This document shows, one piece after another, positions 1-64,000 of a DNA stretch of 64,000 nucleotides. Under the pieces are notes generated by a model. That model had not been told where the DNA came from and made no database searches. It worked only from the letters and a program-made list of their open reading frames with translations. Origin of the DNA: Natronorubrum aibiense (GTDB taxonomy: Archaea; Halobacteriota; Halobacteria; Halobacteriales; Natrialbaceae). The stretch spans positions 1,178,001 to 1,242,000 of the forward strand of contig NZ_CP045488.1 in NCBI RefSeq assembly GCF_009392895.1, given 5' to 3'. The stretch's first letter is position 1; each line of letters opens with the position of its first letter. A program made the position numbers and the translations under genes.

Positions 1-380
1 CCGCACCGGGACAGGGCGCGCTCGCGGTCACGGCGACCGACGGCGAGACGGCCCGCGAGATCCAGTCCGTAATCGATCACCCGCGCAGCCGCGTCGAGAC
101 GACGGTCGAGCGAACCATCCTCGCGGAACTGGGCGGCGGCTGTATCGCACCGGTCGGCATCTACGCGATTCTGCAGGGCGAGTACGTCCACGCGACCGTG
201 AACGTCTTCGATCAAGATGGCGAGGAGTCCGTGACCGGCAGTCGGGACCTGCCCGTCGAGAACCACGCCGAAGCGGCCCGCGAGTTCGCCCGGGATCTGG
301 CGGACCGCGGCGCGGCGGAACTGATCGACCAGGCTCGTGATGAGAGCGACGACGACGAGGACGCACCGGAGGGGAAGTAG
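1..380 (+). CDS. hemC: Hydroxymethylbilane synthase, C-terminal part (gene starts outside the window)
   Basis: Read from base 3, the frame is open to a TAG at 378-380. It carries a PGQGALAV motif and then LGGGCIAPVG, whose Cys is the attachment point of the dipyrromethane cofactor in porphobilinogen deaminase. The enzyme joins four porphobilinogens into hydroxymethylbilane for siroheme/heme/cobalamin synthesis in the cytosol. The tail is acidic (DESDDDEDAPEG), as usual in halophiles. The next gene, a SUMT, starts on the very next base, so the genes form an operon ending with hemD. Only about 125 C-terminal residues are present. Confidence 0.95.
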   Translation, partial: APGQGALAVTATDGETAREIQSVIDHPRSRVETTVERTILAELGGGCIAPVGIYAILQGEYVHATVNVFDQDGEESVTGSRDLPVENHAEAAREFARDLADRGAAELIDQARDESDDDEDAPEGK

Positions 381-1190
381 ATGCCAGCGACGGACGCCGG
401 TGACGGGAGCGACCCCGAACCCGGCACCGTCTACCTCGTCGGGAGCGGTCCCGGCGACCCCGACCTGCTCACTGTTAAAGCAACGCGGCTGCTCGAGGCG
501 GCCGACGTCGTCCTCCACGACAAACTCCCCGGGCCGAATATCATCGAGCGCCTCCCCGAGGACCGTCGCGAGGACGTCGGCAAGCGCGCCGGCGGCGAGC
601 GCACGCCCCAGTCAGAGATCAACGAGCGACTCGTCGAACTCGCCCGCGAGGGGAAGTCGGTCGTCCGGCTCAAAGGCGGCGACTCGTTCGTCTTCGGCCG
701 CGGCGGCGAGGAAGCCGAGTATCTGGCTGCCCACGACGTCCCGTTCGAGGTCGTCCCCGCCGTCACGTCGGCCATCGCCGCGCCCGCGGTCGCCGGCATT
801 CCGGTTACTCACCGCGATCACGCCTCTTCAGTCTCGTTCGTCACCGGCCACGAGGACCCGACCAAAGACGAGTCGAGCGTCGACTGGGATGCGCTGGCCG
901 CCACCGGCGGCACCATCGTCGTCCTGATGGGCGTCGGTCGGCTGCCAGACTACACGACGGCGCTGCTCGAGGCCGGGATGGCCCCCGAGACGCCGGTCGC
1001 ACTGATCGAACGCGGCACGTGGCCGGGCCAACGGGTCGCGACGGGCACGCTCGAGACCATCGTCGACGTCCGCGACGCCGAAGACATCTCGCCGCCGGCC
1101 GTGACCGTGATCGGCGACGTCGCCGGCACCCGCGAGTCGGTCGTCGAGTTCCTTCGGAACGACTACGGCGATACGAGCGAGGATACCTAG
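381..1190 (+). CDS. cobA: Uroporphyrinogen-III C-methyltransferase (SUMT)
   Basis: 269 residues, normal for a single-domain SUMT. The N-terminal VYLVGSGPGDPDLLT motif is the SAM-binding loop of the tetrapyrrole methylase family. RLKGGDSFVFGRGGEE in the middle and an IERGTWPGQR segment further on are also typical. It adds methyl groups from S-adenosylmethionine at C2 and C7 of uroporphyrinogen III to give precorrin-2, the branch to siroheme, cobalamin and the archaeal heme route. It directly abuts hemC and is 10 bases ahead of hemD, so it is surely cotranscribed. No CysG dehydrogenase/ferrochelatase domain is fused to it. Confidence 0.95.
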   Translation: MPATDAGDGSDPEPGTVYLVGSGPGDPDLLTVKATRLLEAADVVLHDKLPGPNIIERLPEDRREDVGKRAGGERTPQSEINERLVELAREGKSVVRLKGGDSFVFGRGGEEAEYLAAHDVPFEVVPAVTSAIAAPAVAGIPVTHRDHASSVSFVTGHEDPTKDESSVDWDALAATGGTIVVLMGVGRLPDYTTALLEAGMAPETPVALIERGTWPGQRVATGTLETIVDVRDAEDISPPAVTVIGDVAGTRESVVEFLRNDYGDTSEDT

Positions 1191-1200
1191 TACGAACGTC

Positions 1201-1944
1201 ATGAGTGACACACCCACCGTTGCCGTCTTTCGCCCGGACGACGACCGCCTCACCGACGCCGTCGCCCTGCTCGAGGATGCGGGCGCGTCCCCAGTCGCCG
1301 ACCCGATGTTGGCCGTCGAGGCGACCGACGCGACGCCACGGACCGACGCCGACTACGTGATCCTCACGAGCAAAACCGGCGCGGAACTCGTCTCCGCAGC
1401 CGGCTGGGATCCCGGGGATGCCACCATCTGTGCGATCGGCCCTGCGACCGCCGATGCGCTCCGCGAGGAGGGCTACACCGTCGATATCGTCCCCGAGGAG
1501 TACACCTCGAGTGGCCTCGTTGCGACCCTCGAAGCCGACGTCGACGGCGCACGCATCGAGGTCGCCCGCAGCGACCACGGCAGCGCGGTCTTGCTCGAGG
1601 GCCTCGAGGAGGCGGGTGCGTACATCCACGAGACGATCCTCTACCGGCTGGTCCGTCCCGCGGACAGCGGCGAATCGGCCGAACTGGCTGCCGATGGAGA
1701 GCTCGATGCCACCTGTTTCACCTCGTCGCTGACCGTCGAGCACTTCCTCGAGGCCGCCGCCGACCGTGGTGTGCGCGAGGAGGCGCTCGCCGGACTCGAG
1801 GACGTTACGGTCGGCGTCATCGGCGAGCCGACGGCCGACACCGCCGCCGCGCTGGGGATCGGCGTCGATGTCGTTCCTGCGGACGCCACCTTCGAGGCGC
1901 TCGCACGCGAGACGCTCGAGGCCATCGGGACGACCCCCGCGTAA
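1201..1944 (+). CDS. hemD: Uroporphyrinogen-III synthase
   Basis: 247 residues. The sequence is weakly conserved, as in this family everywhere, but has the two-lobed HemD pattern: an N-terminal lobe with VILTSKTGAEL and ICAIGPATADALREEGY, and a second lobe with CFTSSLTVEHFLEAA and VIGEPTADTAAALGI. It closes hydroxymethylbilane with inversion of ring D. Position after hemC and cobA supports the call strongly. The ATG at 1201 lies 10 bases after the cobA stop. The gene ends the operon; the next 115 bases hold no gene. Confidence 0.9.
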   Translation: MSDTPTVAVFRPDDDRLTDAVALLEDAGASPVADPMLAVEATDATPRTDADYVILTSKTGAELVSAAGWDPGDATICAIGPATADALREEGYTVDIVPEEYTSSGLVATLEADVDGARIEVARSDHGSAVLLEGLEEAGAYIHETILYRLVRPADSGESAELAADGELDATCFTSSLTVEHFLEAAADRGVREEALAGLEDVTVGVIGEPTADTAAALGIGVDVVPADATFEALARETLEAIGTTPA

Positions 1945-2059
1945 CGCCTCCCACATAACACCCACCGCCGACCGTGCGCGCTATGGTGTATAATCACACA
2001 ACCAGCACTGGCAAGGAGAGCGCTGAGGCTCGCTCGAGCCGACAGCACTGGTTGTACCG

Positions 2060-2419
2060 ATGGCAGTCGCAACGTCGCTCTCACAGAAACTGGATCCACC
2101 AGCGTCGGTCGGGCTCCGACGCGCGTTTTTCGTCCTCTGGGGCATCGACACGGTTGCTGCAACGCTGTTCTTTCTGGTCCCATACGCAACCGAACTCAAT
2201 CCCGTGACCGTCTTCTTCTACGGCCTGTTCGGGCTACCGGGGGTCGTTCTCGCCGCCGTCTGCTATGCCGCGCTCGTGATGGGCATCGGTCACGTACTCT
2301 CGGACCCGCTCGACGTCCGATTCGTGGTCGGCGTCGTCGTCCTCTACGTCGCGTTCGCGGCGAACAACATCGTCCTGTTGCTCGCTCGCAGATCGTTGGT
2401 AGAACTGCTCGTGGTGTGA
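2060..2419 (+). CDS. Small membrane protein, unknown function
   Basis: 119 residues with three or four hydrophobic segments (about residues 20-42, 50-73, 84-103 and the C-terminal leucine/valine-rich tail). The start follows a C-rich leader and a possible TATA-like stretch (gtgtataatc near 1985). I do not recognise a family motif. Neighbours are hemD (same strand) and a RecJ-like nuclease 49 bases downstream, neither of which suggests a role. Haloarchaeal genomes carry many such short integral membrane proteins. Confidence 0.6.
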   Translation: MAVATSLSQKLDPPASVGLRRAFFVLWGIDTVAATLFFLVPYATELNPVTVFFYGLFGLPGVVLAAVCYAALVMGIGHVLSDPLDVRFVVGVVVLYVAFAANNIVLLLARRSLVELLVV

Positions 2420-2468
2420 CGGCGCCAGACCGCAGGTTTATGAGCGAAGCCGGCCCAAAGATAGCTCG

Positions 2469-3965
2469 ATGGCTGGGCCGATTCCCGAACTCGAGGAGTG
2501 TGCGACGCGCTGTGCAAGGCGGCTCCGTGAGGCCGACCGTGTCTTGTTGGCCTCACACATCGACGCCGACGGACTGACCAGCGCCGCGATCGCCGCCCAG
2601 GCGCTCGAGCGGGCACGGATTCCCTTCGAGACGGTTTTCGAGAAACAACTCGACGAGGACGCGATCGCCGCGATCGCGGCGACCGAGTACGACACCGTCC
2701 TCTTTACCGACTTCGGGAGCGGCCAACTCGACGTCATCAGCGAATACGAATCCGACAACGCGTTCACCCCGGTGATCGCGGACCACCACCAGCCGGCGAC
2801 GATAGACGAGGACGGTGAGTCGGTCCGCGTCGACACCGACTACCACCTCAACCCGTTGCTGTTCGGCATCAACGGCGCGTCCGAACTCTCCGGCGCCGGT
2901 GCGAGTTACGTCCTCGCGCGCGCACTCGCTGCGGTCTCGGACCAGCAGCCGGACGAGCCGGTCGCGACCGATGGCGGAACAACCACTGCTGCCCGCTCGG
3001 ACAACCGCGATCTCGCTGCGCTGGCCGTCGTCGGTGCCGTCGGCGACATGCAGGCCTCCGGCGGCGAACTCCACGGCGCGAACGCGAAGATCGTCGCCGA
3101 GGGCGTCGACGCCGGCGTCGTCGAGACCGGCAAGGACCTCGCGCTGTACGGCAAACAGACCCGGCCCCTGCCGAAACTGCTCGAGTACGCCACCGACGTC
3201 CACATTCCCGGCATCTCCAACGACGCCAACGGCGCGTTGCGCTTTCTGGACGGACTCGACCTCGAGTTGAAACGCGACGGCGAGTGGCGACGGTGGGCTG
3301 GGCTCACGAACGACGAAAAGCAGACCGTCGCCAGCGCGCTCGTCAAACGGGCCGTCTCGAGTGGCGTCCCGGCGACGAAGATCGACGGCCTCGTCAGCAC
3401 GGCCTACGTCCTGCCCGACGAACCCGTCGGCACCGAACTCCGGGATGCAAGCGAGTTCTCGACGCTGCTCAACGCGACCGCGCGCTACGAACGTGCCGAC
3501 GTCGGTCTCGGCGTCTGTCTCGGTGATCGAGGCGAGGCGCTCGAGCGGGCCCGAAAGCTCCTGCGCGATCACCGGCGTAACCTCTCCGAAGGAATCGATC
3601 TGGTCACACAAGAGGGCGTCACCCACGAGGACAACCTCCAGTGGTTCCACGCGGGTGACCGTATCCGTGAGACGATCGTCGGTATCGTCGCGGGGATGGC
3701 GATGGGAAATCAGGGGATCAGTCGCTCGAAGCCGATCATCGCCTTCGCCGACAAAGACGACGAGCACGTCAAGGTCTCGGCTCGCGGCACCCACAGTCTC
3801 GTCCGAAACGGCCTCGATCTCTCCGTCGTCGTCGGCGAGGCCTCGCGTGCCGTCGGCGGCGATGGCGGCGGTCACGACGTGGCTGCCGGGGCGACAGTTC
3901 CGAAAGGAGACGAAAATGTGTTCATCGAACGGGCAGACGCGATCGTCGGCGAGCAGCTATCCTGA
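2469..3965 (+). CDS. RecJ-like DHH-family single-stranded DNA exonuclease
   Basis: 498 residues. Motif I is SHIDADGLTSAA near residue 28, motif II is FTDFGSGQ and motif III is ADHHQ, the metal-binding core of DHH phosphoesterases. The C-terminal DHHA1 domain ends in AVGGDGGGHDVAAGAT, whose glycine-rich loop binds the substrate end. Archaeal RecJ-like proteins (GAN and relatives) act as 5'-3' or RNA/DNA exonucleases, some with the CMG helicase; which activity applies here cannot be told from sequence. Its last 9 bases overlap the convergent PHP gene. Confidence 0.88.
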   Translation: MAGPIPELEECATRCARRLREADRVLLASHIDADGLTSAAIAAQALERARIPFETVFEKQLDEDAIAAIAATEYDTVLFTDFGSGQLDVISEYESDNAFTPVIADHHQPATIDEDGESVRVDTDYHLNPLLFGINGASELSGAGASYVLARALAAVSDQQPDEPVATDGGTTTAARSDNRDLAALAVVGAVGDMQASGGELHGANAKIVAEGVDAGVVETGKDLALYGKQTRPLPKLLEYATDVHIPGISNDANGALRFLDGLDLELKRDGEWRRWAGLTNDEKQTVASALVKRAVSSGVPATKIDGLVSTAYVLPDEPVGTELRDASEFSTLLNATARYERADVGLGVCLGDRGEALERARKLLRDHRRNLSEGIDLVTQEGVTHEDNLQWFHAGDRIRETIVGIVAGMAMGNQGISRSKPIIAFADKDDEHVKVSARGTHSLVRNGLDLSVVVGEASRAVGGDGGGHDVAAGATVPKGDENVFIERADAIVGEQLS

Positions 3966-4712
3966 GCGGTCCATCGACGCCGGCATCGTCGGCACCAGCG
4001 GCGCACGGGAAGTGAGCAGATACGCCGACTTACGAACGGCTCCCTTGGTGTACTGAATCGTACTTTTGTGAATCGGCGTGCGTTTTCCTCGGATATGGGT
4101 GCGGCCCTCGAGGATCGCTTCGACGAGGTTGTCGCCGTCGATGGCGGCTTTCGTCGGGGTTGCTCCGTCGGGATCGACGAGAATTTCGGTGTAGGCTTTG
4201 CCGACGTTCGGGAGGTAGTGGGCGTCGCTCGCGCCAATTTCGGGATAGTCGCGCCGGCGGGCGAACGTGCGGGCGCGTCGATTTCGGTAGCCAGTAAAGA
4301 CCATCGAGTTGTACGTCTCGATGGCGTCGGCATCTCCGATATGACGTTTGCGGACGCCGTGACGGCTCCGCTGGAACGGATGTGGGACAACCGCGATCCC
4401 GCCCAGTTCGCGGACAGCGGCGACGGTGTCCATGAACGGCTGGCCAGGGTCCGGTCGCTGTTCGACACCGATCGCAAGCAAGTGGCCATGTCGCGTCGAC
4501 ACCTCGACGCCGGGAATCCCGATCAGTCCGTACTCCGGTGCGAGTTCGGCGGCACGGAGTGACTCGCCGATTTCGTCGTGGTCGGTGATGACGACGCCGT
4601 CGAGGCCGATATCGGCCGCATGTTCTAAGATGAGCTCGATCGGTTCGTGACCGTCGTACGAGTCATCCGAATGCACGTGAAAGTCGATCGCAAAGGGAAT
4701 CTGCGCTGTCAT
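3957..4712 (-). CDS. PHP-domain metal-dependent phosphoesterase
   Basis: 251 residues. The N-terminus has FHVHSDDSYDG (HxH plus acidic residues), then ITDHDEIGES, GVEVSTRHGHLLAIG, PHPFQRSRHG and SDAHYLPNVGKAY, which are the ordered metal-ligand motifs of the PHP fold. Stand-alone PHP proteins hydrolyse phosphoesters (histidinol phosphate, 3',5'-nucleoside bisphosphates, nucleic-acid ends); the substrate is not clear. The C-terminal basic/hydrophobic tail after the fold is unassigned. It is convergent with the DHH nuclease and overlaps its 3' end. Confidence 0.85.
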   Translation of the reverse strand: MTAQIPFAIDFHVHSDDSYDGHEPIELILEHAADIGLDGVVITDHDEIGESLRAAELAPEYGLIGIPGVEVSTRHGHLLAIGVEQRPDPGQPFMDTVAAVRELGGIAVVPHPFQRSRHGVRKRHIGDADAIETYNSMVFTGYRNRRARTFARRRDYPEIGASDAHYLPNVGKAYTEILVDPDGATPTKAAIDGDNLVEAILEGRTHIRGKRTPIHKSTIQYTKGAVRKSAYLLTSRAPLVPTMPASMDRSG

Positions 4713-4995
4713 AGGGACCGTCTCGAAGGGTGAGTACCCATTCTGCTGACGAGCGTATAAGCACTCCGCCGGTCGTCATCGACGGATAGTGACGATTTAA
4801 TATCGCATTATGGAGTTTATCACCGTATTACTCAATGAGTAATAGCCAGCGATGGGGATGGTGATCCCGTCGACTTGCCGGCACAGACTGCTCTGGAACC
4901 AGAACGGCACTGCGCCGAACTGTACGCTCGAGACACGGGATGGGGTCGATGAATCAATACGTCATTGACCACCGTGTCGACCGCACGTGAACGAT

Positions 4996-5457
4996 TCATC
5001 CCATTGGTGACAGATTGTCCGGAATGACGTCCGAAAACCGAATGCCTTCCAAGGCGTCGCGGACCTCCGCGTGATCGGTCGGTTCGTCGACAGACTCGTG
5101 AACAGTGTGCATACACTCGAGGAGGCCCTCGATGGCAGCCTGACGAGTTGAAACGCGGCCGATCGATTCGCTGACCGTGCGGTCGGTGAAGAAGTAGCGA
5201 TAGCGAAGCTCCCAGCAGTGGCTGAGCCCGAGTCCGGGATGGGTCTGATCGGCGGACGTCCGATCGGCAACGAGTTCGATGGGCGGCTGGCCGTGACGAT
5301 ACGCGAACGTCCCGTCACAGCAGTCAGCAGGCCCCCATCCAGGAGGTAACTCTTCGCGCGGAATGGGGAGATAATCTGGGGACATGTAGCTTCCTGACGC
5401 ACGTGGGGGAGTGTCGGTTCCGCTTGCGTACGCATCGTCAGTATGTAGGTACCCCAT
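4996..5457 (-). CDS. Conserved haloarchaeal hypothetical protein
   Basis: 153 residues, acidic and soluble, with no signal peptide or membrane segment. It contains DCCDGTFAYRHG and GLSHCWELRYRYFF segments and an acidic helical C-terminus. I do not recognise a family with known function. The 283 bases between it and the PHP gene (4713-4995) are AT-richer around 4790-4840 and show no gene I can support. Its start codon region faces the divergent gene at 5548. Confidence 0.6.
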   Translation of the reverse strand: MGYLHTDDAYASGTDTPPRASGSYMSPDYLPIPREELPPGWGPADCCDGTFAYRHGQPPIELVADRTSADQTHPGLGLSHCWELRYRYFFTDRTVSESIGRVSTRQAAIEGLLECMHTVHESVDEPTDHAEVRDALEGIRFSDVIPDNLSPMG

Positions 5458-5547
5458 ACCGAGTTACTAGCCTGTCATCACCAACGAAACGGACCGTCCA
5501 ACCGACCGATCGTCCGACTTTTGTCGTCGCTCACCATCCACTCGAGT

Positions 5548-5865
5548 ATGGCCGATTTCGATCCCGAGAAATTCGAAGACAAGTACGCCAACTACTTTCC
5601 CGAACTCCAGCAGGCCTACAAGAACGCGTTCAATCGCATGAACGAGCAGTACGACTCCGAGCTCGTCCACGCAATCGACCAGCAGGTCTTGAACGAAAGC
5701 GAACCGTTCTACGAAGGTGACGGCCAGTTCCGCATTGAACTTCCCGACGATCCGTACGGGCGCCTCTCCGGCGTGCTCGTCGAGGAAGAGCGGTTCGAAC
5801 AGGTCCTCGAGCGCCACGTCGAGGAGATCGAAACCGAACTCGAGCGGATCTTCGGGTTCGCCTGA
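5548..5865 (+). CDS. Small conserved haloarchaeal protein (DUF5783-like)
   Basis: 105 residues, soluble and strongly acidic, starting MADFDPEKFEDKYANYF. The ATG at 5548 is preferred over an upstream TTG because the family usually starts with this MADFDPEKFE block. It consists of two predicted helices, a short beta segment (GQFRIELPDDPYGRLSGV) and a C-terminal helix ending in phenylalanine-rich residues. The DUF5783 assignment is from memory. No function is known. The downstream NifU-domain gene is codirectional, 81 bases away. Confidence 0.65.
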   Translation: MADFDPEKFEDKYANYFPELQQAYKNAFNRMNEQYDSELVHAIDQQVLNESEPFYEGDGQFRIELPDDPYGRLSGVLVEEERFEQVLERHVEEIETELERIFGFA

Positions 5866-5946
5866 ACCGGCCTGGATCGCTCCGGCTAGCGGCGAGCGAT
5901 TCGGGATGACGGAAGGTTTAGGGGTGCGCACACCCAAGGGTGGCCT

Positions 5947-6306
5947 ATGAGTACCGAGACCCAGAACGACGGGGACGACCTCGAGGAACGCGTCGCGAAC
6001 TTCCTGCGGCGAAACTTCCCGCAGATCCAGATGCACGGCGGCAGCGCGGCCATTCAGGATCTCGACCGTGAGACGGGCGAGGTCAGTATCGCACTCGGTG
6101 GTGCCTGCAGTGGCTGTGGGATCTCGCCGATGACGATTCAGGCAATCAAGAGCCGAATGGTCAAAGAGATTCCCGAAATCGAGAAGGTCAACGCCCACAC
6201 CGGCGCCGAAGGCGGCAGCGACATGGGCGGCATGAGCCCGTCGTTCCCCGGCGAAACCGTCGACGACGACGGTGAAGCGGACGAAGGCCCCGAAGCTCCG
6301 TTCTAA
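5947..6306 (+). CDS. NifU C-terminal-domain Fe-S scaffold/carrier protein
   Basis: 119 residues. Residues about 12-80 form a NifU-like domain with the CSGCGIS motif (CxxC) that binds a bridging Fe-S cluster between two subunits. This class (Nfu) passes clusters to apoproteins. The C-terminal 40 residues are a Gly/Asp/Glu-rich tail, a common halophilic extension. It stands alone without nifS or isc genes. A T-run at 6322-6326 just after the stop codon is a likely archaeal terminator. Confidence 0.9.
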   Translation: MSTETQNDGDDLEERVANFLRRNFPQIQMHGGSAAIQDLDRETGEVSIALGGACSGCGISPMTIQAIKSRMVKEIPEIEKVNAHTGAEGGSDMGGMSPSFPGETVDDDGEADEGPEAPF

Positions 6307-6321
6307 CGCATACGAACCCGA

Positions 6322-6326
6322 TTTTT
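6322..6326 (+). terminator. T-run terminator after the NifU-domain gene
   Basis: TTTTT beginning 16 bases after the TAA stop. Archaeal RNA polymerase ends transcription at such T-tracts without needing a hairpin. The 65-base gap to the convergent ketopantoate reductase gene holds nothing else. Confidence 0.5.
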
Positions 6327-6371
6327 CGTTTATCAGCCGATCAGCAGCGGCGCTAGAGATTTGGACGGCGA

Positions 6372-7277
6372 TCAGCGCACGCCGGCCCCGCGTTCCCACG
6401 TTCGCACCAGCATCGTGAGAATCCGGTTCGTCGGTACCTCGAGTCGCTGTTCGGCGGCCCGATCGACCACGTAGCCGTTGATCGCATCGATTTCGGTGCG
6501 GCGCTCGGTGAGAACGTCTTGGCGCATCGAGGACGTGTTCGCGGCTGTATCGGTCGCGACGGACTCCATGCTCGCGACAGCGTCCCGATTGGCGAGTGAT
6601 ACGTCACACGACCGCGCGACCCGCGCCGTCTCGCGGGCTGCCGTCCGCGCGAGCTCGTTTGCCGGCGCCTCGAGGACGGCGCCGTTTTCGGTTCCCGTCA
6701 GCGCCGTCACGGCGTTGATCCCCGCGTTGACCGCGAGCTTTTCCCAGAGTCGGCGAGGCATATCGGTGGCGACGGTCGTCTCGAGGCCAGCCGACGCGAA
6801 CAGGTCGCCGATTCGATCCGCACGCTCAACGGACCCACCCGACCGAGCTCCGAGAACGATCTCGCCGATTCCGGTACACTCGACGACGCCGGGCGCTCGC
6901 AGAACCGCACCGTAGGAGGCGGTGCCGGCGAGCACCGGACACTCGAGTGCCGCGGCGAGGGTTTCCTCGTTTCCCATGCCGTTTTGCAGGGAGAGTACGG
7001 TATCGTACGAGCCCGTCGCGAGTGTCTCGGCAGCCGCAGCGGTGTCGAAGGCTTTGACCGCCACGATCGCCAGCTCGGCCTCGAGACCCCGTCCGTCAGT
7101 CGTGACGGCCGGCTCGACCGTCGCCTCGAGTTCGCCACGCAGTTCGAGTCCAGTCTCGCGAACGGCGCTGGCGTGGGGGTCGCGCGCGACGAGCGTGACC
7201 GCGGTCGCAGGACGGGTTGCGAGTGCGCCACCGACGAGACTTCCGAGACTTCCGGCTCCGAACACGACGATATCCAT
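6372..7277 (-). CDS. panE: Ketopantoate reductase (2-dehydropantoate 2-reductase)
   Basis: 301 residues from the ATG at 7277, chosen because the NAD(P)-binding Rossmann motif VFGAGSLGSLVGG then sits at the N-terminus, as in the family. LSLQNGMGNEE, AGTASYGA, the central LWEKLAVNAGINAVTAL motif with the catalytic Lys, and a helical C-terminal domain follow. It reduces ketopantoate to pantoate for coenzyme A synthesis (archaeal CoA pathway). It is transcribed alone; the gene downstream is convergent. Confidence 0.88.
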   Translation of the reverse strand: MDIVVFGAGSLGSLVGGALATRPATAVTLVARDPHASAVRETGLELRGELEATVEPAVTTDGRGLEAELAIVAVKAFDTAAAAETLATGSYDTVLSLQNGMGNEETLAAALECPVLAGTASYGAVLRAPGVVECTGIGEIVLGARSGGSVERADRIGDLFASAGLETTVATDMPRRLWEKLAVNAGINAVTALTGTENGAVLEAPANELARTAARETARVARSCDVSLANRDAVASMESVATDTAANTSSMRQDVLTERRTEIDAINGYVVDRAAEQRLEVPTNRILTMLVRTWERGAGVR

Positions 7278-7323
7278 AGCTGTCGGCTGAACCGACGCGA
7301 GCGCGATAAAAGCGGGTTTCGAC

Positions 7324-7617
7324 CTAGTCCTCGGTCCAGTAGTAGAGTTCTTCTCGACCCGCCTCACAGGACGGACAGCTGTCGGGCAGGTCGCGATCGA
7401 GCGATCCCATCTCGCCGCACTCGAAACAGCGCCACATCAGGTGTGCCTCACCGAACTCGTGACCCGAGCGGACGTGCTCGACGCTCATCCCCTCGAGGCC
7501 CTCGCGGAGGGTGATGTAGAACCCTTCCTCGTCGAAGCCACGGATCCGCCCGATCTTGTCGCCGTTTTCGGTGTAGACCGCCATTCCGAACCCGAGCCGT
7601 GGTTGTTCTGTGGCCAT
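7324..7617 (-). CDS. Rubredoxin-like zinc-ribbon protein
   Basis: 97 residues from the ATG at 7617 (MATEQPRLGFGM), chosen over an upstream ATG because the extra N-terminal residues are not protein-like. A small beta-rich N-terminal domain (AVYTENGDKIGRIRGFDEEG, PRC-barrel-like) is followed by a two-CxxC zinc ribbon (CFECG and CPSC) near the C-terminus, ending ELYYWTED. Haloarchaeal proteins of this shape are known but have no assigned function. It is codirectional with panE, 46 bases upstream of it. Confidence 0.7.
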   Translation of the reverse strand: MATEQPRLGFGMAVYTENGDKIGRIRGFDEEGFYITLREGLEGMSVEHVRSGHEFGEAHLMWRCFECGEMGSLDRDLPDSCPSCEAGREELYYWTED

Positions 7618-8075
7618 ACCGATCTCAACGCTGTGACGGGCAATAAAGGCAACACAGGATCCAGCTCGGGAGAATATCGATGGCTGCGGAAATTCGCCAC
7701 GGTCGGATACTGTCTCCATAAATAATTATCCGCTATATAGAATCCCCACATGTGCTCGGTCGAGGGGGCAAATCTCGTCGATTTTGTGACAGTCCCACCC
7801 ACGGTAATAGAAAACAATATACATCCCCCGTTCAGAGAGGTGGTCGTGATACTTGGTCGCACCGCTGGAGCGTCGTCCGGGACGCTGCCAGTCGAACCGC
7901 GTTGTCTCGAATCAGTCCGAGTGGGGAGCCGATCGACCACCGTCGATCGTGTAGTCGATACGGGTGTCGGACGATCGGCACGCCTGCGCCCTGTCGCCCC
8001 CCTGACGGACAGTCACAGCAACCGCTACCACTTCGCGATCCGACTCGGCCATCACGGCGATGAGGTGGCCGTCGT
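7618..8075. other. Gene-free stretch between the zinc-ribbon gene and the hydrolase gene
   Basis: 458 bases. AT-rich stretches near 7720-7745 (ctatatag) and 7805-7830 (aaaacaatatac) look like promoter material. A 109-codon frame at 7750-8079 overlaps the hydrolase start by ATGA, but its residue composition is not acidic and its codon use is unlike its neighbours, so I do not call it a gene. Confidence 0.4.
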
Positions 8076-8984
8076 ATGACCGGAACCGGCGTCGCCACCG
8101 TCGGCAACTGCCGGATTGCGTACCGACGCGCCGGAACCAGTGGCCCTCCCGTCGTTCTCTGTCATGGGGCCGGGATCGACGACGCGACGGTCTCGTGGCG
8201 TCACACCATCGACGCCCTCGCCGAGGACTACCAGGTCTATGGGATCGACTGGCCGGAGTACGGCAACAGTACGGGCAGCGTTACCCATACACTCGAGACG
8301 TACGTCGACGTCCTCGAGGGCTTCCTCGAGACGTTGCCCTACGACCGCGTCTCGCTGGCCGGCATCTCGATGGGAGGCGGGGCAACGCTTGGCTACGCGC
8401 TCAGACAGCCCGACCGCGTCGAACGGCTGGCGCTGGTCGACAGCTACGGCCTCGGCGGCCGGCTACCCAGTGCCCTGCCGTGGAAACTCCTCGGGCAGAT
8501 TCCCGGAGCCACGGAGTTCGGGAAACTCGCCTGCAGCGCCTCGAGCGAGAGCGTTCGCATGGTCCTCGACAGCCTCGTCGCCGACGCCAGCGACCTGCCC
8601 GAGCCGTTCGTCGAAGACGTCAGAGCAAAACTGATGGAACCGGGGTCGATTCAAGCCTTCAAGCAGTTCCAGCGGAACGAACTCTCGTTTAACGGTCGCG
8701 TCGCGACGAACTTCGTCGACGACCTCGAGTCGCTGACCGTTCCAACGCTGCTCGTCCACGGCCGAAACGATCCGCTCGTTCCCGTCGAGTGGTCGATCCG
8801 CGCCGCGAAGCGACTGCCCGACGCCGAACTGGATCTGGTAGGCAACTGTGGCCACTGGACCCCACGGGAACGCCCAAAACGGTTCAACCAGAGCCTCCGC
8901 GAGTGGCTCCCGGACCATCGACACACTCCGAAGATACAGTATCCAAAAGGACAGATTCCGGGGTTGACTCGAGCCAGCGACTGA
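8076..8984 (+). CDS. Alpha/beta hydrolase
   Basis: 302 residues. An HGAGID oxyanion loop, the nucleophile elbow AGISMGGG, the acid in HGRNDPLVP and the base in NCGHW give a complete Ser-Asp-His triad. The lid region (about residues 135-205) is helical. Substrate is unknown; esterase, lipase or C-C hydrolase are all possible. The usual C-terminal helix (FNQSLREWLPDH) is followed by about 20 extra residues. The TGA stop is also the first three bases of an interspersed palindromic repeat, which suggests that insertion of the repeat remodelled the end of this gene. Confidence 0.8.
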   Translation: MTGTGVATVGNCRIAYRRAGTSGPPVVLCHGAGIDDATVSWRHTIDALAEDYQVYGIDWPEYGNSTGSVTHTLETYVDVLEGFLETLPYDRVSLAGISMGGGATLGYALRQPDRVERLALVDSYGLGGRLPSALPWKLLGQIPGATEFGKLACSASSESVRMVLDSLVADASDLPEPFVEDVRAKLMEPGSIQAFKQFQRNELSFNGRVATNFVDDLESLTVPTLLVHGRNDPLVPVEWSIRAAKRLPDAELDLVGNCGHWTPRERPKRFNQSLREWLPDHRHTPKIQYPKGQIPGLTRASD

Positions 8985-9065
8985 TACGGATTGCTGTAAC
9001 TATTTACTGCCGATCGCCAGAACGGGTCGGCGATCGGCGGTAATTGACTACGGTAAACCGTATGA
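8982..9065 (+). repeat. Interspersed palindromic repeat R1, copy 1
   Basis: 84 bases beginning with the stop codon of the hydrolase gene. The core is a 10-bp perfect stem (GCCGATCGCC at 9009-9018 with GGCGATCGGC at 9029-9038) around a 10-base loop. The left arm starts TGATACGGATTGCTGTAAC and the right arm ends GTAAACCGTATGA. A second copy lies at 32420-32502 with the arms on the opposite strand but the core in the same orientation. Confidence 0.9.
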
Positions 9066-9066
9066 T

Positions 9067-9110
9067 ACGGGCTGCTGTCCCGAGTTCTCGGTACTGACCG
9101 GTGGGAGTTC
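9067..9110 (+). repeat. Possible interspersed repeat R2, fragment
   Basis: ACGGGCTGCTGTCCCGA at 9067-9083 differs in one base from 22416-22432 and is followed by a small CCGAGTTCTCGG hairpin. It directly abuts R1 copy 1. The match is short and could be a fragment of a longer degenerate repeat. Confidence 0.4.
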
Positions 9111-9184
9111 GGCCGACTGGTCAGGTTGCGGGATCGGCTGGCTGGCCGAGAGCAAACGCTAGCCAACGTGTTCGGTTATACTAT

Positions 9185-9275
9185 CGAGGGACACGCCACC
9201 GAACTCTACGAGGGCCGCGGAACCTTCGGTTCCGCCTGATCACGAGAGACGCAGTCTCTCGAAGGCGTTCCCTCG
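9185..9275. repeat. Tandem-hairpin element, copy A
   Basis: Two perfect 8-bp hairpins with 3-base loops: GCGGAACC/GGTTCCGC at 9217-9235 and CGAGAGAC/GTCTCTCG at 9243-9261, separated by CTGATCA. They are enclosed by an outer inverted repeat, CGAGGGACACGCC at 9185-9197 with GGCGTTCCCTCG at 9264-9275. It lies just after the 3' end of the polymerase gene. Three other sites in the window have the same layout with different stem sequences. Confidence 0.75.
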
Positions 9276-9282
9276 AGACAAG

Positions 9283-12200
9283 CTACATGAAATCCTCGAT
9301 ACCTGACTGCTTGTTTTTGTCGTTCTCGAAGATGCTCTCTAAGGATTTCTCGAGGACCTCGAGGCGCTGTTTCGTGTAATCGCGGCAGTCGTACTCCTCG
9401 GCGACCTGAATCGCCGTTTGCATGTACTTGTTCACCGATCCCTGGTGGACGGTGAGGTTGACCCGACCACCGCACTCGCGGCAGTCGCCGGTCAACGGCA
9501 TCCGGCGGAACTTCTCGCCACAGTCGAGACAGCGGGTTTCCTGTCGCGAGAACGCCCGGAGGTTGCCGATCAGATCCGGCAGGAAGTGGCCTTCGATGAC
9601 CCGTTCGGCGACGTCAGTCTCGTCGACTGACTCGAGTTTGCGCGAGAGCTCGAGCTGGGCGTCCATCTTGTCCATCATCGAGCCCAACGTCTTGTACGCC
9701 GAGAGGTCCGGCCCCATCGCGATGTTGGTGGTGTCGTGAGTGTGGTCGAAGCCGGTGTACTCCAGATCGGTGCCGAGGTTTGCCTCGGCGATCTCGACGT
9801 CGACGTCCTCGGGGTCGGCCTGCTCGCGGGTCGCGAGATAGAACTCGCGGGGGTACTGGGAGACGACGTCCATGTTGTGGGCCTCGTCGTCGATCTCGGA
9901 GGGATCGATGCGGGAGGACATGACCAGCGGAGCGTCCATCTTCCCGCCGCGCTGGTCGGGGAGGAACGACTTACTGAAGTTGAGCAGTCCGTCGAGAAGG
10001 AGCATGACGCAGTCTTCGTCACCGTCGCACTGACCGACGTACAGATCGTTGGCAACCAGTGTATTCGTCTCCTCGACAGTGAGACAGTAGGTGTATTCGA
10101 CGTCACTCTCGACGATCTCGACGGAAACGACTTCGTCGAGCCACGTATCGCCGCCGTCAGCGAAAAGGCGCTGCGAGCGGAGTTCGGTCGTCTCAAGGAC
10201 ATCGGTAATCGTCTCCTGTTTCCGTTCGAGATGGAACCCGATACGTTCAGCGAACCGAGCAGCGTTCTCGGACGTGATTTTGAGAACCCACGATTCGAAT
10301 TCGGGGACTGGTTCGTCATCACCGTAGAACTCGGCGACGGCTCCATTGGACGGACGCCGCGTTTCGCGGTAGGTTTTCGCTGCGATACCGAAACGTTTCA
10401 GCGCAGCAACGAGGTCGGTTGCAAGTTCGTCACTGATTGTGTGTGCTCGAACCTCGATTCGTTCGCTCGACGTACTCCCGTCTCCGCTGAAGTACGCGGC
10501 CAAGAATGCGCGCAGCTGGGAGCGAGAGCTATCGAGAACGGAATCCGGAATCCGCTTCGTTTCCGCGGTCGCACCGAGGTCGAGCACGTCGGCGAACAGC
10601 GCCGAGACGAGACGGCTCGAGACGGTTACTTTCCACTCGTTCTCTTCGAACGCGGCGATCGAGAGCGCGTCGGTGAACACATCGATGATGTCATCTCGAG
10701 CCGCTCTGTCGGGCGTACAGATCGTCGTCTGATAGAACGATCCGTCTTCACGACGAGTGAAACCTTCAGAAGCGTAGTATCCGAGCAGCGTCGCGACGGA
10801 ATCGTCGATCTCGAACTGTCGTTCGACAGCTGCGGTGTCGCGTTTCATCCCGAGGGTAACGTCGTCCGGAATGCGGTCAAGCAGTTCCGCAGCGTCGAAG
10901 AAAGTGAGAAGCGAACCGACTGGAACACTGTCTCGGTTCACCCAGTTGTAGACCGTCGACTGAGAAACTCCCAGTCGTTCCGCAACCGGTTTGAGATACG
11001 CCTGATTCGGCGTTGCGTCGTCGAGTAAGTCCTTGATTTGTTCGGAGCCCAGCTCGCGGATAACGAGCGAGTCGTTCGGAATGGCATCCGCCTCGATAAA
11101 CGCTTTCAGCAGATCGATCGATTTCGTCGTCCCCTCGAAGTCGATCGATTTCGGACTCGGGAGTTCGTCGCCAGCCGAAAGTTCGCGAGCGTCGACGGAC
11201 TCCAAGCCTGCCGGCGTCCATCGACGGAACGTGTGATCCTGAGTTACGGTTAGCGTTCGACCACTCCGTGTTTCGATCCGAACGAGATGATCGGGGGCCA
11301 GATGTTTCGAAACAGTTTCAACGGGCTGTTCGACGGGCGTTCCATCGGCAGTGACTGATGGGACGCAGAGTCCGTCGACGTCCTGAACGAGCGTTCCGAA
11401 ATCGTCTTCTTCGGGATCAGTCAAGCGCTCTTCGACGATCGTTTCGATCGATTCGTAACCCCAGTCACCGTTGTGGTTCTGGGACCAGAGTTTCGTCTCT
11501 GGGTGGAAGCAGTTCCGGCGTTTCGCGGCGTGAAAGTACGGATGAGCGTATCCGACTGCGGCACTCGTAAAACCAATCACTCGACCGACAGTTGCTGCCG
11601 ACGTGTGCGGTGCCATCCCGAAGACGAGTTCGCCCACGAGATCCTGTCGGTCTTCGAACTCGTAGAACCGCTCGAGGCCGTAGTACTGCTCGAGCAAGTC
11701 GTCGATGAAGTCGGCGGTCTGGAGCATATGCTCGGCAGCACCGTCGGAGAGGACGATGTCCTGAACTTTGAGTTCGACCAGCTGGTCCTCGTGGGTCAGC
11801 GGGTCGCCGTGGATGTCTTCCTCGTAGCCCAGCGCTCGGAGTTGGCCGACCTCGATGTCGAGTTCGCTCGCCCGGACCGACGTGACCGGGAGGTCGGTCA
11901 TGTCGTAGCGGACAGTGCCGTCTTTGAACGCCGAGACGTCGTGTTTCGCCCGTAGAACCCCTTTTTCGATCGGTTCGGGGATCTTCGTCGCCGACGACAG
12001 TCCCTTGACGCCTTTCAGGATCTCGAAGGCGTTCTCGCGTTCGCCGACCGACTCGAGGGCGTCGCGGTACTCCTCGTTGATGTCGATCTCGCGGGGTTCG
12101 ACGCAGGTGGCCTCGCGTTCACAGCGATCACACTCGACGCGGCCGGCCTCGTCGGGTTCGATGCGCTGGTCGCAGTCGGGACAGCGGTAGTCGGGTTTCG

Positions 12201-14415
12201 TCCGCGTCTCGCAGGTCGGACAGCGGTTCTTGAACGTCTCCGTCTCACAGGTCGGACAGCGCTGGCGCCCGATCTGGAGTTCGACGACGCCGGGCGTATC
12301 CGACATCGTCTCGGCGTGTTTAGCCGCGTTGGCGACGTTGCGCTGTGCGCCGCCGGCTTCACCAATGGGAAACAGCGTGTGAACCGGCGGGCTGAGGTCA
12401 CGCCGTTCGGACTTCTCTGGACGGCCCATTCGGTTCCCGATTCGGGTCGGCGCACGTTCCCGGACGGCAAACGGCGCGACCTCGTTGACGGCTTCGATGG
12501 CGTTGTCGCCCTCCTCCTCGTGGCCCCACGTGCGAGCGCGCTCGGAGAGGTCGTCGTCGGACCAGGTGCGCTCGAGGTCGATGGCCGACTCCCGTCCGCG
12601 TCCGTCGGGATCCAATGCAGCGCCGTCGGCGACCGCTCGGCGAAGCTCACAACCCACCGTGCGAGCGAAGGGGCGCCAGTCGTCGATCTCGATCCGCTCC
12701 TCGCTTTCGCGCTGGCGGTGTTCGATGATGATCGTCTCGAGGGCGTCCCGGACATCGTCGGTGTACTCGAGGACGAGCGTGTCGTCGCCGTCGGCGTCGC
12801 CCTCGATCCGACCGTCCGCGACCGCGTCGGCGAGGGCACAGAACGCCTCGACCGAGAGGTCGTGCCAGAGGTAGGTGTACTCAGGATGCAGCGGCGCGTC
12901 GTACTCGAGCGCCCACTCGAGCGCTTCGTCGGGTTCGGGGAACTCGAGGTCGATCCGCGGGTCGTCTTCGAAGGCCTGTACGTCGACGCCGGCGGCCGCT
13001 ACGTCCTGCACCCACCACTCGTAGGTGTAGGCAGCGGGTGCGAGCGGGTGGTTGTTCTCGACGAATTCGCCGTAGTTGACCAGGTACTCGCCGAGGTCGA
13101 GTATCTTTTCGACGCCGTTTCTGATCTCGAGGGCGTCCTCGGGGTCGTCGATCCGGCGCACGTCGCCGTTTGCCAGTTTGACGGTTGGGCCCTCGATGGA
13201 GTCGACGGGGACGACGCCCGCCGCTTTTCCGGGGCGTTCGGTTTTGATCTGGGTACCCGTCGCGAGGAAGTCGTCGACCAGATGCATCGCGGCGGGGTGG
13301 ACGCCAGCGGTCGCAAAGCCGTGATTGCGCGCGCGCCCGTAACGCAGTCGAAACCCGCCCTTCGCGCAGGGGTGCGAGAAGACGGGGCGGCCGGCGATCA
13401 GGTCCCGGAGGTACTTCGTCGACTCCTCGACGCGTGGGGGGCCGTCGGGACCATCGGTGTCAGCATCGTCGCCGTCGTCTACGGAATCGTTTCCATCGGT
13501 GTCTGCGTCTTCCTCGTCACTGTCTCCCTCGTCGTCCGCGTCGCTCTGCTCGTCTTCCTCATCCGCGGCGTCGTCGTAGTAGGTGCCGTCGATGAGGTCC
13601 TGGAGCCACGGCCAGTCGACCTCGTCGAGATTCCGGGTGTAGCGCTGGATCTTCGGCGCTTTCAGTGCGATCCCCTCCGCGAGGACCAGACACATGCCAC
13701 CACGGGCGCTGTTGGTGTCGACCCGCTCGAGATCTCGGAAGCCCGAGACCTCTTCGTCGCCGGTCGCCTCGCCGTCCAGCATGATCGGCATGTGTTTCGC
13801 GATGAACTTCGTCTCCTTGTCCTTCGGCGTGTACTGGAGCCCGGTTTCCTTGTCGTACAGCGAAATCTCCTCGGCGTAGCGTTCGATCTCCTCGTCGCGG
13901 GCGTCGTAGGACTCGAGGCCGACGAGCGCGCGGGTGTAGTCGGCGACCAGTACGGACAGCGCCTGTGCGGTCCCGCCGGCCGAGCGGATCGGGCCAGCGT
14001 AGTAGACGTTGACGAACTCGGTTCCGTCGCCGTTTTCCAGGATCTCGACCCGGTCGATCCCCTCGATGGGCGCGGCGACGACCCCCTCGGTCAGCAAGGC
14101 GACTGCAGTGCGGACTGCCCCTTCGACCTTGCCGGCTTTCGTCTCGTAGTCGCCGACGCGACCTTCCGCGAAGTCCTTCGCGAGTTCGAGTGCGGCCTCC
14201 TCGCGGCTCATCTCGCCTTCGAGTTCGCGGACGCGTTCGGCGACGCCATCGATGCCCAAAATATTCTCGACGCGGTCGGCCATGTCCTGGGCGACCGGAA
14301 TCTCGACTTCGGGTTTCGGGTCGCCGCCGCGTTGTTTGGCCCGTTCGGCGACGTCGAACGCGTCGTCTAACTGGGACTCGAGTCGCTGGAAGTACCGTGT
14401 GTCTTCCTCCCGCAT
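9283..14415 (-). CDS. polC: DNA polymerase D large (catalytic) subunit DP2, with intein
   Basis: 1710 codons: 1216 of host protein plus a 494-residue intein at residues 969-1462. DP2 is the catalytic chain of the archaeal replicative polymerase PolD. The N-terminus REEDTRYFQRLESQLDDAFDVAERA is typical. Residues about 283-327 are an Asp/Glu-rich insertion, a halophilic feature. A multi-cysteine zinc region (CPTCETET...CPTCETRT...CPDCDQ...CDRCERE) lies before the catalytic NCDGDEDC motif, whose Asp residues bind the metals; the intein sits between the Asn and the Cys of that motif. A CLDCGEKF...CRECGG zinc motif is near the C-terminus. It starts one base after the stop of the PPC-domain gene, so it is probably cotranscribed with it. 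Confidence 0.97.
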   Translation of the reverse strand: MREEDTRYFQRLESQLDDAFDVAERAKQRGGDPKPEVEIPVAQDMADRVENILGIDGVAERVRELEGEMSREEAALELAKDFAEGRVGDYETKAGKVEGAVRTAVALLTEGVVAAPIEGIDRVEILENGDGTEFVNVYYAGPIRSAGGTAQALSVLVADYTRALVGLESYDARDEEIERYAEEISLYDKETGLQYTPKDKETKFIAKHMPIMLDGEATGDEEVSGFRDLERVDTNSARGGMCLVLAEGIALKAPKIQRYTRNLDEVDWPWLQDLIDGTYYDDAADEEDEQSDADDEGDSDEEDADTDGNDSVDDGDDADTDGPDGPPRVEESTKYLRDLIAGRPVFSHPCAKGGFRLRYGRARNHGFATAGVHPAAMHLVDDFLATGTQIKTERPGKAAGVVPVDSIEGPTVKLANGDVRRIDDPEDALEIRNGVEKILDLGEYLVNYGEFVENNHPLAPAAYTYEWWVQDVAAAGVDVQAFEDDPRIDLEFPEPDEALEWALEYDAPLHPEYTYLWHDLSVEAFCALADAVADGRIEGDADGDDTLVLEYTDDVRDALETIIIEHRQRESEERIEIDDWRPFARTVGCELRRAVADGAALDPDGRGRESAIDLERTWSDDDLSERARTWGHEEEGDNAIEAVNEVAPFAVRERAPTRIGNRMGRPEKSERRDLSPPVHTLFPIGEAGGAQRNVANAAKHAETMSDTPGVVELQIGRQRCPTCETETFKNRCPTCETRTKPDYRCPDCDQRIEPDEAGRVECDRCEREATCVEPREIDINEEYRDALESVGERENAFEILKGVKGLSSATKIPEPIEKGVLRAKHDVSAFKDGTVRYDMTDLPVTSVRASELDIEVGQLRALGYEEDIHGDPLTHEDQLVELKVQDIVLSDGAAEHMLQTADFIDDLLEQYYGLERFYEFEDRQDLVGELVFGMAPHTSAATVGRVIGFTSAAVGYAHPYFHAAKRRNCFHPETKLWSQNHNGDWGYESIETIVEERLTDPEEDDFGTLVQDVDGLCVPSVTADGTPVEQPVETVSKHLAPDHLVRIETRSGRTLTVTQDHTFRRWTPAGLESVDARELSAGDELPSPKSIDFEGTTKSIDLLKAFIEADAIPNDSLVIRELGSEQIKDLLDDATPNQAYLKPVAERLGVSQSTVYNWVNRDSVPVGSLLTFFDAAELLDRIPDDVTLGMKRDTAAVERQFEIDDSVATLLGYYASEGFTRREDGSFYQTTICTPDRAARDDIIDVFTDALSIAAFEENEWKVTVSSRLVSALFADVLDLGATAETKRIPDSVLDSSRSQLRAFLAAYFSGDGSTSSERIEVRAHTISDELATDLVAALKRFGIAAKTYRETRRPSNGAVAEFYGDDEPVPEFESWVLKITSENAARFAERIGFHLERKQETITDVLETTELRSQRLFADGGDTWLDEVVSVEIVESDVEYTYCLTVEETNTLVANDLYVGQCDGDEDCVMLLLDGLLNFSKSFLPDQRGGKMDAPLVMSSRIDPSEIDDEAHNMDVVSQYPREFYLATREQADPEDVDVEIAEANLGTDLEYTGFDHTHDTTNIAMGPDLSAYKTLGSMMDKMDAQLELSRKLESVDETDVAERVIEGHFLPDLIGNLRAFSRQETRCLDCGEKFRRMPLTGDCRECGGRVNLTVHQGSVNKYMQTAIQVAEEYDCRDYTKQRLEVLEKSLESIFENDKNKQSGIEDFM
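10030..11511 (-). mobile_element. Intein in polC with LAGLIDADG homing endonuclease
   Basis: 494 codons in frame inside polC. The first residue is Cys (CFHPETKLW) and the +1 residue of the C-extein is Cys, the nucleophiles for protein splicing. The C-terminal block is LVANDLYVGQ, ending in Gln instead of the usual Asn and lacking the usual penultimate His; a Gln end is also known for the Pyrococcus PolII intein. LLGYYASEG (about intein residue 239) and LAAYFSGDG (about 334) are the two dodecapeptide motifs, each keeping its acidic residue. A helix-turn-helix segment (RLGVSQSTVYNWVN, about residue 174) precedes them. The insertion site is the polymerase active-site motif. Confidence 0.95.
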
Positions 14416-14416
14416 G

Positions 14417-14881
14417 TCAGAGCCAGAGATCGAGTTCGGTGGTCTCGTCGTACGCCCGCTCTAACCCGTCTTCGAAGACGCGCATGTGGACTTCACCGGC
14501 CCAGACCGTCGCCTCGTTCAGGTGGCCCGCGACGGCGGTGCCCTCGTCGTCCGAGAGGACGACGTGCGTGTGTGCGAATCGGTCGTACTGGCGAGACTCC
14601 GTCTCGCTGTCCTCCGAGTGTGACTCGGAGATTTCCAGCCACGAGACGTTGCCCACGCAGCTGGCGACCTCGAGCGGTTCGTCGAACTCGATCGGATAGT
14701 ACTCGCAGTCGTCCTGATCGTAAAACCAGAGTTCGGCGTCTTGGACCGCACCGAGAGCGGTAAACCAGGCGGCATCGGCCTCGACCGCGTCGGCGAGGGA
14801 CTCGATCTCGGCCCGCCAGTCGGCACCGGTCTCGAGGCGGGCGACGTACTCGTCCGTGGTCTCGACGGCGCGATAGTTCAT
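14417..14881 (-). CDS. PPC (DUF296)-domain DNA-binding protein
   Basis: 154 residues from the ATG at 14881 (MNYRAVETTDEYVARLETG). The pattern ADWRAEIESLADAVEADAAWFTALGAVQDAELWFYD and later HTHVVLSDDEGTAVAGHLNEATVWAGEVHMRVF matches archaeal PPC/AF0104-type proteins; the HxH near residue 100 is conserved in them. Such proteins form trimers and some bind DNA. The gene ends one base before the polC start codon, an arrangement that implies cotranscription and perhaps coupled translation with the replicative polymerase. Confidence 0.85.
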   Translation of the reverse strand: MNYRAVETTDEYVARLETGADWRAEIESLADAVEADAAWFTALGAVQDAELWFYDQDDCEYYPIEFDEPLEVASCVGNVSWLEISESHSEDSETESRQYDRFAHTHVVLSDDEGTAVAGHLNEATVWAGEVHMRVFEDGLERAYDETTELDLWL

Positions 14882-15111
14882 ACGACACAACTGTGTCCGC
14901 CGATAGAAAAAGGTCTGCGTTCGGTTACGCTCGACAAGGAGTTGGTAGCACTCCACACAATACCCTGACGGGCGGTTGCAGAACATAACTATTAGCAATT
15001 GTCGTTCGATCGAGCACAATAATCTGCGTTATTCAGCAGAGGTGGTATGAGATGATAGAGATCGGAAGACGTTGGTCGAATACGACCAGTATAAACAGTA
15101 CACTTATCAAA

Positions 15112-15121
15112 AGTTATATAA
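15112..15121 (+). promoter_or_regulatory. TATA-box promoter of the peptide ABC operon
   Basis: gttatataag centred near 15116, in a locally AT-rich stretch, about 30 bases before the ATG at 15147. This spacing predicts a nearly leaderless transcript and supports that start codon. Confidence 0.6.
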
Positions 15122-15146
15122 GGGGTGGCAGAGCACATGTGACAAT

Positions 15147-16730
15147 ATGCCACAAGACATGGTGGACGTTACCAGGCGACGTCTCCTCGCTTCAGGGGCC
15201 GCCGTCTCCGCGGCAGCAATTGCAGGGTGCATTGGTGGCGGTGACGGTGATGGTGCCGAGCAGTTCCACTTCACGCAAGAGCAATCGCGCGAAGAACAGT
15301 TCGACCCCGTCATCTCGAACGACGCCTACAGCTTTCAGGTGATTCAACTCGTCTTCGACGGCCTCTACGAGTACAACGACGGACTCGAGTTACAGCCGAA
15401 ACTCGCGACGGGCGAGCCGACCGTCGAGCGCGACGGGACGCGCTATATTTTCGAACTTGTGGAGGGAGCGACGTTCCACAACGGCGACGAGGTGACCGCC
15501 GCGGACGTCGCCCACTCCTTTACCGCGCCGGTCGAAGAGGAAACCGAAAACGCGGCCGAGTACGACATGATCGAGAACACCGAGGTCATCGACGACTACC
15601 AACTCCAGGTCGACCTCGGTGACGAGCCATACGGTCCGTTCGAACTCGCAACGATGGGTGTCACGGTGGTTCCCGAATCCGTCCGCACCGACGATCCCGA
15701 AGCGTTCAACAGGGATCCGGTCGGCTCCGGCCCGTTCGAGTTCGCCGACTTCCAGGACAACGAGTACGTCGAACTCGAGCGCAACGACGACTACTGGGAC
15801 GACCTCGAGCCGAATCTCGAGCAGGTTCGCTTCGTCGCCCACGACGACGACGCGGGCCGGATCTCCGACATTCGATCGGGCGACACCGACGCCATCGCCG
15901 GGATTCCAAACGACGACTGGGACGTTCTCGAGGACGAGGAAGGGGTAGAGCTCTACTCGGCCGAGAGTCCGTCGTTCATGTATATGGCGTTTAATTGCAA
16001 CGAGGGGCCAACAGCGAATCCGGAGGTCAGACGGGCGATCGCCCACTCGTTCTCGATGCAGGATTTCATCGAGTCCAACGCCGGAAACGTGGCCTCGCCG
16101 ATGTACAGCCCGGTCCCACCGGTCGTCAACGACGTCTGGGGGTTCCCGGAAGACGAGTACCAGGAGCTGTTGCCCGAGTACGACCCTGACGAGGCCCAGT
16201 CGCTACTTGAGGAACACGCGCCAGACGACTTCGAGCCGACGATCATCACGCCGGAAGGGATTCGCACGCAACTGGCCGAACGGATCGCCACCCGATTAGA
16301 CGAGATCGGCTACGGGGCCGACGTGCAGACGCTCGACTTCGCGACGCTGGTCGATACGTACACGAGCGGGAACGAGGACGACTACCAGATGTACATGCTG
16401 GGCTGGACTGGCGGCCCCGACCCCGACTTCTACCTCTACCCGCTCTTCCACGAGAGCCAGGCGGGCGTGAACCAGGGCCACTACTACGAGGGCAGCGACG
16501 GCTTCCACGACGACATCGCCGAGGCCCGCAACTCGGCCGACCAGGACGCACGATACGATCTGTACGAGCCCGTCATCCGAGAAATCGTCGAAGAACTGCC
16601 CGTGTTGCCCGCGTTTACCCAGGACAACACGATGGCTGCCCGCGACTACGTCCAGGGTCTGCAGGCCCATCCGGAAGTGACGAGAAACCCGACTCTCGTC
16701 GCGGAGTATACGAACGTCTCTATGGAGTAA
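15147..16730 (+). CDS. ABC transporter substrate-binding lipoprotein, dipeptide/oligopeptide/nickel family
   Basis: 527 residues. The N-terminus has a twin-arginine signal (VTRRRLLASGAAVSAAAIAGC) ending in a lipobox Cys, so it is exported folded by Tat and anchored by a lipid. The mature part is SBP family 5: VFDGLYEYNDGLELQPKLA, DVAHSFTAPV, VGSGPFEFADFQDNEYVELERNDDYW, and a DPDFYLYPLFHESQ region near the C-terminus. It delivers peptides or a similar ligand to the permeases encoded next. A GGGDGDG linker follows the lipid Cys. The permease gene begins 120 bases downstream. Confidence 0.92.
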   Translation: MPQDMVDVTRRRLLASGAAVSAAAIAGCIGGGDGDGAEQFHFTQEQSREEQFDPVISNDAYSFQVIQLVFDGLYEYNDGLELQPKLATGEPTVERDGTRYIFELVEGATFHNGDEVTAADVAHSFTAPVEEETENAAEYDMIENTEVIDDYQLQVDLGDEPYGPFELATMGVTVVPESVRTDDPEAFNRDPVGSGPFEFADFQDNEYVELERNDDYWDDLEPNLEQVRFVAHDDDAGRISDIRSGDTDAIAGIPNDDWDVLEDEEGVELYSAESPSFMYMAFNCNEGPTANPEVRRAIAHSFSMQDFIESNAGNVASPMYSPVPPVVNDVWGFPEDEYQELLPEYDPDEAQSLLEEHAPDDFEPTIITPEGIRTQLAERIATRLDEIGYGADVQTLDFATLVDTYTSGNEDDYQMYMLGWTGGPDPDFYLYPLFHESQAGVNQGHYYEGSDGFHDDIAEARNSADQDARYDLYEPVIREIVEELPVLPAFTQDNTMAARDYVQGLQAHPEVTRNPTLVAEYTNVSME

Positions 16731-16850
16731 ACCGGACAGTGGCGCCACGCCGTCTCGGCGGAACCGGCCGACCGCGGTTTCCACCGACTCGGCGGCGATG
16801 GCACCGTCTCGAGACGATCACGACGAAATGCAAACGCGAATGGCTGCGCA

Positions 16851-17852
16851 ATGAAACTACTCAAATACACGATCTACAGACTCTTGCAGGCGATTCCCGT
16901 CCTGATCGGGATCTCTGTCATCACCTTCCTGCTCGCGAACCTGGGGCCGGGCGATCCGGTCAGCCTCATGCTCCAGGGCCAGGAACACAGCGAGGAGTTA
17001 GTGCGAGCGATCGAACAGCGATACGGGCTCGACAGACCGTTACACGAGCGCTACGTGACTTATATGGCCGGCCTGCTCGAGGGTGACCTCGGTCAGAGCA
17101 TCCACTATCAGCGGCCGGTCGCCGATCTGATACTGGATCGAATCGGACCGACGCTCCTGTTGGTCCTGTCGGCGTACGCGTTCGCGCTGGTGACGGCGAT
17201 TCCGCTCGGTATCGTCGCCGCCGACCGTCGGAACGAACCGACCGACCACGCCTCGCGAATCGCCGCCCTCGCCGGCGTCAGCACGCCGTCGTTCTGGATC
17301 GGGATCGTCCTGATCCTGATCTTCGCCGTCAAGCTCGGCTGGTTACCCTCGAGCGGGCTCATCTACCCGTGGCGACCGCCCAGTTCCTACCCGGGCATCA
17401 GCGGCCACCTCGAGTTGTACTACGAGTCGATCCGGCACCTGCTGTTGCCGATGATCGCGCTGGGGACGTTACAGATGGCGACGATCATGCGCGTCGAGCG
17501 CACGCAGATGATCGAGTCGCTGCAAGGCGAGTACGTCAAGCTCGCCCGCGCTTACGGCGTCCCAGAGCGGACGATCCTTCGCAAACACGCGTTTCAGGTC
17601 GCACAGCTTCCGATTATCACCATCGTCGGGCTCAACCTGTCGACGGCGCTCGGCGGGGCGGTGTTAGTCGAGACGGTGTTCAACATCAACGGGATGGGAC
17701 AGCTGTTCGTCGAGGCGATTCAGCAAAACGACTACCAGCTCGTGATGGGCGTCACGATGCTACTCGGCGTGTTGTTCGTGGTCGGCGTCATCATCACGGA
17801 CATCTCGTATGCGTACGTCGATCCACGCGTCACTTACGGTGAGAGGGAGTAA
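16851..17852 (+). CDS. Peptide-type ABC transporter permease 1 (DppB/OppB family)
   Basis: 333 residues and six predicted membrane helices, starting with YRLLQAIPVLIGISVITFLL as in DppB. The cytoplasmic loop with the EAA-like motif for ATPase contact is EYVKLARAYGVPERTILRKHAFQ. It ends two bases before the start of the second permease. With the other four genes of the operon it forms a high-affinity uptake system for peptides or related solutes. Confidence 0.93.
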   Translation: MKLLKYTIYRLLQAIPVLIGISVITFLLANLGPGDPVSLMLQGQEHSEELVRAIEQRYGLDRPLHERYVTYMAGLLEGDLGQSIHYQRPVADLILDRIGPTLLLVLSAYAFALVTAIPLGIVAADRRNEPTDHASRIAALAGVSTPSFWIGIVLILIFAVKLGWLPSSGLIYPWRPPSSYPGISGHLELYYESIRHLLLPMIALGTLQMATIMRVERTQMIESLQGEYVKLARAYGVPERTILRKHAFQVAQLPIITIVGLNLSTALGGAVLVETVFNINGMGQLFVEAIQQNDYQLVMGVTMLLGVLFVVGVIITDISYAYVDPRVTYGERE

Positions 17853-17854
17853 TC

Positions 17855-18886
17855 ATGGCAGTTGGTGAATCACAACTCGAGAGCGGAACGGACGCGGTGG
17901 CCGACGAGGACGACGTCGAAGCCCGCGTCGGCTGGCGATACACCGTCGCGCGGATCAAACAGGATACGACGGCCCGATGGGGGCTGTATATCGTGGCAGC
18001 TGTGCTGAGCATCGCGGTGTACGCCGCCGTGGACAGCAACCTGTCGCTGCTCACGTTCGGACTCCTGTCGGATTTCACGTTCGCGCGGCTGTTGCCGATC
18101 TTCGATCACCCCACGTACATCCCGCCGCCGGGCGAGGGAACACAGCACATGCCGCCGTACTTTCCGCTTGCCGAACAATCGTGGAATCCGTTACCGGCTG
18201 GTGGCACGCTCGAGCATCCGCTTGGGACTGACCACACCGGTCGGGACTACTTTACGCGGATCGTCTACGGCACGCAGGTGTCGGTGTTCGTCGGCCTCGT
18301 CTCGACGTTTATCGGCCTCGCCGGCGGGACGGTGATCGGTGCCGTCGCCGGCTACTACGGTGGTCGCGTCGACGACGTGCTGATGCGACTGGTCGAGACG
18401 GTCTACGCGATCCCACCGCTGATCCTCATCATCGTCTTCACTGTCTTCATCGGCGGGGCAAACATCTGGTACGCCGTGCTCGGTGTGGGGATCGCGTTCA
18501 TCCCCGTCTTCGCCCGCATCATCCGGAGCCGAGTGCTGAGCATCCGCGAGATGGACTACATCGAAGCCGCGCGGGCGGCCGGTGTCAGGGATCGAAACAT
18601 CATCATGCGTCACGTCGTTCCCAACAGCTTCGCGCCGGTGTTGGTGTACGCGACGTTGCAGATCGGCGTGACGATCCTCATCGTAGCCGGACTCTCCTTC
18701 CTCGGCTACGGCGCACAGCCGCCAACACCGGACTGGGGCCAGATGCTCAACATCTCCCACGGCTACATGCACTCGAACGTCTGGCTCTCGATCTGGCCGG
18801 GATTGGCGATCATGATCACCATTATGGGCTTCAACCTGTTCGGCGACGGCCTGCAGGACGCCCTCGATCCCCGAATTGACGATTAA
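17855..18886 (+). CDS. Peptide-type ABC transporter permease 2 (DppC/OppC family)
   Basis: 343 residues. The first 60 residues are acidic and cytoplasmic, followed by six membrane helices and the DppC hallmark HPLGTDHTGRDYFTRIVYG. The EAA-like loop is YIEAARAAGVRDRNIIMRHVVPNS. An extra loop (about residues 75-115, with PPPGEGTQHMPPYFPL) between helix 1 and the HPLGTD motif faces the outside. The gap to permease 1 and to the ATPase downstream is 2 bases each, so the genes are in one operon. Confidence 0.93.
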   Translation: MAVGESQLESGTDAVADEDDVEARVGWRYTVARIKQDTTARWGLYIVAAVLSIAVYAAVDSNLSLLTFGLLSDFTFARLLPIFDHPTYIPPPGEGTQHMPPYFPLAEQSWNPLPAGGTLEHPLGTDHTGRDYFTRIVYGTQVSVFVGLVSTFIGLAGGTVIGAVAGYYGGRVDDVLMRLVETVYAIPPLILIIVFTVFIGGANIWYAVLGVGIAFIPVFARIIRSRVLSIREMDYIEAARAAGVRDRNIIMRHVVPNSFAPVLVYATLQIGVTILIVAGLSFLGYGAQPPTPDWGQMLNISHGYMHSNVWLSIWPGLAIMITIMGFNLFGDGLQDALDPRIDD

Positions 18887-18888
18887 CA

Positions 18889-20055
18889 ATGAGTTCAGAA
18901 CCACTCCTTCGCGTCGAGAATCTCAAGACACAGTTCTTCACGGAAGCCGGCACCGTCCGCGCCGTCGACGGCATCTCCTTCGAGGTCTACGAGGGCGAGA
19001 TCGTCGGCCTCGTCGGCGAAAGCGGCGCTGGCAAATCAGTCGCCTCGATGAGCCTACTGCGACTCGTCGAGCGCCCCGGCGAGATCGTCGCCGGCGAGGT
19101 TACCTACAAAGGCGAGACGCTCTTCGGTCTCGAGGAAGGGCCTGACGGCAATCTGCAGAAACGGGACGACATGCTCTCCAACGAGGAGATCCGGACCCGG
19201 ATTCGGGGCAACGAGATCGCCGTCATCTTCCAGGATCCGATGGAGTCGCTCAACCCCGTGTTCACCGTCGGGGGACAGCTCCGTGAGTTCATCGAACTCA
19301 ACCGCGGACTCTCGGAGGACGAGGCCCGCCGGGAGGCGATCGACATGCTTCGCGAGGTGGGTATTCCCGACCCCGAGCAACGCTACGAGGAGTACCCCCA
19401 CCAGTTCTCGGGCGGGATGCGCCAGCGCGTGCTCATCGCGATGGCGCTGGCCTGTGAACCCAGCCTCATCATCGCCGACGAGCCGACGACGGCGCTCGAC
19501 GTCACCGTCGAGGGACAGATTCTCGATCTGGTCGACGACCTCCAGAAAAAGTACGGGACGAGTTTTATCTGGGTCACCCACGATCTGGGTGTCGTTGCCG
19601 AGATCTGTGACCGCGTGAACGTGATGTATCTCGGCGAGATCGTCGAACAGGCACCGGTCGACGAACTGTTCTACGACACCAAACACCCCTACACGCAGGC
19701 CCTGCTCGAGTCGATGCCCAGACCCGATCGAACCGTCGCGGATCTCGAGCCGATCGAGGGCGTGATGCCGGAGGCGATCAATCCGCCCTCCGGCTGTCGG
19801 TTTCACCCGCGCTGTCCCGACGCGCGGGCGGTGTGCAAACGGGTCCATCCCGAGCCGAAAGTGGTCGCCGACGCCGACGGCGAGCCCCACCGGGCGGCCT
19901 GCGTAAAACACGACGTTTTCGACGTGGGCTACGACGAGAGTCCGCCGCTCGAGGGCGCGGTGGACGGCGAGGGAAGCCGACGAACCGACGAACCGCAGTC
20001 GGAACTCGCGGCGAATCCCGCCGGCGACGAGCACGGAGGTGATGGCGGTGAGTAG
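18889..20055 (+). CDS. Peptide-type ABC transporter ATPase 1 (DppD/OppD family)
   Basis: 388 residues. Walker A is GESGAGKSV, the signature is FSGGMRQR, and Walker B ends [11 protein letters not shown]. The C-terminal oligopeptide extension has the conserved cysteine cluster [15 protein letters not shown]...HRAACVKH typical of DppD/OppD. About 45 acidic, low-complexity residues close the protein. It overlaps the second ATPase gene by 14 bases, which points to translational coupling of the two halves of the ATPase heterodimer. Confidence 0.94.
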
Positions 20056-21382
20056 CGACTTGCGCACGAGCGAGGCGCGCGACGCTGACCGGGACGGGCC
20101 GTTGCTCGAACTCGAGGGCGTCTCGAAGTACTTCGGTCAGGGCTCCGGCCTTTTCGGCGGGTTGCAGTACGATCCGGACACGTTCCCGCCGATCAGCGTC
20201 GATCGCGAGCGGGTGGAAGCAGTCGACGACGTCTCCCTCGAGATCCAGCCCGGCGAGACACTCGGGCTAGTCGGCGAGTCCGGCTGTGGCAAGTCGACGC
20301 TCGGCCGGACGATCCTGCGCCTGCTCGAGCCGACGGACGGCGAGATTCTCTTCAGAGGGGAGAACCTCGCGGATCTCAGCGGCGAGGAACTCCGCCAGAT
20401 GCGCTCGGAACTGCAGATGATCTTCCAGGATCCCCAGTCCTCGCTCGATCCGCGGATGAAAGTCGGCCAGATCATCGAGGAGCCGATGCGCGCCCACGGG
20501 ATGCTCGATGACGAGGGCCGAGAGGCACGAGCGAAAGAACTCCTCGAGAAAGTCGGGCTCGACCCGCGCCACTACAACCGCTACCCCCACGCCTTCTCCG
20601 GCGGCCAGCGCCAGCGGATCAACCTTGCACGAGCGCTGTCGGTCGATCCGGAGTTCGTCGTCTGTGACGAACCCGTCTCCGCGCTCGACGTCTCGATTCA
20701 GGCGCAGGTACTGAACACGATGGAGCGGCTCCAAGAGGAGTTCGGGCTCACCTACCTCTTCATCGCCCACGACCTCTCCGTGATTCGCCACATCTCCGAC
20801 CGCGTCGCGGTGATGTATCTCGGCCACATCGTCGAAGTCGCCGAGAAAGAGGAACTGTTCGAAAACCCCCAGCACCCGTACACGAAGGCGTTACTCGAGT
20901 CGATTCCCGTCCCCGATCCACGGGAGTCGGGCGCACGTGGCGTCCTCGAGGGCGAGGTGCCGAGTCCGACGGAGCCGCCCTCTGGCTGTCGATTCCGGAC
21001 CCGGTGTCCGGAACTGATCGCCCCCGAGGCGTACGACCTGACCGAAGCGGAGTGGTCGCACACACGGGCGTTCATGCGCGCCGTCAAGCGACGGACGTTC
21101 GAACCGATGTCAGCCGCCGAGTTGCGCCGGGAGTTCTTCGGCGGCGACCTCCCGGGCGGGGAGGCCGGTGAGATCGTCGCGGATGCGATCGACATGATCG
21201 CCACGGACAGCGACCACGGCGGCGAGTCGGCCGACGACCGCAGCGACTGGACTGCCGCGACCGACCTGCTCCTCGAGTCGTTCGCCGAACGGAGTATCTG
21301 TGCGCGCGAACGACCCGCGTACGACCTCGAGCCGGTCCACGGATCGGGAGCACACTTCGCGGCGTGTCACCGCCGTCGGTGA
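20042..21382 (+). CDS. Peptide-type ABC transporter ATPase 2 (DppF/OppF family)
   Basis: 446 residues. Walker A is GESGCGKST, the signature is FSGGQRQR, Walker B is [12 protein letters not shown]. Two insertions are unusual: about 35 residues between the first strand and the [12 protein letters not shown] block, and about 85 residues in the cysteine-containing C-terminal extension, between [12 protein letters not shown] and the terminal ICARERP...FAACH. Without these it matches DppF well. It is the last gene of the operon. Confidence 0.92.
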
Positions 21383-21600
21383 TTGAGTAGCATCGACTCG
21401 GCATAAATATCTGATTACATACAATTGTGAATAGTCCGCTAGCCTCACGAAAGTGGTCCAGCTAATCGACTGTATATCGTGCTGACATCGCCTGAGGCGT
21501 TTGTTTACGACGCTGGACCAATCGCGACGTGTGGCGTCTGAACAACACGATCTTTCATCTCGAAAATACTTATGTATCCCCCGTCGCTATTTACTCATGT

Positions 21601-21759
21601 ATGAGTAAGATCCTTGCAGCAGTCACGGCAGGCACGCAGCGAATTGCAAAGGCACGACGAACGGTCGCCCACTCCCCGCAGTTCGGCGACGACCAGTCGG
21701 CGGACGAGGACGGGCGCCCAACGACGCGAATTCCCCCGGGTGGCTTCCTCACCGGGTGA
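21601..21759 (+). CDS. Small hypothetical protein
   Basis: 52 residues, MSKILAAVTAGTQRIAKARR at the start and TTRIPPGGFLTG at the end. The ATG at 21601 follows an AT-rich stretch (aaaatacttatgtatc near 21563) that could be the promoter. The N-terminus is basic and amphipathic, the middle acidic. I do not know the family; its size and composition fit a real haloarchaeal micro-protein, but evidence is modest. Confidence 0.4.
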   Translation: MSKILAAVTAGTQRIAKARRTVAHSPQFGDDQSADEDGRPTTRIPPGGFLTG

Positions 21760-21833
21760 GGGAGCGATTCATGACCACCGCTCGCGGTCCCGCTCGTTTT
21801 CTCTGCAGTTGATCGAAGCCGATCAGGTCGACC

Positions 21834-22340
21834 TCACTCGAGGACCGACGACGGATGCTTGAGGTAGACGTCCTGTTCGGTCACCCGCTGGTAGAGTTCG
21901 TACAGCGTCTCGACCGCCGTCTCGTTCGGAGTGAACCGGATGTGGGGCGCGGAGTGATAGCCGCGACAGCTGATCAGAAAGAAGTACAGCGTCCGATGGT
22001 GGGCCGGCGTCGCGTCGACCACACCCAGCGACCGCCCGCCGAGGTCGTCCGAGAAGTCGTTGAGCAGCGCCGCAATATCGTCTTGAAGCTGTTCGTCCGG
22101 GCGATACCGTGGAATTCCGAACGTCTGTTGCATGTACGTCGTCGCCGCCTCGAGAAACGGGTTCGAATCTAACCCGGTCGGATCGACGGTCTGGAACGTC
22201 TCGTACAACTCGAGGACGGTCGAGAGTTCGTCGCGCGTGACGGCGATCGGTAACACCGGCTCCCCGCGGGGCAGCGAGTAGTCGGGAAACGCGTGGGAGC
22301 TCGGGTCGGGAAGTTGGGCGAAGACGTGCTCGAGCGACAT
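21834..22340 (-). CDS. Conserved haloarchaeal hypothetical protein
   Basis: 168 residues from the ATG at 22340 (MSLEHVFAQLPDPSSHAFPDY). Soluble, mixed alpha/beta, with a block LFFLISCRGYHSAPHIRFTPNETAVETLYELYQRVTEQDVYLK-like end (read LYFFLISCRGYHSAPH). An internal segment GIPRYRPDEQLQDDIAALLNDFSDD is helical. I cannot assign a function. Convergent with the small gene at 21601. Confidence 0.6.
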   Translation of the reverse strand: MSLEHVFAQLPDPSSHAFPDYSLPRGEPVLPIAVTRDELSTVLELYETFQTVDPTGLDSNPFLEAATTYMQQTFGIPRYRPDEQLQDDIAALLNDFSDDLGGRSLGVVDATPAHHRTLYFFLISCRGYHSAPHIRFTPNETAVETLYELYQRVTEQDVYLKHPSSVLE

Positions 22341-22411
22341 ATGTGGTACCACGACACACTCGCCTAAACGGTTACTGGTGGCAGGCAAGCGACAGATACA
22401 GTGACAGCGTT

Positions 22412-22474
22412 TCAGACGGGCTGTTGTCCCGACGTCCCAGTGTACCCGCGACCGTGATCGATTGCACCGGCACT
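22412..22474 (+). repeat. Possible interspersed repeat R2, copy
   Basis: ACGGGCTGTTGTCCCGA followed by a CCCAG...ACCCGCGACC stretch in the gap between two minus-strand genes. It resembles 9067-9083 and, inverted, 40210-40279. The similarity is partial and found by eye. Confidence 0.4.
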
Positions 22475-22492
22475 GACGGGTGACCGCTCGTC

Positions 22493-23023
22493 TCAGTCGG
22501 TGTCGCGTTCGATCCGGATCGTCGTCGAATCACTCGGTCGAGGACGGTCGTCACCGGTCGCGACGAACGCCCGCAGTTCGTACTCGCCGGGGTCGGGCAG
22601 AATCGATTCGCGCCTCGTCCCCTCGCCCGCGCGCTCGAATCGGCCGTTCCACGTGACCGAAAGCCGTTTGCGTTCGCCGCCGCCGAAGCGAAACGTCGAG
22701 GGGCGATCGCGGGTGAAGCGACGTTCGTCGCTGGCCTCGAGGATGCCGTCGACCGTCCACCCCCAGCGCCGCTGTCGGGGCGTCGGTATCGAAATCGGCA
22801 CCGGCAGCCGGTTTCGAAACTCGACGGTGAGTTCGACGGGGTCGTCGGGTGCGTAAACGTCCCGATCGGTCTCGAGCGAGACGGTAACGGCACGCCGGGC
22901 GAGCGCCGTCGGCACGAGTGCCGACAGCAGCGTCACGACAGTGTACCGCGAGTCGTCGCTTTCGTGCCCGAACTCGTCGCCTGCATCGGTCCCGGCGTCG
23001 TGCGGTGGCTGTGGGCCGACCAT
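22493..23023 (-). CDS. Hypothetical protein with Ig-like (BsuPI-like) beta domain
   Basis: 176 residues. After an acidic N-terminus a hydrophobic stretch (YTVVTLLSALVPTALA) is followed by a beta-sandwich pattern: VTVSLETDRDVYAPDDPVELTVEFRNRLPVPISI, RRWGWTVDG, and DPGEYELRAFVATG. This alternation of DxxxY...VxLTVxFxN resembles intracellular proteinase inhibitor (BsuPI) folds. Partner and role are unknown. The hydrophobic stretch is short for a true membrane anchor. Confidence 0.55.
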   Translation of the reverse strand: MVGPQPPHDAGTDAGDEFGHESDDSRYTVVTLLSALVPTALARRAVTVSLETDRDVYAPDDPVELTVEFRNRLPVPISIPTPRQRRWGWTVDGILEASDERRFTRDRPSTFRFGGGERKRLSVTWNGRFERAGEGTRRESILPDPGEYELRAFVATGDDRPRPSDSTTIRIERDTD

Positions 23024-23180
23024 CGAGTGAGACGTGACCGCTTACCTACTAAATTGTACGGTCAACCCGGCAATTGAATAGTGATCGATCGTGTGGAATA
23101 GGCGGTGACACGGCCGTTATCAGGGGAAACGGATGTCCAAGAACGGTTATTGCAGTACGGTTCCTCCATCTGGTTACAGA

Positions 23181-23630
23181 ATGTTACCTGTAATCGAAAC
23201 GCTTCCGCTCCAGACCATCGATGGCCCCTTCGCGGGTGAACTGTTCCTCGTCGCACGCGTGCTGTTCGGCGGGATCATCGCGTTCATGGGTCTGAATCAC
23301 TTCCTCGATCTCGAGACCACCACGGGATACGCTGAAATGAAAGGCGTTCCAGCACCGACGCTCTCGGTACTGCTCTCCGGGGTCGTCCTCGTACTGGGCG
23401 GGCTCGGTGTCGCGCTCGGACTGTTCCCAGCGCTCGCGGCGGGCTCACTCGCGGTGTTCCTGCTCGTCACGACGCCGCTGATGCACGACTTCTGGGCCGT
23501 CCCGGACGACCAGCAACAGAGCGAACTCACGGCGTTTATGAAAAACGTCGGTCTGTTCGCTGGCACGCTGGTGGTTCTCGCGGTCAGCACCCTCGAGTGG
23601 CCGTACGCGCTCGGAATCGGGCTGGTCTGA
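23181..23630 (+). CDS. DoxX-family membrane protein
   Basis: 149 residues from the ATG at 23181, preferred since the upstream frame is not protein-like. Four membrane helices, with the DoxX-like features LFLVARVLFGGIIAFMGLNHF in helix 1, GVPAPTLSVLLSGVVLVLGGLGVALG in the middle, and MHDFWAVPDDQQQSELTAFMKN before the last helix. Proteins of this group are membrane partners of quinol or thiol redox systems; the exact role is not known here. Confidence 0.75.
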   Translation: MLPVIETLPLQTIDGPFAGELFLVARVLFGGIIAFMGLNHFLDLETTTGYAEMKGVPAPTLSVLLSGVVLVLGGLGVALGLFPALAAGSLAVFLLVTTPLMHDFWAVPDDQQQSELTAFMKNVGLFAGTLVVLAVSTLEWPYALGIGLV

Positions 23631-23689
23631 CCGACAAATCCTGACACACGAGTCGAAAAGCAATCGCTATTCCCTGTCCCAACCCCCAC

Positions 23690-23827
23690 TTATCGCCAAG
23701 CCGGCAGCGTCGGCGCGTCGTCCGCCTGCATCGAAAGCCAGGCTCCGTCGGCCGAAATGTCGGCGATGACGTATTCCGCACCCGAATCGCTCGAGTCGAT
23801 CGAACCGACGATGGTGTCGGACGTCAT
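23690..23827 (-). CDS. Small conserved haloarchaeal protein
   Basis: 45 residues from the ATG at 23827 (MTSDTIVGSIDSSDSGAEYV), ending LSMQADDAPTLPAWR. An in-frame ATG at 23848 is an alternative. A strong TATA box (tttatatatg, minus strand, about 23868-23878) is 40-50 bases upstream of the start, which supports expression. The residues AEYVIADISADGAWLSM look like a small beta hairpin. No known function. Confidence 0.55.
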   Translation of the reverse strand: MTSDTIVGSIDSSDSGAEYVIADISADGAWLSMQADDAPTLPAWR

Positions 23828-23867
23828 GGTGTGGGAGTGTGTCACCATGTATGAGAGTGACACCCAC

Positions 23868-23878
23868 CCATATATAAA
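23868..23878 (-). promoter_or_regulatory. TATA box of the small gene at 23690-23827
   Basis: Minus-strand tttatatatgg in a 58-base AT-richer patch between divergent genes. Expected transcription start is about 25 bases downstream, near 23845. Confidence 0.55.
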
Positions 23879-23948
23879 CTCGTCGAATTGGACTATCCGG
23901 TGAACCGACAAATCGAACGCGGCGATCGCGGACGTGCGAAACATTGGG

Positions 23949-23955
23949 TTTATAC
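23949..23955 (+). promoter_or_regulatory. TATA box of the CBS-domain/glyS operon
   Basis: tttatac, 25 bases before the ATG at 23980. The spacing implies a leaderless mRNA starting at the start codon. Confidence 0.6.
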
Positions 23956-23979
23956 TCATTTTGGCCGTACGGTGGGGAT

Positions 23980-24831
23980 ATGAACGTAGCCGACGCGATG
24001 ACGCCTCGTGAGGACGTGGTTACCGTCGAACTGCCCGGCACTCGATCGGACGTCCTCGAGTACCTCCAGGAGCAGTCGTTTTCCTCCGTTCCGGTCGTCA
24101 AACCGACCGACAACGGTCCTGAGTACCGTGGGTTGGTTTCGCGAGATGCCCTGATCGAACAGCCAGACGAAGACCAGCTCGTCATGCTGATGGACGACGT
24201 CCCGACGACGACGGCCGAGACGTCGCTTGAGGACGTCGCGCGGACGATGGTCGAAGAGGGTGCTCGCCGCGTCCCGGTCGTCGACGGGGAGTTCGAAGGG
24301 ATCGTCACGGTGACTGACGTGGTCCACGCCATCGCGACGGGCGATCAGGCAACCGAGGGCGTCGTCGAGGCCCTCGCAAGCGAGAACGTGAACACGACCT
24401 ACGAAGGCGCACCGCTGCCGGTTGCCGAACGGGAACTCTTCTACGCGAACGTCCCCTACACCGTTGCGCTGTCCGACGACGGACGGATGAGCGGCGTCCT
24501 CACCGAGGTCGACATCATCGACGTCGCCCGCATCGTCGAGGGCGAGGAGTCGACGGGCGACAACTTCCCCGATCAGGATTCGGAGTGGTCCTGGGAGGGC
24601 ATCAAAGCCGTCGGCAGCCGCTATCTCCCAACGCGGGACATCGAGCTGCCGACCGGCCCCGTCAGCGAGTTCATGAGCGACGACGTGGTGACGGTCTCGG
24701 CTCAAACGAGCGTTCAGGAGGCTGCACAGCGCATGATCAGCAACGACATCGAACAGATCCCGATGCTCACCGGCGAACAGCTCGTCGGTATCGTCCGCGA
24801 CATCGATCTGCTGGAGGCTTTGTATGAGTGA
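23980..24831 (+). CDS. Protein with four CBS motifs (two Bateman modules)
   Basis: 283 residues from the ATG at 23980, placed by the TATA box just upstream. Repeated signals such as MTPREDVVTVELPGTRSDVLEYLQEQSFSSVPVV, TSLEDVARTMVEEGARRVPVVDGEFEGIVTVTDVV and MSDDVVTVSAQTSVQEAAQRMISNDIEQIPML are CBS units. Such proteins bind adenine nucleotides or SAM and act as energy sensors. The end overlaps glyS by 8 bases, so this sensor is cotranslated with glycyl-tRNA synthetase; a direct link is speculative. Confidence 0.88.
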   Translation: MNVADAMTPREDVVTVELPGTRSDVLEYLQEQSFSSVPVVKPTDNGPEYRGLVSRDALIEQPDEDQLVMLMDDVPTTTAETSLEDVARTMVEEGARRVPVVDGEFEGIVTVTDVVHAIATGDQATEGVVEALASENVNTTYEGAPLPVAERELFYANVPYTVALSDDGRMSGVLTEVDIIDVARIVEGEESTGDNFPDQDSEWSWEGIKAVGSRYLPTRDIELPTGPVSEFMSDDVVTVSAQTSVQEAAQRMISNDIEQIPMLTGEQLVGIVRDIDLLEALYE

Positions 24832-26608
24832 GAACCAACAGGCGGAGACGAGCGAATCGGCGACCGACCAGACGAGCGAGAAGTTAGTCGAACTGGCCAA
24901 ACGCCGCGGCTACTTCTTCCAGTCGTCGGGTTCTTACGGTAGCGTCGGCGGCTTCTACACGTTCGGCCCACAGGGAGCGGCCCTGAAAGGCAACATCGAA
25001 GACGCCTGGCGCGACCGCTTTGCGCTCGCCGAGGGCAACATGGAGATCGACGCGCCGACGATCATGCCCGAACCCGTCTTCGAAGCCTCGGGCCACCTCG
25101 AGGGCTTCGACGACATGCTGATCGAATGTCCCGACTGTGGGACGAGCAGCCGCGCGGACCACCTCGTCGAGGACAACACGATGTACGAGGATGCCGAGAG
25201 CCTCGAGATTCCGGAGGTCGAAGAGATCATCGCCGAGTACGAACTCGTCTGTCCCGACTGCGGTGCCGGCCTCGCGGGCGTCGCCGTTGAGGATTTCAAC
25301 CTCATGTTCGCGACCAACATCGGCCCCGGTGACTCCCAGCCGGGCTATCTGCGCCCCGAGACGGCGCAAGGTATCTTCGTCGAGTTCCCCCGACTCAAGG
25401 AGTACGCTCGCAACCAGCTTCCGTTCGGCGTCACCCAGATCGGTCGGGCCTACCGCAACGAGATCAGCCCGCGACGGTCGATCATCCGCACCCGCGAGTT
25501 CACGCAGGCCGAACTCGAGTACTTCATCGACCCAGAGGAAGACGAACCCGACCTTTCGGCGGTCGAAGACGTCGAAGTGACGCTCTACCCCGCCACCGAG
25601 CAGAACGACGAGGACGGCGACGAGATCCAGACGACGATCGGTGACGCCGTCGCCGACGACGTGATCGCCAGTCCGTGGGTCGCCTACTTCCTCGGCGTCG
25701 CCAAGCCGTGGTACGAGGCCGTCGGCGTCGATATGGACCGGTTCCGCTTCCGCCAGCACCTCTCGGGTGAGCGCGCCCACTACGCGAGCGACTGCTGGGA
25801 CGCCGAAAGCGAGATCGACGGCAACTGGATCGAGATGGCCGGCTTCGCCTACCGCGGCGATTACGACCTCTCGAAACACAGCGAACACTCCGGTGACCGC
25901 TTTACCGTCTTCAAGCAGTACGACGAACCGAAGACGGTCGAGCGCGCCACCGTCGACCCCAACATGAGCTACCTCGGTCCCGAGTTCGGCGGCGACGCAG
26001 GGGCTGTCGTGGAGGAACTCGAGGCACTCGCAGCCCGCGATCGCACCGCCTTCGAGGGCGATACGGTCGAATTCGAACTCGAGGGCGAGACCTACGAGAT
26101 CCCCGTCGAGAAAACCGGCTTCGCGGTCGAAGAGCAGACCGAATCCGGTGAGCACATCATCCCCCACGTCGTCGAGCCCTCCTTCGGTGTGGACCGGCTC
26201 GTCTACACCGTCCTTCACCACGCCTACCGGGAAGACGAGGTCGACGACGAGGAGCGAACCTACCTCGAACTCGAGCCCGAAGTCGCCCCGACGTTCGTCG
26301 GCGTCTTCCCGCTGCAAAGCGACGCGGAACTCGAGGCCCAGGCTGACGAGATCGTCGACGACCTTCGCGAGGCCGGGCTGTCAATCACCTACGACGACTC
26401 GGGCAACATCGGGCGGCGCTACCGCCGACAGGACGAGGTCGGGACGCCGTTCTGTGTGACGGTCGACTACGAGACCGTCGAGGCCGACGAGACGACCGTC
26501 ACGGTCCGCGAGCGAGACACGACCGACCAGAAGCGCCTCCCAGTCGACGACCTCGCGGAGACGCTGTCGGCGATCCGCGAAGGAGACCTCGAGTTCGAGG
26601 ACCTATGA
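24824..26608 (+). CDS. glyS: Glycyl-tRNA synthetase (class II, alpha2 type)
   Basis: 594 residues. After an acidic leader come [26 protein letters not shown], the zinc-ribbon pairs CPDCGTSS and CPDCGAGL, motif 2 [24 protein letters not shown], motif 3 [16 protein letters not shown], and a C-terminal anticodon-binding domain ([27 protein letters not shown]). It charges tRNA-Gly. The TGA stop is shared with the first bases of the transposon right end at 26606, so an insertion lies immediately behind this essential gene without damaging it. Confidence 0.97.
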
Positions 26609-26640
26609 CATCCTCCGCGCCCTGAAGGGCGCGGTTTCCT
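26606..26640 (-). repeat. Right end of the first tnpB element
   Basis: On the plus strand TGACATCCTC is followed by a perfect 8-bp hairpin CCGCGCCC/GGGCGCGG (26615-26634) with a TGAA loop, then a TTTCCTCC motif. The same layout is found at 57961 and, inverted, at 27890-27918. In IS200/IS605-type elements this end also encodes the guide RNA scaffold used by TnpB. Confidence 0.75.
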
Positions 26641-27350
26641 CCGTGGGAGTCTCGGCTATGCTGATTCCCCGGAGGCAACATTCCCGTTGTGGTGGACGGT
26701 ACTCGGGTCTGTGCGCTGTTCTTTGGGACTTTCGCGAGGGTGTGGTGTCCCCGACCAATCGTGGTCGTCCCACTCGAACCGCACGGGCCGTGCCATCGGC
26801 CTGACTGCCTGTTCTGTATGCCGCTCCAGGAACGTTTCTGACGCTGTAAGGTCGGCGTGACCTTCGAACCCACACACGGACAGGTGAGCATGTCTCGATT
26901 CCGTGTCGTTCTATCCGTACCGCTACACTGCGGGCATTCTTGACTCGTCCACGCTTCCGACCGAACTTCGATCGTAATCCCGTACTCTTCGGCGGTACAG
27001 GCCAGTCGCTCGGTGAACTGTTTGAACGCCCAGAAGTTGTGTGTCTTGGCGTTGGTTTCGACCGACCAGTGCGTGTCCAGCACGTCGGTCAATCCACCGA
27101 TATACACCGTATCCACACCATCTTCGTACAGGCGCTCCAGCAGGTCACGACACAGTGATTCTTGAGCGTGATCGCGGCGACGAGTTCGTTTGCGGTACAG
27201 CCGCCGGATACGCTTGCTGCTGTATCGACCTTCCGGCAGCTTGGACTGCAACTGGGCTATCTCTCGTGTCATCTCACGGAAACGGTCGAACAGATCTCGA
27301 CCTTCGTATAGGTATTGTTCACCGGTCATGGTGGTACAGGCGACGAGATT

Positions 27351-27918
27351 ATATGCGGAACAGGCGCAATACCACGGCCTGAAGGCCGTGGATACGCGCC
27401 GTCACTCGATGATGCCACCCACTGACAGAAGCATAGCCCGAGTTTCCAATCCTAACGTTCAAATCACAAGAAACCCTACATTATGGCAAGGTCAGGTCGG
27501 AACGGAGCGGATTCCGAACGACCTTCGGAGGTCGTTCGAGAGAGCGTCGCTCTCTCGTGATGACGAAAATCTTTAATTTTCGAACCACGGTCAACCTGCC
27601 AATCCAATGAGACAGTATCCGAAACGCCAACGCGGTGAACGCGAATCCTTGAAGGATTCGGCTCGTGCCCGTCGGTTGAGCAAGCCCGATGATACCTCCG
27701 AGTCCGTCGACGCGTCAGCGACTTCCTGCTGGCAAAAACAACAGCTGGGTGTCAACGATGCTGAGGATAGGAGTAACGGCCACTTGGCATGGCCAGACAG
27801 CCACCGACCACGACGACTGGGTTAGACGCGAACTCCCGAAAAGTGGCGGAGTCATGGTTGTAAACCTGAAACTCCCACCGCTCGGGATTCCTGCGTCTTC
27901 AGGCGCAGGAGGATGTCA
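27351..27918 (+). mobile_element. Non-autonomous IS1341/IS605-type insertion inside tnpB
   Basis: A segment of about 565 bases that separates the two halves of tnpB. Its right edge on the plus strand is an inverted copy of the usual right end: stem CCTGCGTC/GGCGCAGG (27890-27909) with a TTCA loop, then GGATGTCA. Near the left edge is a perfect hairpin CCACGGCC/GGCCGTGG (27372-27391) with a TGAA loop. No transposase frame remains; a 72-codon frame at 27607-27825 is not protein-like. It contains several further hairpins, including tandem-hairpin copy B. It looks like a MITE made of transposon ends and decayed filler. Confidence 0.6.
27515..27590. repeat. Tandem-hairpin element, copy B
   Basis: Three stacked palindromes: CGAACGACCT/AGGTCGTTCG (27515-27538), then CGAGAGAGC/GCTCTCTCG with a 3-base loop (27537-27557), the spacer TGATGA, and CGAAAAT/ATTTTCG (27564-27582). 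The last two with their spacer match the layout of copies A, C and D. A further hairpin CGAATCC/GGATTCG lies at 27642-27660. Confidence 0.65.
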
Positions 27919-28568
27919 ATTGCACCAATATCCAGAGCGGCCTTCTCAGAAGCCAGTGGAGTGTCCCGTGCATCGTCAGAAACAGTCACGGGTTGCGAAG
28001 CTCGGAAGGTGCTATCCGTCTTGTCGTACCACAGGTCCAACCGACCCTGTTTGTCGTAGTCGGGCCAATTCGGGTTGCCGACAATTTCCAGTCGGAGCCG
28101 CCCGGTGTGGTTGTGTCGGGTTTTCAACTCGCTCCCTACAAGGATCTCAAGTCGAGAGCGAACGCCCCATTCGATGGTGTACGACGTGTTTCGAATGACG
28201 GTATGCAGTTTGCGTCCATCGTCTTTGTTCCCCCAAAACCCGGGTGGTTCGGGGTTTTCAGTGACCGATGTGTTCGACTCGTCGTGATACTTCTTCTTGT
28301 TCTCGAAGAAGCCGCGCCACGCTTCGCTGTTCTTGCGAATTACTTGCTGGGCGGTGGATGCACCAAGCACGCCTTTGTACTTGCCTTCGAGTTGGCCTGT
28401 ATCGGCGTCCCAGACGTCACCATCGAAGCCGTCCTCGTCGTTGTACCGCATGAGGCGTTCGTAGTTAACTTCGTTCCAGAGAGCAGCGGAAGCGTCCAAC
28501 AGGTCCCGGAGCAGTTGCTCTCCACTATCGGAGAGCGGTCGCACGGCAAACGTGTTAGTCCGCTTCAT

Positions 28569-28969
28569 CGCTCATTCCAACCGACGTCATCGGCTGTTGT
28601 AAAGACGACCCACCCGCGGTGAAAGTGAAAATAGTGAGATGGGTTCGAGACTCGGGCTGGCAGTAACGTGACGGGGCGGAAACAGAGTGTACGCGATTCA
28701 CGCCCGTTGAGCAAACCGAAGGTTTGCGATGCCCATCAGAACGCTCGAGTGGTCGGGGTTTAGTTTGAACACTCGTTTCGGAAGCGTTCGCTCGAGTCGT
28801 TGGATCCGAATAGCGTACCGGCGTAGCCCAGATTCAGAAGTGACGCAGACCACTCCCGCGTTCTGAGGACGCCGTGAACGGCGGGACTCTCTCGCTGTTA
28901 AAAGGTAGCGTCTCGAGGACCGTTTTCGGGGAGACTGTTTTATGCTGGCGGCGCGTTTGCTGCGTTCGA
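28569..28969. other. Gap between tnpB and acetamidase gene, with a possible coding remnant
   Basis: 401 bases. The left part is presumably the unrecognised left end of the tnpB element. On the minus strand at about 28698-28845 a frame reads RYAIRIQRLERTLPKRVF and then LNPDHSSVLMGIANLRFAQ before a TGA. This stretch looks like real protein (the C-terminus of a vanished gene, perhaps a transposase), but I cannot name it and no start is present. The hairpin at 28711-28727 lies in this remnant. Confidence 0.3.
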
Positions 28970-29959
28970 ATGTCGAGCGACAACGACGCGGTCGATCATC
29001 GGGTACGTGCCGACGACGGCGCGGTTCACAGCGTGTGGGACAACGGCCTCGAACCGGTGTGTACGGTCGAACCGGGCGACGTCGTCCGCTTCGAGTGCAA
29101 CGACGCCACGAACGGCCAAGTCGGCCCCGACGCGACGGCTGCGGACCTCGCCACGCTCGATATCGACCCCGTCCACCCGTTGACTGGGCCCGTCGCAATC
29201 GAAGGGGCACAGCCGGGTGACGTCCTCCAGATCGACCTCCTCGAGATCGACCACGACGGCTGGGGATGCACGCTGGTGCTCCCGGGAGAGATCGAACTCG
29301 GACTCTTAGCCGACGAGTTCCCAGAGCCGGCACTGTACGTCTGGGAACTCGAGGACGACGTCGGCGAATTCGTCGACGGGATCGAGGTGCCTCTCGACCC
29401 GTTCCCCGGCGTGATCGGTGTTGCACCAGCTGAAGACGGTGCACACAGCACATTCCCGCCGCGGTCGGTCGGCGGAAATCTGGACGTCAAACAGCTCACG
29501 GAAGGGTCGACGCTGTATCTTCCCGTCGCAGTTGAGGGGGCCCTGTTCAGTATCGGTGACGGCCACGCCGCTCAGGGTGACGGCGAGGTCTGTGGCACTG
29601 GTATCGAGGCCCCGATGACCGTCACGTGCCGGTTCGACCTGCGGTCGGACCTGTCGCTCGAGACCGCACAGTTCGAAACGAGGGGTCCGTTCACTCCGAC
29701 CGGTCGGGACGAGCCGATGTACGGGACGACAGGCGTTGCGGACGATCTCATGGACGCAACCCGACAGGCCATCCGACACATGATCGACCACCTACACGAC
29801 GAACGCGGCCTCTCCCGGACTGAAGCCTACATGCTGTGCTCGGTGGCCGTTGACCTGAAACCCAATCAGGTCGTCAACGCCCCGAACTGGACCGTTTCTG
29901 CGTATCTCCCGGAGCGCATCTTCCCGGAGCCGCGTCGTCGGTCAACGACAGGGGAGTGA
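28970..29959 (+). CDS. Acetamidase/formamidase family protein
   Basis: 329 residues from the ATG at 28970 (MSSDNDAVDHRV), chosen because family members begin shortly before the VEPGDVVRFECNDATNGQ block. Other family motifs are IEGAQPGDVLQIDLLEI, PPRSVGGNLDVKQLTEGSTLYLPV, GDGHAAQGDGEVCGTGIE and EAYMLCSVAVDLKPNQVVNAPNWTVSAYLP. The family hydrolyses formamide or acetamide to the acid and ammonia, helping nitrogen supply. It stands alone, flanked by transposon remains upstream and a regulator downstream. Confidence 0.9.
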   Translation: MSSDNDAVDHRVRADDGAVHSVWDNGLEPVCTVEPGDVVRFECNDATNGQVGPDATAADLATLDIDPVHPLTGPVAIEGAQPGDVLQIDLLEIDHDGWGCTLVLPGEIELGLLADEFPEPALYVWELEDDVGEFVDGIEVPLDPFPGVIGVAPAEDGAHSTFPPRSVGGNLDVKQLTEGSTLYLPVAVEGALFSIGDGHAAQGDGEVCGTGIEAPMTVTCRFDLRSDLSLETAQFETRGPFTPTGRDEPMYGTTGVADDLMDATRQAIRHMIDHLHDERGLSRTEAYMLCSVAVDLKPNQVVNAPNWTVSAYLPERIFPEPRRRSTTGE

Positions 29960-30116
29960 CGGCCCGAGCCGGCTCCGGACGTCCGCGAGCGACCGCGACC
30001 GTCCCGGTTCGTAACCTGTGGAACACATTTATTCGGTGACAGCCTACCAGCGCCATGAATCGTGAGCGCGTCGACCGGCTCGAGTGGCCCTGTCGAAACA
30101 GCGAACGGGTGGATCG

Positions 30117-31256
30117 ATGACGGAATCACGGACGGGAGACCGAGGTAACGGGTCGGCCGACCAGCGGGACAGCGAGTCCACACACACGCCGCCCGAGGAT
30201 CTCGCCCGGCGAATGTTCGACGCGAGCCCGATCAGCACCGTCGTGATCGATCGGCAGGGAACGATTACCTTTGCAAACGAACGGGCAGCGGCAACGCTCG
30301 ACATCGACTGTGAGACGCTGGCCAGCGGGGCGTTCGATCCGGCCGACTGGAACATCTATCACGACGACGGGACGCCGATCCCGAAGTACGACCATCCCGT
30401 CGCGCGCGTTTTCGAGACTGGCGAGCCGGAGTATGGCTTCGAACACTGGATCGAACTGGCAGACGGCACCGAGAAGTGGCTCTCGAGTAACTCCTCTCCC
30501 ATCCTCGACGAAGCGGGAGTCGTCGAGTACGTCGTCGTCTCGTTCGAGGACGTGACGGCGTTGAAACACCGCGAAGAGCGGTTGACCAGCGACCACGTGC
30601 GCCTGCTCGAGTTCCGGACGGATCAGTCGGCGGTCCCACCGTCGCTTCGCGTCGAGGGCGGCGAAACGCGGATCAAGGTCGACTCCGTCGTCTCGCTGCC
30701 GGACGGGACGATCGTCCAGTACATGGGGACCTCGGACCTCCCCGCGAGCGACTTCGTCACTGCCGTCGAAGAGGTCCCTCATTATCTCGACGCACGGCTG
30801 CTCAGTTCAATCGACGAATACAGCCGCATCGAAGCCCACGCGGACTCGACGACGGTGTCCCACGTGTTTCCGTCCCTCGGCGGTCGTGCTCGCGCCGTCA
30901 TCGTCACGTCGGACGAGGTCAGGTTCCTCGGAGAGTTGCCGGGCGACGTAGACCCTCGGCTGGCAGCGGACGGCATTCGGGAGTTCCACCCCGAGGTCGA
31001 ACTGGTGGCTGAGAAACTCGTCTACTCGCCCCACCTCCTATACGACGTCGTCGACGACGCGCTCACCGACCGACAGCTCGCGGTGCTCGATGCCGCGTAC
31101 TTCGGGGGGTACTTCGACACGCCGCGAGCCAGCACCGGCGACGAACTGGCGGATCGGTTCGGCGTCACGCGCCAGACGTTCAATCAGCACCTCCGAAAGG
31201 CCCAGCGGACCGTCTTCCAGCATCTGTTCGAAAAGTCCGGCGCGAACGCACGCTGA
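30117..31256 (+). CDS. PAS-domain regulator with bacterio-opsin-activator-type HTH
   Basis: 379 residues from the ATG at 30117. Residues about 20-150 form a PAS domain (RMFDASPISTVVIDRQGTITFANERAA ... ENVT-like end at SFEDVTALKHREERL). The middle (about 160-310) resembles the Bat-type regulatory domain. The C-terminus ends with HTH-10: LTDRQLAVLDAAYFGGYFDTPR, then DELADRFGVTRQTFNQHLRKAQR. Haloarchaea use such proteins as one-component transcription regulators sensing redox, light or small molecules. The HalOD1 gene follows on the same strand after 47 bases, and the pair may act together. Confidence 0.85.
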   Translation: MTESRTGDRGNGSADQRDSESTHTPPEDLARRMFDASPISTVVIDRQGTITFANERAAATLDIDCETLASGAFDPADWNIYHDDGTPIPKYDHPVARVFETGEPEYGFEHWIELADGTEKWLSSNSSPILDEAGVVEYVVVSFEDVTALKHREERLTSDHVRLLEFRTDQSAVPPSLRVEGGETRIKVDSVVSLPDGTIVQYMGTSDLPASDFVTAVEEVPHYLDARLLSSIDEYSRIEAHADSTTVSHVFPSLGGRARAVIVTSDEVRFLGELPGDVDPRLAADGIREFHPEVELVAEKLVYSPHLLYDVVDDALTDRQLAVLDAAYFGGYFDTPRASTGDELADRFGVTRQTFNQHLRKAQRTVFQHLFEKSGANAR

Positions 31257-31303
31257 CTAGTCAGCGTCACCGCTTACCACTGTGTTTCCTGTAGTGCCGG
31301 TCA

Positions 31304-31630
31304 ATGACTGACACAACTCATCCCGATTCCACCACATCTCGGCTGTTCGGCGACGACCGCGTTGGTCACGATCCGACCACAGGAACGTTTCACGCCGCTT
31401 TTAGCGCAGAACCCAATACGGTCGTTGTCACGATCGTCGATACCGTGGCGACTATCACGAACCGCGATCCAACGCGATTGTCACCGTTGTTCGAGACCAT
31501 CGACCCCGAAGCGCTGGCCGAACTCGTGACGTCGTCTCGACAGACTCCTATCGAGGTAGCCTTTTCCTACGAGGACTGTCAGGTTACCGTCTCGAGCCAC
31601 GGTGTCGTCGTCGAGCCACCGGACGAGTGA
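31304..31630 (+). CDS. HalOD1 output-domain protein
   Basis: 108 residues. The pattern VVVTIVDTVATITNRDPTRLSPLFETIDPEALAELV ... IEVAFSYEDCQVTVSSHGVVVEP is the HalOD1 domain, found only in haloarchaea as a stand-alone protein or fused to response regulators. Its molecular role is unknown. It sits directly behind a PAS/HTH-10 regulator gene. Confidence 0.82.
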   Translation: MTDTTHPDSTTSRLFGDDRVGHDPTTGTFHAAFSAEPNTVVVTIVDTVATITNRDPTRLSPLFETIDPEALAELVTSSRQTPIEVAFSYEDCQVTVSSHGVVVEPPDE

Positions 31631-31781
31631 CAGTAGCGACCGACGTCGGTTGACCAGTGAGACGATCGGCTGGAACGAGACGTGTCGGTAACGGTCTCTG
31701 GCCTCGGTCCCGTATCAACGGTCCGCTGCTTATATCGGTGAACCGACGGACTCAAGGCATCGTCGGAAGACGATTGCGGTG

Positions 31782-32366
31782 ATGGCCGACGAACTGAAGC
31801 GACGACTCGTCCACGCAAGCGGGTCAGGTCTCGTTGCACTCTATCTCCTTGCGAACTCCCTCGATCTCGGACTGACATGGGCGCGGTTCGGCGTCCTCAT
31901 GACGGTTCTCTCGCTGGGCGTCATCGGCCTCGAGTTCCTGCGACTTCGAACCGGCCTCGAGTGGTCGCTGTACGATACGCTGACTCGAGAGTACGAACAG
32001 GACCAGTTCGCGGGGTATGGCTACTACATGCTCAGCATGACGGTCGCCGTCCTCGTGTTTCCAGCCCAGATCGCGCTGCCGGCGATGTTGATGCTCTCGC
32101 TCGGGGACCCGATCAGCGGCACCGTCTCTGACAACAGCCTCAAGTTCATCAAGGGGCCGAAGGTACTCGGGACGATGTTCGTCGTCAGTGCCGTGATCGC
32201 CGCGCCGTTTCTCTACGAGACGCCGCTGGCCGTGGTCGCGGCGGCTCTCGGAGCGACCATCGCCGACGGGGTCAAACTCCGTATTGGCGACTACATCGTC
32301 GACGACAACCTGACGATTCCCATCTACGCCAGCGTGCTGGCCTGGCTCGCACTCGAGTTCCTTTGA
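31782..32366 (+). CDS. Dolichol kinase/phosphatidate cytidylyltransferase-like membrane protein
   Basis: 194 residues from the ATG at 31782 (an adjacent GTG could also serve). Five or six membrane helices. The conserved LSLGDPISGTVSD and GATIADGVKLRIGDYIVDDNLTIPI motifs match the CTP-dependent dolichol kinase/phosphatidate cytidylyltransferase group. In archaea it may phosphorylate an isoprenoid alcohol or activate a lipid, for membrane lipid or glycosylation carriers. Substrate is an inference. Confidence 0.8.
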   Translation: MADELKRRLVHASGSGLVALYLLANSLDLGLTWARFGVLMTVLSLGVIGLEFLRLRTGLEWSLYDTLTREYEQDQFAGYGYYMLSMTVAVLVFPAQIALPAMLMLSLGDPISGTVSDNSLKFIKGPKVLGTMFVVSAVIAAPFLYETPLAVVAAALGATIADGVKLRIGDYIVDDNLTIPIYASVLAWLALEFL

Positions 32367-32419
32367 TCGGGTCGCTGCACTCGCAGGAAAGACAACCCTC
32401 GAGTCGTCCGGAAGCCGCT

Positions 32420-32502
32420 CATACGGTTTACTGTCGTCAATTACCGCCGATCGCTAGAACGGGTCGGCGATCGGCGGTAAATAGTTACAGCAATTCGTAT
32501 CA
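32420..32502 (-). repeat. Interspersed palindromic repeat R1, copy 2
   Basis: About 83 bases with arms on the minus strand: it begins TGATACGAATTGCTGTAAC, where TGA (32502-32500) is the stop codon of the ABC permease, and ends GTAAACCGTATG. The central 35 bases (32446-32480) match copy 1 with one mismatch but in plus orientation, thus inverted relative to the arms. Confidence 0.88.
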
Positions 32503-33342
32503 GAGATCGGTGGCTCGGAACCGCCGATAGCCGACGCCGATCGTGAGGACGATCCATCCCACGAGCACAGCGAGCGCGAACACCGGCCGTTCGTACACTG
32601 CTGGCTCGGCCGGCGGCTGGACGAACGTCCCGCTGTTGAGATCCGGATAGACGCCGTCGAACAGGTTCGTGTACGCGGCGACGGGGTTCAGTGCCGCAAC
32701 GATGTCGACCCACTCGGGGATCGTTTCGGGATACGAAAAGCCGTGGCGGACGTACAACACGGTGTAGGGAAGTCGCGTCCAGAGCTGAAAGAAAAAGAGC
32801 ACGAAGACGCCGAACGCGGCGATCGTCGCTCGCGTCGCCGACCGAACGACCGCCGAGATGGCGACGGCGAACGCGGTGAACGTGACGCCGAGCAGGGCGA
32901 GAATCACCGCGACGGTCGCGAGTCTGGCAGGATCGACGGCTACACCACGGACCACGGCAACCGGAACGGCAGCCAACAACGCGGTGGCGATTGCCGTACA
33001 GAGAACGAGGCACCGCCCGACGAAGGTACCGAGCACGACCGTTCCGTGATCGATCGGGAGGCCGAGCACGACTTTGAGCGCGCCGCCCGTTCTCTTCTCG
33101 ACGATCGCAGAGGCGAAAAAACCAAGCGCCAACAGTGGCGTCAACATCGCAAACAGGGGAAGCACCGACGGGATCAGTTCGGGGCCACCTCGATGGCCCG
33201 GTGACGTCGACCGACCCGCGGTGTACGTGATGAGCAGCGCAAGCAGGACGTAAATCCCGACGAGCAACTGGAACTGCCGCTCGCGGACGGTGTCACGAAC
33301 GTCTTCGCGAACGAACAGGCCGAGTCCCGACGCCGCGCTCAC
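32500..33342 (-). CDS. ABC-2 type transporter permease
   Basis: 280 residues with about six membrane helices: QLLVGIYVLLALLITYTAG near the N-terminus, a large extracellular loop, VLPLFAMLTPLLALGFFASAIVEKRTGGALKVVLGLPI, and further helices to the end. The KRTGGALKVVLGLPI stretch resembles the coupling region of ABC-2 permeases of NosY type. The gene overlaps the upstream ATPase gene by 4 bases (ATGA). The pair would be an exporter; the substrate is unknown. Its stop codon is supplied by repeat R1. Confidence 0.85.
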   Translation of the reverse strand: MSAASGLGLFVREDVRDTVRERQFQLLVGIYVLLALLITYTAGRSTSPGHRGGPELIPSVLPLFAMLTPLLALGFFASAIVEKRTGGALKVVLGLPIDHGTVVLGTFVGRCLVLCTAIATALLAAVPVAVVRGVAVDPARLATVAVILALLGVTFTAFAVAISAVVRSATRATIAAFGVFVLFFFQLWTRLPYTVLYVRHGFSYPETIPEWVDIVAALNPVAAYTNLFDGVYPDLNSGTFVQPPAEPAVYERPVFALAVLVGWIVLTIGVGYRRFRATDL

Positions 33343-34274
33343 TGTGCAACACCTCGCGTGTAGCTCTCGAACAGTTCCTCGAGTGACGTCTCGCTCGTGG
33401 TCACGTCCAGCACGTCGGCCGCGGAGTCGTGGAAGGCGGCGACGACCGACGCTTTGGCCGCGTTTTCACAGGCGACCGCGACCGTCGTCCCGTTCGTTTT
33501 GACGCCGGAGACGCCCTCGAGCGAACGGACGTGATCGACTGCGGATGTGGGAACCGACGACAGGTCGACCGTCACGGTCGCGGTGGTGCCGACGGACTCG
33601 CGCAGCGCGTCGATCGTGTCGACGGCGACGAGTTCGCCGCCGTCGAGGATGGCGACGCGATCACAGACCGCTTCGACCTGCTCCATGATGTGACTCGAGA
33701 AGAAGACGGTCGCACCGCGGGCGTTTTCCTCGCGGACGATCCGGCGCATGGTTCGAGCGCCGTTGGGATCGAGTCCCGTCGAGGGTTCGTCCAGGATCAG
33801 CAGTTCGGGCTCGCCGACCAGCGCCATTGCGAGCATGAGTCGCTGGGCCATTCCCTTCGAGTATTGCTCGACGGGGTAGGCGTCGGGGCCGCGCATGCCG
33901 ACGCGCTCGAGCAGGTCGTCCGGATCGTCGTCGGCGTCTTTCGCCTCGATAGCGAACTGGACGTGCTCGCGGCCCGTTCGCTCGCTGATCGGACCGTAGC
34001 CGTCGGGGAGGACACCGATCCGGTCGCGGATGGCGGTGCTCTCGGAGGAGATGTTCTGACCGAGGACGCGAACCATGCCCTCGGTCGGGGCGGCGTAGTC
34101 GAGGAGGATGTCGATCGTCGTCGACTTCCCGGCTCCGTTCGGGCCCAGAAAGCCGAAGATCTCACCGGAGCGGACGGTGAGGTCGAGGTCGTGGAGGGCG
34201 GTGACCGACCGGCCGCCGAAGAGGCCGGGTCGCTCGTAGCGTTTGGTCACGCTGTGGAGTTCGATCGCGGGCAT
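33339..34274 (-). CDS. ABC transporter ATPase (ABC-2/NosF-like)
   Basis: 311 residues. Walker A is GPNGAGKST, the Q-loop region is VLPDGYG, the signature is YSKGMAQR, and Walker B ends LLILDEPSTGLD. A C-terminal domain of about 90 residues follows. It powers the permease encoded downstream with a 4-base overlap. No binding protein is near, consistent with an exporter of drugs, lipids or copper-type cargo. Confidence 0.92.
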   Translation of the reverse strand: MPAIELHSVTKRYERPGLFGGRSVTALHDLDLTVRSGEIFGFLGPNGAGKSTTIDILLDYAAPTEGMVRVLGQNISSESTAIRDRIGVLPDGYGPISERTGREHVQFAIEAKDADDDPDDLLERVGMRGPDAYPVEQYSKGMAQRLMLAMALVGEPELLILDEPSTGLDPNGARTMRRIVREENARGATVFFSSHIMEQVEAVCDRVAILDGGELVAVDTIDALRESVGTTATVTVDLSSVPTSAVDHVRSLEGVSGVKTNGTTVAVACENAAKASVVAAFHDSAADVLDVTTSETSLEELFESYTRGVAQ

Positions 34275-34364
34275 ACTATGAAAATATTAGTCAACTGTCA
34301 TTGCTCTTTTGATGAGAAACTTCTCAGCCGCGTCGAGAAGCATTGACGGGCCAATCCGTCGCGC

Positions 34365-34865
34365 TTAGCCGTTCAGCCGCCAGAGTTCGAAGTTAAGCAC
34401 GGCGGCGAACGTCACCCACGCGAGATACGGGACGAGCAACGCAGCTCCGCGACGGTCGACGCGAGCGAAGGCCGCGAGGGTAGCAACGATCGACATCCAG
34501 AGGACGACGATGATCCCGAAGGCAGCACCAAGTGCCTCGAGCGTAAAGAACGCGGGCGTCCACGCGACGTTGAACAGCATCTGGACCGCGAACAGGCCGA
34601 GCGCGAGTCGACGGCCGGGAGCGTCGCTGCGCCAGATCAGCCACAGCGCGATTCCGAGTAGCGTAAAGAGGGCCGTCCAGACGATCGGAAACGCGAGTTC
34701 GGGCGGGTAGAACCACGGCTTCTCGAGACTTCGGAACCACGCGCTGTCGGGTGAAGACAGCAGGCCGGGCAGCCCACCGACGACGTTGAGCAAGACGACG
34801 AAGCCGAGCGCGGTGAGCACCGACTCGGCGTCGGGGAGTCGCTGTGTAGAGAGCCGTGTTGCCAT
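34365..34865 (-). CDS. TspO/MBR-family tryptophan-rich sensory protein
   Basis: 166 residues, five membrane helices. The hallmark segments are WFRSLEKPWFYPPELAFPIVWTALFTLLGIALWLIW, LFAVQMLFNVAWTPAFFTLEALG, and the C-terminal YLAWVTFAAVLNFELWRLN. TspO proteins bind porphyrins and act in tetrapyrrole or oxidative stress control. It is divergent from the hef gene, with 131 bases between their starts. Confidence 0.93.
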   Translation of the reverse strand: MATRLSTQRLPDAESVLTALGFVVLLNVVGGLPGLLSSPDSAWFRSLEKPWFYPPELAFPIVWTALFTLLGIALWLIWRSDAPGRRLALGLFAVQMLFNVAWTPAFFTLEALGAAFGIIVVLWMSIVATLAAFARVDRRGAALLVPYLAWVTFAAVLNFELWRLNG

Positions 34866-34996
34866 ACCATGACTAGGTTGGGGCTGGACTTATACTGACG
34901 GCCGACACACCAGCATCGGCGGTGCGTCTCGCAGCCGCGGTTCACTTTCACCCCGGTACGAGAACTCTTATTCACGACGGCGATGAACCACTGGCA

Positions 34997-37432
34997 ATGG
35001 CTACGACGGACGGGGACGTGCCCTCGATCGAGCACCCGCTGCTCGAGCCGAACTTCCTCGAGCGCCGACTTTATCAGTTGAAACTCGCCGGCACAGCGGC
35101 GAACGACCACACACTCGTCTGTCTTCCGACTGGACTCGGGAAGACGACGGTGAGCCTGCTCGTGACGGCACGTCGACTCGACGAGGTTGGTGGCAAGTCG
35201 CTGATGCTCGCGCCGACGAAACCCCTCGTCCAGCAACACGCCGACTTTTATCGCGAAGCGCTGCAGGTCCCCGACGAGGAGATCGTTGTCTTCACCGGCG
35301 ACGTCAGCCCGGATGACCGCGCTGAGTTGTGGACGGACGCGACGGTCGTGATGGCGACTCCGCAGGTGATCGAAAACGACCTCGTCGGAAGTCGCATCTC
35401 GCTTGCCGACGTCTCCCACATCACCTTCGACGAGTGTCACCGCGCGACCGGCGACTACGCCTACAACTACATCGCCGAGCGCTACCACGCGGACGCCGAT
35501 AACCCGCTCGTGACGGGGATGAGCGCCTCACCCGGCGGCGACGAGGAGGCCATCCTCGAGGTCTGTGAGAACCTCGGCCTCCGGGAGGTCGAGGTGATGA
35601 CCGAAGACGACGCCGACGTCTCGGAGTTTACTCACAACACCGACGTCGAGTGGGAGCGCATCGACCTCCCCGAGGAGGTCCTCGAGATCCGGGACGCGCT
35701 GAACGAGGTGATCACGGATCGCCTCAAGAAATTAAAAGAGCTGGGCGTCGCAAGCTCGACCCAACCCGACCAGTCCCAGAAGGACCTCAATCGGATGCGA
35801 GCCGAACTGCAACAGCTGATCAACAACGATCAGTCAGAGGGGTTCAAAGGGATGTCCATCCACGCGGAGGTGATGAAGCTCCGACAGGCGGTCACGCTCG
35901 TCGAAACCCAGAGTGTCGAGGCGGTGCGGCGGTACTTCGACCGCCAGCGCAATCAGGCCCGCTCGTCGGGCGCGTCGAAGGCCAGCCAGCGGATGGTCTC
36001 CGATCCGCGCGTGCGAGAGGCGATGCGCAAAGCGGAGTCGTTCGACCAACTCCACCCCAAATACCGCAAGACACGGATGCTGCTGGCCGAGACCCTGGGA
36101 CTGGAGGGCGGCGAGCGGGTGATCGTCTTCACGGAATCCCGCGACACCGCGGAGGCGCTGACCGAGTTCTTGAGCGAGAGTTTCGACGCCAAGCGGTTCG
36201 TCGGACAGGGCGACCGCGAAGGGTCCGACGGGATGACCCAGAAACAGCAACAGAAAGTGCTCGACGACTTCCGTGCAGGGGCGTTCGAAGTGCTCGTCTC
36301 GACGTCGGTCGCCGAGGAGGGACTCGACGTCCCCGAAGTCGACCTCGTGCTCTTCTACGAACCCGTCCCCACGGCGATCCGGTCGATCCAGCGCAAGGGC
36401 CGAACGGGTCGCCAGTCCGAAGGCCGCGTCGTCGTCCTCATGGCCGAGGATACCCGCGACGAGGCTTACTTCTGGATCTCCCAGCGCCGCGAAAAGGAGA
36501 TGGAGTCCGAACTGCGCGACCTGAAAGGGGTTGCGTCCGACCTCGAGGAAGAACTCGACGACTCCCAGCAGGCGTTGACCGACTTCGACGGAGAGAGCGA
36601 AGTGAAAGTAGCTGGTAACGGGGGCAACCCCGACGCAGTCGGCGATTCTTCCAGTGGAAGTGAGGGGGTTTCGCCACAGCCCGGACTGACGGATTTCGCG
36701 GGGGAACCGTCGGACGAGAACGACGGCGATGACGACGACAGCAACTCAGTCGAGACCCACGAGCCCCACGCCGAGGGCGACCTGATCGAGATCGTCGCCG
36801 ACCAGCGCGAGATGGACGCCACCATCGCACGCGAGCTCTCGAAACGAGAGCAGATCGAGATCCGCCTCGAGACGCTCGACGTGGGCGACTACGTCCTGTC
36901 GGATCGGGTCGTCGTCGAGCGCAAGTCCGTCGCCGACTTCGTCGACTCGCTGGTCGACGGCGATCGCTCCGTCTTCGAGCAGGTCGGCGCGATGGCCAGA
37001 CACTACTCGCGGCCCATCGTGGTCGTCGAAGGCGACGGCCTCTACGAACAACGAGACATCCACCCGAACGCGATTCGGGGCGCGCTCTCGAGTCTCGCCG
37101 TCGATTTCGGTGCGAGTGTGCTCCGGACCGAGGGCGAGGGCGAGACGAAAGAACTGCTCGCCGTGGTCGCTAGCCGCGAGCAGGAGACGGCCGACCGCGA
37201 GGTATCGGTTCACGGTGAGAAACAGTCCAAAACGCTCGGCGAGCAACAGGAGTACGTCGTCTCCTCGATCGCCGAGATCGGCCCCGTCACGGCCCGGTCG
37301 CTGCTCGAGGAGTTTGGCACCGTCGAGGCAGTGATGATCGCCAGCGAAGACGAGTTACAGGCCGCCGACGGCGTCGGAAAGGTAACGGCCGAACGGATGC
37401 GAGAGGTTATTGGGAGCGACTACACCGGCTGA
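34997..37432 (+). CDS. hef: Hef: fork-specific helicase/XPF-type nuclease
   Basis: 811 residues from the ATG at 34997, placed so that the protein starts MATTDGDVPSIEHPLLEPNF as usual. The N-terminal SF2 helicase has LPTGLGKTT (Walker A), FDECHR (Walker B), SASPGG (motif III) and QRKGRTGR (motif VI). An acidic linker (about residues 520-590) leads to the ERCC4 nuclease VADQREMDATI ... VVVERKSVADF with the ERKxxxD-type active site, and then helix-hairpin-helix motifs (IGPVTARSLLEEFGTVEAV). Hef processes stalled forks in archaea; both domains look active. Confidence 0.96.
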   Translation: MATTDGDVPSIEHPLLEPNFLERRLYQLKLAGTAANDHTLVCLPTGLGKTTVSLLVTARRLDEVGGKSLMLAPTKPLVQQHADFYREALQVPDEEIVVFTGDVSPDDRAELWTDATVVMATPQVIENDLVGSRISLADVSHITFDECHRATGDYAYNYIAERYHADADNPLVTGMSASPGGDEEAILEVCENLGLREVEVMTEDDADVSEFTHNTDVEWERIDLPEEVLEIRDALNEVITDRLKKLKELGVASSTQPDQSQKDLNRMRAELQQLINNDQSEGFKGMSIHAEVMKLRQAVTLVETQSVEAVRRYFDRQRNQARSSGASKASQRMVSDPRVREAMRKAESFDQLHPKYRKTRMLLAETLGLEGGERVIVFTESRDTAEALTEFLSESFDAKRFVGQGDREGSDGMTQKQQQKVLDDFRAGAFEVLVSTSVAEEGLDVPEVDLVLFYEPVPTAIRSIQRKGRTGRQSEGRVVVLMAEDTRDEAYFWISQRREKEMESELRDLKGVASDLEEELDDSQQALTDFDGESEVKVAGNGGNPDAVGDSSSGSEGVSPQPGLTDFAGEPSDENDGDDDDSNSVETHEPHAEGDLIEIVADQREMDATIARELSKREQIEIRLETLDVGDYVLSDRVVVERKSVADFVDSLVDGDRSVFEQVGAMARHYSRPIVVVEGDGLYEQRDIHPNAIRGALSSLAVDFGASVLRTEGEGETKELLAVVASREQETADREVSVHGEKQSKTLGEQQEYVVSSIAEIGPVTARSLLEEFGTVEAVMIASEDELQAADGVGKVTAERMREVIGSDYTG

Positions 37433-37455
37433 CGGCAACGGGTTCTCGAGCGTGT

Positions 37456-38184
37456 TCACCGGAGCGTTTCGAGCGTCTCGCTCGCCTCGCGGGCGGCTTC
37501 GAGACACTCCGTGGCGTATCGGGGGTCGTCGGTGGCGGCCGCCTCGGCCGCGAACTTTTCTAAGGCCTGCACGAGCGAGGCGTGGGCGGCCTCGAGGTCG
37601 CCGCCGGCGGACGGCGAGGCGGCTGGCGGGCGGCGTGCGGATCGCATATCACCCGTCGCGGGCGCTGCGGTGGTCTGCTCAGTCTGTGGCTGGGCTTGTG
37701 GAGACGATTCGTCCTCGTCCCGGCCCGTCGCGTCGCTCGTTGGGTCGGCATTCGAGGGCGAGTCGGGCGCTCGAGCGCGACGGTCGTTCGCCGTCGTCTC
37801 GGGGGGCCGTTGTGGCTGGTCGTCGCCATCGCGGTCGCTGGCGGCTGCTTCGTCGTCCGCGGCGCCGGACTCGGCTGCTGGCTCGCGGTCTTCGCCGTGG
37901 TCGGCCGCCTCCGTAGCCGCCGGTCGGTTGCTCGATTCCTCGGCCGGCTGGGCCTCGAGATCGGTTCCGCGAACGGCGTCGGGGTTGCCGTGACAGCTCG
38001 GACAGAACGTGGTGTCGTCCTGCTGGAAAAGCGGATCACCGCAGGTGCCACAGTGGGCGTTCGTCATCGTCGCACCTTTGAGCAGCAGATCGCTCATCCG
38101 CTGGGTCGCCTGCCGCTCTTGTTTGTCGCGTTCGTACTTCTCCCGAAGTTTCTCGCGCTCGGCTTCCTTATCGAAGTCGCTCAT
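37456..38184 (-). CDS. Sjogren's syndrome/scleroderma autoantigen 1 (p27)-like zinc protein
   Basis: 242 residues. N-terminal helix DKEAEREKLREKYERDKQERQATQRMSDLLLKGATM precedes a zinc ribbon (CGTCGDPL, CPSCHG), the pattern of the archaeal p27 autoantigen family. About 110 acidic, Pro/Ala-rich disordered residues follow, then a C-terminal helix. Function is unknown. The gene is convergent with hef. Confidence 0.85.
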   Translation of the reverse strand: MSDFDKEAEREKLREKYERDKQERQATQRMSDLLLKGATMTNAHCGTCGDPLFQQDDTTFCPSCHGNPDAVRGTDLEAQPAEESSNRPAATEAADHGEDREPAAESGAADDEAAASDRDGDDQPQRPPETTANDRRARAPDSPSNADPTSDATGRDEDESSPQAQPQTEQTTAAPATGDMRSARRPPAASPSAGGDLEAAHASLVQALEKFAAEAAATDDPRYATECLEAAREASETLETLR

Positions 38185-38236
38185 ACCCGTCTAGAGACGG
38201 TGGACCATGGAAAAAGCTGCGAAGGTCGAATCCGTC

Positions 38237-38701
38237 TCAGCGCTCACCCTCGAGTGCGGCTTCGACCGCGTCGACGGCTGCCTCGGGCGTTTCGACGGTC
38301 TCGAGCACGTCCTCGAGAGCCGGAACGTCGTGGGTCTCGAGGCCGACGACGGGCCGGTCGTAGATGCCGGCAAAGCCCAGTTCCGAGAGCGTGCCGACGC
38401 CGCCGGCGAGCGCAATGACCGCATCGCCGTTCAGCGGGACGAGCGCGTTCCGCGCGTGGCCCAGCCCGGTCGCGATAGGGATGTCGACGTAGTCGTTCGC
38501 CTGCTCGCGGCGCTCGCTTGGGAGGATACCGATCGTCGTGCCACCTTCGGCTTTGGCACCGCGACAGACGGCCTCCATCGTCCCGCTGCGGCCGCCACAG
38601 ACGACCGTATGGCCTCGAGCCGCGAGTTCGCGGCCGACGGCCTCGGCGCGGACTGCCTGCTCGTCGGTGATCTCGCCGCCGCCGATAACGCTGACGCGCA
38701 T
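38237..38701 (-). CDS. TIGR00725/LOG-type Rossmann protein
   Basis: 154 residues from the ATG at 38701 (MRVSVIGGGEITDEQ). It contains VVCGGRSGTMEAVCRGAKAEGGTTIGILPS and LAGGVGTLSELGFA, the latter a variant of the PGGxGTxxE motif of lysine-decarboxylase-like (LOG) phosphoribohydrolases. This subgroup is separate from true cytokinin-type LOG enzymes and its substrate is not known to me; a nucleotide is likely. The terminal helix is acidic. Confidence 0.8.
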   Translation of the reverse strand: MRVSVIGGGEITDEQAVRAEAVGRELAARGHTVVCGGRSGTMEAVCRGAKAEGGTTIGILPSERREQANDYVDIPIATGLGHARNALVPLNGDAVIALAGGVGTLSELGFAGIYDRPVVGLETHDVPALEDVLETVETPEAAVDAVEAALEGER

Positions 38702-38833
38702 ACGTGTGGTCCTGCGGCCGATGCGTATCATCGATTCGGTCTCGAGTCGATCACTGGCACTCGATGGCAAGGCCGTGCGAGTGACTATCATTCCGACGGA
38801 TTTAACGCGTAGGACGGATGATGTTTACGTGGT

Positions 38834-39748
38834 ATGACGAAAGTTAGCGTGGTCGGCGCGGCTGGGACGGTCGGAGCCGCTGCGGGCTACAACATCGCGC
38901 TTCGGGATATCGCGGACGAACTCGTCTTCGTCGACATTCCGGACCAGGAGGATACGACGATCGGGCAGGCCGCGGACGCCAACCACGGCGCAGCCTACGA
39001 CTCGAACACGACGATCCGGCAGGGAGACTACGAGGCAACCGAGGGGTCGGACGTCGTCGTCATCACGGCTGGGATCCCGCGCCAGCCGGGCCAGACCCGA
39101 ATCGATCTGGCGGAAGACAACGCCCCGATCATGGAGGACATCGGCTCCTCGCTGGCCGAGTACAACGACGACTTCGTGACGGTGACGACGTCAAATCCCG
39201 TCGACTTGCTCAATCGTCACCTCTACGAGGCGGGTGATCGCGCACGTGAGAAAGTGATCGGTTTCGGCGGCCGACTCGACTCTGCGCGCTTCCGGTACGT
39301 GATCTCCCAGCGCTACGACGCCCCCGTCAAGAACGTCGAGGCGACCATCCTCGGTGAACACGGCGACGCGCAGGTCCCCGTCTTCTCGAAAGTCCGAGTC
39401 GACGGTCAGGACCTCGAGTTCACCGACGAGGAGAAAGACGAACTGCTCTCCGAGCTCCAGACCTCCGCGATGAACGTCATCGAGAAGAAAGGCGCGACCC
39501 AGTGGGGGCCGGCGACCGGCGTCGGGCACATGGTTGAGGCGATCCTCCGCGATACGGGCGAAGTGCTCCCCGGAAGTGTCGTCCTCGAGGGCGAGTACGG
39601 TCACAAAGACACCGCCTTCGGTGTCCCCGTCAAACTGGGCTCGAACGGCGTCGAAGAGGTCGTCGAGTGGGACCTCACCGAGTTCGAGCGCAACCAACTC
39701 GGCGAAGCCGCAGAGAAGCTCTCGGACCAGTACGAGAAAATCGCGTAA
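38834..39748 (+). CDS. mdh: Malate dehydrogenase (LDH-like type)
   Basis: 304 residues, the usual haloarchaeal length. NAD-binding [17 protein letters not shown], the coenzyme-selecting acidic residue in [23 protein letters not shown] with substrate-binding arginines, TTSNPVDLL, and the catalytic His in [14 protein letters not shown]. It oxidises malate to oxaloacetate in the citric acid cycle and is a classic tetrameric halophilic enzyme. A six-T run at 39771 follows the stop codon. Confidence 0.96.
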
Positions 39749-39770
39749 GCACCGAACGTACCGACGGCGC

Positions 39771-39776
39771 TTTTTT
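39771..39776 (+). terminator. T-run terminator of mdh
   Basis: TTTTTT, 23 bases behind the mdh stop, preceded by a GC-rich stretch. It fits intrinsic archaeal termination. Confidence 0.55.
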
Positions 39777-39876
39777 CGGCGGAAGCGACAATGCCAGCCG
39801 ATCAGCAGCTTGCACACGACATCGCACTGCGAGAAGCAGATCAGTGCCACCACCGGCGATCCGGCGACGGTCGAAC

Positions 39877-40122
39877 CTACGGAATCAACTGCTCGCCGTC
39901 GTCGTCGTAGATTTTGATCGCGTCGACGGGACAGGTTCGCGCGGCGAACTTCGCGTCGAGTTCCGCGTCTTCGGGTACCTCACGAACGAAGACACCGCCC
40001 TCGACTTCCTCCGAGTCGTTCAGGATCGCCTTGCCCTTCGACTTGTCCTTCTCGAACTCGCTCCACTCGGCGACACACTGGAACATCCCGATACAGGTGT
40101 CCTCGTCGTATTCGATCTTCAT
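39877..40122 (-). CDS. Small ferredoxin, three-cysteine type
   Basis: 81 residues: MKIEYDEDTCIGMFQCVAEW at the start and AARTCPVDAIKIYDDDGEQLIP at the end. Only three cysteines are present (C10, C16 and the one in CPVDAI); the position of the second Cys of a CxxCxxC motif holds Met. This pattern fits a [3Fe-4S] cluster or a 4Fe cluster with a non-Cys ligand. Such ferredoxins often serve cytochrome P450-type oxygenases or oxidoreductases. The gene is monocistronic. Confidence 0.85.
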   Translation of the reverse strand: MKIEYDEDTCIGMFQCVAEWSEFEKDKSKGKAILNDSEEVEGGVFVREVPEDAELDAKFAARTCPVDAIKIYDDDGEQLIP

Positions 40123-40209
40123 ACGCGGTCGTTCGGCAGTCGTCGATAAAGCCCTGACGGGATACAGAGTACGCAGCTGGTGGAGTGGTCGGGCGATGAT
40201 GCGGGGTGT

Positions 40210-40279
40210 CCGTCAGTGTCAGTACACCCGCGACCCGTCCCACGGGTTATCGGTCCACCGGGACAGTGGGCCGTCTGAC
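40210..40279 (-). repeat. Possible interspersed repeat R2, inverted copy
   Basis: The reverse strand reads TCAGACGGCCCACTGTCCCG and, farther on, GGTGTACTGACACTGACGG. These resemble the ends of the segment at 22412-22474. Aligned by eye only. Confidence 0.35.
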
Positions 40280-40380
40280 TCGAGTCAGCGGCATTCGGAG
40301 TCGAGACGACGCGGGAGACGGCCTCGAATGTCCCCGAAGTGAACGTTTTTCCCGCACGTTACCCAATAGGTGAAGACGGA

Positions 40381-41589
40381 ATGGTCACACTGTCGTTCGT
40401 GGCGCTCGTCGGGGCTGCTGTCGTCACCTGCGTGTTTATGGCGTGGGTGCTTGGTGCAAACAGTAACTCGCCGCCGTTTGCCCCCGCGATCGGCGCGAAC
40501 GCGATCTCGACGATGCAGGCCGCGTTCGTTATCGGCCTGCTCGCAGCCGCCGGGGCGCTCATGCAGGGCGGAAGTATCTCCGAGACGGTCGGTGCCGATC
40601 TCATCGACGGCGTGACGATTACGCCGCTTGCGGCCACCGCGGGGCTGCTCACTGCAGCGACGTTTATGGCGATCGGAATCTACACGCGGTATCCGATTCC
40701 TGCCGCGTTCGCGACGACGGGTGCGATGGTCGGCGTCGGCCTCTCGCTTGGCGGCGATCCAGCGACAGCGACCTACCAGCGACTGGGCACGTTCTGGCTG
40801 CTCGTGCCCTTCATGTCCGGCGGACTGGCGTACGCGACCGCAGTCACCCTGCGCCGCGACGACATCCCCGAATCGGTCGGCGTGCCGCTACTGGCGGGCA
40901 TTGTCGGCGCGATCGTCGCGAACATTCGACTTGGCGTCATCCCCGATCCGGCAGCCGATCAGGGTAGTCTTGCGAATTTCGTTGCCCGTCAGTTCGGCGG
41001 TGGCCCAGCGCTCGTCGCAGGCGCGGACCTCGGTACCGTGATCGTGACGATCGCCCTCGGTGCGCTCGCCTTCTACTGGGTTCGAAAACGCGTCCTTATC
41101 GACGTCGACGGCGGGATTCGATCGTTTCTGCTCGTCCTCGGCGGGATCGTCGCCTTCTCCTCTGGTGGCTCGCAGGTCGGGCTCGCGACCGGGCCGCTCG
41201 AGAACCTCTTTCGGGTCGAACTCGGCCTGCCGGGAATCACACTGCTCGCGCTGGGTGCAGCCGGCATCCTCGCCGGCGCGTGGATGGGCGCACCGCGACT
41301 GTTGCAGGCGACCTCGAGAGAGTACGCCCAGCTCGGCGTTCGGCGCTCGATCGCGGCGCTCGTTCCGGGCTTTATCATCGCGCAGTTAGCGATCGCGCTC
41401 GGGATCCCCATTTCGCTGAACAACATCATCCTCTCGGGAGTAATCGGTGGTGGGCTGGCAGCCGGCTCGGCGGGCGTCTCGCGGCGTAAAATCGGGTTTA
41501 CGATCATGTTCTGGCTGTTGACACTCGGTAGTTCGATTGCCGTCGGCTACGGCCTCTACCAGCTGTTCGCGGCGATCATCGGCGGCTGA
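40381..41589 (+). CDS. pit: Inorganic phosphate permease (PiT family)
   Basis: 402 residues and about ten to eleven membrane helices. The N-terminal GANSNSPPFAPAIGANAIS is the GANDVANAxxPAIG-like signature of PiT, and a second repeat unit lies in the C-terminal half (IPISLNNIILSGVIGGGLAAG). It couples phosphate uptake to a cation gradient. No PhoU gene is next to it. Confidence 0.9.
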   Translation: MVTLSFVALVGAAVVTCVFMAWVLGANSNSPPFAPAIGANAISTMQAAFVIGLLAAAGALMQGGSISETVGADLIDGVTITPLAATAGLLTAATFMAIGIYTRYPIPAAFATTGAMVGVGLSLGGDPATATYQRLGTFWLLVPFMSGGLAYATAVTLRRDDIPESVGVPLLAGIVGAIVANIRLGVIPDPAADQGSLANFVARQFGGGPALVAGADLGTVIVTIALGALAFYWVRKRVLIDVDGGIRSFLLVLGGIVAFSSGGSQVGLATGPLENLFRVELGLPGITLLALGAAGILAGAWMGAPRLLQATSREYAQLGVRRSIAALVPGFIIAQLAIALGIPISLNNIILSGVIGGGLAAGSAGVSRRKIGFTIMFWLLTLGSSIAVGYGLYQLFAAIIGG

Positions 41590-41598
41590 GTTGGCGAC

Positions 41599-42030
41599 TC
41601 ATTCGAGAACCGTCACCGGCTCGTCGGTGCGTTCGACGATGGTCGTAGCGACGCCGCGGCCGAGAAACCGCCGGACGAATCCGGGTGTCGTCGTTCCGTG
41701 TCCGTGCATAACCACGTGATCGACGGCTTCATCGCTTGCATACTGCGGAACGACGGTCCCGGGACGTCCTTCGAGGACGTCGACCCGAACCCCCTCGCCC
41801 GCCGCGTCGTCGTCGACCGACTCGAGCAGTGATGCTGCGCGCTGGTGTGTCTGCTCGAGACGATCCGCGTCTCGCTCGAGCACCCCGCCCTCGCTCAACG
41901 GGGCGTCGAGCGGCGTCACGACAGCCAGCAGCGTCACGTCCGCGTCGGGAAACGTCTCGAGCGCGTAGGCAAGCGCCTCGTCCTCTCGCGGCCGGCCGAG
42001 GGTTGGGACGAGGACGTGATCGGGAGCCAT
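41599..42030 (-). CDS. Universal stress protein (UspA family)
   Basis: 143 residues from the ATG at 42030 ([20 protein letters not shown]). It has the alternating alpha/beta UspA fold and ends [25 protein letters not shown]. The ATP-binding loop is degenerate: [19 protein letters not shown] is close to the GxxGxxG(S/T) pattern. The gene is convergent with the phosphate permease with 9 bases between stops, and upstream of it lies the divergent hel308 gene. Confidence 0.87.
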
Positions 42031-42136
42031 ACGGCCGTGTTCAGTCGCGACCCCTATCGGTTTATCGGCGGGCGGGTGCAAGGAGCGCGCTTCTCGAGAC
42101 GATACTTTAAACCGGGGGACGCGCCAAAGACGGATA

Positions 42137-44488
42137 ATGAATCTCGAGGAGCTGTCGGGGCTCCCACCCGGTGCCATCGACCACTTCCAGCGCGAGGGCA
42201 TCGAGGAGCTCTACCCGCCACAGGCCAAGGCGGTCGAGGCCGGCGCGACCGACGGCGACAGCCTCGTCGCCGCCGTCCCCACCGCCAGCGGGAAGACGAT
42301 GATCGCTGCCCTCTCGATGCTATCGGCGATCGAACGCGGTGGAAAAGCACTCTACATCGTCCCCCTGCGAGCGCTCGCCAGCGAGAAAAAGACCGAGTTC
42401 GAGGCCTACGAGGAGTTCGGCGTCACCGTCGGCGTCACGACGGGCAACTACGACTCGACCAGCGAGTGGCTCGCTACGAAAGACATCATCGTCGCGACCA
42501 GCGAGAAGGTCGACTCGCTCGTTCGAAACGGTGCCGACTGGCTCTCGGATCTCACCTGCGTCGTCAGCGACGAGGTCCACCTCATCGACGACCGCAATCG
42601 AGGGCCGACCCTCGAGGTGACCCTCGCTAAACTCCGGCGACTCAACCCCGGAATGCAGGTCGTCGCGCTCTCGGCGACGGTCGGCAACGCCGACGAGATC
42701 GCCGACTGGCTCAACGCCGCGCTGGTCGACACCGACTGGCGACCGATCGACCTGCAGATGGGCGTCCACTACGGCAACGCCCTCAACTTCAACGACGGCT
42801 CGACACGTGAAGTCCCCGTGGAGGGAAGCGAAAAACAGGAGGCTGCGCTCGTCCGGGACATCCTCGAGGAGGGCGGCTCCTCGCTCGTCTTCGTCAACTC
42901 CCGGCGCAACGCCGAAGCCGCCGCGCGCCGGCTGGGCCAAGTCTCGACCCGTGAACTCACCGACGACGAGCGCGCTGAACTGGCCGAGTTAGCCGAGGAA
43001 ATCCGCGAGGACAGCGACACCGAGACGAGCACGGAGTTGGCCGACTGCGTCGAACGCGGTGCGGCGTTTCACCACGCCGGTCTCTCGAGCACCCAGCGAA
43101 CCCTCGTCGAGGACGCTTTCCGCGACCGGTTGCTGAAGGTCATCTCGGCGACGCCGACGCTCGCCGCTGGTGTCAACACGCCCGCCCGGCGCGTCATCGT
43201 TCGTGACTGGCGGCGGTTCGACCCCAGCGCGGGCGGGATGGCCCCGCTCGACGTCCTCGAGGTCCACCAGATGATGGGGCGGGCGGGCCGGCCGGGACTC
43301 GACCCCTACGGCGAGGCCGTCTTGCTCGCGAAAAGTCACGAGGACAGTCAGGAGCTGTTCGACCGCTACATCTGGGCCGAGCCCGAGCCCGTCCGCTCGA
43401 AGCTGGCGGCCGAACCAGCCCTGCGGACCCACGTGCTCGCGACCATCGCCTCCGGCTTCGCCCGCACGCGCGAGGAGCTACTCGAGTTCCTCGAGGCGAC
43501 CCTCTATGCGAGCCAGTCGACCGAGGCGGGCCGGCTCGAGACAGTGACCGACACGGTCTTGGGGTATCTCGAGTCGAACGACTTCATCGAACGCGAGGGC
43601 GGGACCGAGACGACGAACGACGACGCCGGCGCGTTCACTTCCGCGGCCGACCTCGCTGCACAGCAGTCCTCACAGACCGACGAACGGCTCGAGGCGACTA
43701 ACCTCGGCCACACCGTCTCTCGACTGTACCTCGACCCGATGAGCGCCGCCGAAATCGTCCACGGCCTCGAGGACGCCGACGAGCGCCCGACCGCGCTGGG
43801 GCTGTACCAACTCGTCTCGCGGACGCCAGATATGTACGAACTCTACCTCCGGTCGGGCGAAGCCGAGCAGTACGGCGAACTGTTCTACGAGCGCGAGGCC
43901 GAACTGCTCGGCGATGCGCCAAGCGAGTTCGAGGACGAGCGCTTCGAGGACTGGCTGGCCGCGCTCAAGACGGGCAAACTACTCGCAGACTGGGCCAGCG
44001 AGGACAATGAGGATCGACTCACCGAACGGTACCAGATCGGCCCCGGCGACCTCCGGGGAAAAGTCGACACCGCCGAGTGGCTGCTCGGGGCGGCCGAGTC
44101 GTTGGCCACCGAGATCGACAGCGAGTGGACCGTCGCCGTCCGCGAGGCGCGCGCGCGTGTCGAACACGGCGTCGGTGAGGAGTTACTCGAGCTCGTCTCC
44201 GTCGGCGGCGTGGGTCGCAAACGCGCCCGCCGGCTCTACGAGGTCGGCATCGAGGAGCCGGCCGACCTCCGGAGCGCGGACAAAGGTGTCGTTTTGAACG
44301 CGCTCAAGGGAGCGAAGACGGCCGAAACCATCCTCGAGAACGCTGGCCGGGAAGATCCTTCGATGGAAGACGTCGAGCCCACGGCATCGGCCGCAGATGG
44401 CGGAGCGACCGACTCGAGTCACGATGCCAATGCGACAGCGACGACCGAACGCGACGACGACAGCCAGACGAGTCTGGGTGATTTCTAA
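42137..44488 (+). CDS. hel308: Hel308 superfamily 2 DNA helicase
   Basis: 783 residues. Q-motif region [16 protein letters not shown], Walker [25 protein letters not shown] (DExH), [10 protein letters not shown] (motif III), and [16 protein letters not shown] (motif VI). Winged-helix and ratchet domains follow, and the C-terminal [17 protein letters not shown] is a helix-hairpin-helix. The last 60 residues are acidic and disordered, ending QTSLGDF, a PIP-box-like PCNA-binding tail (QxxLxxF). It unwinds lagging strands at stalled forks. The stop codon shares one base with the next gene. Confidence 0.96.
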
Positions 44489-45006
44489 TGAAGCTCCTCG
44501 AATGTACACTCGAGATCGACGATATCGACGCGTTCGTCGCCCGACTTGGCGAGATCGGCGAGCGCCACGACGTGACAATTCAGGCGTTCGACGCCAGCTA
44601 CGTTGCTGACCGAACTCACCTCGATCGCGCCGTGGAACTGGCCGACCGTGCCATCGCCCGCGGCGAGAACATCGCCCGAGACCGCGCCGTCGAGATCTTG
44701 CTGTACGCCGCCGGCCGTCGACAGATCGATGATGCCCTCGAGATGGGCGTCGGTGAGGGCAGACAGCAGGCAGTAGTGCTGATCGACGCCGATTCCAGCG
44801 GAAACGAAGGGAGTCGAGCGGAGGCGGCCGCCCTCGAGGCGCTCCGCGAGTTCGCTGTCGTCGACACCGAGCCAACGCTCGAGTCACCTGATGAGAAAAC
44901 GTTGTGTTCGTTCTTCGAGATCACCGACGCCGAACGCGCGGCGACCGACGCCTCGCTCGCTGCCTTGGTCTGCGAGCGGGTCGCTCTCCTCGAGGTCGAA
45001 AAGTAG
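44488..45006 (+). CDS. cgi121: KEOPS complex subunit Cgi121
   Basis: 172 residues. The family pattern is visible: LECTLEIDDIDAFVARLGEIGERH, IQAFDASYVADRTHLDRAVELADRA, then the conserved EILLYAAGRRQIDDALEMGVGEGRQQAVVLI. Cgi121 binds the CCA end of tRNA and the Bud32 kinase in KEOPS, which makes t6A37 in tRNA. It overlaps hel308 by one base (TAATG), an arrangement common in archaea, so the two are cotranslated. Confidence 0.92.
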   Translation: MKLLECTLEIDDIDAFVARLGEIGERHDVTIQAFDASYVADRTHLDRAVELADRAIARGENIARDRAVEILLYAAGRRQIDDALEMGVGEGRQQAVVLIDADSSGNEGSRAEAAALEALREFAVVDTEPTLESPDEKTLCSFFEITDAERAATDASLAALVCERVALLEVEK

Positions 45007-45034
45007 GGTCTATCGACGCCCTCATCCCGCGCCG

Positions 45035-45850
45035 TCAGTCGTCGGCGGTCTTCTCGAGCCGACCCTCCCTGGCCTCCCGAAGCCCGTCACAGATCCCACC
45101 CTGACTCGACATGTTGACCTGTGCGAGTCGCCCGCGCCGGTGGACGAGGTCGAACGAATCGAGCGGAATCGGCTCACCCTCGGGCGTTCGGAACAGTCTC
45201 TCGTCGGGTTCTGTCACGAGGCCCGTCTCGCGGGCTTTCTCGAGATAGCTCTCGAGCGGTGCTACGGGGACTGAAACGGCAAACGAGCGGTCAGCGGCAT
45301 AGATGGCGACCGTCTCGTCGTCGATCGCTGCCTCGGTACTGCCCGATTGAGCCGTGTTGGCCCCGGAACCGGCCGCCTCGAGGTCTCGCAGTCGAAGGTC
45401 GACGATCGTCTCGGCGTCGAGGCCGGCCTCAAGCAGCGTCTCGACCGCGTCGTACTGCCGTGCGACCCGTGCCTTCTCGTCGAGTTCCGCACGGACGGCC
45501 TCGACGTCGCCGTCAGCGTCGGGAAACGCGTCGGCGAACGACAGCCGTTCGTTGACACCGCGGTTGATCTCCGTCTCGTGCATGTGTTCTGCGAGCGTGA
45601 TCCGAGCCGTCTCGACCGCCGGCAGCGACTCGACCTCGTCGCGGGCGTCGACTGCCATCATCCAGGCGAACGCCGGCGAACACCAGGCCGTCGGCAGCGT
45701 GAACGCGACGCTGACGTGTTCACCGTCGATCTCGATCGAATCGATGTACTCGAGTTCGACGATCGACCGATCGAGTTCCGGATCGGTCACGCGGTCCAGT
45801 CGGTCGCGGACGGCCGCTCGAGTCGGGCCGTCTGGCATCCGTGCGCTCAT
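45035..45850 (-). CDS. MIP18/DUF59-domain protein of a propane-monooxygenase-type accessory cluster
   Basis: 271 residues. Residues about 10-110 form a MIP18 (DUF59) domain with DRVTDPELDRSIVELEYIDSI and LPTAWCSPAFAWMMAVDARDEV, where the Cys is the usual Fe-S-related residue. The rest contains HMHETEINRGVNERLSFADAF and a C-terminal RRGRLAQVNMSSQGGICDGLREA. This longer form resembles the DUF59 proteins encoded with soluble di-iron propane/acetone monooxygenases of actinobacteria, where it may aid metal-centre assembly. It overlaps the amidohydrolase gene by one base (TAATG) and is surely cotranslated with it. Confidence 0.8.
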   Translation of the reverse strand: MSARMPDGPTRAAVRDRLDRVTDPELDRSIVELEYIDSIEIDGEHVSVAFTLPTAWCSPAFAWMMAVDARDEVESLPAVETARITLAEHMHETEINRGVNERLSFADAFPDADGDVEAVRAELDEKARVARQYDAVETLLEAGLDAETIVDLRLRDLEAAGSGANTAQSGSTEAAIDDETVAIYAADRSFAVSVPVAPLESYLEKARETGLVTEPDERLFRTPEGEPIPLDSFDLVHRRGRLAQVNMSSQGGICDGLREAREGRLEKTADD

Positions 45851-46914
45851 TAATCGTCCGCCGCTGCGGGTTCTTCGCTCGCGTAGTGGTCCTCGAGACC
45901 GAACTGCTGGCTGATCTCGTCGTCCTGGAACGCCCGACGTTTCGCCTCGATGTCGATATCGTAGAGCTCGGCGATATTCTCGCCCATCACCTTCTTTTTC
46001 GTCTCGATGTCCCACTCGACGCCGTACTCCGCGCGGTGTTCCTGGGTGAGTTCGGCCTCGAGGACTTCCTCGACGAGCCAGTCGGGATTCCACAGCGCAT
46101 AATCCGAACCGAAGAGGACGCGATCCTCGCCCAGCCACCAGAGGAGTTCGGACATGATCTCGGAGAACTTCCCCGGCCGGTTCTGGGCGAACGGCGCGGC
46201 GACCGCGAGGCCACCGTAGACGTTGTTCTCTTGGGCGGCGATCCAGCAGAAGTCGTCGAGTCGCGGGAGGCCGACGTGTTCGACGATGAAATTGAGTTCT
46301 GGGAACGACGAGGCTGCATCGTCGACGTCTTTCACGTCGAACGCATCACGATTGAGGGGTCGAATTGTCGGCCCCTTGTGGGCGTGAATGTTTTCGATGC
46401 CGAGCTCTTGACACTTCTCTAAGAACTCGAAGGCCTCCTCGTCGTCGAGTCGCCACCCTTTCGAGTCGTCTCGCCACTCGGCGGTGTAGAGTTTGACCCC
46501 AGGAATCTCGTACTTCTCGTGGAGTTCCTCGAGATACTCGAGGCCGTCCTCACCGTCACGTGGATCGAACGTCCCGTTGAGGACGAATCGCTCGGGATAT
46601 TCGGTCGCGAGTTCGGCGTTCTGTTCGGTGGTGTTGAACCCCTCCGTGTAGAAATCTGTGAGATACGTCGGCTGAAAGATCGCCATGTCAGTGGCGGCGT
46701 TACTGAACAGGTCCTCGACCATGCGGTCGGCACCGTACCGGCGATACTCGTCTAGGTCCCACTGGCGTTCCTCAGGTGTAAACGTCGTGTGATAGTCGTA
46801 GAAACACTGGATGAACTCCTCCCCACCATCGTGTTTGATGTTGTCCTCCGTGGCATCCCACAGGTGTACGTGGCCGTCAATGACGAATATCTCCTCACCA
46901 TTGTGTTGATACAT
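45850..46914 (-). CDS. Amidohydrolase-2 family protein of a propane-monooxygenase-type accessory cluster
   Basis: 354 residues from the ATG at 46914 (MYQHNGEEIFVIDGHVHLWD); an ATG 30 bases upstream is possible but relatives start here. Metal-site motifs of the TIM-barrel are GHVHLWD, the HAHKGP block, FIVEHVGLPR and FGSDYALWNPD. The block FIQCFYDYHTTF ... FQPTYLTDFYTEGFNTTEQNAELA and VLNGTFDPRDG are close, from memory, to the amidohydrolases in bacterial prm/mim clusters. Its substrate is not known even in bacteria. It is divergent from the alcohol dehydrogenase gene. Confidence 0.85.
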   Translation of the reverse strand: MYQHNGEEIFVIDGHVHLWDATEDNIKHDGGEEFIQCFYDYHTTFTPEERQWDLDEYRRYGADRMVEDLFSNAATDMAIFQPTYLTDFYTEGFNTTEQNAELATEYPERFVLNGTFDPRDGEDGLEYLEELHEKYEIPGVKLYTAEWRDDSKGWRLDDEEAFEFLEKCQELGIENIHAHKGPTIRPLNRDAFDVKDVDDAASSFPELNFIVEHVGLPRLDDFCWIAAQENNVYGGLAVAAPFAQNRPGKFSEIMSELLWWLGEDRVLFGSDYALWNPDWLVEEVLEAELTQEHRAEYGVEWDIETKKKVMGENIAELYDIDIEAKRRAFQDDEISQQFGLEDHYASEEPAAADD

Positions 46915-47045
46915 TGCGGTATGGTTGTTGTTACCATAGAACATCAGTCTTTTTCAGATATGTGTGAATTATAATTTTGGAGAGCGTACGTGGTAGAACG
47001 AAAGTATGCGGCGGATTCACAGAATAATCGAGGCGGATGCCACGG

Positions 47046-47103
47046 AGTCGTCCGGAAATCGAAGATTTCCGTGATCACGAGAATCGGAGATTCTCGAACG
47101 ACT
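47046..47103. repeat. Tandem-hairpin element, copy C
   Basis: The clearest copy. An outer stem AGTCGT/ACGACT (47046-47051 and 47098-47103) encloses hairpin CGGAAATC/GATTTCCG (47053-47071, loop GAA), the spacer TGATCA, and hairpin CGAGAATC/GATTCTCG (47078-47096, loop GGA). It lies in the divergent region between the amidohydrolase and alcohol dehydrogenase genes, about 80 bases before the latter, so it could affect either promoter. Confidence 0.8.
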
Positions 47104-47181
47104 TGACCCCGGGGCAGTTGACACGAGACGATAGTTGGGGGGAAGTTTTTCTTTGCGTGTGCTGAACTGTGACTTGGTACC

Positions 47182-48225
47182 ATGCAAGCAGCCCGTCTCC
47201 ACGAGTACACGGACGACATGAGCGACGCGCTCTCGATCGACGAGGTCGACCGACCAACCCTCGAGCGATCCGATGGCGTACTGATTGAGGTCGAAGGCGC
47301 AGGGTGGTGTCAGACGGACAATCACATCATCGAGGGAATGTGGCAAGAGTATGCGCCACAGGACCTGCCGATGACGCTCGGCCACGAGAACGCAGGTATC
47401 GTCGCCGAAACGGGCGACGAAGTAACGCTGGTCGAGGAAGGGGATCCAGTCATCTGTCACCCGGTCCAGACCTGCGGCATCTGCCGACCCTGCCGACTCG
47501 GCGAGGACATGTACTGCGAGAACAGCGCGTTCAACGGCCTCACCACCGATGGCGGCTTCGCCGAATACCTTCAGACCAACGAACGCGCAGTCATCCCGTT
47601 GCCTGATGGCGTCGACCCAACTGAGATCGCCCCCCACGCCGATGCGGGGATCACGGCCTACCACGCGACAAAGAAGGCGGTCCGCGAACTGAACCCCGGC
47701 GATACCTGCGTCGTCATCGGCGTCGGCGGTCTCGGCCACATCGGCCTCCAGTGTCTCGACGCGATGAGCGCCGCGACCATCGTCGCCGCCGACATCAAAG
47801 ACGAGGCACTCGAGTTGGCCGCGGACCTCGGCGCCCAGCACACGATCAACTCCGTCGAGGAGGACGTCACCGACGTCGTCGCGGATCTAACCGACGACGA
47901 GGGCGCCCAGCAGGTCGTCGACTTCGTCGGCAGGGACGAGACGACCGCGCTGGCACCGGAGATCGTCGCCGCCGGCGGCGACCACCACATCGTCGGCTAC
48001 GGCGGCCACATCCACGAACCCAGCCAGGCACTGGTCAACGGCGAGTTCGCCTTCCGTGGCACGCTGGTCGGCAAGTACGCCGAACTTCAGGAACTCGTCG
48101 CACTGGTCGACCGCGGCGACGTCGAACTCCGCACCGAACGCCACGATTTGGGTGAGATTAACACGGTCGCGGAACGCCTCGAGCACAACGAAATCGAGGG
48201 TCGTGCAGTCGTTCTACCGCCCTGA
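47182..48225 (+). CDS. adh: Zinc-dependent NAD(P) alcohol dehydrogenase (medium-chain)
   Basis: 347 residues. The catalytic zinc ligands are in CQTDNHIIEG, GHENAGIV and a later Cys region; the structural zinc motif is CHPVQTCGICRPCRLGEDMYC. The Rossmann motif is VIGVGGLGHIGLQ. The segment GEDMYCENSAFNGLTTDGGFAEYLQTNERA resembles alcohol dehydrogenases of bacterial propane/acetone monooxygenase clusters. It would oxidise a short alcohol. Divergent from the amidohydrolase/DUF59 pair, which supports a shared pathway. Confidence 0.92.
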   Translation: MQAARLHEYTDDMSDALSIDEVDRPTLERSDGVLIEVEGAGWCQTDNHIIEGMWQEYAPQDLPMTLGHENAGIVAETGDEVTLVEEGDPVICHPVQTCGICRPCRLGEDMYCENSAFNGLTTDGGFAEYLQTNERAVIPLPDGVDPTEIAPHADAGITAYHATKKAVRELNPGDTCVVIGVGGLGHIGLQCLDAMSAATIVAADIKDEALELAADLGAQHTINSVEEDVTDVVADLTDDEGAQQVVDFVGRDETTALAPEIVAAGGDHHIVGYGGHIHEPSQALVNGEFAFRGTLVGKYAELQELVALVDRGDVELRTERHDLGEINTVAERLEHNEIEGRAVVLPP

Positions 48226-48360
48226 CGCTGCACACGCTGTCGGCCTCGAGCCGAACCGGCGATCCGCGATCCGTGATTCGGTCGTGGCAGCGCCTCGATA
48301 CGTCTTGAAACCGACCGCGACCGCCACTACGCTCTTGTTCACCCCCGTGATACGCCCTCC

Positions 48361-49695
48361 ATGGCCATCCTCGAGGACCCGATCGAGATCGGCGGCGTCA
48401 CGATCCCAAACCGGCTCTACCGCGCGCCGCTGCTCGAGTGTGCCGGCAACGGTCCCGACGCCGTCGACACGCTGATCGACGACCTCGAACCCGCCGCCGA
48501 GTCGGGCGTCGGCCTCATCTGTCAGGGCGCGACGATCGTCCGCGGTGACGGCGGCTGTGCCGCCCCGGGGATGACCCGCGTGCACGACCCCGATTTCGTC
48601 GAGCGACTGTCGCGGCTGACCGACCGGATTCACGACCACGGGAGCCGGCTTTTCGTCCAACTCGAGCACGGCGGCCTCCGAAGTATGGAAACCTGGCACG
48701 CCGAGTATCGACGAGAGCATCCGGGCCTCGAGCAACTCGCCGTCTCCGAACCGCCGTGGCAGTTGCGAGCGCTGGATCGATTCGGCTTCCTCTCATACGA
48801 CCCCCACGTCCTCTCGACCGACGAGGTGTACGAGTTGGCGGCCGATTTCGGCCGGTCGGCAGCGTACGCCGTCGAAGCGGGCTACGACGGCATCCATCTG
48901 GCGGGCGCGAATATGGGCATCGTTCAGCAGTTCTGCTCGCCGTTTTACAATCGCCGGAACGACGAGTTCGGCGGCTCACCCGAGGCCAGACTCGAGTTTC
49001 TCGCGGTCGTCCACGACGAGATCCGCGAGCGGGCAGGGGACGTGCCGCTGATCACCAAAGTGCCGGCAGAAACGCCCGCACCGCCCTCACCCATCGTCCA
49101 GCGGAAACTCTCGCTCCAGGACGGCGTCGAACTCGCTCGCCGACTCGAGAAAATCGGCTACGACGCGGTCGTGCCCGTCCAGACGTCGGTCGTCTGGGAT
49201 ATGAGCATCGTTCGCGGAGCATACCCCGACCGAGCCTGGAAAAACGAGGGGCTACACGAGGCGTACGACGCGGCGTTTGGCGGATCGACACGCCGGCGGC
49301 TGGTCGCGCTCGCAAACCGTATCCAGTCGCTGCAGTACGATTTCGACCCCGCGTGGAACGAAGACTTCTGTCGACGGGTCCGCGAGCAGGTCTCGATCCC
49401 GGTGCTCGCGGAAGGCGGGATTCGCGAACGCGGCCAGATGGATCGACTACTGGGTGGGGACGACAGCGGCGAGCCGGCCTGCGATATGGTCGGACTGGCC
49501 CGTCCGTTCTACGCCGAACCACGCCTCGGCTCGCGACTCCTCGAGGACGCCCCCGACGAAACCCGCGTGCTCTGTGAAAGCTGTAACAACTGCACCGTCC
49601 CACAGGTCACCGGCGCACCGGGGATGTGTCGAACACCCACTGTGTTGCGAAAACGGGGCGAACTCGAGCGCGAGGGTGCTTACGAACGGCGGTGA
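48361..49695 (+). CDS. NADH:flavin oxidoreductase, old yellow enzyme family
   Basis: 444 residues. The FMN-binding TIM-barrel begins DPIEIGGVTIPNRLYRAPLLECAGN, then GLICQGATIVRGDGGC, LFVQLEHGG, FGRSAAYAVEAGYDGIHLAGANMGIVQQFCSPFYNRRNDEFGGS, and IPVLAEGGI near the end with a CESCNNCTVPQ cysteine cluster, which suggests a 4Fe-4S site as in the 2,4-dienoyl-CoA reductase-like group (FMN barrel part only, no FAD/NADPH domain). Substrate is unknown; it is codirectional with the alcohol dehydrogenase after 135 bases. Confidence 0.88.
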   Translation: MAILEDPIEIGGVTIPNRLYRAPLLECAGNGPDAVDTLIDDLEPAAESGVGLICQGATIVRGDGGCAAPGMTRVHDPDFVERLSRLTDRIHDHGSRLFVQLEHGGLRSMETWHAEYRREHPGLEQLAVSEPPWQLRALDRFGFLSYDPHVLSTDEVYELAADFGRSAAYAVEAGYDGIHLAGANMGIVQQFCSPFYNRRNDEFGGSPEARLEFLAVVHDEIRERAGDVPLITKVPAETPAPPSPIVQRKLSLQDGVELARRLEKIGYDAVVPVQTSVVWDMSIVRGAYPDRAWKNEGLHEAYDAAFGGSTRRRLVALANRIQSLQYDFDPAWNEDFCRRVREQVSIPVLAEGGIRERGQMDRLLGGDDSGEPACDMVGLARPFYAEPRLGSRLLEDAPDETRVLCESCNNCTVPQVTGAPGMCRTPTVLRKRGELEREGAYERR

Positions 49696-49899
49696 CTGTC
49701 AGAGAGAAACGTCCTCGAGTTCGAGTTCGGTGTCAGTAACGTATCTACTAACAGATTTGTTATATTTCGGTCGACACGAGTTTCACTCGAGTCTTCGATC
49801 CGCGTTCTGCGATCCGTACGGTCGAACAACCCCCTTCGTTTCCACTGGAAAAGCGAAGACTGAGTGTAGATCGTTCTCGAGTCGAAAAGTCGAAGGAAT

Positions 49900-49971
49900 A
49901 GTCCCCACAGGATTCGAACCTGTGTCGAAGCCCCCAGAAGGCTTCAGGATTGGCCGCTACCCCAGGGGACT
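49900..49971 (-). tRNA. tRNA-Gln (CTG anticodon)
   Basis: 72 bases on the minus strand. The acceptor stem pairs AGTCCCC with GGGGACT. The D-arm is GGGT...ATCC with AGCGGCCA loop, the anticodon stem AAGCC/GGCTT encloses TTCTGGG, which gives anticodon CTG for the CAG codon, and the T-arm is ACAGG TTCGAAT CCTGT. The variable loop is short (CGAC), there is no intron, and CCA is not encoded. A TATA box lies about 32 bases upstream. Confidence 0.95.
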
Positions 49972-50000
49972 GAGGCTGCATCGAATTGTTGGTGGTGACC

Positions 50001-50594
50001 CTATATATGACTATCGGGTTGGAATGGCGTCGAATCGCAATCAGGCGGGTCGGCGTGTTCGATACGGTGACAGTTTGCACAAAGGACGATGCACCGGTCG
50101 ATTTCTTCTCGTATGCTTGTCTTCGAGTGACCGTTAACGACCATTGTCGCGATACCGTTTTCCTTCTCGTCAGGATGATGAAAGTCGAGACACGGTGGCC
50201 TGCCCTCGCCACACTGGGAACACTCACAATGGAGCTCTTTGTACGTGTAGAGCCACTGGCGAATTTCTTTTCGGCGCCGGTCCTTTCGCTCGATTCGGGC
50301 GTCTCGATTTTTATAATACCAACGCTGTTGACCTGTAAGATCCGCCCAATCGGAGTCATCAGGAATGTCAACCCAATCCGGTTTCGGTTGGATAGAATGA
50401 TTACCCGTTGCTCCCCGATCGAACGTTTCTAATCCAGCACGCTCTTTTGCCGCGTTCCAGCCACCTAGTGTCTTCATAATCGTCGCAGACGCAGGCGTCA
50501 ACCCCAACTCCTCGTACTGTGCTTTCGTCGGCGACTCGCCGAGTCGCGCTGCCGCTTCGCGCAACGACTCGAGACACTCCCGTTCGGACGTCAC
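50001..50594 (-). CDS. HNH endonuclease with N-terminal homing-associated repeats
   Basis: 197 residues. The N-terminus ([50 protein letters not shown]) is a homing-endonuclease-associated DNA-binding repeat. The C-terminus has a zinc HNH nuclease: [28 protein letters not shown] and [11 protein letters not shown]. The HH and the CxxC pairs are intact, so it may be active. The stop and preceding codons (CAT ATA TAG) lie in the TATA box of the tRNA-Gln gene, whose 5' end is 30 bases further. It stands alone and may be a free-standing mobile nuclease or virus relic. Confidence 0.85.
50002..50008 (-). promoter_or_regulatory. TATA box of tRNA-Gln
   Basis: tatatat about 32 bases before the tRNA 5' end, in the correct place for an archaeal tRNA promoter. 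It overlaps the last codons of the HNH gene. Confidence 0.65.
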
Positions 50595-50706
50595 ACGCCC
50601 GTTGGCCGCCCCATCGTATATAAATCCTCGTCCCGGGCCGCGTCAGAATAGCGACGATGATGCACAAATCGACACACATTTTCCTCGTCGCTGTGCACAT
50701 TCGCGT

Positions 50707-51297
50707 ATGTACGTTGGACGATTTGTCGTCGTCGGCCCCGAGGTCGGCGCCTACCGCGTCTCGTCACGCTCGTTCCCGAACCGCGAGATCACCGCTCGAG
50801 AGGATGCGCTCACCGTCGGTCCCACCGACGACGCGCCGGAGACGGACAACCCCTACGTCTCCTACAACTGCCTGCGCGTCGTCGACACCCCGACGGGCGA
50901 GACGGCTGCCTTCGGCAACGGCTCGCACGTTGATCCGATCGCGGAGAAACTCGAGTTGGGCTACCCTGCCCGCGACGCGCTGGCCGAGAGCCTGCTGGCG
51001 CTGGATTACGAAAAGGACGATTACGACACGCCACGGATCGCCGCGACGATCGGCGACGATGGTGAGGCCATGATCGGGACGGTTCGCAAGGACGCGCTGC
51101 TCGTCGAAACCATCGAGGAGCCGACGCTGGTCGCGACCTACGAGAAGAACGCCCCTGAGGCGTTCGACTTCGAGGCCGACAGCGCCAAGACCGCGGCGAG
51201 TGAGGCGTTCGACTGCGAGTTCGAACACGCCGTCTGTGCGGCCGGTATCGCACGGACCGACGACGGCTTCGAGACGGCGCTCGAGAACGGCAACTAG
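50707..51297 (+). CDS. purO: IMP cyclohydrolase, archaeal type
   Basis: 196 residues, from [38 protein letters not shown] and [24 protein letters not shown] are the usual motifs of archaeal PurO, which closes the purine ring of FAICAR to give IMP. It replaces the bacterial PurH C-terminal activity. The sequence matches the family over its full length. Transcribed alone. Confidence 0.93.
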
Positions 51298-51611
51298 TCG
51301 AGACAGGGACACCGGAATCAACCAGAAGCGGATTCACAGCGGATCGCTATGCCGGATCAGGGGTGCTGACGAGAGAGCGAACAGTCTGCTCACGCTGGCA
51401 ACAGGGAAAGCCACTTCCTCCCCAACCGATTCGCTCGTTCACGTCGTTCACTCACTCATCCCTCGCACGGCTTCGAGCCACGGCTCGCTAATTGCTCGCC
51501 GTGGCACAGCGTGCGCCATCACGCGGCATACGATATCCGTACCCGCTTGTGACAGCGTTCGAGCATGCTACCGGATAACCTACAACATCCTCGCGGAGCA
51601 TACAGTGGTGT
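51298..51611. other. Gap with palindromic remnants between purO and the phosphoesterase gene
   Basis: 314 bases with no gene. The middle (51460-51530) has a 7-bp inverted pair CCACGGC/GCCGTGG around a 13-base loop and other short palindromes, and the segment near 51410-51450 (ttcctccccaaccgattcgctcgttc) has the flavour of insertion-element ends. It may be a decayed element, but no transposase piece is found. Confidence 0.3.
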
Positions 51612-52280
51612 ATGAAAGTTGGACTCATTTCCGATATCCACAGCAACACGGTTGCACTGGAAGCCGTCCTCGAGGATATGCCGCCGGTCGACGAACTCCT
51701 CTGTGCAGGGGATGTCGTCGGCTACAACCCGTGGCCGGCAGCGTGCGTCGACGAACTCCGCGATCGAGAGGTGCCGACGGTGATGGGCAACCACGACGCC
51801 GCGGTCGTCGAGGGATCTGCGACCGGCTTCAATCGGCTGGCTCGAGCGGGCGTCGAACACGCCAGGAAGCGACTCGACGACGACCAGCTCGCGTGGCTCG
51901 AGTCGCTGCCTGTCGAACGGCTTGCATGCAACGGCCGGATCAAGGTCGTCCACGGGCATCCGGACGATCCGAAGCGGTACACGCGATACACCCGACCGTC
52001 GGAATTTTCGCCGCGGCTGCTCGACGAGGAAGACGTACTGGTACTGGGCCACACCCACGTGCAAGGCGTCGAACAGTACGCCGAAGGAATCGTCGTCAAT
52101 CCGGGCAGCGTCGGCCAGCCGCGAGACGGCGACCCACGGGCGGGCTACGCGGTGGTCGATCTCGAGGCGATGACCGTCGACACACACCGCGTCGCGTACG
52201 ATATCGAGGCGGTACAGGCGGCTGTCGCGGATGCAGGGCTGCCGGACCGGATCGGCCAACGACTGGCCCGTGGGAAATAG
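51612..52280 (+). CDS. Metallophosphoesterase, YfcE/MJ0936-like
   Basis: 222 residues. All calcineurin-type metal motifs are seen in order: MKVGLISDIHSNTVAL, CAGDVVGYNPWP, GNHDAAV, VVHGHPD, and LGHTHVQG. YfcE-like enzymes hydrolyse phosphodiesters such as bis-p-nitrophenyl phosphate or cyclic nucleotides; the natural substrate is unknown. It is followed by an AT-rich T-rich stretch (52281-52310) that probably ends transcription. Confidence 0.9.
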   Translation: MKVGLISDIHSNTVALEAVLEDMPPVDELLCAGDVVGYNPWPAACVDELRDREVPTVMGNHDAAVVEGSATGFNRLARAGVEHARKRLDDDQLAWLESLPVERLACNGRIKVVHGHPDDPKRYTRYTRPSEFSPRLLDEEDVLVLGHTHVQGVEQYAEGIVVNPGSVGQPRDGDPRAGYAVVDLEAMTVDTHRVAYDIEAVQAAVADAGLPDRIGQRLARGK

Positions 52281-52322
52281 GTTATTATTGTTTAATTATT
52301 TTTATTTCGAGCGACGATTCAT

Positions 52323-52375
52323 CCCCTCCTTACTCGCTGACTCTGCGATGCTCCGTTCGCTCCTTGAGGAAGGGG
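52323..52375 (-). repeat. Solo left end of an IS200/IS605-type element
   Basis: CCCCTCCT at 52323-52330 pairs with AGGAAGGGG at 52367-52375. The inner sequence, with ctcgctgactctgcgatg and gctccttgagg, is very close to the left end of the element at 53680-54999 (54941-54999). No transposase gene is attached. Confidence 0.55.
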
Positions 52376-52604
52376 CATTCTCATCTCATTTCTGGTAAGA
52401 CGCGAGCGCGGCGGATAGGGCGAGAAACGAATCTTTTTACACGGCCTGCGCCGCTAGATGCGGACATGGTATCCACCGGCCACACCGCGTGTACCGACAG
52501 TAAACGACCGCGTCACGCTGTGGCCCGGTGCTGCCGCACGCCGACTCGTTCGACGGGACGATCCGGCCAGTATCGCGCCACCACCGTTTCTGAGAGCCAC
52601 TGAT

Positions 52605-53114
52605 ATGTTCGGACGCATCTATGAAGACGCCCGGACGATGTGCGAGCGCGACCCCGCCGCGACGGGCTGTCTCGAGGTCGTTCTCGCGTATCCCGGCTTG
52701 CACGCCATCTGGGCCCATATGGGCATCCACTGGCTCTGGAATCGGGGCTTTCGGCTCCTCGCACGGCTGCTCTCACACGTCGTCCGCACGCTCACGGGCG
52801 TCGAGATCCACCCCGGTGCGACGATCGGGCGGCGAGTGACGATCGATCACGGCATGGGGGTCGTCATCGGCGAGACGGCTGAGGTGGGCGACGACGTCCA
52901 CATGTACCACGGCGTCACGCTCGGGGGCGACACGAACGAGCCGGTCAAGCGGCATCCGACAGTCGAATCCGGTGTCACGATCGGGACGAACGCGACGCTC
53001 CTCGGCGATATTACAGTCGGCGAGGACGCCGCCATCGGCGCCGGCTCGGTCGTTACTCGAGACGTCGAACCGGGCGCAACGGTTGTCGGCGTGCCGGCCG
53101 AGCGCGTCGACTGA
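52605..53114 (+). CDS. cysE: Serine O-acetyltransferase
   Basis: 169 residues from the ATG at 52605, preferred since serine acetyltransferases start MFxRIxEDxRTxxxRDPAA; the upstream frame is not protein-like. YPGLHAIWAHMGIHWLWNRGF is the family signature, then the left-handed beta-helix hexapeptide repeats with IDHGMGVVIGETAEVGDDV. It makes O-acetylserine for cysteine. A Tyr/Gly-rich tail found in bacterial CysE, which binds the sulfhydrylase, is short. The gene is alone; cysK is not seen. Confidence 0.92.
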   Translation: MFGRIYEDARTMCERDPAATGCLEVVLAYPGLHAIWAHMGIHWLWNRGFRLLARLLSHVVRTLTGVEIHPGATIGRRVTIDHGMGVVIGETAEVGDDVHMYHGVTLGGDTNEPVKRHPTVESGVTIGTNATLLGDITVGEDAAIGAGSVVTRDVEPGATVVGVPAERVD

Positions 53115-53140
53115 CACGCAACCGGAACGTGACGACCCAG

Positions 53141-53512
53141 CTACTGCTGACCGGTGTCGACCGTGCCGTCCGTGCCCGTTGGTGATCCCTCGGCTGGGAC
53201 ACCCTCGCCCGTCGTGACGCTCTCGGCAGACTGTTCGACGTTCGACTCCGTCGCATCCGGCTCGGGATCAGAGGTGTAGCCGAGCTCGAACCAGAGTTTC
53301 GCTGTGCAATCGAGCGCTTCCTCGTCGAGTTCGGTCTCGTCTTCTCGCTGGTCGAGGTACCCGTTACAGCGGCCGTGTGTGACGACGTTCATGAGCGTCG
53401 CCGCGGAGCCACACTCCGGACAGTCGATGTAGTAGTTGCCGTCGTCAGTCTGATGCCACGAATCGGGCTCGAGTTCCGTATACGCAGCGTCTTCGTGGGT
53501 GTGTTCGCTCAT
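53141..53512 (-). CDS. Hypothetical zinc-ribbon protein
   Basis: 123 residues. DDGNYYIDCPECGSAATLMNVVTHGRCNGYLD and the later ALDCTAKLWFELGY give four cysteines, two in a CPEC pair. The last 45 residues are an acidic Thr/Gly-rich tail. It looks like a haloarchaeal one-off protein with a small Zn domain; function unknown. It is convergent with cysE, with 26 bases between stops. Confidence 0.65.
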   Translation of the reverse strand: MSEHTHEDAAYTELEPDSWHQTDDGNYYIDCPECGSAATLMNVVTHGRCNGYLDQREDETELDEEALDCTAKLWFELGYTSDPEPDATESNVEQSAESVTTGEGVPAEGSPTGTDGTVDTGQQ

Positions 53513-53692
53513 GGCTCTAGCCTACGGGCCAACGGTGGTAAAGAAGGACCCGGAGCACGCAACCCGACGCCGACCGGAACCGACTGCCGACGGTTTCGGC
53601 TCGAAACTCGAGCGAACGTGACACGACTGCCGAACACAGCCAACGCACGTACTGTCGAACACAGTCGACGAGCCGGCGTGAACTACCCCTGC

Positions 53693-54436
53693 CTACTTCG
53701 CTCGCCTGACGGCTCGCTTCGTTGAGGCAGGAACTTCCAAGTCGGCTCGCAAGCGTACTGTTGCAGAGGCTCGGTCAGCACCGCTCGGTTCGAGCGCAGG
53801 TTCACAAACTGCGCCGAGACTAGATAGTGGGCACGCGATGTCCTTACCCAGTCCTTTCTTTGCGATATTCGTCGCACCGTTCTTGTCCGCGTTGTCGTCC
53901 AGTCCGCACTCGTGACACAGGTGTTGGCCCTGTCCCTTTCGAGTCGTTGCTTCCTGCTCACCACACCGCCAGCACGTCTGACTCGTCATATACTCGTTCA
54001 CGGACTTCACCGCAATACCCGCGAATGTCGCCTTATACTCGATATACTTCTTCAACGTGTGGTGTGGCATCGAATGGAGCCGACGATTCATCTTCGCCCC
54101 GAGGTCTTGGTTCTGGATACCTTCGAGATTCCCGACCACGATGAGAGCGTTGCGCTCTTTGGCTTCCTCCACGAGAGCGCGAGAAATCTTGTGAAGGCGG
54201 TCGTTCACTCGGCGGTACTCCTTCGCCTTGACCGACTGGAGCGTGTCGTAGGCCCCTTTCTCTTGCAGGCGAGTGCGAAGGTCGTGATGGTGACGGCGGA
54301 TACGGCGAATCTCTCTACCGTAAAACTCGGTGTTACGGGAGGGCAAGTACTCGTGGTTGATGGCGTCGAGTTTCGACTGCGTAAGGTCGTCGGTGAGGAT
54401 TTTCGCCACGACCGTCTTCTCGGCAGTCTGCTTCAT
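53693..54436 (-). CDS. tnpB: TnpB, internally deleted and lacking RuvC-I
   Basis: 247 residues against about 400-430 in complete relatives. The N-terminal stretch (to SKLDAINHEY, residue 30) jumps to LPSRNTEFYGREIRRIRRHHHDLRTRL, so the middle of the wedge/recognition part and the RuvC-I motif (DLGVR-like, with the first catalytic Asp) is missing but the frame is kept. The rest is whole: VVGNLEGIQNQDLGAKMNRR with RuvC-II Glu105, the zinc ribbon CWRC...CHEC (155-177), and RuvC-III GLDDNADKNGATN. It could not cleave DNA by the known mechanism; it might bind. The last 50 residues are a nonconserved tail. Confidence 0.85.
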   Translation of the reverse strand: MKQTAEKTVVAKILTDDLTQSKLDAINHEYLPSRNTEFYGREIRRIRRHHHDLRTRLQEKGAYDTLQSVKAKEYRRVNDRLHKISRALVEEAKERNALIVVGNLEGIQNQDLGAKMNRRLHSMPHHTLKKYIEYKATFAGIAVKSVNEYMTSQTCWRCGEQEATTRKGQGQHLCHECGLDDNADKNGATNIAKKGLGKDIACPLSSLGAVCEPALEPSGADRASATVRLRADLEVPASTKRAVRRAK

Positions 54437-54858
54437 TCGTCGTCACGCTCCCGCTGGTTCTCGACGTATTCTTTCAGTACGTCCAGCGATACTTGTCCCG
54501 TGCTGATGAGGCAGTACGAGTCTGCCCAGAACGAGTCGCCCCACGGTTTGTCCTCGATGTGGTCGCCGTACTCGTTACGGATGCGTCGAGCCGACGCGCC
54601 TTTGAGGACGTTGATGAATTTGGCAAGGTCGGTTGTGGGAGTGGCTTTGAACAGGAGGTGAACGTGGTCGCGGTCGGCTTCGAGGTTTTTGATTTTGACG
54701 CCGTAGTTGTCAGCGAACCCACTCACGACCTCGCGGAAGAAATCTCGGAGTTCTTCGGTGAACACCTCGCGTCGGTATTTCACGACGAGGACGAGGTGGT
54801 AGTGCAGGGAGTATGTCGAGTGCGCTCCCGTATCGAGGTCGTACTCCATTGGGTTCAC
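54433..54858 (-). CDS. tnpA: TnpA, HUH single-strand transposase of the IS200/IS605 family
   Basis: 141 residues, a full-length Y1 transposase. The HUH motif is H65-V-H67 in DRDHVHLLF, and the catalytic Tyr131 is in KEYVENQ. HLVLVVKYRREVFTEE at the start and SARRIRNEYGDHI are family features. It excises and inserts single-stranded DNA at its subterminal hairpins. It overlaps tnpB by 4 bases. Confidence 0.95.
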   Translation of the reverse strand: MNPMEYDLDTGAHSTYSLHYHLVLVVKYRREVFTEELRDFFREVVSGFADNYGVKIKNLEADRDHVHLLFKATPTTDLAKFINVLKGASARRIRNEYGDHIEDKPWGDSFWADSYCLISTGQVSLDVLKEYVENQRERDDE

Positions 54859-55016
54859 TTCTATTGTCGGGCTACCGTCATATGATTATTTGGTTAGGGT
54901 GCGCGATTTTGTGGATAACCTAATCTCGTGTCGGCTGTATCCCCGCCCTACTGCGCTACTCAGTCGCTTCGCTCCCTGCGTTGCTCCTTGAGGACGGGGA
55001 CTTAGCCTCGCAAAAG

Positions 55017-56417
55017 TTAAATCAGCGGCTCGAGCAGTGCCTCGCCAGCCTCGAGTAACGCTCCGACGCGTTGCTCGTCTTTGGCTTCCGCGTAGACTCG
55101 TAACACGGGCTCGGTCCCGCTGGGGCGGATCAACAGCCACGAGCCGTCGGCGAGCTGGAGTTTGAAACCGTCGGCGGTGTTGACGCCCTCGACATCGGTT
55201 CCGGCGACGGTCTCGGGGATCTCGTCCTCGAGATCCGAGAGTACCCGAGCCTTCTCGTGGTCGGGACAGGCCACGCTGATCTTGTTCTGGACGACGGTGC
55301 CGTGGTCGGCGAGCAAGCGATCCACGCGCTCGTCGATGGGCTCCTCGGCGTGCATCGCGGCCGCGAGCACTGCCATGAGGACGCCGTCTTTCTCGCGGAC
55401 GTGGCCGCGGACGGTGAAGCCGCCCGACTCCTCGCCGCCGACGAGCGCGTCGCCCTCGGCCATCGCCTGGGCGACCCACTTGAAGCCGACCGGGACTTCT
55501 CGGACGGTCTCGCCGTGGGCCTCGGCGATGCGGTCGATCAGGTAGGTCGTCGAAACCGTGCGGACGACCGACCCCGACTCGTCCTCGAGCAGGTAGTCGT
55601 AGAGGGCGGCGAAAAACAGGTTCTCGTCGAGATAGCCGCGCTCGGGTGTGACGATAGCGATGCGGTCGGCGTCGCCGTCGTTTGCGATTCCGAGCGTTGG
55701 TTCGGTCCCGTCGTCGGTGACGAGGTCGATCAGTGTCTCGAGATTCTCGGGGGCAGGCTCAGGAGCCCCGCCGCCGAAGGTCGGATCGCGCTCACAGCGC
55801 AGACACTCGAGCGAGACGCCCGCGCGCTCGAGGGCGGCGTCGGTCGTCCCCCGGCCGCTGCCGTGCATGGCGTCGTAGGCGACGGTCAGCTTCGCTGCCG
55901 AGAGATCGGCGCTGCCCGTGACATCCGTGATCAGTTCGAAGACGGCGTCGGCGTGGGGGCTGGCGAGATCGACCTCGCTGACCGTGCCGTGGTCGGCTTC
56001 CGGCAGCGGGTCAGGCTCGGCGAGCCGGTCCGCGATGGCGTCTGTCACCTCCGGCAGCGCCGGCGCGCCGTCGGAGGGAATGAACTTCACACCATTGTAC
56101 TCCGGCGGGTTGTGCGAGGCCGTAATCGCGAGTCCGCCCACCAGTTCCCGCTCGACGATGGCGTGGGCGACCAGCGGCGTCGGCCGGTCGCGCTCCGGCA
56201 TGACGACGTCGAAGCCGTTGGCACACAGCGTTCGGGCTAGCTCCTCGGCGAAGCCGCGCGAGGTCTCCCGCGCGTCGTAACCGACGACGACCGCACCCTC
56301 GAGTCCCTCATCGCGGAGATACGTCGCGACGGCCTGTCCGACCATCCGGACCCGCGGTGTCGTGAACTCCTCGAGCGTCGCCCGCCAACCGTCAGTACCG
56401 AAACTGATCGTCTCCAT
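55017..56417 (-). CDS. Phosphohexomutase (phosphoglucomutase/phosphomannomutase/GlmM family)
   Basis: 466 residues. It has the phosphoserine loop GGLAITASHNPPEYNGVKF, the metal-binding GIANDGDADRIAIV, the sugar-binding GGEESGGFTVRGH, and the phosphate-binding RPSGTEPVLRVYAEA. This covers all four domains of the alpha-D-phosphohexomutase superfamily. Which of glucose, mannose or glucosamine phosphate it uses cannot be told from sequence. Its stop is 18 bases from the left end of the transposon. Confidence 0.93.
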   Translation of the reverse strand: METISFGTDGWRATLEEFTTPRVRMVGQAVATYLRDEGLEGAVVVGYDARETSRGFAEELARTLCANGFDVVMPERDRPTPLVAHAIVERELVGGLAITASHNPPEYNGVKFIPSDGAPALPEVTDAIADRLAEPDPLPEADHGTVSEVDLASPHADAVFELITDVTGSADLSAAKLTVAYDAMHGSGRGTTDAALERAGVSLECLRCERDPTFGGGAPEPAPENLETLIDLVTDDGTEPTLGIANDGDADRIAIVTPERGYLDENLFFAALYDYLLEDESGSVVRTVSTTYLIDRIAEAHGETVREVPVGFKWVAQAMAEGDALVGGEESGGFTVRGHVREKDGVLMAVLAAAMHAEEPIDERVDRLLADHGTVVQNKISVACPDHEKARVLSDLEDEIPETVAGTDVEGVNTADGFKLQLADGSWLLIRPSGTEPVLRVYAEAKDEQRVGALLEAGEALLEPLI

Positions 56418-56494
56418 ACGCGTGGGTCTATGCCAGCGGCGAAAAAGGCGGCGTTGTCACACGCCAGTTGACACGATCCGGTCGACGACTCGTC

Positions 56495-57487
56495 TCAGAC
56501 GTCGACGGTATCGAGGCGCTGCTCGAACAGCCGTTCGCCCGTCTCGTCGCAGGTCACGGCGACCACTTGGTGTGAGCTACAGCAGGATTCGACGACTTCC
56601 TCGCCCATGCTGACCGCGCCGCCGGTCGGACACGTCTCGAGGAACATCCGGAGGCTGTTACAGATCCGACCTTTCGTCTCGGGACCGTGATCGGCCCAGT
56701 CGGGCGTCCACGTCTCGAGGGTGCGACTGGCGGCGACGTCGGCGAGCAACGCGGCACGGGACGGCCAGCGCCCAGCAACACCGGCGTCGGACCGAAGCAC
56801 ACGGACGTCCTCGTGACTCTCGAGGTCGAACGCCTCCGGATCGGCGCCGAAGTCGAACGCGTCGATGACGGATTTGGAATCGAGGCCCGCGTCGTCCAGC
56901 GTCTCGATCCGTTCGAACCAGTCGCGTTCGAACGCCTCGGTGAGACAGAGATCATCCTCGTCGGCACAGGGCTCGAGAACGCCGTGCTCGAGGAAGTACG
57001 TCTCGAGGTCGACGGCCCCCGCTTCGGCGGCCGCATCGGCGGTGGATGCGTCAGTAGCGTCAGCAGTCGCGACGTCTGCATCGGTATCGGCGGTGGTATC
57101 CATCGCTGGAGCTGTCGGCTCGTCGTCGCCGGCCTCGCTTGCGTCGCTGGCTGTCGACGCAGCCTGAGACGCCTCGTCCGTGGAGTCGATCGTGCCAGCA
57201 CCGAAGCCGCTCGCGAGGTCGGGTTCCGATTCTTTGCCGAACCAGCGCAGAACCTCCGGCGGGAGATATCGTTTAGTGAGCGTCGGCGTCCCGGGAACGA
57301 GATAGCCGCGCAAATAAATGAGCCCGATCGAGAGCCCGACCGCGAGCAGGCCACCAATTCTGGATTTACGTGCAACCAGCGAGCCGACGACCGCAGCGAT
57401 GAGTAGGTTCAGTATCGTACACGGTTCACACCGGTTCTCGCCGGTGTACGCCGGCTGTTTGAGATCGTTGACGATGTCGATATCCAT
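56495..57487 (-). CDS. Membrane-anchored protein of unknown function with C-terminal Cys-rich domain
   Basis: 330 residues. The start (YTGENRCEPCTILNLLIAAVVG) has a CxxC and two predicted membrane helices to about residue 70. An acidic Ala/Asp/Thr-rich linker of about 80 residues follows. The C-terminal domain has LETYFLEHGVLEPCADEDDLCLTEAFERDWFERI and, at the end, FLETCPTGGAVSMGEEVVESCCSSHQVVAVTCDETG, with conserved cysteines. I know of no assigned function. It might be a redox or metal-handling protein; that is a guess. Confidence 0.7.
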   Translation of the reverse strand: MDIDIVNDLKQPAYTGENRCEPCTILNLLIAAVVGSLVARKSRIGGLLAVGLSIGLIYLRGYLVPGTPTLTKRYLPPEVLRWFGKESEPDLASGFGAGTIDSTDEASQAASTASDASEAGDDEPTAPAMDTTADTDADVATADATDASTADAAAEAGAVDLETYFLEHGVLEPCADEDDLCLTEAFERDWFERIETLDDAGLDSKSVIDAFDFGADPEAFDLESHEDVRVLRSDAGVAGRWPSRAALLADVAASRTLETWTPDWADHGPETKGRICNSLRMFLETCPTGGAVSMGEEVVESCCSSHQVVAVTCDETGERLFEQRLDTVDV

Positions 57488-57533
57488 GTGATACCGAGAA
57501 ACGTGGTGAAAGAGTATCTGCTTTGCGGACTAT

Positions 57534-57573
57534 TGACATTCTCCATATGACTGAAGTCGTGGGCTTTCTCCTC
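57534..57573 (-). repeat. Solo right end of a tnpB element
   Basis: TGACATTCTCC followed by a degenerate stem (GAC/GTC plus flanks) around TGAA and then GGGCTTTCTCC. This is the same layout as the ends at 26606 and 57961, with a decayed stem. No tnpB is attached. Confidence 0.5.
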
Positions 57574-57607
57574 GATTTTCTGTAACTAAGACAATGTGTT
57601 TCGGCTG

Positions 57608-57856
57608 TCACTCGAGGCCAACGAGTCGCTCCTTCTGGTGGCGTGTGAGTTGCTTGATCTCGTACTCGCGGGACATCGCGGCCGATTTCGAGTCGAAGCG
57701 TTCGGTGTAACAGGGTTCGACCGGCGTTCGACCGCGGGTGTACTTCGCGCCCTCGCCCGCGTTGTGCTCGCGAACCCGTCGCTCGAGATCGGTCGTGTAG
57801 CCCGTATACAGCGAGCCGTCGGCACACTCGAGGACGTAGACGACGTGATCTGACAT
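57608..57856 (-). CDS. GIY-YIG nuclease-domain protein (UPF0213/YhbQ-like)
   Basis: 82 residues: [42 protein letters not shown] is the GIY-YIG pattern (here VYV...YTG), with the conserved Arg (RRVREHN) and a Glu-containing segment [17 protein letters not shown]. It is a stand-alone GIY-YIG protein of the UPF0213 group with DNA- or RNA-cutting ability in some members. It is intact and unrelated to the transposon next to it. Confidence 0.9.
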
Positions 57857-58006
57857 ACCCGGGCAACAGTACGGAGCCGACCGGTTTCGTCCCTCCGATT
57901 CTACAGTCCGTGGTCTACCGGACGGGTTGGGGACGATCCGGCCAAGAAACAGCTGCGTAGTGACATCCTCCCCGCCGTAAAGGCGGGGCTTCCCACACGG
58001 GGGGAA

Positions 58007-58082
58007 TGCCAGTCAGTCGTCGTCTCCAGAACCTTCGGTTCTGGCGGGCTGCACGAGACTTTCAGTCTCGTGAACGCTGGCA
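58007..58082. repeat. Tandem-hairpin element, copy D
   Basis: An outer pair TGCCAG/CTGGCA (58007-58012 and 58077-58082) encloses CCAGAACC/GGTTCTGG (58026-58044, loop TTC), the spacer CGGGCTG, and CACGAGACT/AGTCTCGTG (58052-58072, loop TTC). It lies within the last codons of tnpB. Confidence 0.65.
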
Positions 58083-59331
58083 GAGGGTTTCGACTCTTGA
58101 AACGGTGTGAGTATCATCTGCGAGGGTGTCTCGCTCTGCTCACACTGAGCCGTGGCGGTGTCACAACCGCTCCCGTCCTGTGGCGAGTCATCGACTACCT
58201 GTTTCACTGGTAGGCTCTCTCCCCACGGGTCTACGCGACGTGCGATGTTCGCACTCGCGTTAATATCCGCTTGAAACATCGATACGTGACACTCTGGGTT
58301 CTTGTACTTGAACTCGGCCTGTCGAGGTCGATACCCGATGTGCTTGCACGAGTGACACGTTTTCGAGGTGTATTGCGGGTGGACGTATCGAACTGGAATA
58401 CCTGCGTCCTTCGCCTTGTCCTCGATGCGACCTTGAAGACGAGCGAAGGCCCACGAGTGCAGGCGGCGGTTCATGTACTTCCCGTAGTCCAGCGACTCGC
58501 GGATGTACGCCAAATCCTCCATCACGATGACTGGATTTTCAAACTGACGTGCATAGTCCACGGACTCACGAGACGCCTTCTCGATGATGTCTGTGAGGCG
58601 ATTCTGGTAGTACGAGGAGCGTTCTTCGACGCGCCACTCCGAAGCGTCTCACTCTTGGAGTCGCTTGAGCGTCGTGAACATCTCTTTGCGGATTCGCTTG
58701 GCTTCTTTCCCGTTGAGTAACAGTGGTTTCGTGTTGGAGGGCACAGCCCGTAACCAACATCGACTCACCAATATCGAATCCAACCCGAGTCGGATTCTCG
58801 GGGGGTTTCAGAGGTGTCGTTGATTTCGTATTCGACGGTGACGTGAAGCGTCCACGTCTTTCGGTGTTTCTGCAAGCGAAGTTCGCCCACCTTCGTACTC
58901 GACTCGTCATCAAGTAGGTGGTCCCACAGTTCCTCTTGTTCAGGGTTCAGTCGGAGTGGAATCCAGAAGTTGGTTCCGCGACCGGGTTGGGGAACGTTCC
59001 AGCAGATTTCGTACTCGCGCGACGGGTCGCGGTCGAACTTCCCGGCTCGATTCACGAATCGGAGCGGGTGTTCGTCATCCAACTCCTGTGCGTTGTACGT
59101 CTTGTGGAGTTTGAGGACGTGGGATTTGAGGGCGTCTTTCGCTTGGTACGGTAGGTTGTACGGTGTCACCACATCGTTCGTGGCGCTCATCGTCGTACAG
59201 TCTTGCTCAAAGGCGTCGTCAAGTGCGTCACGGTATTCGGACAGCGTTTGCTGGAGGCGTTGCTCTTTGCACCGCGTGGGCGGTGCGAGCGTGGCTTCCA
59301 GCGTCTTATTCGCCGTCTGGGTTGTTGACAT
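58013..59331 (-). pseudogene. tnpB: tnpB with frameshifts
   Basis: The first part (59331 to about 58790) goes from MSTTQTANKTLEATLAPPTR to VEYEINDTSETPRES. A shift then gives NPTRVGFDIGESMLVTGCALQ, the RuvC-I motif, another shift gives an ERSQANPQRDVHDAQ-like garble, and the third part (58561 to 58013) has NPVIVMEDLAYIRESLDYGKYMNRRLH with the RuvC-II Glu, a zinc ribbon (CHSC...) and FQADINASANIARR, the RuvC-III region. At least two frameshifts separate these. It cannot yield a complete TnpB. All catalytic motifs still exist at the DNA level, so the decay is recent. Confidence 0.85.
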
Positions 59332-59467
59332 CGTAGCCTTCGGATTCGAGTGCTATGCGGAGGAGGTCGGGGTACGCTCGTGAGTGGCGTATACCATGGT
59401 CGCGGGCGTATTCCTTCACGGCTTCGTGAAGCGGCCCGCCTCGCTCCATATCGAAGTCGGCTCTCAT
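59306..59467 (-). CDS. 53-residue protein overlapping the tnpB start
   Basis: MRADFDMERGGPLHEAVKEY at the start, then ARDHGIRHSRAYPDLLRIAL and a hydrophilic end (DVNNPDGE). It looks like a small helical protein, possibly a ribbon-helix-helix or other DNA-binding type. Its last 26 bases overlap the tnpB start, in a different frame, so it may be translationally coupled to it. It replaces the place of tnpA upstream of tnpB. No known function. Confidence 0.55.
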   Translation of the reverse strand: MRADFDMERGGPLHEAVKEYARDHGIRHSRAYPDLLRIALESEGYDVNNPDGE

Positions 59468-59562
59468 CCACCAAAACGTAAGGAGTAACGTACGTTAAAG
59501 ATAACGGTAGGCATTCGGACGGGGCGTTAGAACGTGGTTAGTTCAGCAGTTGTCGGATTCTC

Positions 59563-59582
59563 TCCCGGCCTGAAGGCCGGGA
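59563..59582. repeat. Hairpin at the edge of the tnpB element
   Basis: A perfect 8-bp stem TCCCGGCC/GGCCGGGA with TGAA loop, then TTCCCTCC. The layout on this strand is that of a right end of a minus-strand element, so it may belong to an older, lost copy and not to the left end of the present one. Confidence 0.5.
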
Positions 59583-59638
59583 TTCCCTCCTTACAGGAAG
59601 ATGGGGCACGTGGTGCTCGGAAGCTGTGCTCTGCGGGA

Positions 59639-59788
59639 TCAGGCGCCGCGAGCGCGCTCTTTCGCGGCTTCCGCGATCCCGGCGTTGGCCGAGCAGCTGA
59701 CACACGCACGGACCTCTCCGTTCTGGTCGGCGAAGACGCGTGCAAAGCGCTCGGAAACGTGCGCGCCGCAGTGGTCACACTTGGGCAT
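59639..59788 (-). CDS. Small zinc-ribbon protein (haloarchaeal DUF7563-like)
   Basis: 49 residues from the ATG at 59788 (MPKCDHCGAHVSERFARVFA), chosen over an upstream ATG because small proteins of this type start MPxCxxC. CDHC and CVSC supply four zinc ligands. It ends in a basic/acidic helix AEAAKERARGA. The DUF number is from memory. Such mini zinc-finger proteins are common in haloarchaea and their role is mostly unknown. Confidence 0.7.
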   Translation of the reverse strand: MPKCDHCGAHVSERFARVFADQNGEVRACVSCSANAGIAEAAKERARGA

Positions 59789-59829
59789 TGGGCAGTGGTC
59801 ACACCGGCCGGAGCCGGTACCATCCACTA

Positions 59830-60341
59830 TCCAGTGAACAGGTAAATATCCTTCTCCAAACGAAGCTTGGCTTTGTGATCTACCGATAATATTTTCCGGG
59901 ATTTAAACAGGAGTTTTAGTTACAGGCGATTTCGATCTCTTGATCGATCGCCATCGCCCGAAAGCCGCGACGAATCCAGCGTCGATGTTGACGACGGAAA
60001 GGACGGGACACGACTGCACCATCCCGACCAGCGCAGCCTCGTCGTCGGTGACGACCTCGAGGGTTCGCGTTTACACACCCCAGGAACGAGTGGATTCGGA
60101 TTCGTCGACGTGATCAGGGCCGGCCGGCCCCACCCGAACGACGGAGCGGACATACTGCCGACGAGCGCGCGCGAGCGGGATTCTGCCGGACATCGACGAA
60201 TAACACGCGGCCACCAACTCATCAAACATATACTTTCCGGTGGTTTCACCCCTCGAAACAGGCGGGTCAACCGCTGCAGACAGCGTATTCCCGAGAGTAA
60301 CCACAACATTTATATTGGGAAAAGGGAAACCCGTACACCGT
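59830..60341. other. Long gap with a possible coding remnant before the histone-fold gene
   Basis: About 510 bases. On the minus strand at 60075-59920 one frame reads TLEVVTDDEAALVGMVQSCP and goes on SVVNIDAGFVAAFG, then shifts and ends near a stop at about 59918. It looks like the C-terminal relic of a lost gene that I cannot name. The rest is GC-rich and uninformative except for the promoter at 60306-60315. Confidence 0.3.
60306..60315 (+). promoter_or_regulatory. TATA box of the histone-fold gene
   Basis: catttatatt, about 30 bases before the ATG at 60342. The spacing leaves a leader of only a few bases. Confidence 0.6.
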
Positions 60342-60509
60342 ATGGCAGATCTTATCGTCAAAGCCGCCGTGAAGGAAGCGCTCGATGACAAGAACGTCGC
60401 TTCGGACTTCTACGAAGCACTCGACGAGGAAGTCGACGAGCTCCTCGAGGACGCTGCACGACGTGCAGAAGCAAACGACCGGAAGACGGTCCAGCCCCGC
60501 GACCTGTAA
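60342..60509 (+). CDS. DUF1931-type histone-fold protein
   Basis: 55 residues: MADLIVKAAVKEALDDKNVA at the start, then a helix SDFYEALDEEVDELLEDAARRAEANDRKTVQPRDL. This is the core of a histone fold (long central helix followed by the RKTVQPRDL loop, like the R-KT-V end of archaeal histones). Very acidic, so tight DNA binding of the usual kind is doubtful. The function in haloarchaea is unclear. It has its own TATA box and a T-run terminator, so it is transcribed alone. Confidence 0.88.
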   Translation: MADLIVKAAVKEALDDKNVASDFYEALDEEVDELLEDAARRAEANDRKTVQPRDL

Positions 60510-60526
60510 GGCACGACGCTCGAATA

Positions 60527-60533
60527 TTTTTTT
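60527..60533 (+). terminator. T-run terminator of the histone-fold gene
   Basis: TTTTTTT beginning 18 bases after the stop codon, in an otherwise GC-rich stretch. Confidence 0.6.
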
Positions 60534-60594
60534 ATCGACGCACCAGTGGCGAGCCGCTGGCTTCGAACGTGAGTCGTAAAAAGGCCGTCAGCGA

Positions 60595-61653
60595 CTACTG
60601 TCGGCCGTCGAGGTACTCCTTCGTTCGGCCGAGAACGACGTGGTCGGCCGACTGTAGCTCCTCGACCGACGCCGAGCCGGTGACGAACATCGCCGTTCGG
60701 AGCTCGAGTTCGAGCGTCTCAAGCAGGTCGACGACGACGTCGGTGCCCTGCCCGGCCGGCCGGAGGAACGGTTTCGCGAGGCCGCCGGCGCGAGCGCCGA
60801 GTGCGATCGCTTTGGCGATGTCCAGTCCCGAACGGACGCCGCCGCTGGCGATGACGCAGTCGTGAACGTCGGCTGCCTCGTGCGTGCTAACCGCCGTCGG
60901 GACACCCCAGGCACGAAAGCGCTGGCCGATCGCTTCCTGCCGGTCGGCACCCACGGCGGCCGCCCGGTAGGATTCGATGCCGGACCACGTCGTCCCGCCC
61001 TGACCGGCGACGTCGATCGCGTCGACGCCCGCATCGGCGAGTCGCGTCGCCGTCTCCCGCGAGATACCGTTGCCCGTCTCCTTGACGACCACCGGGACCG
61101 AGAGATCGGCAGCGACCCGCTCGATCGCCTCGAGGCAGCCGCGAGCGTCGACGTCACCTTCGGGCTGGACGGCCTCCTGGAGGAAGTTCAGGTGGACGGC
61201 CATCGCGTCGGCGTCGATCATCTCGACGGCTCGCTCGACGTCGTCGACGTCGTACTCGAGCAACTGTGCCGCGCCGACGTTGCCATACAAGAAGGCGTCG
61301 GGGGCGACGTCTCGAACGACCGTGTAGGACTCGAGGAGGTCCTCGTCGTCGAGTTCAAGACCGGCGCGCTGGCTGCCGACGCCCATGGCGACGTTCATTC
61401 GCTGGGCGGCTTCGGCGAGGTTTCGGTTGATCTTCGTCGTGTTCGGGTGGCCGCCAGTCATGCTTTCGATGACGATGGGGGCTGCCAACTCGTGACCGAG
61501 CAGCGTCGTCGACGTATCGATCTCGTCGCGATGAATCTCCGGGAGCGCCTCGTGAACGAGCTCGATATCGGCGAACCCCGTTCCAGAGGTTTCGACGTCC
61601 TCTTCTTCGATAATGCGGATGTGATCGTCTTTCCTGTCGGATGTCTCGGGCAT
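60595..61653 (-). CDS. fni: Isopentenyl-diphosphate isomerase, type 2 (FMN-dependent)
   Basis: 352 residues. [15 protein letters not shown] at the start, [24 protein letters not shown] (FMN/substrate binding), [46 protein letters not shown], and [20 protein letters not shown] are the family signatures. It interconverts IPP and DMAPP, the basis of archaeal ether lipids, carotenoids and quinones. The gene is alone on the minus strand, convergent with the histone-fold gene. Confidence 0.95.
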
Positions 61654-61777
61654 CGAATCGTCTCCACCGGAAGATAGCGTGAGGGCGTTGAAAAGGTGTC
61701 CATCGACGCCCGTCGAGCGTCGTCGTCCCGCCCACTGTCGAGTGGAGCTTTTTCACGGATGCCGGTGTACAGTGGGT

Positions 61778-62188
61778 ATGTTACGCACACTGCTGATCGC
61801 GTTCGGGATCGCCGAGATCGCGAAACCACAACCGGTGATCGACGCCTGCGAGCGAATCGGCCTCGAAAACGCCGAGGACGCCCAGCTCCGACCGTGGGCG
61901 CGCTGGGGCGCGCGGCTCGAGGGGGCCATCTTCGTCTGGTTGCTCGCTCGTCGAAAGTCGAAGTGGACGCCCACGTGCGTGTTGCTCGCTGCTGCCGGTG
62001 CCGTGCTCGTGTTCGTCCCACAGCCGATCATCAACTACAGCCAGAGACTGGTCTATGCGAACCACGACGAACTGCAGTCGAAATCGTGGGTGAAACCCGC
62101 GGCTCGCCTGCTCGGCGTGTTGTACCTGACCGTCGTCACGCTCTCGAAAACTGGACGCGAGACCGACACTGACGACGACGCCACATGA
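61778..62188 (+). CDS. Small membrane protein, first of a tandem pair
   Basis: 136 residues with about three hydrophobic segments: MLRTLLIAFGIAEIAKPQPVIDACERIGLENAED, then GAIFVWLLAR, CVLLAAAGAVLVFVPQPI, and KPAARLLGVLYLTVVTLS. It is clearly paralogous to the next gene (LRPWARWGARLEGAIFVWLL against LQPWTVPMARLEGLLFVWLL; SKSWVKPAARLLGVLYL against PKSWVVPATRLLGAIYV). No known function. It overlaps the next gene by ATGA. Confidence 0.7.
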   Translation: MLRTLLIAFGIAEIAKPQPVIDACERIGLENAEDAQLRPWARWGARLEGAIFVWLLARRKSKWTPTCVLLAAAGAVLVFVPQPIINYSQRLVYANHDELQSKSWVKPAARLLGVLYLTVVTLSKTGRETDTDDDAT

Positions 62189-62610
62189 TACGCACGCTGG
62201 CGATCGGCTTCGGCCTGCTCGAGGCCGTCTTTCCGAGACAGCTTATCGACGCCAGCGAACGGCTCGCGTTCGACACCCCCGAGACGGGACGGCTCCAGCC
62301 GTGGACCGTTCCGATGGCTCGTCTCGAGGGGCTGTTGTTCGTCTGGCTACTCGTCCGCAAGGGTGGCGGACTCGGGGCGCTTCGAGCACCACTGGGTGTC
62401 TTCGGCGTTGCGATGGCACTCATGCCACGCGCAGTCGTCGCGTTCGCACTCGAGATCGCCTACGAGAATCCCGACGACCTCGAGCCCAAATCGTGGGTGG
62501 TGCCGGCGACCCGACTCCTCGGCGCGATCTATGTGGCGGCCGGCGTGTTCGCCGGACGTGGGGCGACGCCGGAAGACGAGTCCCGCACAGCACAGCCGCC
62601 AGACCAGTAA
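62185..62610 (+). CDS. Small membrane protein, second of a tandem pair
   Basis: 141 residues, MIRTLAIGFGLLEAVFPRQL at the start, with the same segment order as its neighbour. The duplicated pair with 4-base overlap suggests a heteromeric or two-copy membrane complex made in step. Substrate and partner are unknown. The C-terminus is an acidic, Pro/Gln-rich tail. It is convergent with rpiA, 7 bases away. Confidence 0.7.
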   Translation: MIRTLAIGFGLLEAVFPRQLIDASERLAFDTPETGRLQPWTVPMARLEGLLFVWLLVRKGGGLGALRAPLGVFGVAMALMPRAVVAFALEIAYENPDDLEPKSWVVPATRLLGAIYVAAGVFAGRGATPEDESRTAQPPDQ

Positions 62611-62617
62611 GCAGCGG

Positions 62618-63325
62618 TCAGTACTCCCGCACGTCGACGCCGTCGGCCGTCCCGACGTAGGTCGCGTCGGCCAGCCCGACGAACAGGCCGTGTTCGACGA
62701 CCCCCGGCAGCCTCGAGAGTCGGGTGGCGAGCGTCTCCGGTTCCTCGATCGGGCCGAACGCACAGTCGACGACGAGGTTCCCGTTGTCCGTGACGACCGG
62801 CCCATCTTTACGCTCGGCGTCGCGAAGCGTCGGCTCGCCGCCGAGGTCACGGAGTCGTTCCGCGACGACGGTGTGGGCGTCAGGGATGACCTCGACCGGG
62901 ATCGCCCGCTCGAGCACCGACTCGAGTTTCGACGGGTCAGCGACGACGACGAACCGGTCGGCCGCCGAATCGACGAGTTTCTCGCGGGTGTGTGCAGCGC
63001 CGCCGCCTTTGATGAGTGCGCCGTAGCCGTTCGAATCCGGGTCGTCGGCGATCTGGTCCGCGCCGTCGATCGCGAGGTCGACGCCGTCGACCGCGTCGAG
63101 CGTCGTCAACGGAATCCCGGCCTCGAGCGCCCGTCGACGGGACTGAAACGAGGTCGGAATCCCCTGCACCTCGAGGCCGTCGTCGATGGCCCGTCCGATC
63201 GCGTCGATCGCGTAGGCGGCCGTCGAGCCGGTTCCGAGACCGACGACGAACCCGTCTTCGACCTCGTGAGCCGCCCGTTTCCCGGCTCGCCGCTTCGCTT
63301 CGGTCGTGCCTCCTGCCGTCTTCAT
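62618..63325 (-). CDS. rpiA: Ribose-5-phosphate isomerase A
   Basis: 235 residues from the ATG at 63325 ([22 protein letters not shown]), chosen since the upstream frame is not protein-like. [53 protein letters not shown] with the catalytic acid, and [30 protein letters not shown] are the family motifs. It interconverts ribose-5- and ribulose-5-phosphate. Confidence 0.96.
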
Positions 63326-63485
63326 GCGTTGTACGGCGCACGGCGACGGGAAAAACGTTGCAATCTCGCGGCCGTTGGCGGGCCAGCACGCGACGGTCTC
63401 GAGCGGGCAATTAGAGAAGACCGTACATCGAACTGACCGTTCGTTTGGCTCGAGGTTTTTTCCCCAGGGCTGTATACGAGTTAGT

Positions 63486-64000
63486 ATGGCAACACCCGCA
63501 TCCGAGGGGGAATCCGGCACCGGCACGGCGGTCGCCCTCGAGAACGTTCGCAAAACCTACCAGCTCGGCGAGCCCGTCCACGCTCTGGATGGCGTCAGCC
63601 TCGAGATCCCACGCGGGTCGTACACGGCGATCATGGGCCCAAGCGGTTCGGGGAAATCGACGTTGATGAACCTCGTGGGCTGTCTCGATACGCCAACCGA
63701 GGGCACCGTCGTCGTCAACGGACAGGACGTGGCCGCCCTCGACAGCCGGGAGCGAACCACGCTTCGGGGGACGACGGTGGGCTTCGTTTTCCAGACGTTT
63801 AACCTCATGCCCAGACTGACCGCCCTCGAGAACGTCGCCCTCCCCCAACTGTTTCAGAACGTCGACCGTGCGAAGCGACAGGATCGGGCCCGAGAGCTAC
63901 TCGAGCGGGTCGGTCTGGCCGATCGAGAAGATCACCTGCCGAACGAACTGTCGGGCGGCCAGCGCCAGCGGGTCGCGCTCGCTCGCGCGCTCGTTAACGA
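63486..64000 (+). CDS. ABC transporter ATPase, MacB/LolD type (gene continues past the window)
   Basis: First 171 residues. Walker A is GPSGSGKST, the Q-loop is [23 protein letters not shown] (typical of MacB/LolD-like ATPases), and the signature is LSGGQRQR. This group drives permeases of the FtsX type that export peptides, lipids or lipoproteins. The permease is expected beyond the right edge. Confidence 0.93.

Follow-up and report, generated by a model that had tools for sequence, protein, structure and literature searches.

What keeps two adjacent hairpins perfectly paired when the sequences of their stems differ from copy to copy? The question is raised by four sites (A to D) in 64,000 nt of Natronorubrum aibiense DNA (contig NZ_CP045488.1, positions 1,178,001-1,242,000, forward strand), the whole of which we call the window. 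A preliminary description had reported two adjacent perfect hairpins at each site, and we recovered all four pairs in their places, at 9217-9261 (A), 27537-27582 (B), 47053-47096 (C) and 58026-58072 (D). C was predicted to fold as a three-way junction, and A, B and D as paired hairpins. Using stems of at least 7 bp, the window contains five tandem pairs, compared to a mean of 0.17 per Markov shuffle, and with stems of at least 8 bp it contains three, compared to none in the shuffles; the stems are neither restricted to coding sequence nor as rare as in this control. The fifth pair, at 14591-14630 (GCGAGAC-tcc-GTCTCGC / CTCCGAGT-gtg-ACTCGGAG), falls outside the main family defined below.

One family at A, B and C, another at D

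Sites A, B and C match a single covariance model (R2, with 56 positions and 21 pairs, built on 18 sequences, including two that we shortened manually). D is not matched, so the view that the four sites form one family had to be given up. We have defined the unit as TCGTN-H1-TGATSA-H2-AACSA, 54-62 bp long, and the parts common to A, B and C are GTCGTN, TGATSA and AACSAC, set around variable stems. These stems had been called unrelated between copies, which is true of their middles, while nearly all arms start with CGRRA or CGARA and end in C.

In the host genome we counted 33 occurrences of the pattern TGATSACGAR-N9-17-YTCG, compared to one for the reversed control. When the longer TGATSACGAR-N9-17-YTCGAACSAC was searched across GTDB genomes, almost all of the matches listed came from Halobacteria. 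Searching haloarchaeal genomes with the covariance model, a check that the preliminary description had suggested, located the family in most of the class: R2 matches (E 1e-5) were found in at least 330 of 391 Halobacteria genomes and at least 79 of 86 genera, with up to 14 candidates scored per genome, so that the lack of a match in any one genome is uncertain. Outside the class, weak matches were seen in five genomes of a phylum sample (G439, G448, G455, G544 and G546). The 30 plasmid records with a match are all haloarchaeal, and no copy of the family was found in 50,697 phage records. Carriers scored in depth showed 10 to 85 matches per genome, counting both strands, and the model searches placed the family at about 27 places in the host genome. 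The sequence sets were collected with the motif itself, and the family statistics therefore describe copies like those sought.

No autonomous version with a gene between the two halves was present in 1.3 Mb of fetched DNA, where the only longer variants were four-hairpin forms of about 112 bp (L090, L113, L142, L145 and L160). These read hairpin 1, TGACTGAG, a hairpin, CGATGTCCG, a hairpin, CTTGATGA, the last hairpin and AACCA, and could be either two nested units or the ancestor of the two-hairpin form. The one in L145 occupies the same target as B. Besides, two Natrinema-like genomes have the same copy of the family (L009:2456-2517 and L089) directly after a tRNA gene and followed by a sequence resembling a tRNA 3' end.

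Regarding D, its sequence indicates a second tandem-hairpin family, distinct from that of A, B and C. It lies at 58020-58076 (edges approximate, no strand assigned) in the tail of a broken tnpB, whose C-terminal part (58013-58561, minus strand) matches PF07282, the TNB domain, with E 4e-16. Two tnpB homologues, L163 and L172, lack D at the same place, and relatives with 93-97% identity were found in Natronosalvus and Natrononativus plasmids. A further 55 unique tandem hairpins off the main pattern, splitting into several groups, were detected in 1.31 Mb of fetched haloarchaeal DNA, compared to none in 157 kb of shuffled DNA. Two inserts of some 60 bp in a single tnpB frame of L061, at 186-240 and 1369-1420, are other tandem hairpins, each belonging to a different family.

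Insertion sites and hosts

We tested the edges of the unit by removing TCGT...ACSA in a script, joining G to C and comparing the flanks with those of empty relatives. The rejoined flanks matched without gaps. For B, the empty allele is in the same genome (L003, with flanks 97.3% and 98.8% identical on the two sides) and its breakpoints are exact, L003 3819/3820 corresponding to window 27531/27588; further empty pairings include L057, L060, and L189 against L190. At a tnpA locus, the 855-column alignment of L306 and L280 contains 54 gap positions and some six mismatches. The element thus alternates between presence and absence in otherwise near-identical DNA, placed exactly between G and C. In the compared cases the target was G^C and nothing was duplicated.

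The unit at C, a type I module on the plus strand, extends from 47048 to 47101 between G47047 and C47102, with edges taken from the empty alleles of relatives (R2 match E 1.5e-18). From the tandem-hairpin scan, it contains hairpin 1 (CGGAAATC-GAA-GATTTCCG, 47053-47071) and hairpin 2 (CGAGAATC-GGA-GATTCTCG, 47078-47096), both on the plus strand, on either side of the junction TGATCA (47072-47077, plus strand), whose C covaries with the G of AACGAC according to the covariation analysis. C had been considered free between genes; comparison of relatives places it in the palindrome, the only one, of a 102-bp solo IS200/IS605-type PATE (palindrome-associated transposable element; 47021-47122, plus strand) with the left flank TTCAC (47016-47020) and the right end GTTGAC. 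Relatives of this palindrome without the module have a CTTGA loop instead.

B (27532-27587, plus strand, R2 match E 1e-13) is a type II module, with TGATGA and AACCAC. Its host is a multicopy, non-coding PATE of 571 bp (27349-27919, plus strand), and four other copies of this PATE (L004, L006, L008 and L011), at 98.4-98.6% identity, all contain the module. A (9214-9266, plus strand, E 6.2e-7) is a diverged type I module with an outer GCC/GGC pair, located between the ends of an abhydrolase gene and a DP2 gene, both named from domain matches. The latter, encoding the DNA polymerase II large subunit, spans 9283-14415 (1710 codons) and presents intein and LAGLIDADG domain matches. An empty target repeat was also seen at window 54934-55006, and L212 has a module at the same sequence (93% over 73 bases).

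Altogether we distinguished 59 target clusters. Many are near-terminal palindromes of PATEs or IS605 elements and others are not, including sites outside IS605 ends. Other hosts are the left and right end palindromes of tnpB and tnpA elements (L064, L079, L235 and L236), and the module is also present within tnpB frames (L163 and L252) and in tnpA. Where it sits in an end palindrome of an IS200/IS605 element or a PATE, it occupies the loop. The link to IS605/tnpB elements that had been proposed earlier is real. In L252 (1500-1560) the tnpB frame enters the module, which encodes the last TnpB residues. L200, L203 and L223 share one target with type I modules in opposite orientations, as judged by stem order. 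Insertion always into hairpin loops found no support: stems of at least 6 bp surround the junction in 22% of target clusters and in 11% of control GC sites, and IS605 palindromes account for most of this excess.

In 17 tnpA sequences of the MGEKRSNH subfamily, two of which (L190 and L307) look like one copy, the module separates EILS from LHISPDH, immediately ahead of the HUH motif. Once the 54 bp are removed, most of these read as intact genes, with the exceptions of L230 and L316 (upstream), L310, and L098 (a stop far downstream), while L312 and L313 have a second insert with a stop. Pairwise dN/dS among five interrupted genes was 0.05-0.16 at dS values of 0.33-0.68. The module occupies 18 codons and in most copies its TGA is in frame; TGA has become GGA in five (L308, L310, L312, L313 and L316), and the module of L310 is 53 bp and out of frame. 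The TGA copies are possibly kept intact by recombination with intact genes, by mobilization in trans or by readthrough. Translational bypass was rejected on inspection, as matching take-off and landing codons are absent. On the tree, where many supports are weak, interrupted tnpA genes are scattered among uninterrupted ones. Stems and orientation are identical in all of them, which suggests that one allele spread by recombination or was repeatedly lost. On this sequence evidence, recombinational spread of one allele would fit the 17 genes better than repeated insertion, and independent insertions from random donors are unlikely. A second insertion hot spot lies between CPK and YRH (L225, L312 and L313), in frame in L225 (SSKAKLCVPRGIEDPAQ). 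Many tnpA matches start near residue 22.

Constraint on the folded module

The fold and the junction bases are conserved while the stems vary freely among 143 distinct modules. In 150 unique modules, the S of TGATSA and the S of AACSAC were G-C in 97, C-G in 48 and other combinations in 5, with a mutual information of 0.82, the highest among column pairs outside the stems. Both junction types occur within the same PATE subfamilies, so the junction has switched more than once, although exchange of whole modules is possible; the covariation may come partly from two lineages swapped as whole units. The two stems of one copy, besides, are never alike: the same first six bases were observed in none, when shuffling predicts 10.7 cases for type II and 7.0 for type I. 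Recombinational loss of equal-stem copies could add to this avoidance.

Loops are constrained as well. GNA or TNC accounts for 68% of them, compared to 12% of random C-NNN-G and 34% of other hairpins in the same DNA, and the closing pair is C-G in 145 of 145. C-GNA-G loops form unusually stable DNA mini-hairpins, and the GCGAAGC motif is in use in the literature. The GNA side falls on either strand about equally often and stem mismatches show no G-U bias toward one strand, which argues for DNA rather than RNA. In tnpA, at one orthologous place, the arms are unchanged but the loops alternate, GGA with TCC and GAA with TTC, and such flips fit the expected effect of template switching in hairpins. 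With stem avoidance, junction covariation, DNA-type triloops and more than 100 distinct copies, the constraint on structure asserted in the preliminary description is well supported. Among the bases it had offered for this constraint (an RNA, a cruciform or a single-strand transposase substrate), a mobile DNA element is better supported than an RNA.

One could argue that the module is a passive passenger, inserted once, long ago, in an IS200/IS605 palindrome, carried by its host ever since and never mobile, with perfect hairpins produced by template switching only. Many copies do sit in related palindromes with the same position and orientation, and the loop flips at fixed arms are what template switching would leave. 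However, the spread over 59 target clusters, some outside IS605 ends, and the exact empty alleles in several unrelated hosts do not suit a single immobile insertion, and template switching leaves the unequal stems and conserved junctions unexplained. We consider this reading unlikely.

A classical MITE, whose ends TCGTTCGA/TCGAACGA would be read by a double-strand transposase or a serine or tyrosine recombinase while the hairpins are incidental, seems quite improbable. The terminal inverted repeats of type I are perfect and the target G^C is itself symmetric, but the absence of target duplication is unlike most DDE transposases, type II ends are mismatched at the third base and the hairpin constraints would be left unexplained.

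A structured RNA, either a free small RNA folded as a three-way junction or a part of the TnpB guide RNA (omega RNA), is also quite improbable: the perfect stems with covarying arms, the covarying junction pair and the position of the L064 and L079 copies, which directly follow tnpB in the right-end palindrome, the place at which omega RNAs of haloarchaea terminate (PMC12558985), would suit it, but the window has no Rfam match (one copy gave a chance-level match only), neither strand has an excess of G-U among the stem mismatches, GNA and TNC loops are equally frequent without strand preference, type I reads the same on both strands, and copies are found inside tnpA, inside tnpB and away from tnpB. 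Some of these copies do resemble the omega RNA right-end scaffold (PMC12558985) in occupying the palindrome beside tnpB; unlike the scaffold, the module is dispensable, as shown by empty right-end palindromes, and occurs in tnpA, at left ends and without tnpB.

Two other RNA candidates were rejected. On inspection, the two ends are on a single side of the TCGT/ACGA helix, which leaves no two-bulge geometry for an archaeal bulge-helix-bulge intron. As for a box C/D RNA, the likeness of TGATGA to a C box is not shared by type I, with its TGATCA, and a D box is lacking in the two-hairpin form.

A miniature mobile element and its relatives

According to these results, Halobacteria probably have a miniature mobile DNA element, non-autonomous and recognized as folded DNA, of which A, B and C are copies. 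Recognition of a fold, extruded or single-stranded, is suggested by triloops of the DNA-stabilizing C-GNA-G kind on one strand or the other. Selection on folding would keep the stems perfect, aided by template switching, which would also flip the loops. The element would be cut and joined by an enzyme acting in trans, with an IS200/IS605-type HUH (Y1) transposase as the likeliest candidate, this being the least certain step. HUH Y1 genes were found in 18 of 20 carriers and in 7 of 20 non-carriers (Fisher p 0.0008), leaving two carriers without a match; this co-occurrence is suggestive of a Y1 mobilizer and is confounded by IS load.

Bases located 5' of the hairpin select the cut site by pairing with it in IS200/IS605 and REP systems (PMC8266576). 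At the right end, the covarying junction pair shows this guide geometry, and the S of TGATSA with the S of AACSA may act like the guide/cut-site pairing of those systems. At the left end and in the target, the comparison of targets revealed no matching tetranucleotide, G^C alone being constant, and the guide-pairing mechanism therefore stays hypothetical. The fixed site of 4-5 bases expected of IS200/IS605 transposases is likewise missing from the targets.

The closest known systems are small mobile DNAs. The small mobile repeats (SMRs, of the types SMR-A and SMR-B) of Haloquadratum walsbyi are about 110 or 80 bp long, the shortest being 80 bp, with inverted ends and no target duplication; copies of one type are mostly more than 95% identical, and SMR-A inserts in near-terminal palindromes of PATEs and IS605 elements (PMC3119063). 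The two-hairpin unit is, like an SMR, too short for a transposase gene, and in its empty alleles G adjoins C without any duplication; many of its copies, as with SMR-A, occupy near-terminal palindromes of PATEs or IS605 elements. Its terminal inverted repeats are perfect in type I and mismatched in type II. Unlike SMRs, it measures 54-62 bp and has copy-specific stems. Compared by published description, HqIRS elements included, the unit works like Haloquadratum SMRs, yet is shorter and has free stems. The four-hairpin form of about 112 bp may be a link to the SMRs. An SMR-like inactivator of IS605 (PMC3119063) is disfavoured, given that module-bearing PATEs keep multiplying and the interrupted tnpA genes are otherwise intact. 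PATEs themselves have IS605-type ends and no target duplication (PMC3119063); they are the hosts of B and C, and the module is an insert in them that is found elsewhere too.

REPs and REPINs, whose enzymes are RAYT or TnpA-REP, have ties to the HUH Y1 enzymes known from IS200/IS605 (PMC3116915, PMC8266576, PMC3733652). The unit shares with them a miniature mobile DNA built of hairpins, some of those in REPs having 8 bp and 3-base loops (PMC3116915, PMC8266576, PMC3733652). It differs in lacking the GTAG tag, its foot being GTCGTN, and where a REPIN consists of two inverted REPs, it has two different hairpins side by side, a precise G^C site and an archaeal host. REPs with a CGTC tag and a CCA tail, whose ends are vaguely like those of the unit, are reported in bacteria only (PMC3116915, PMC8266576, PMC3733652).

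The two-hairpin insertion is present in most haloarchaea, lies mostly within other transposons and seems to have gone unrecognized so far. More tentatively, it could be a class-wide mobile DNA, among the smallest known, whose identity is its fold: stems free as long as they pair, remain unequal and have DNA-stable triloops, a covarying base pair that would connect the junction with the right end and guide cutting and, in tnpA, an in-frame segment of 18 codons whose TGA would have become a glycine codon more than once. Dyall-Smith et al. (2011, PMC3119063) called the mobilization of SMRs enigmatic, and the element supplies a testable substrate for this question, as a defined 54-bp unit whose ends and empty alleles are known, with over 100 natural stem variants and a base pair expected to decide cutting. 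In tnpA it has entered a transposase gene which otherwise stays intact and, being conserved in its shape, it may be an archaeal counterpart of the bacterial REPINs.
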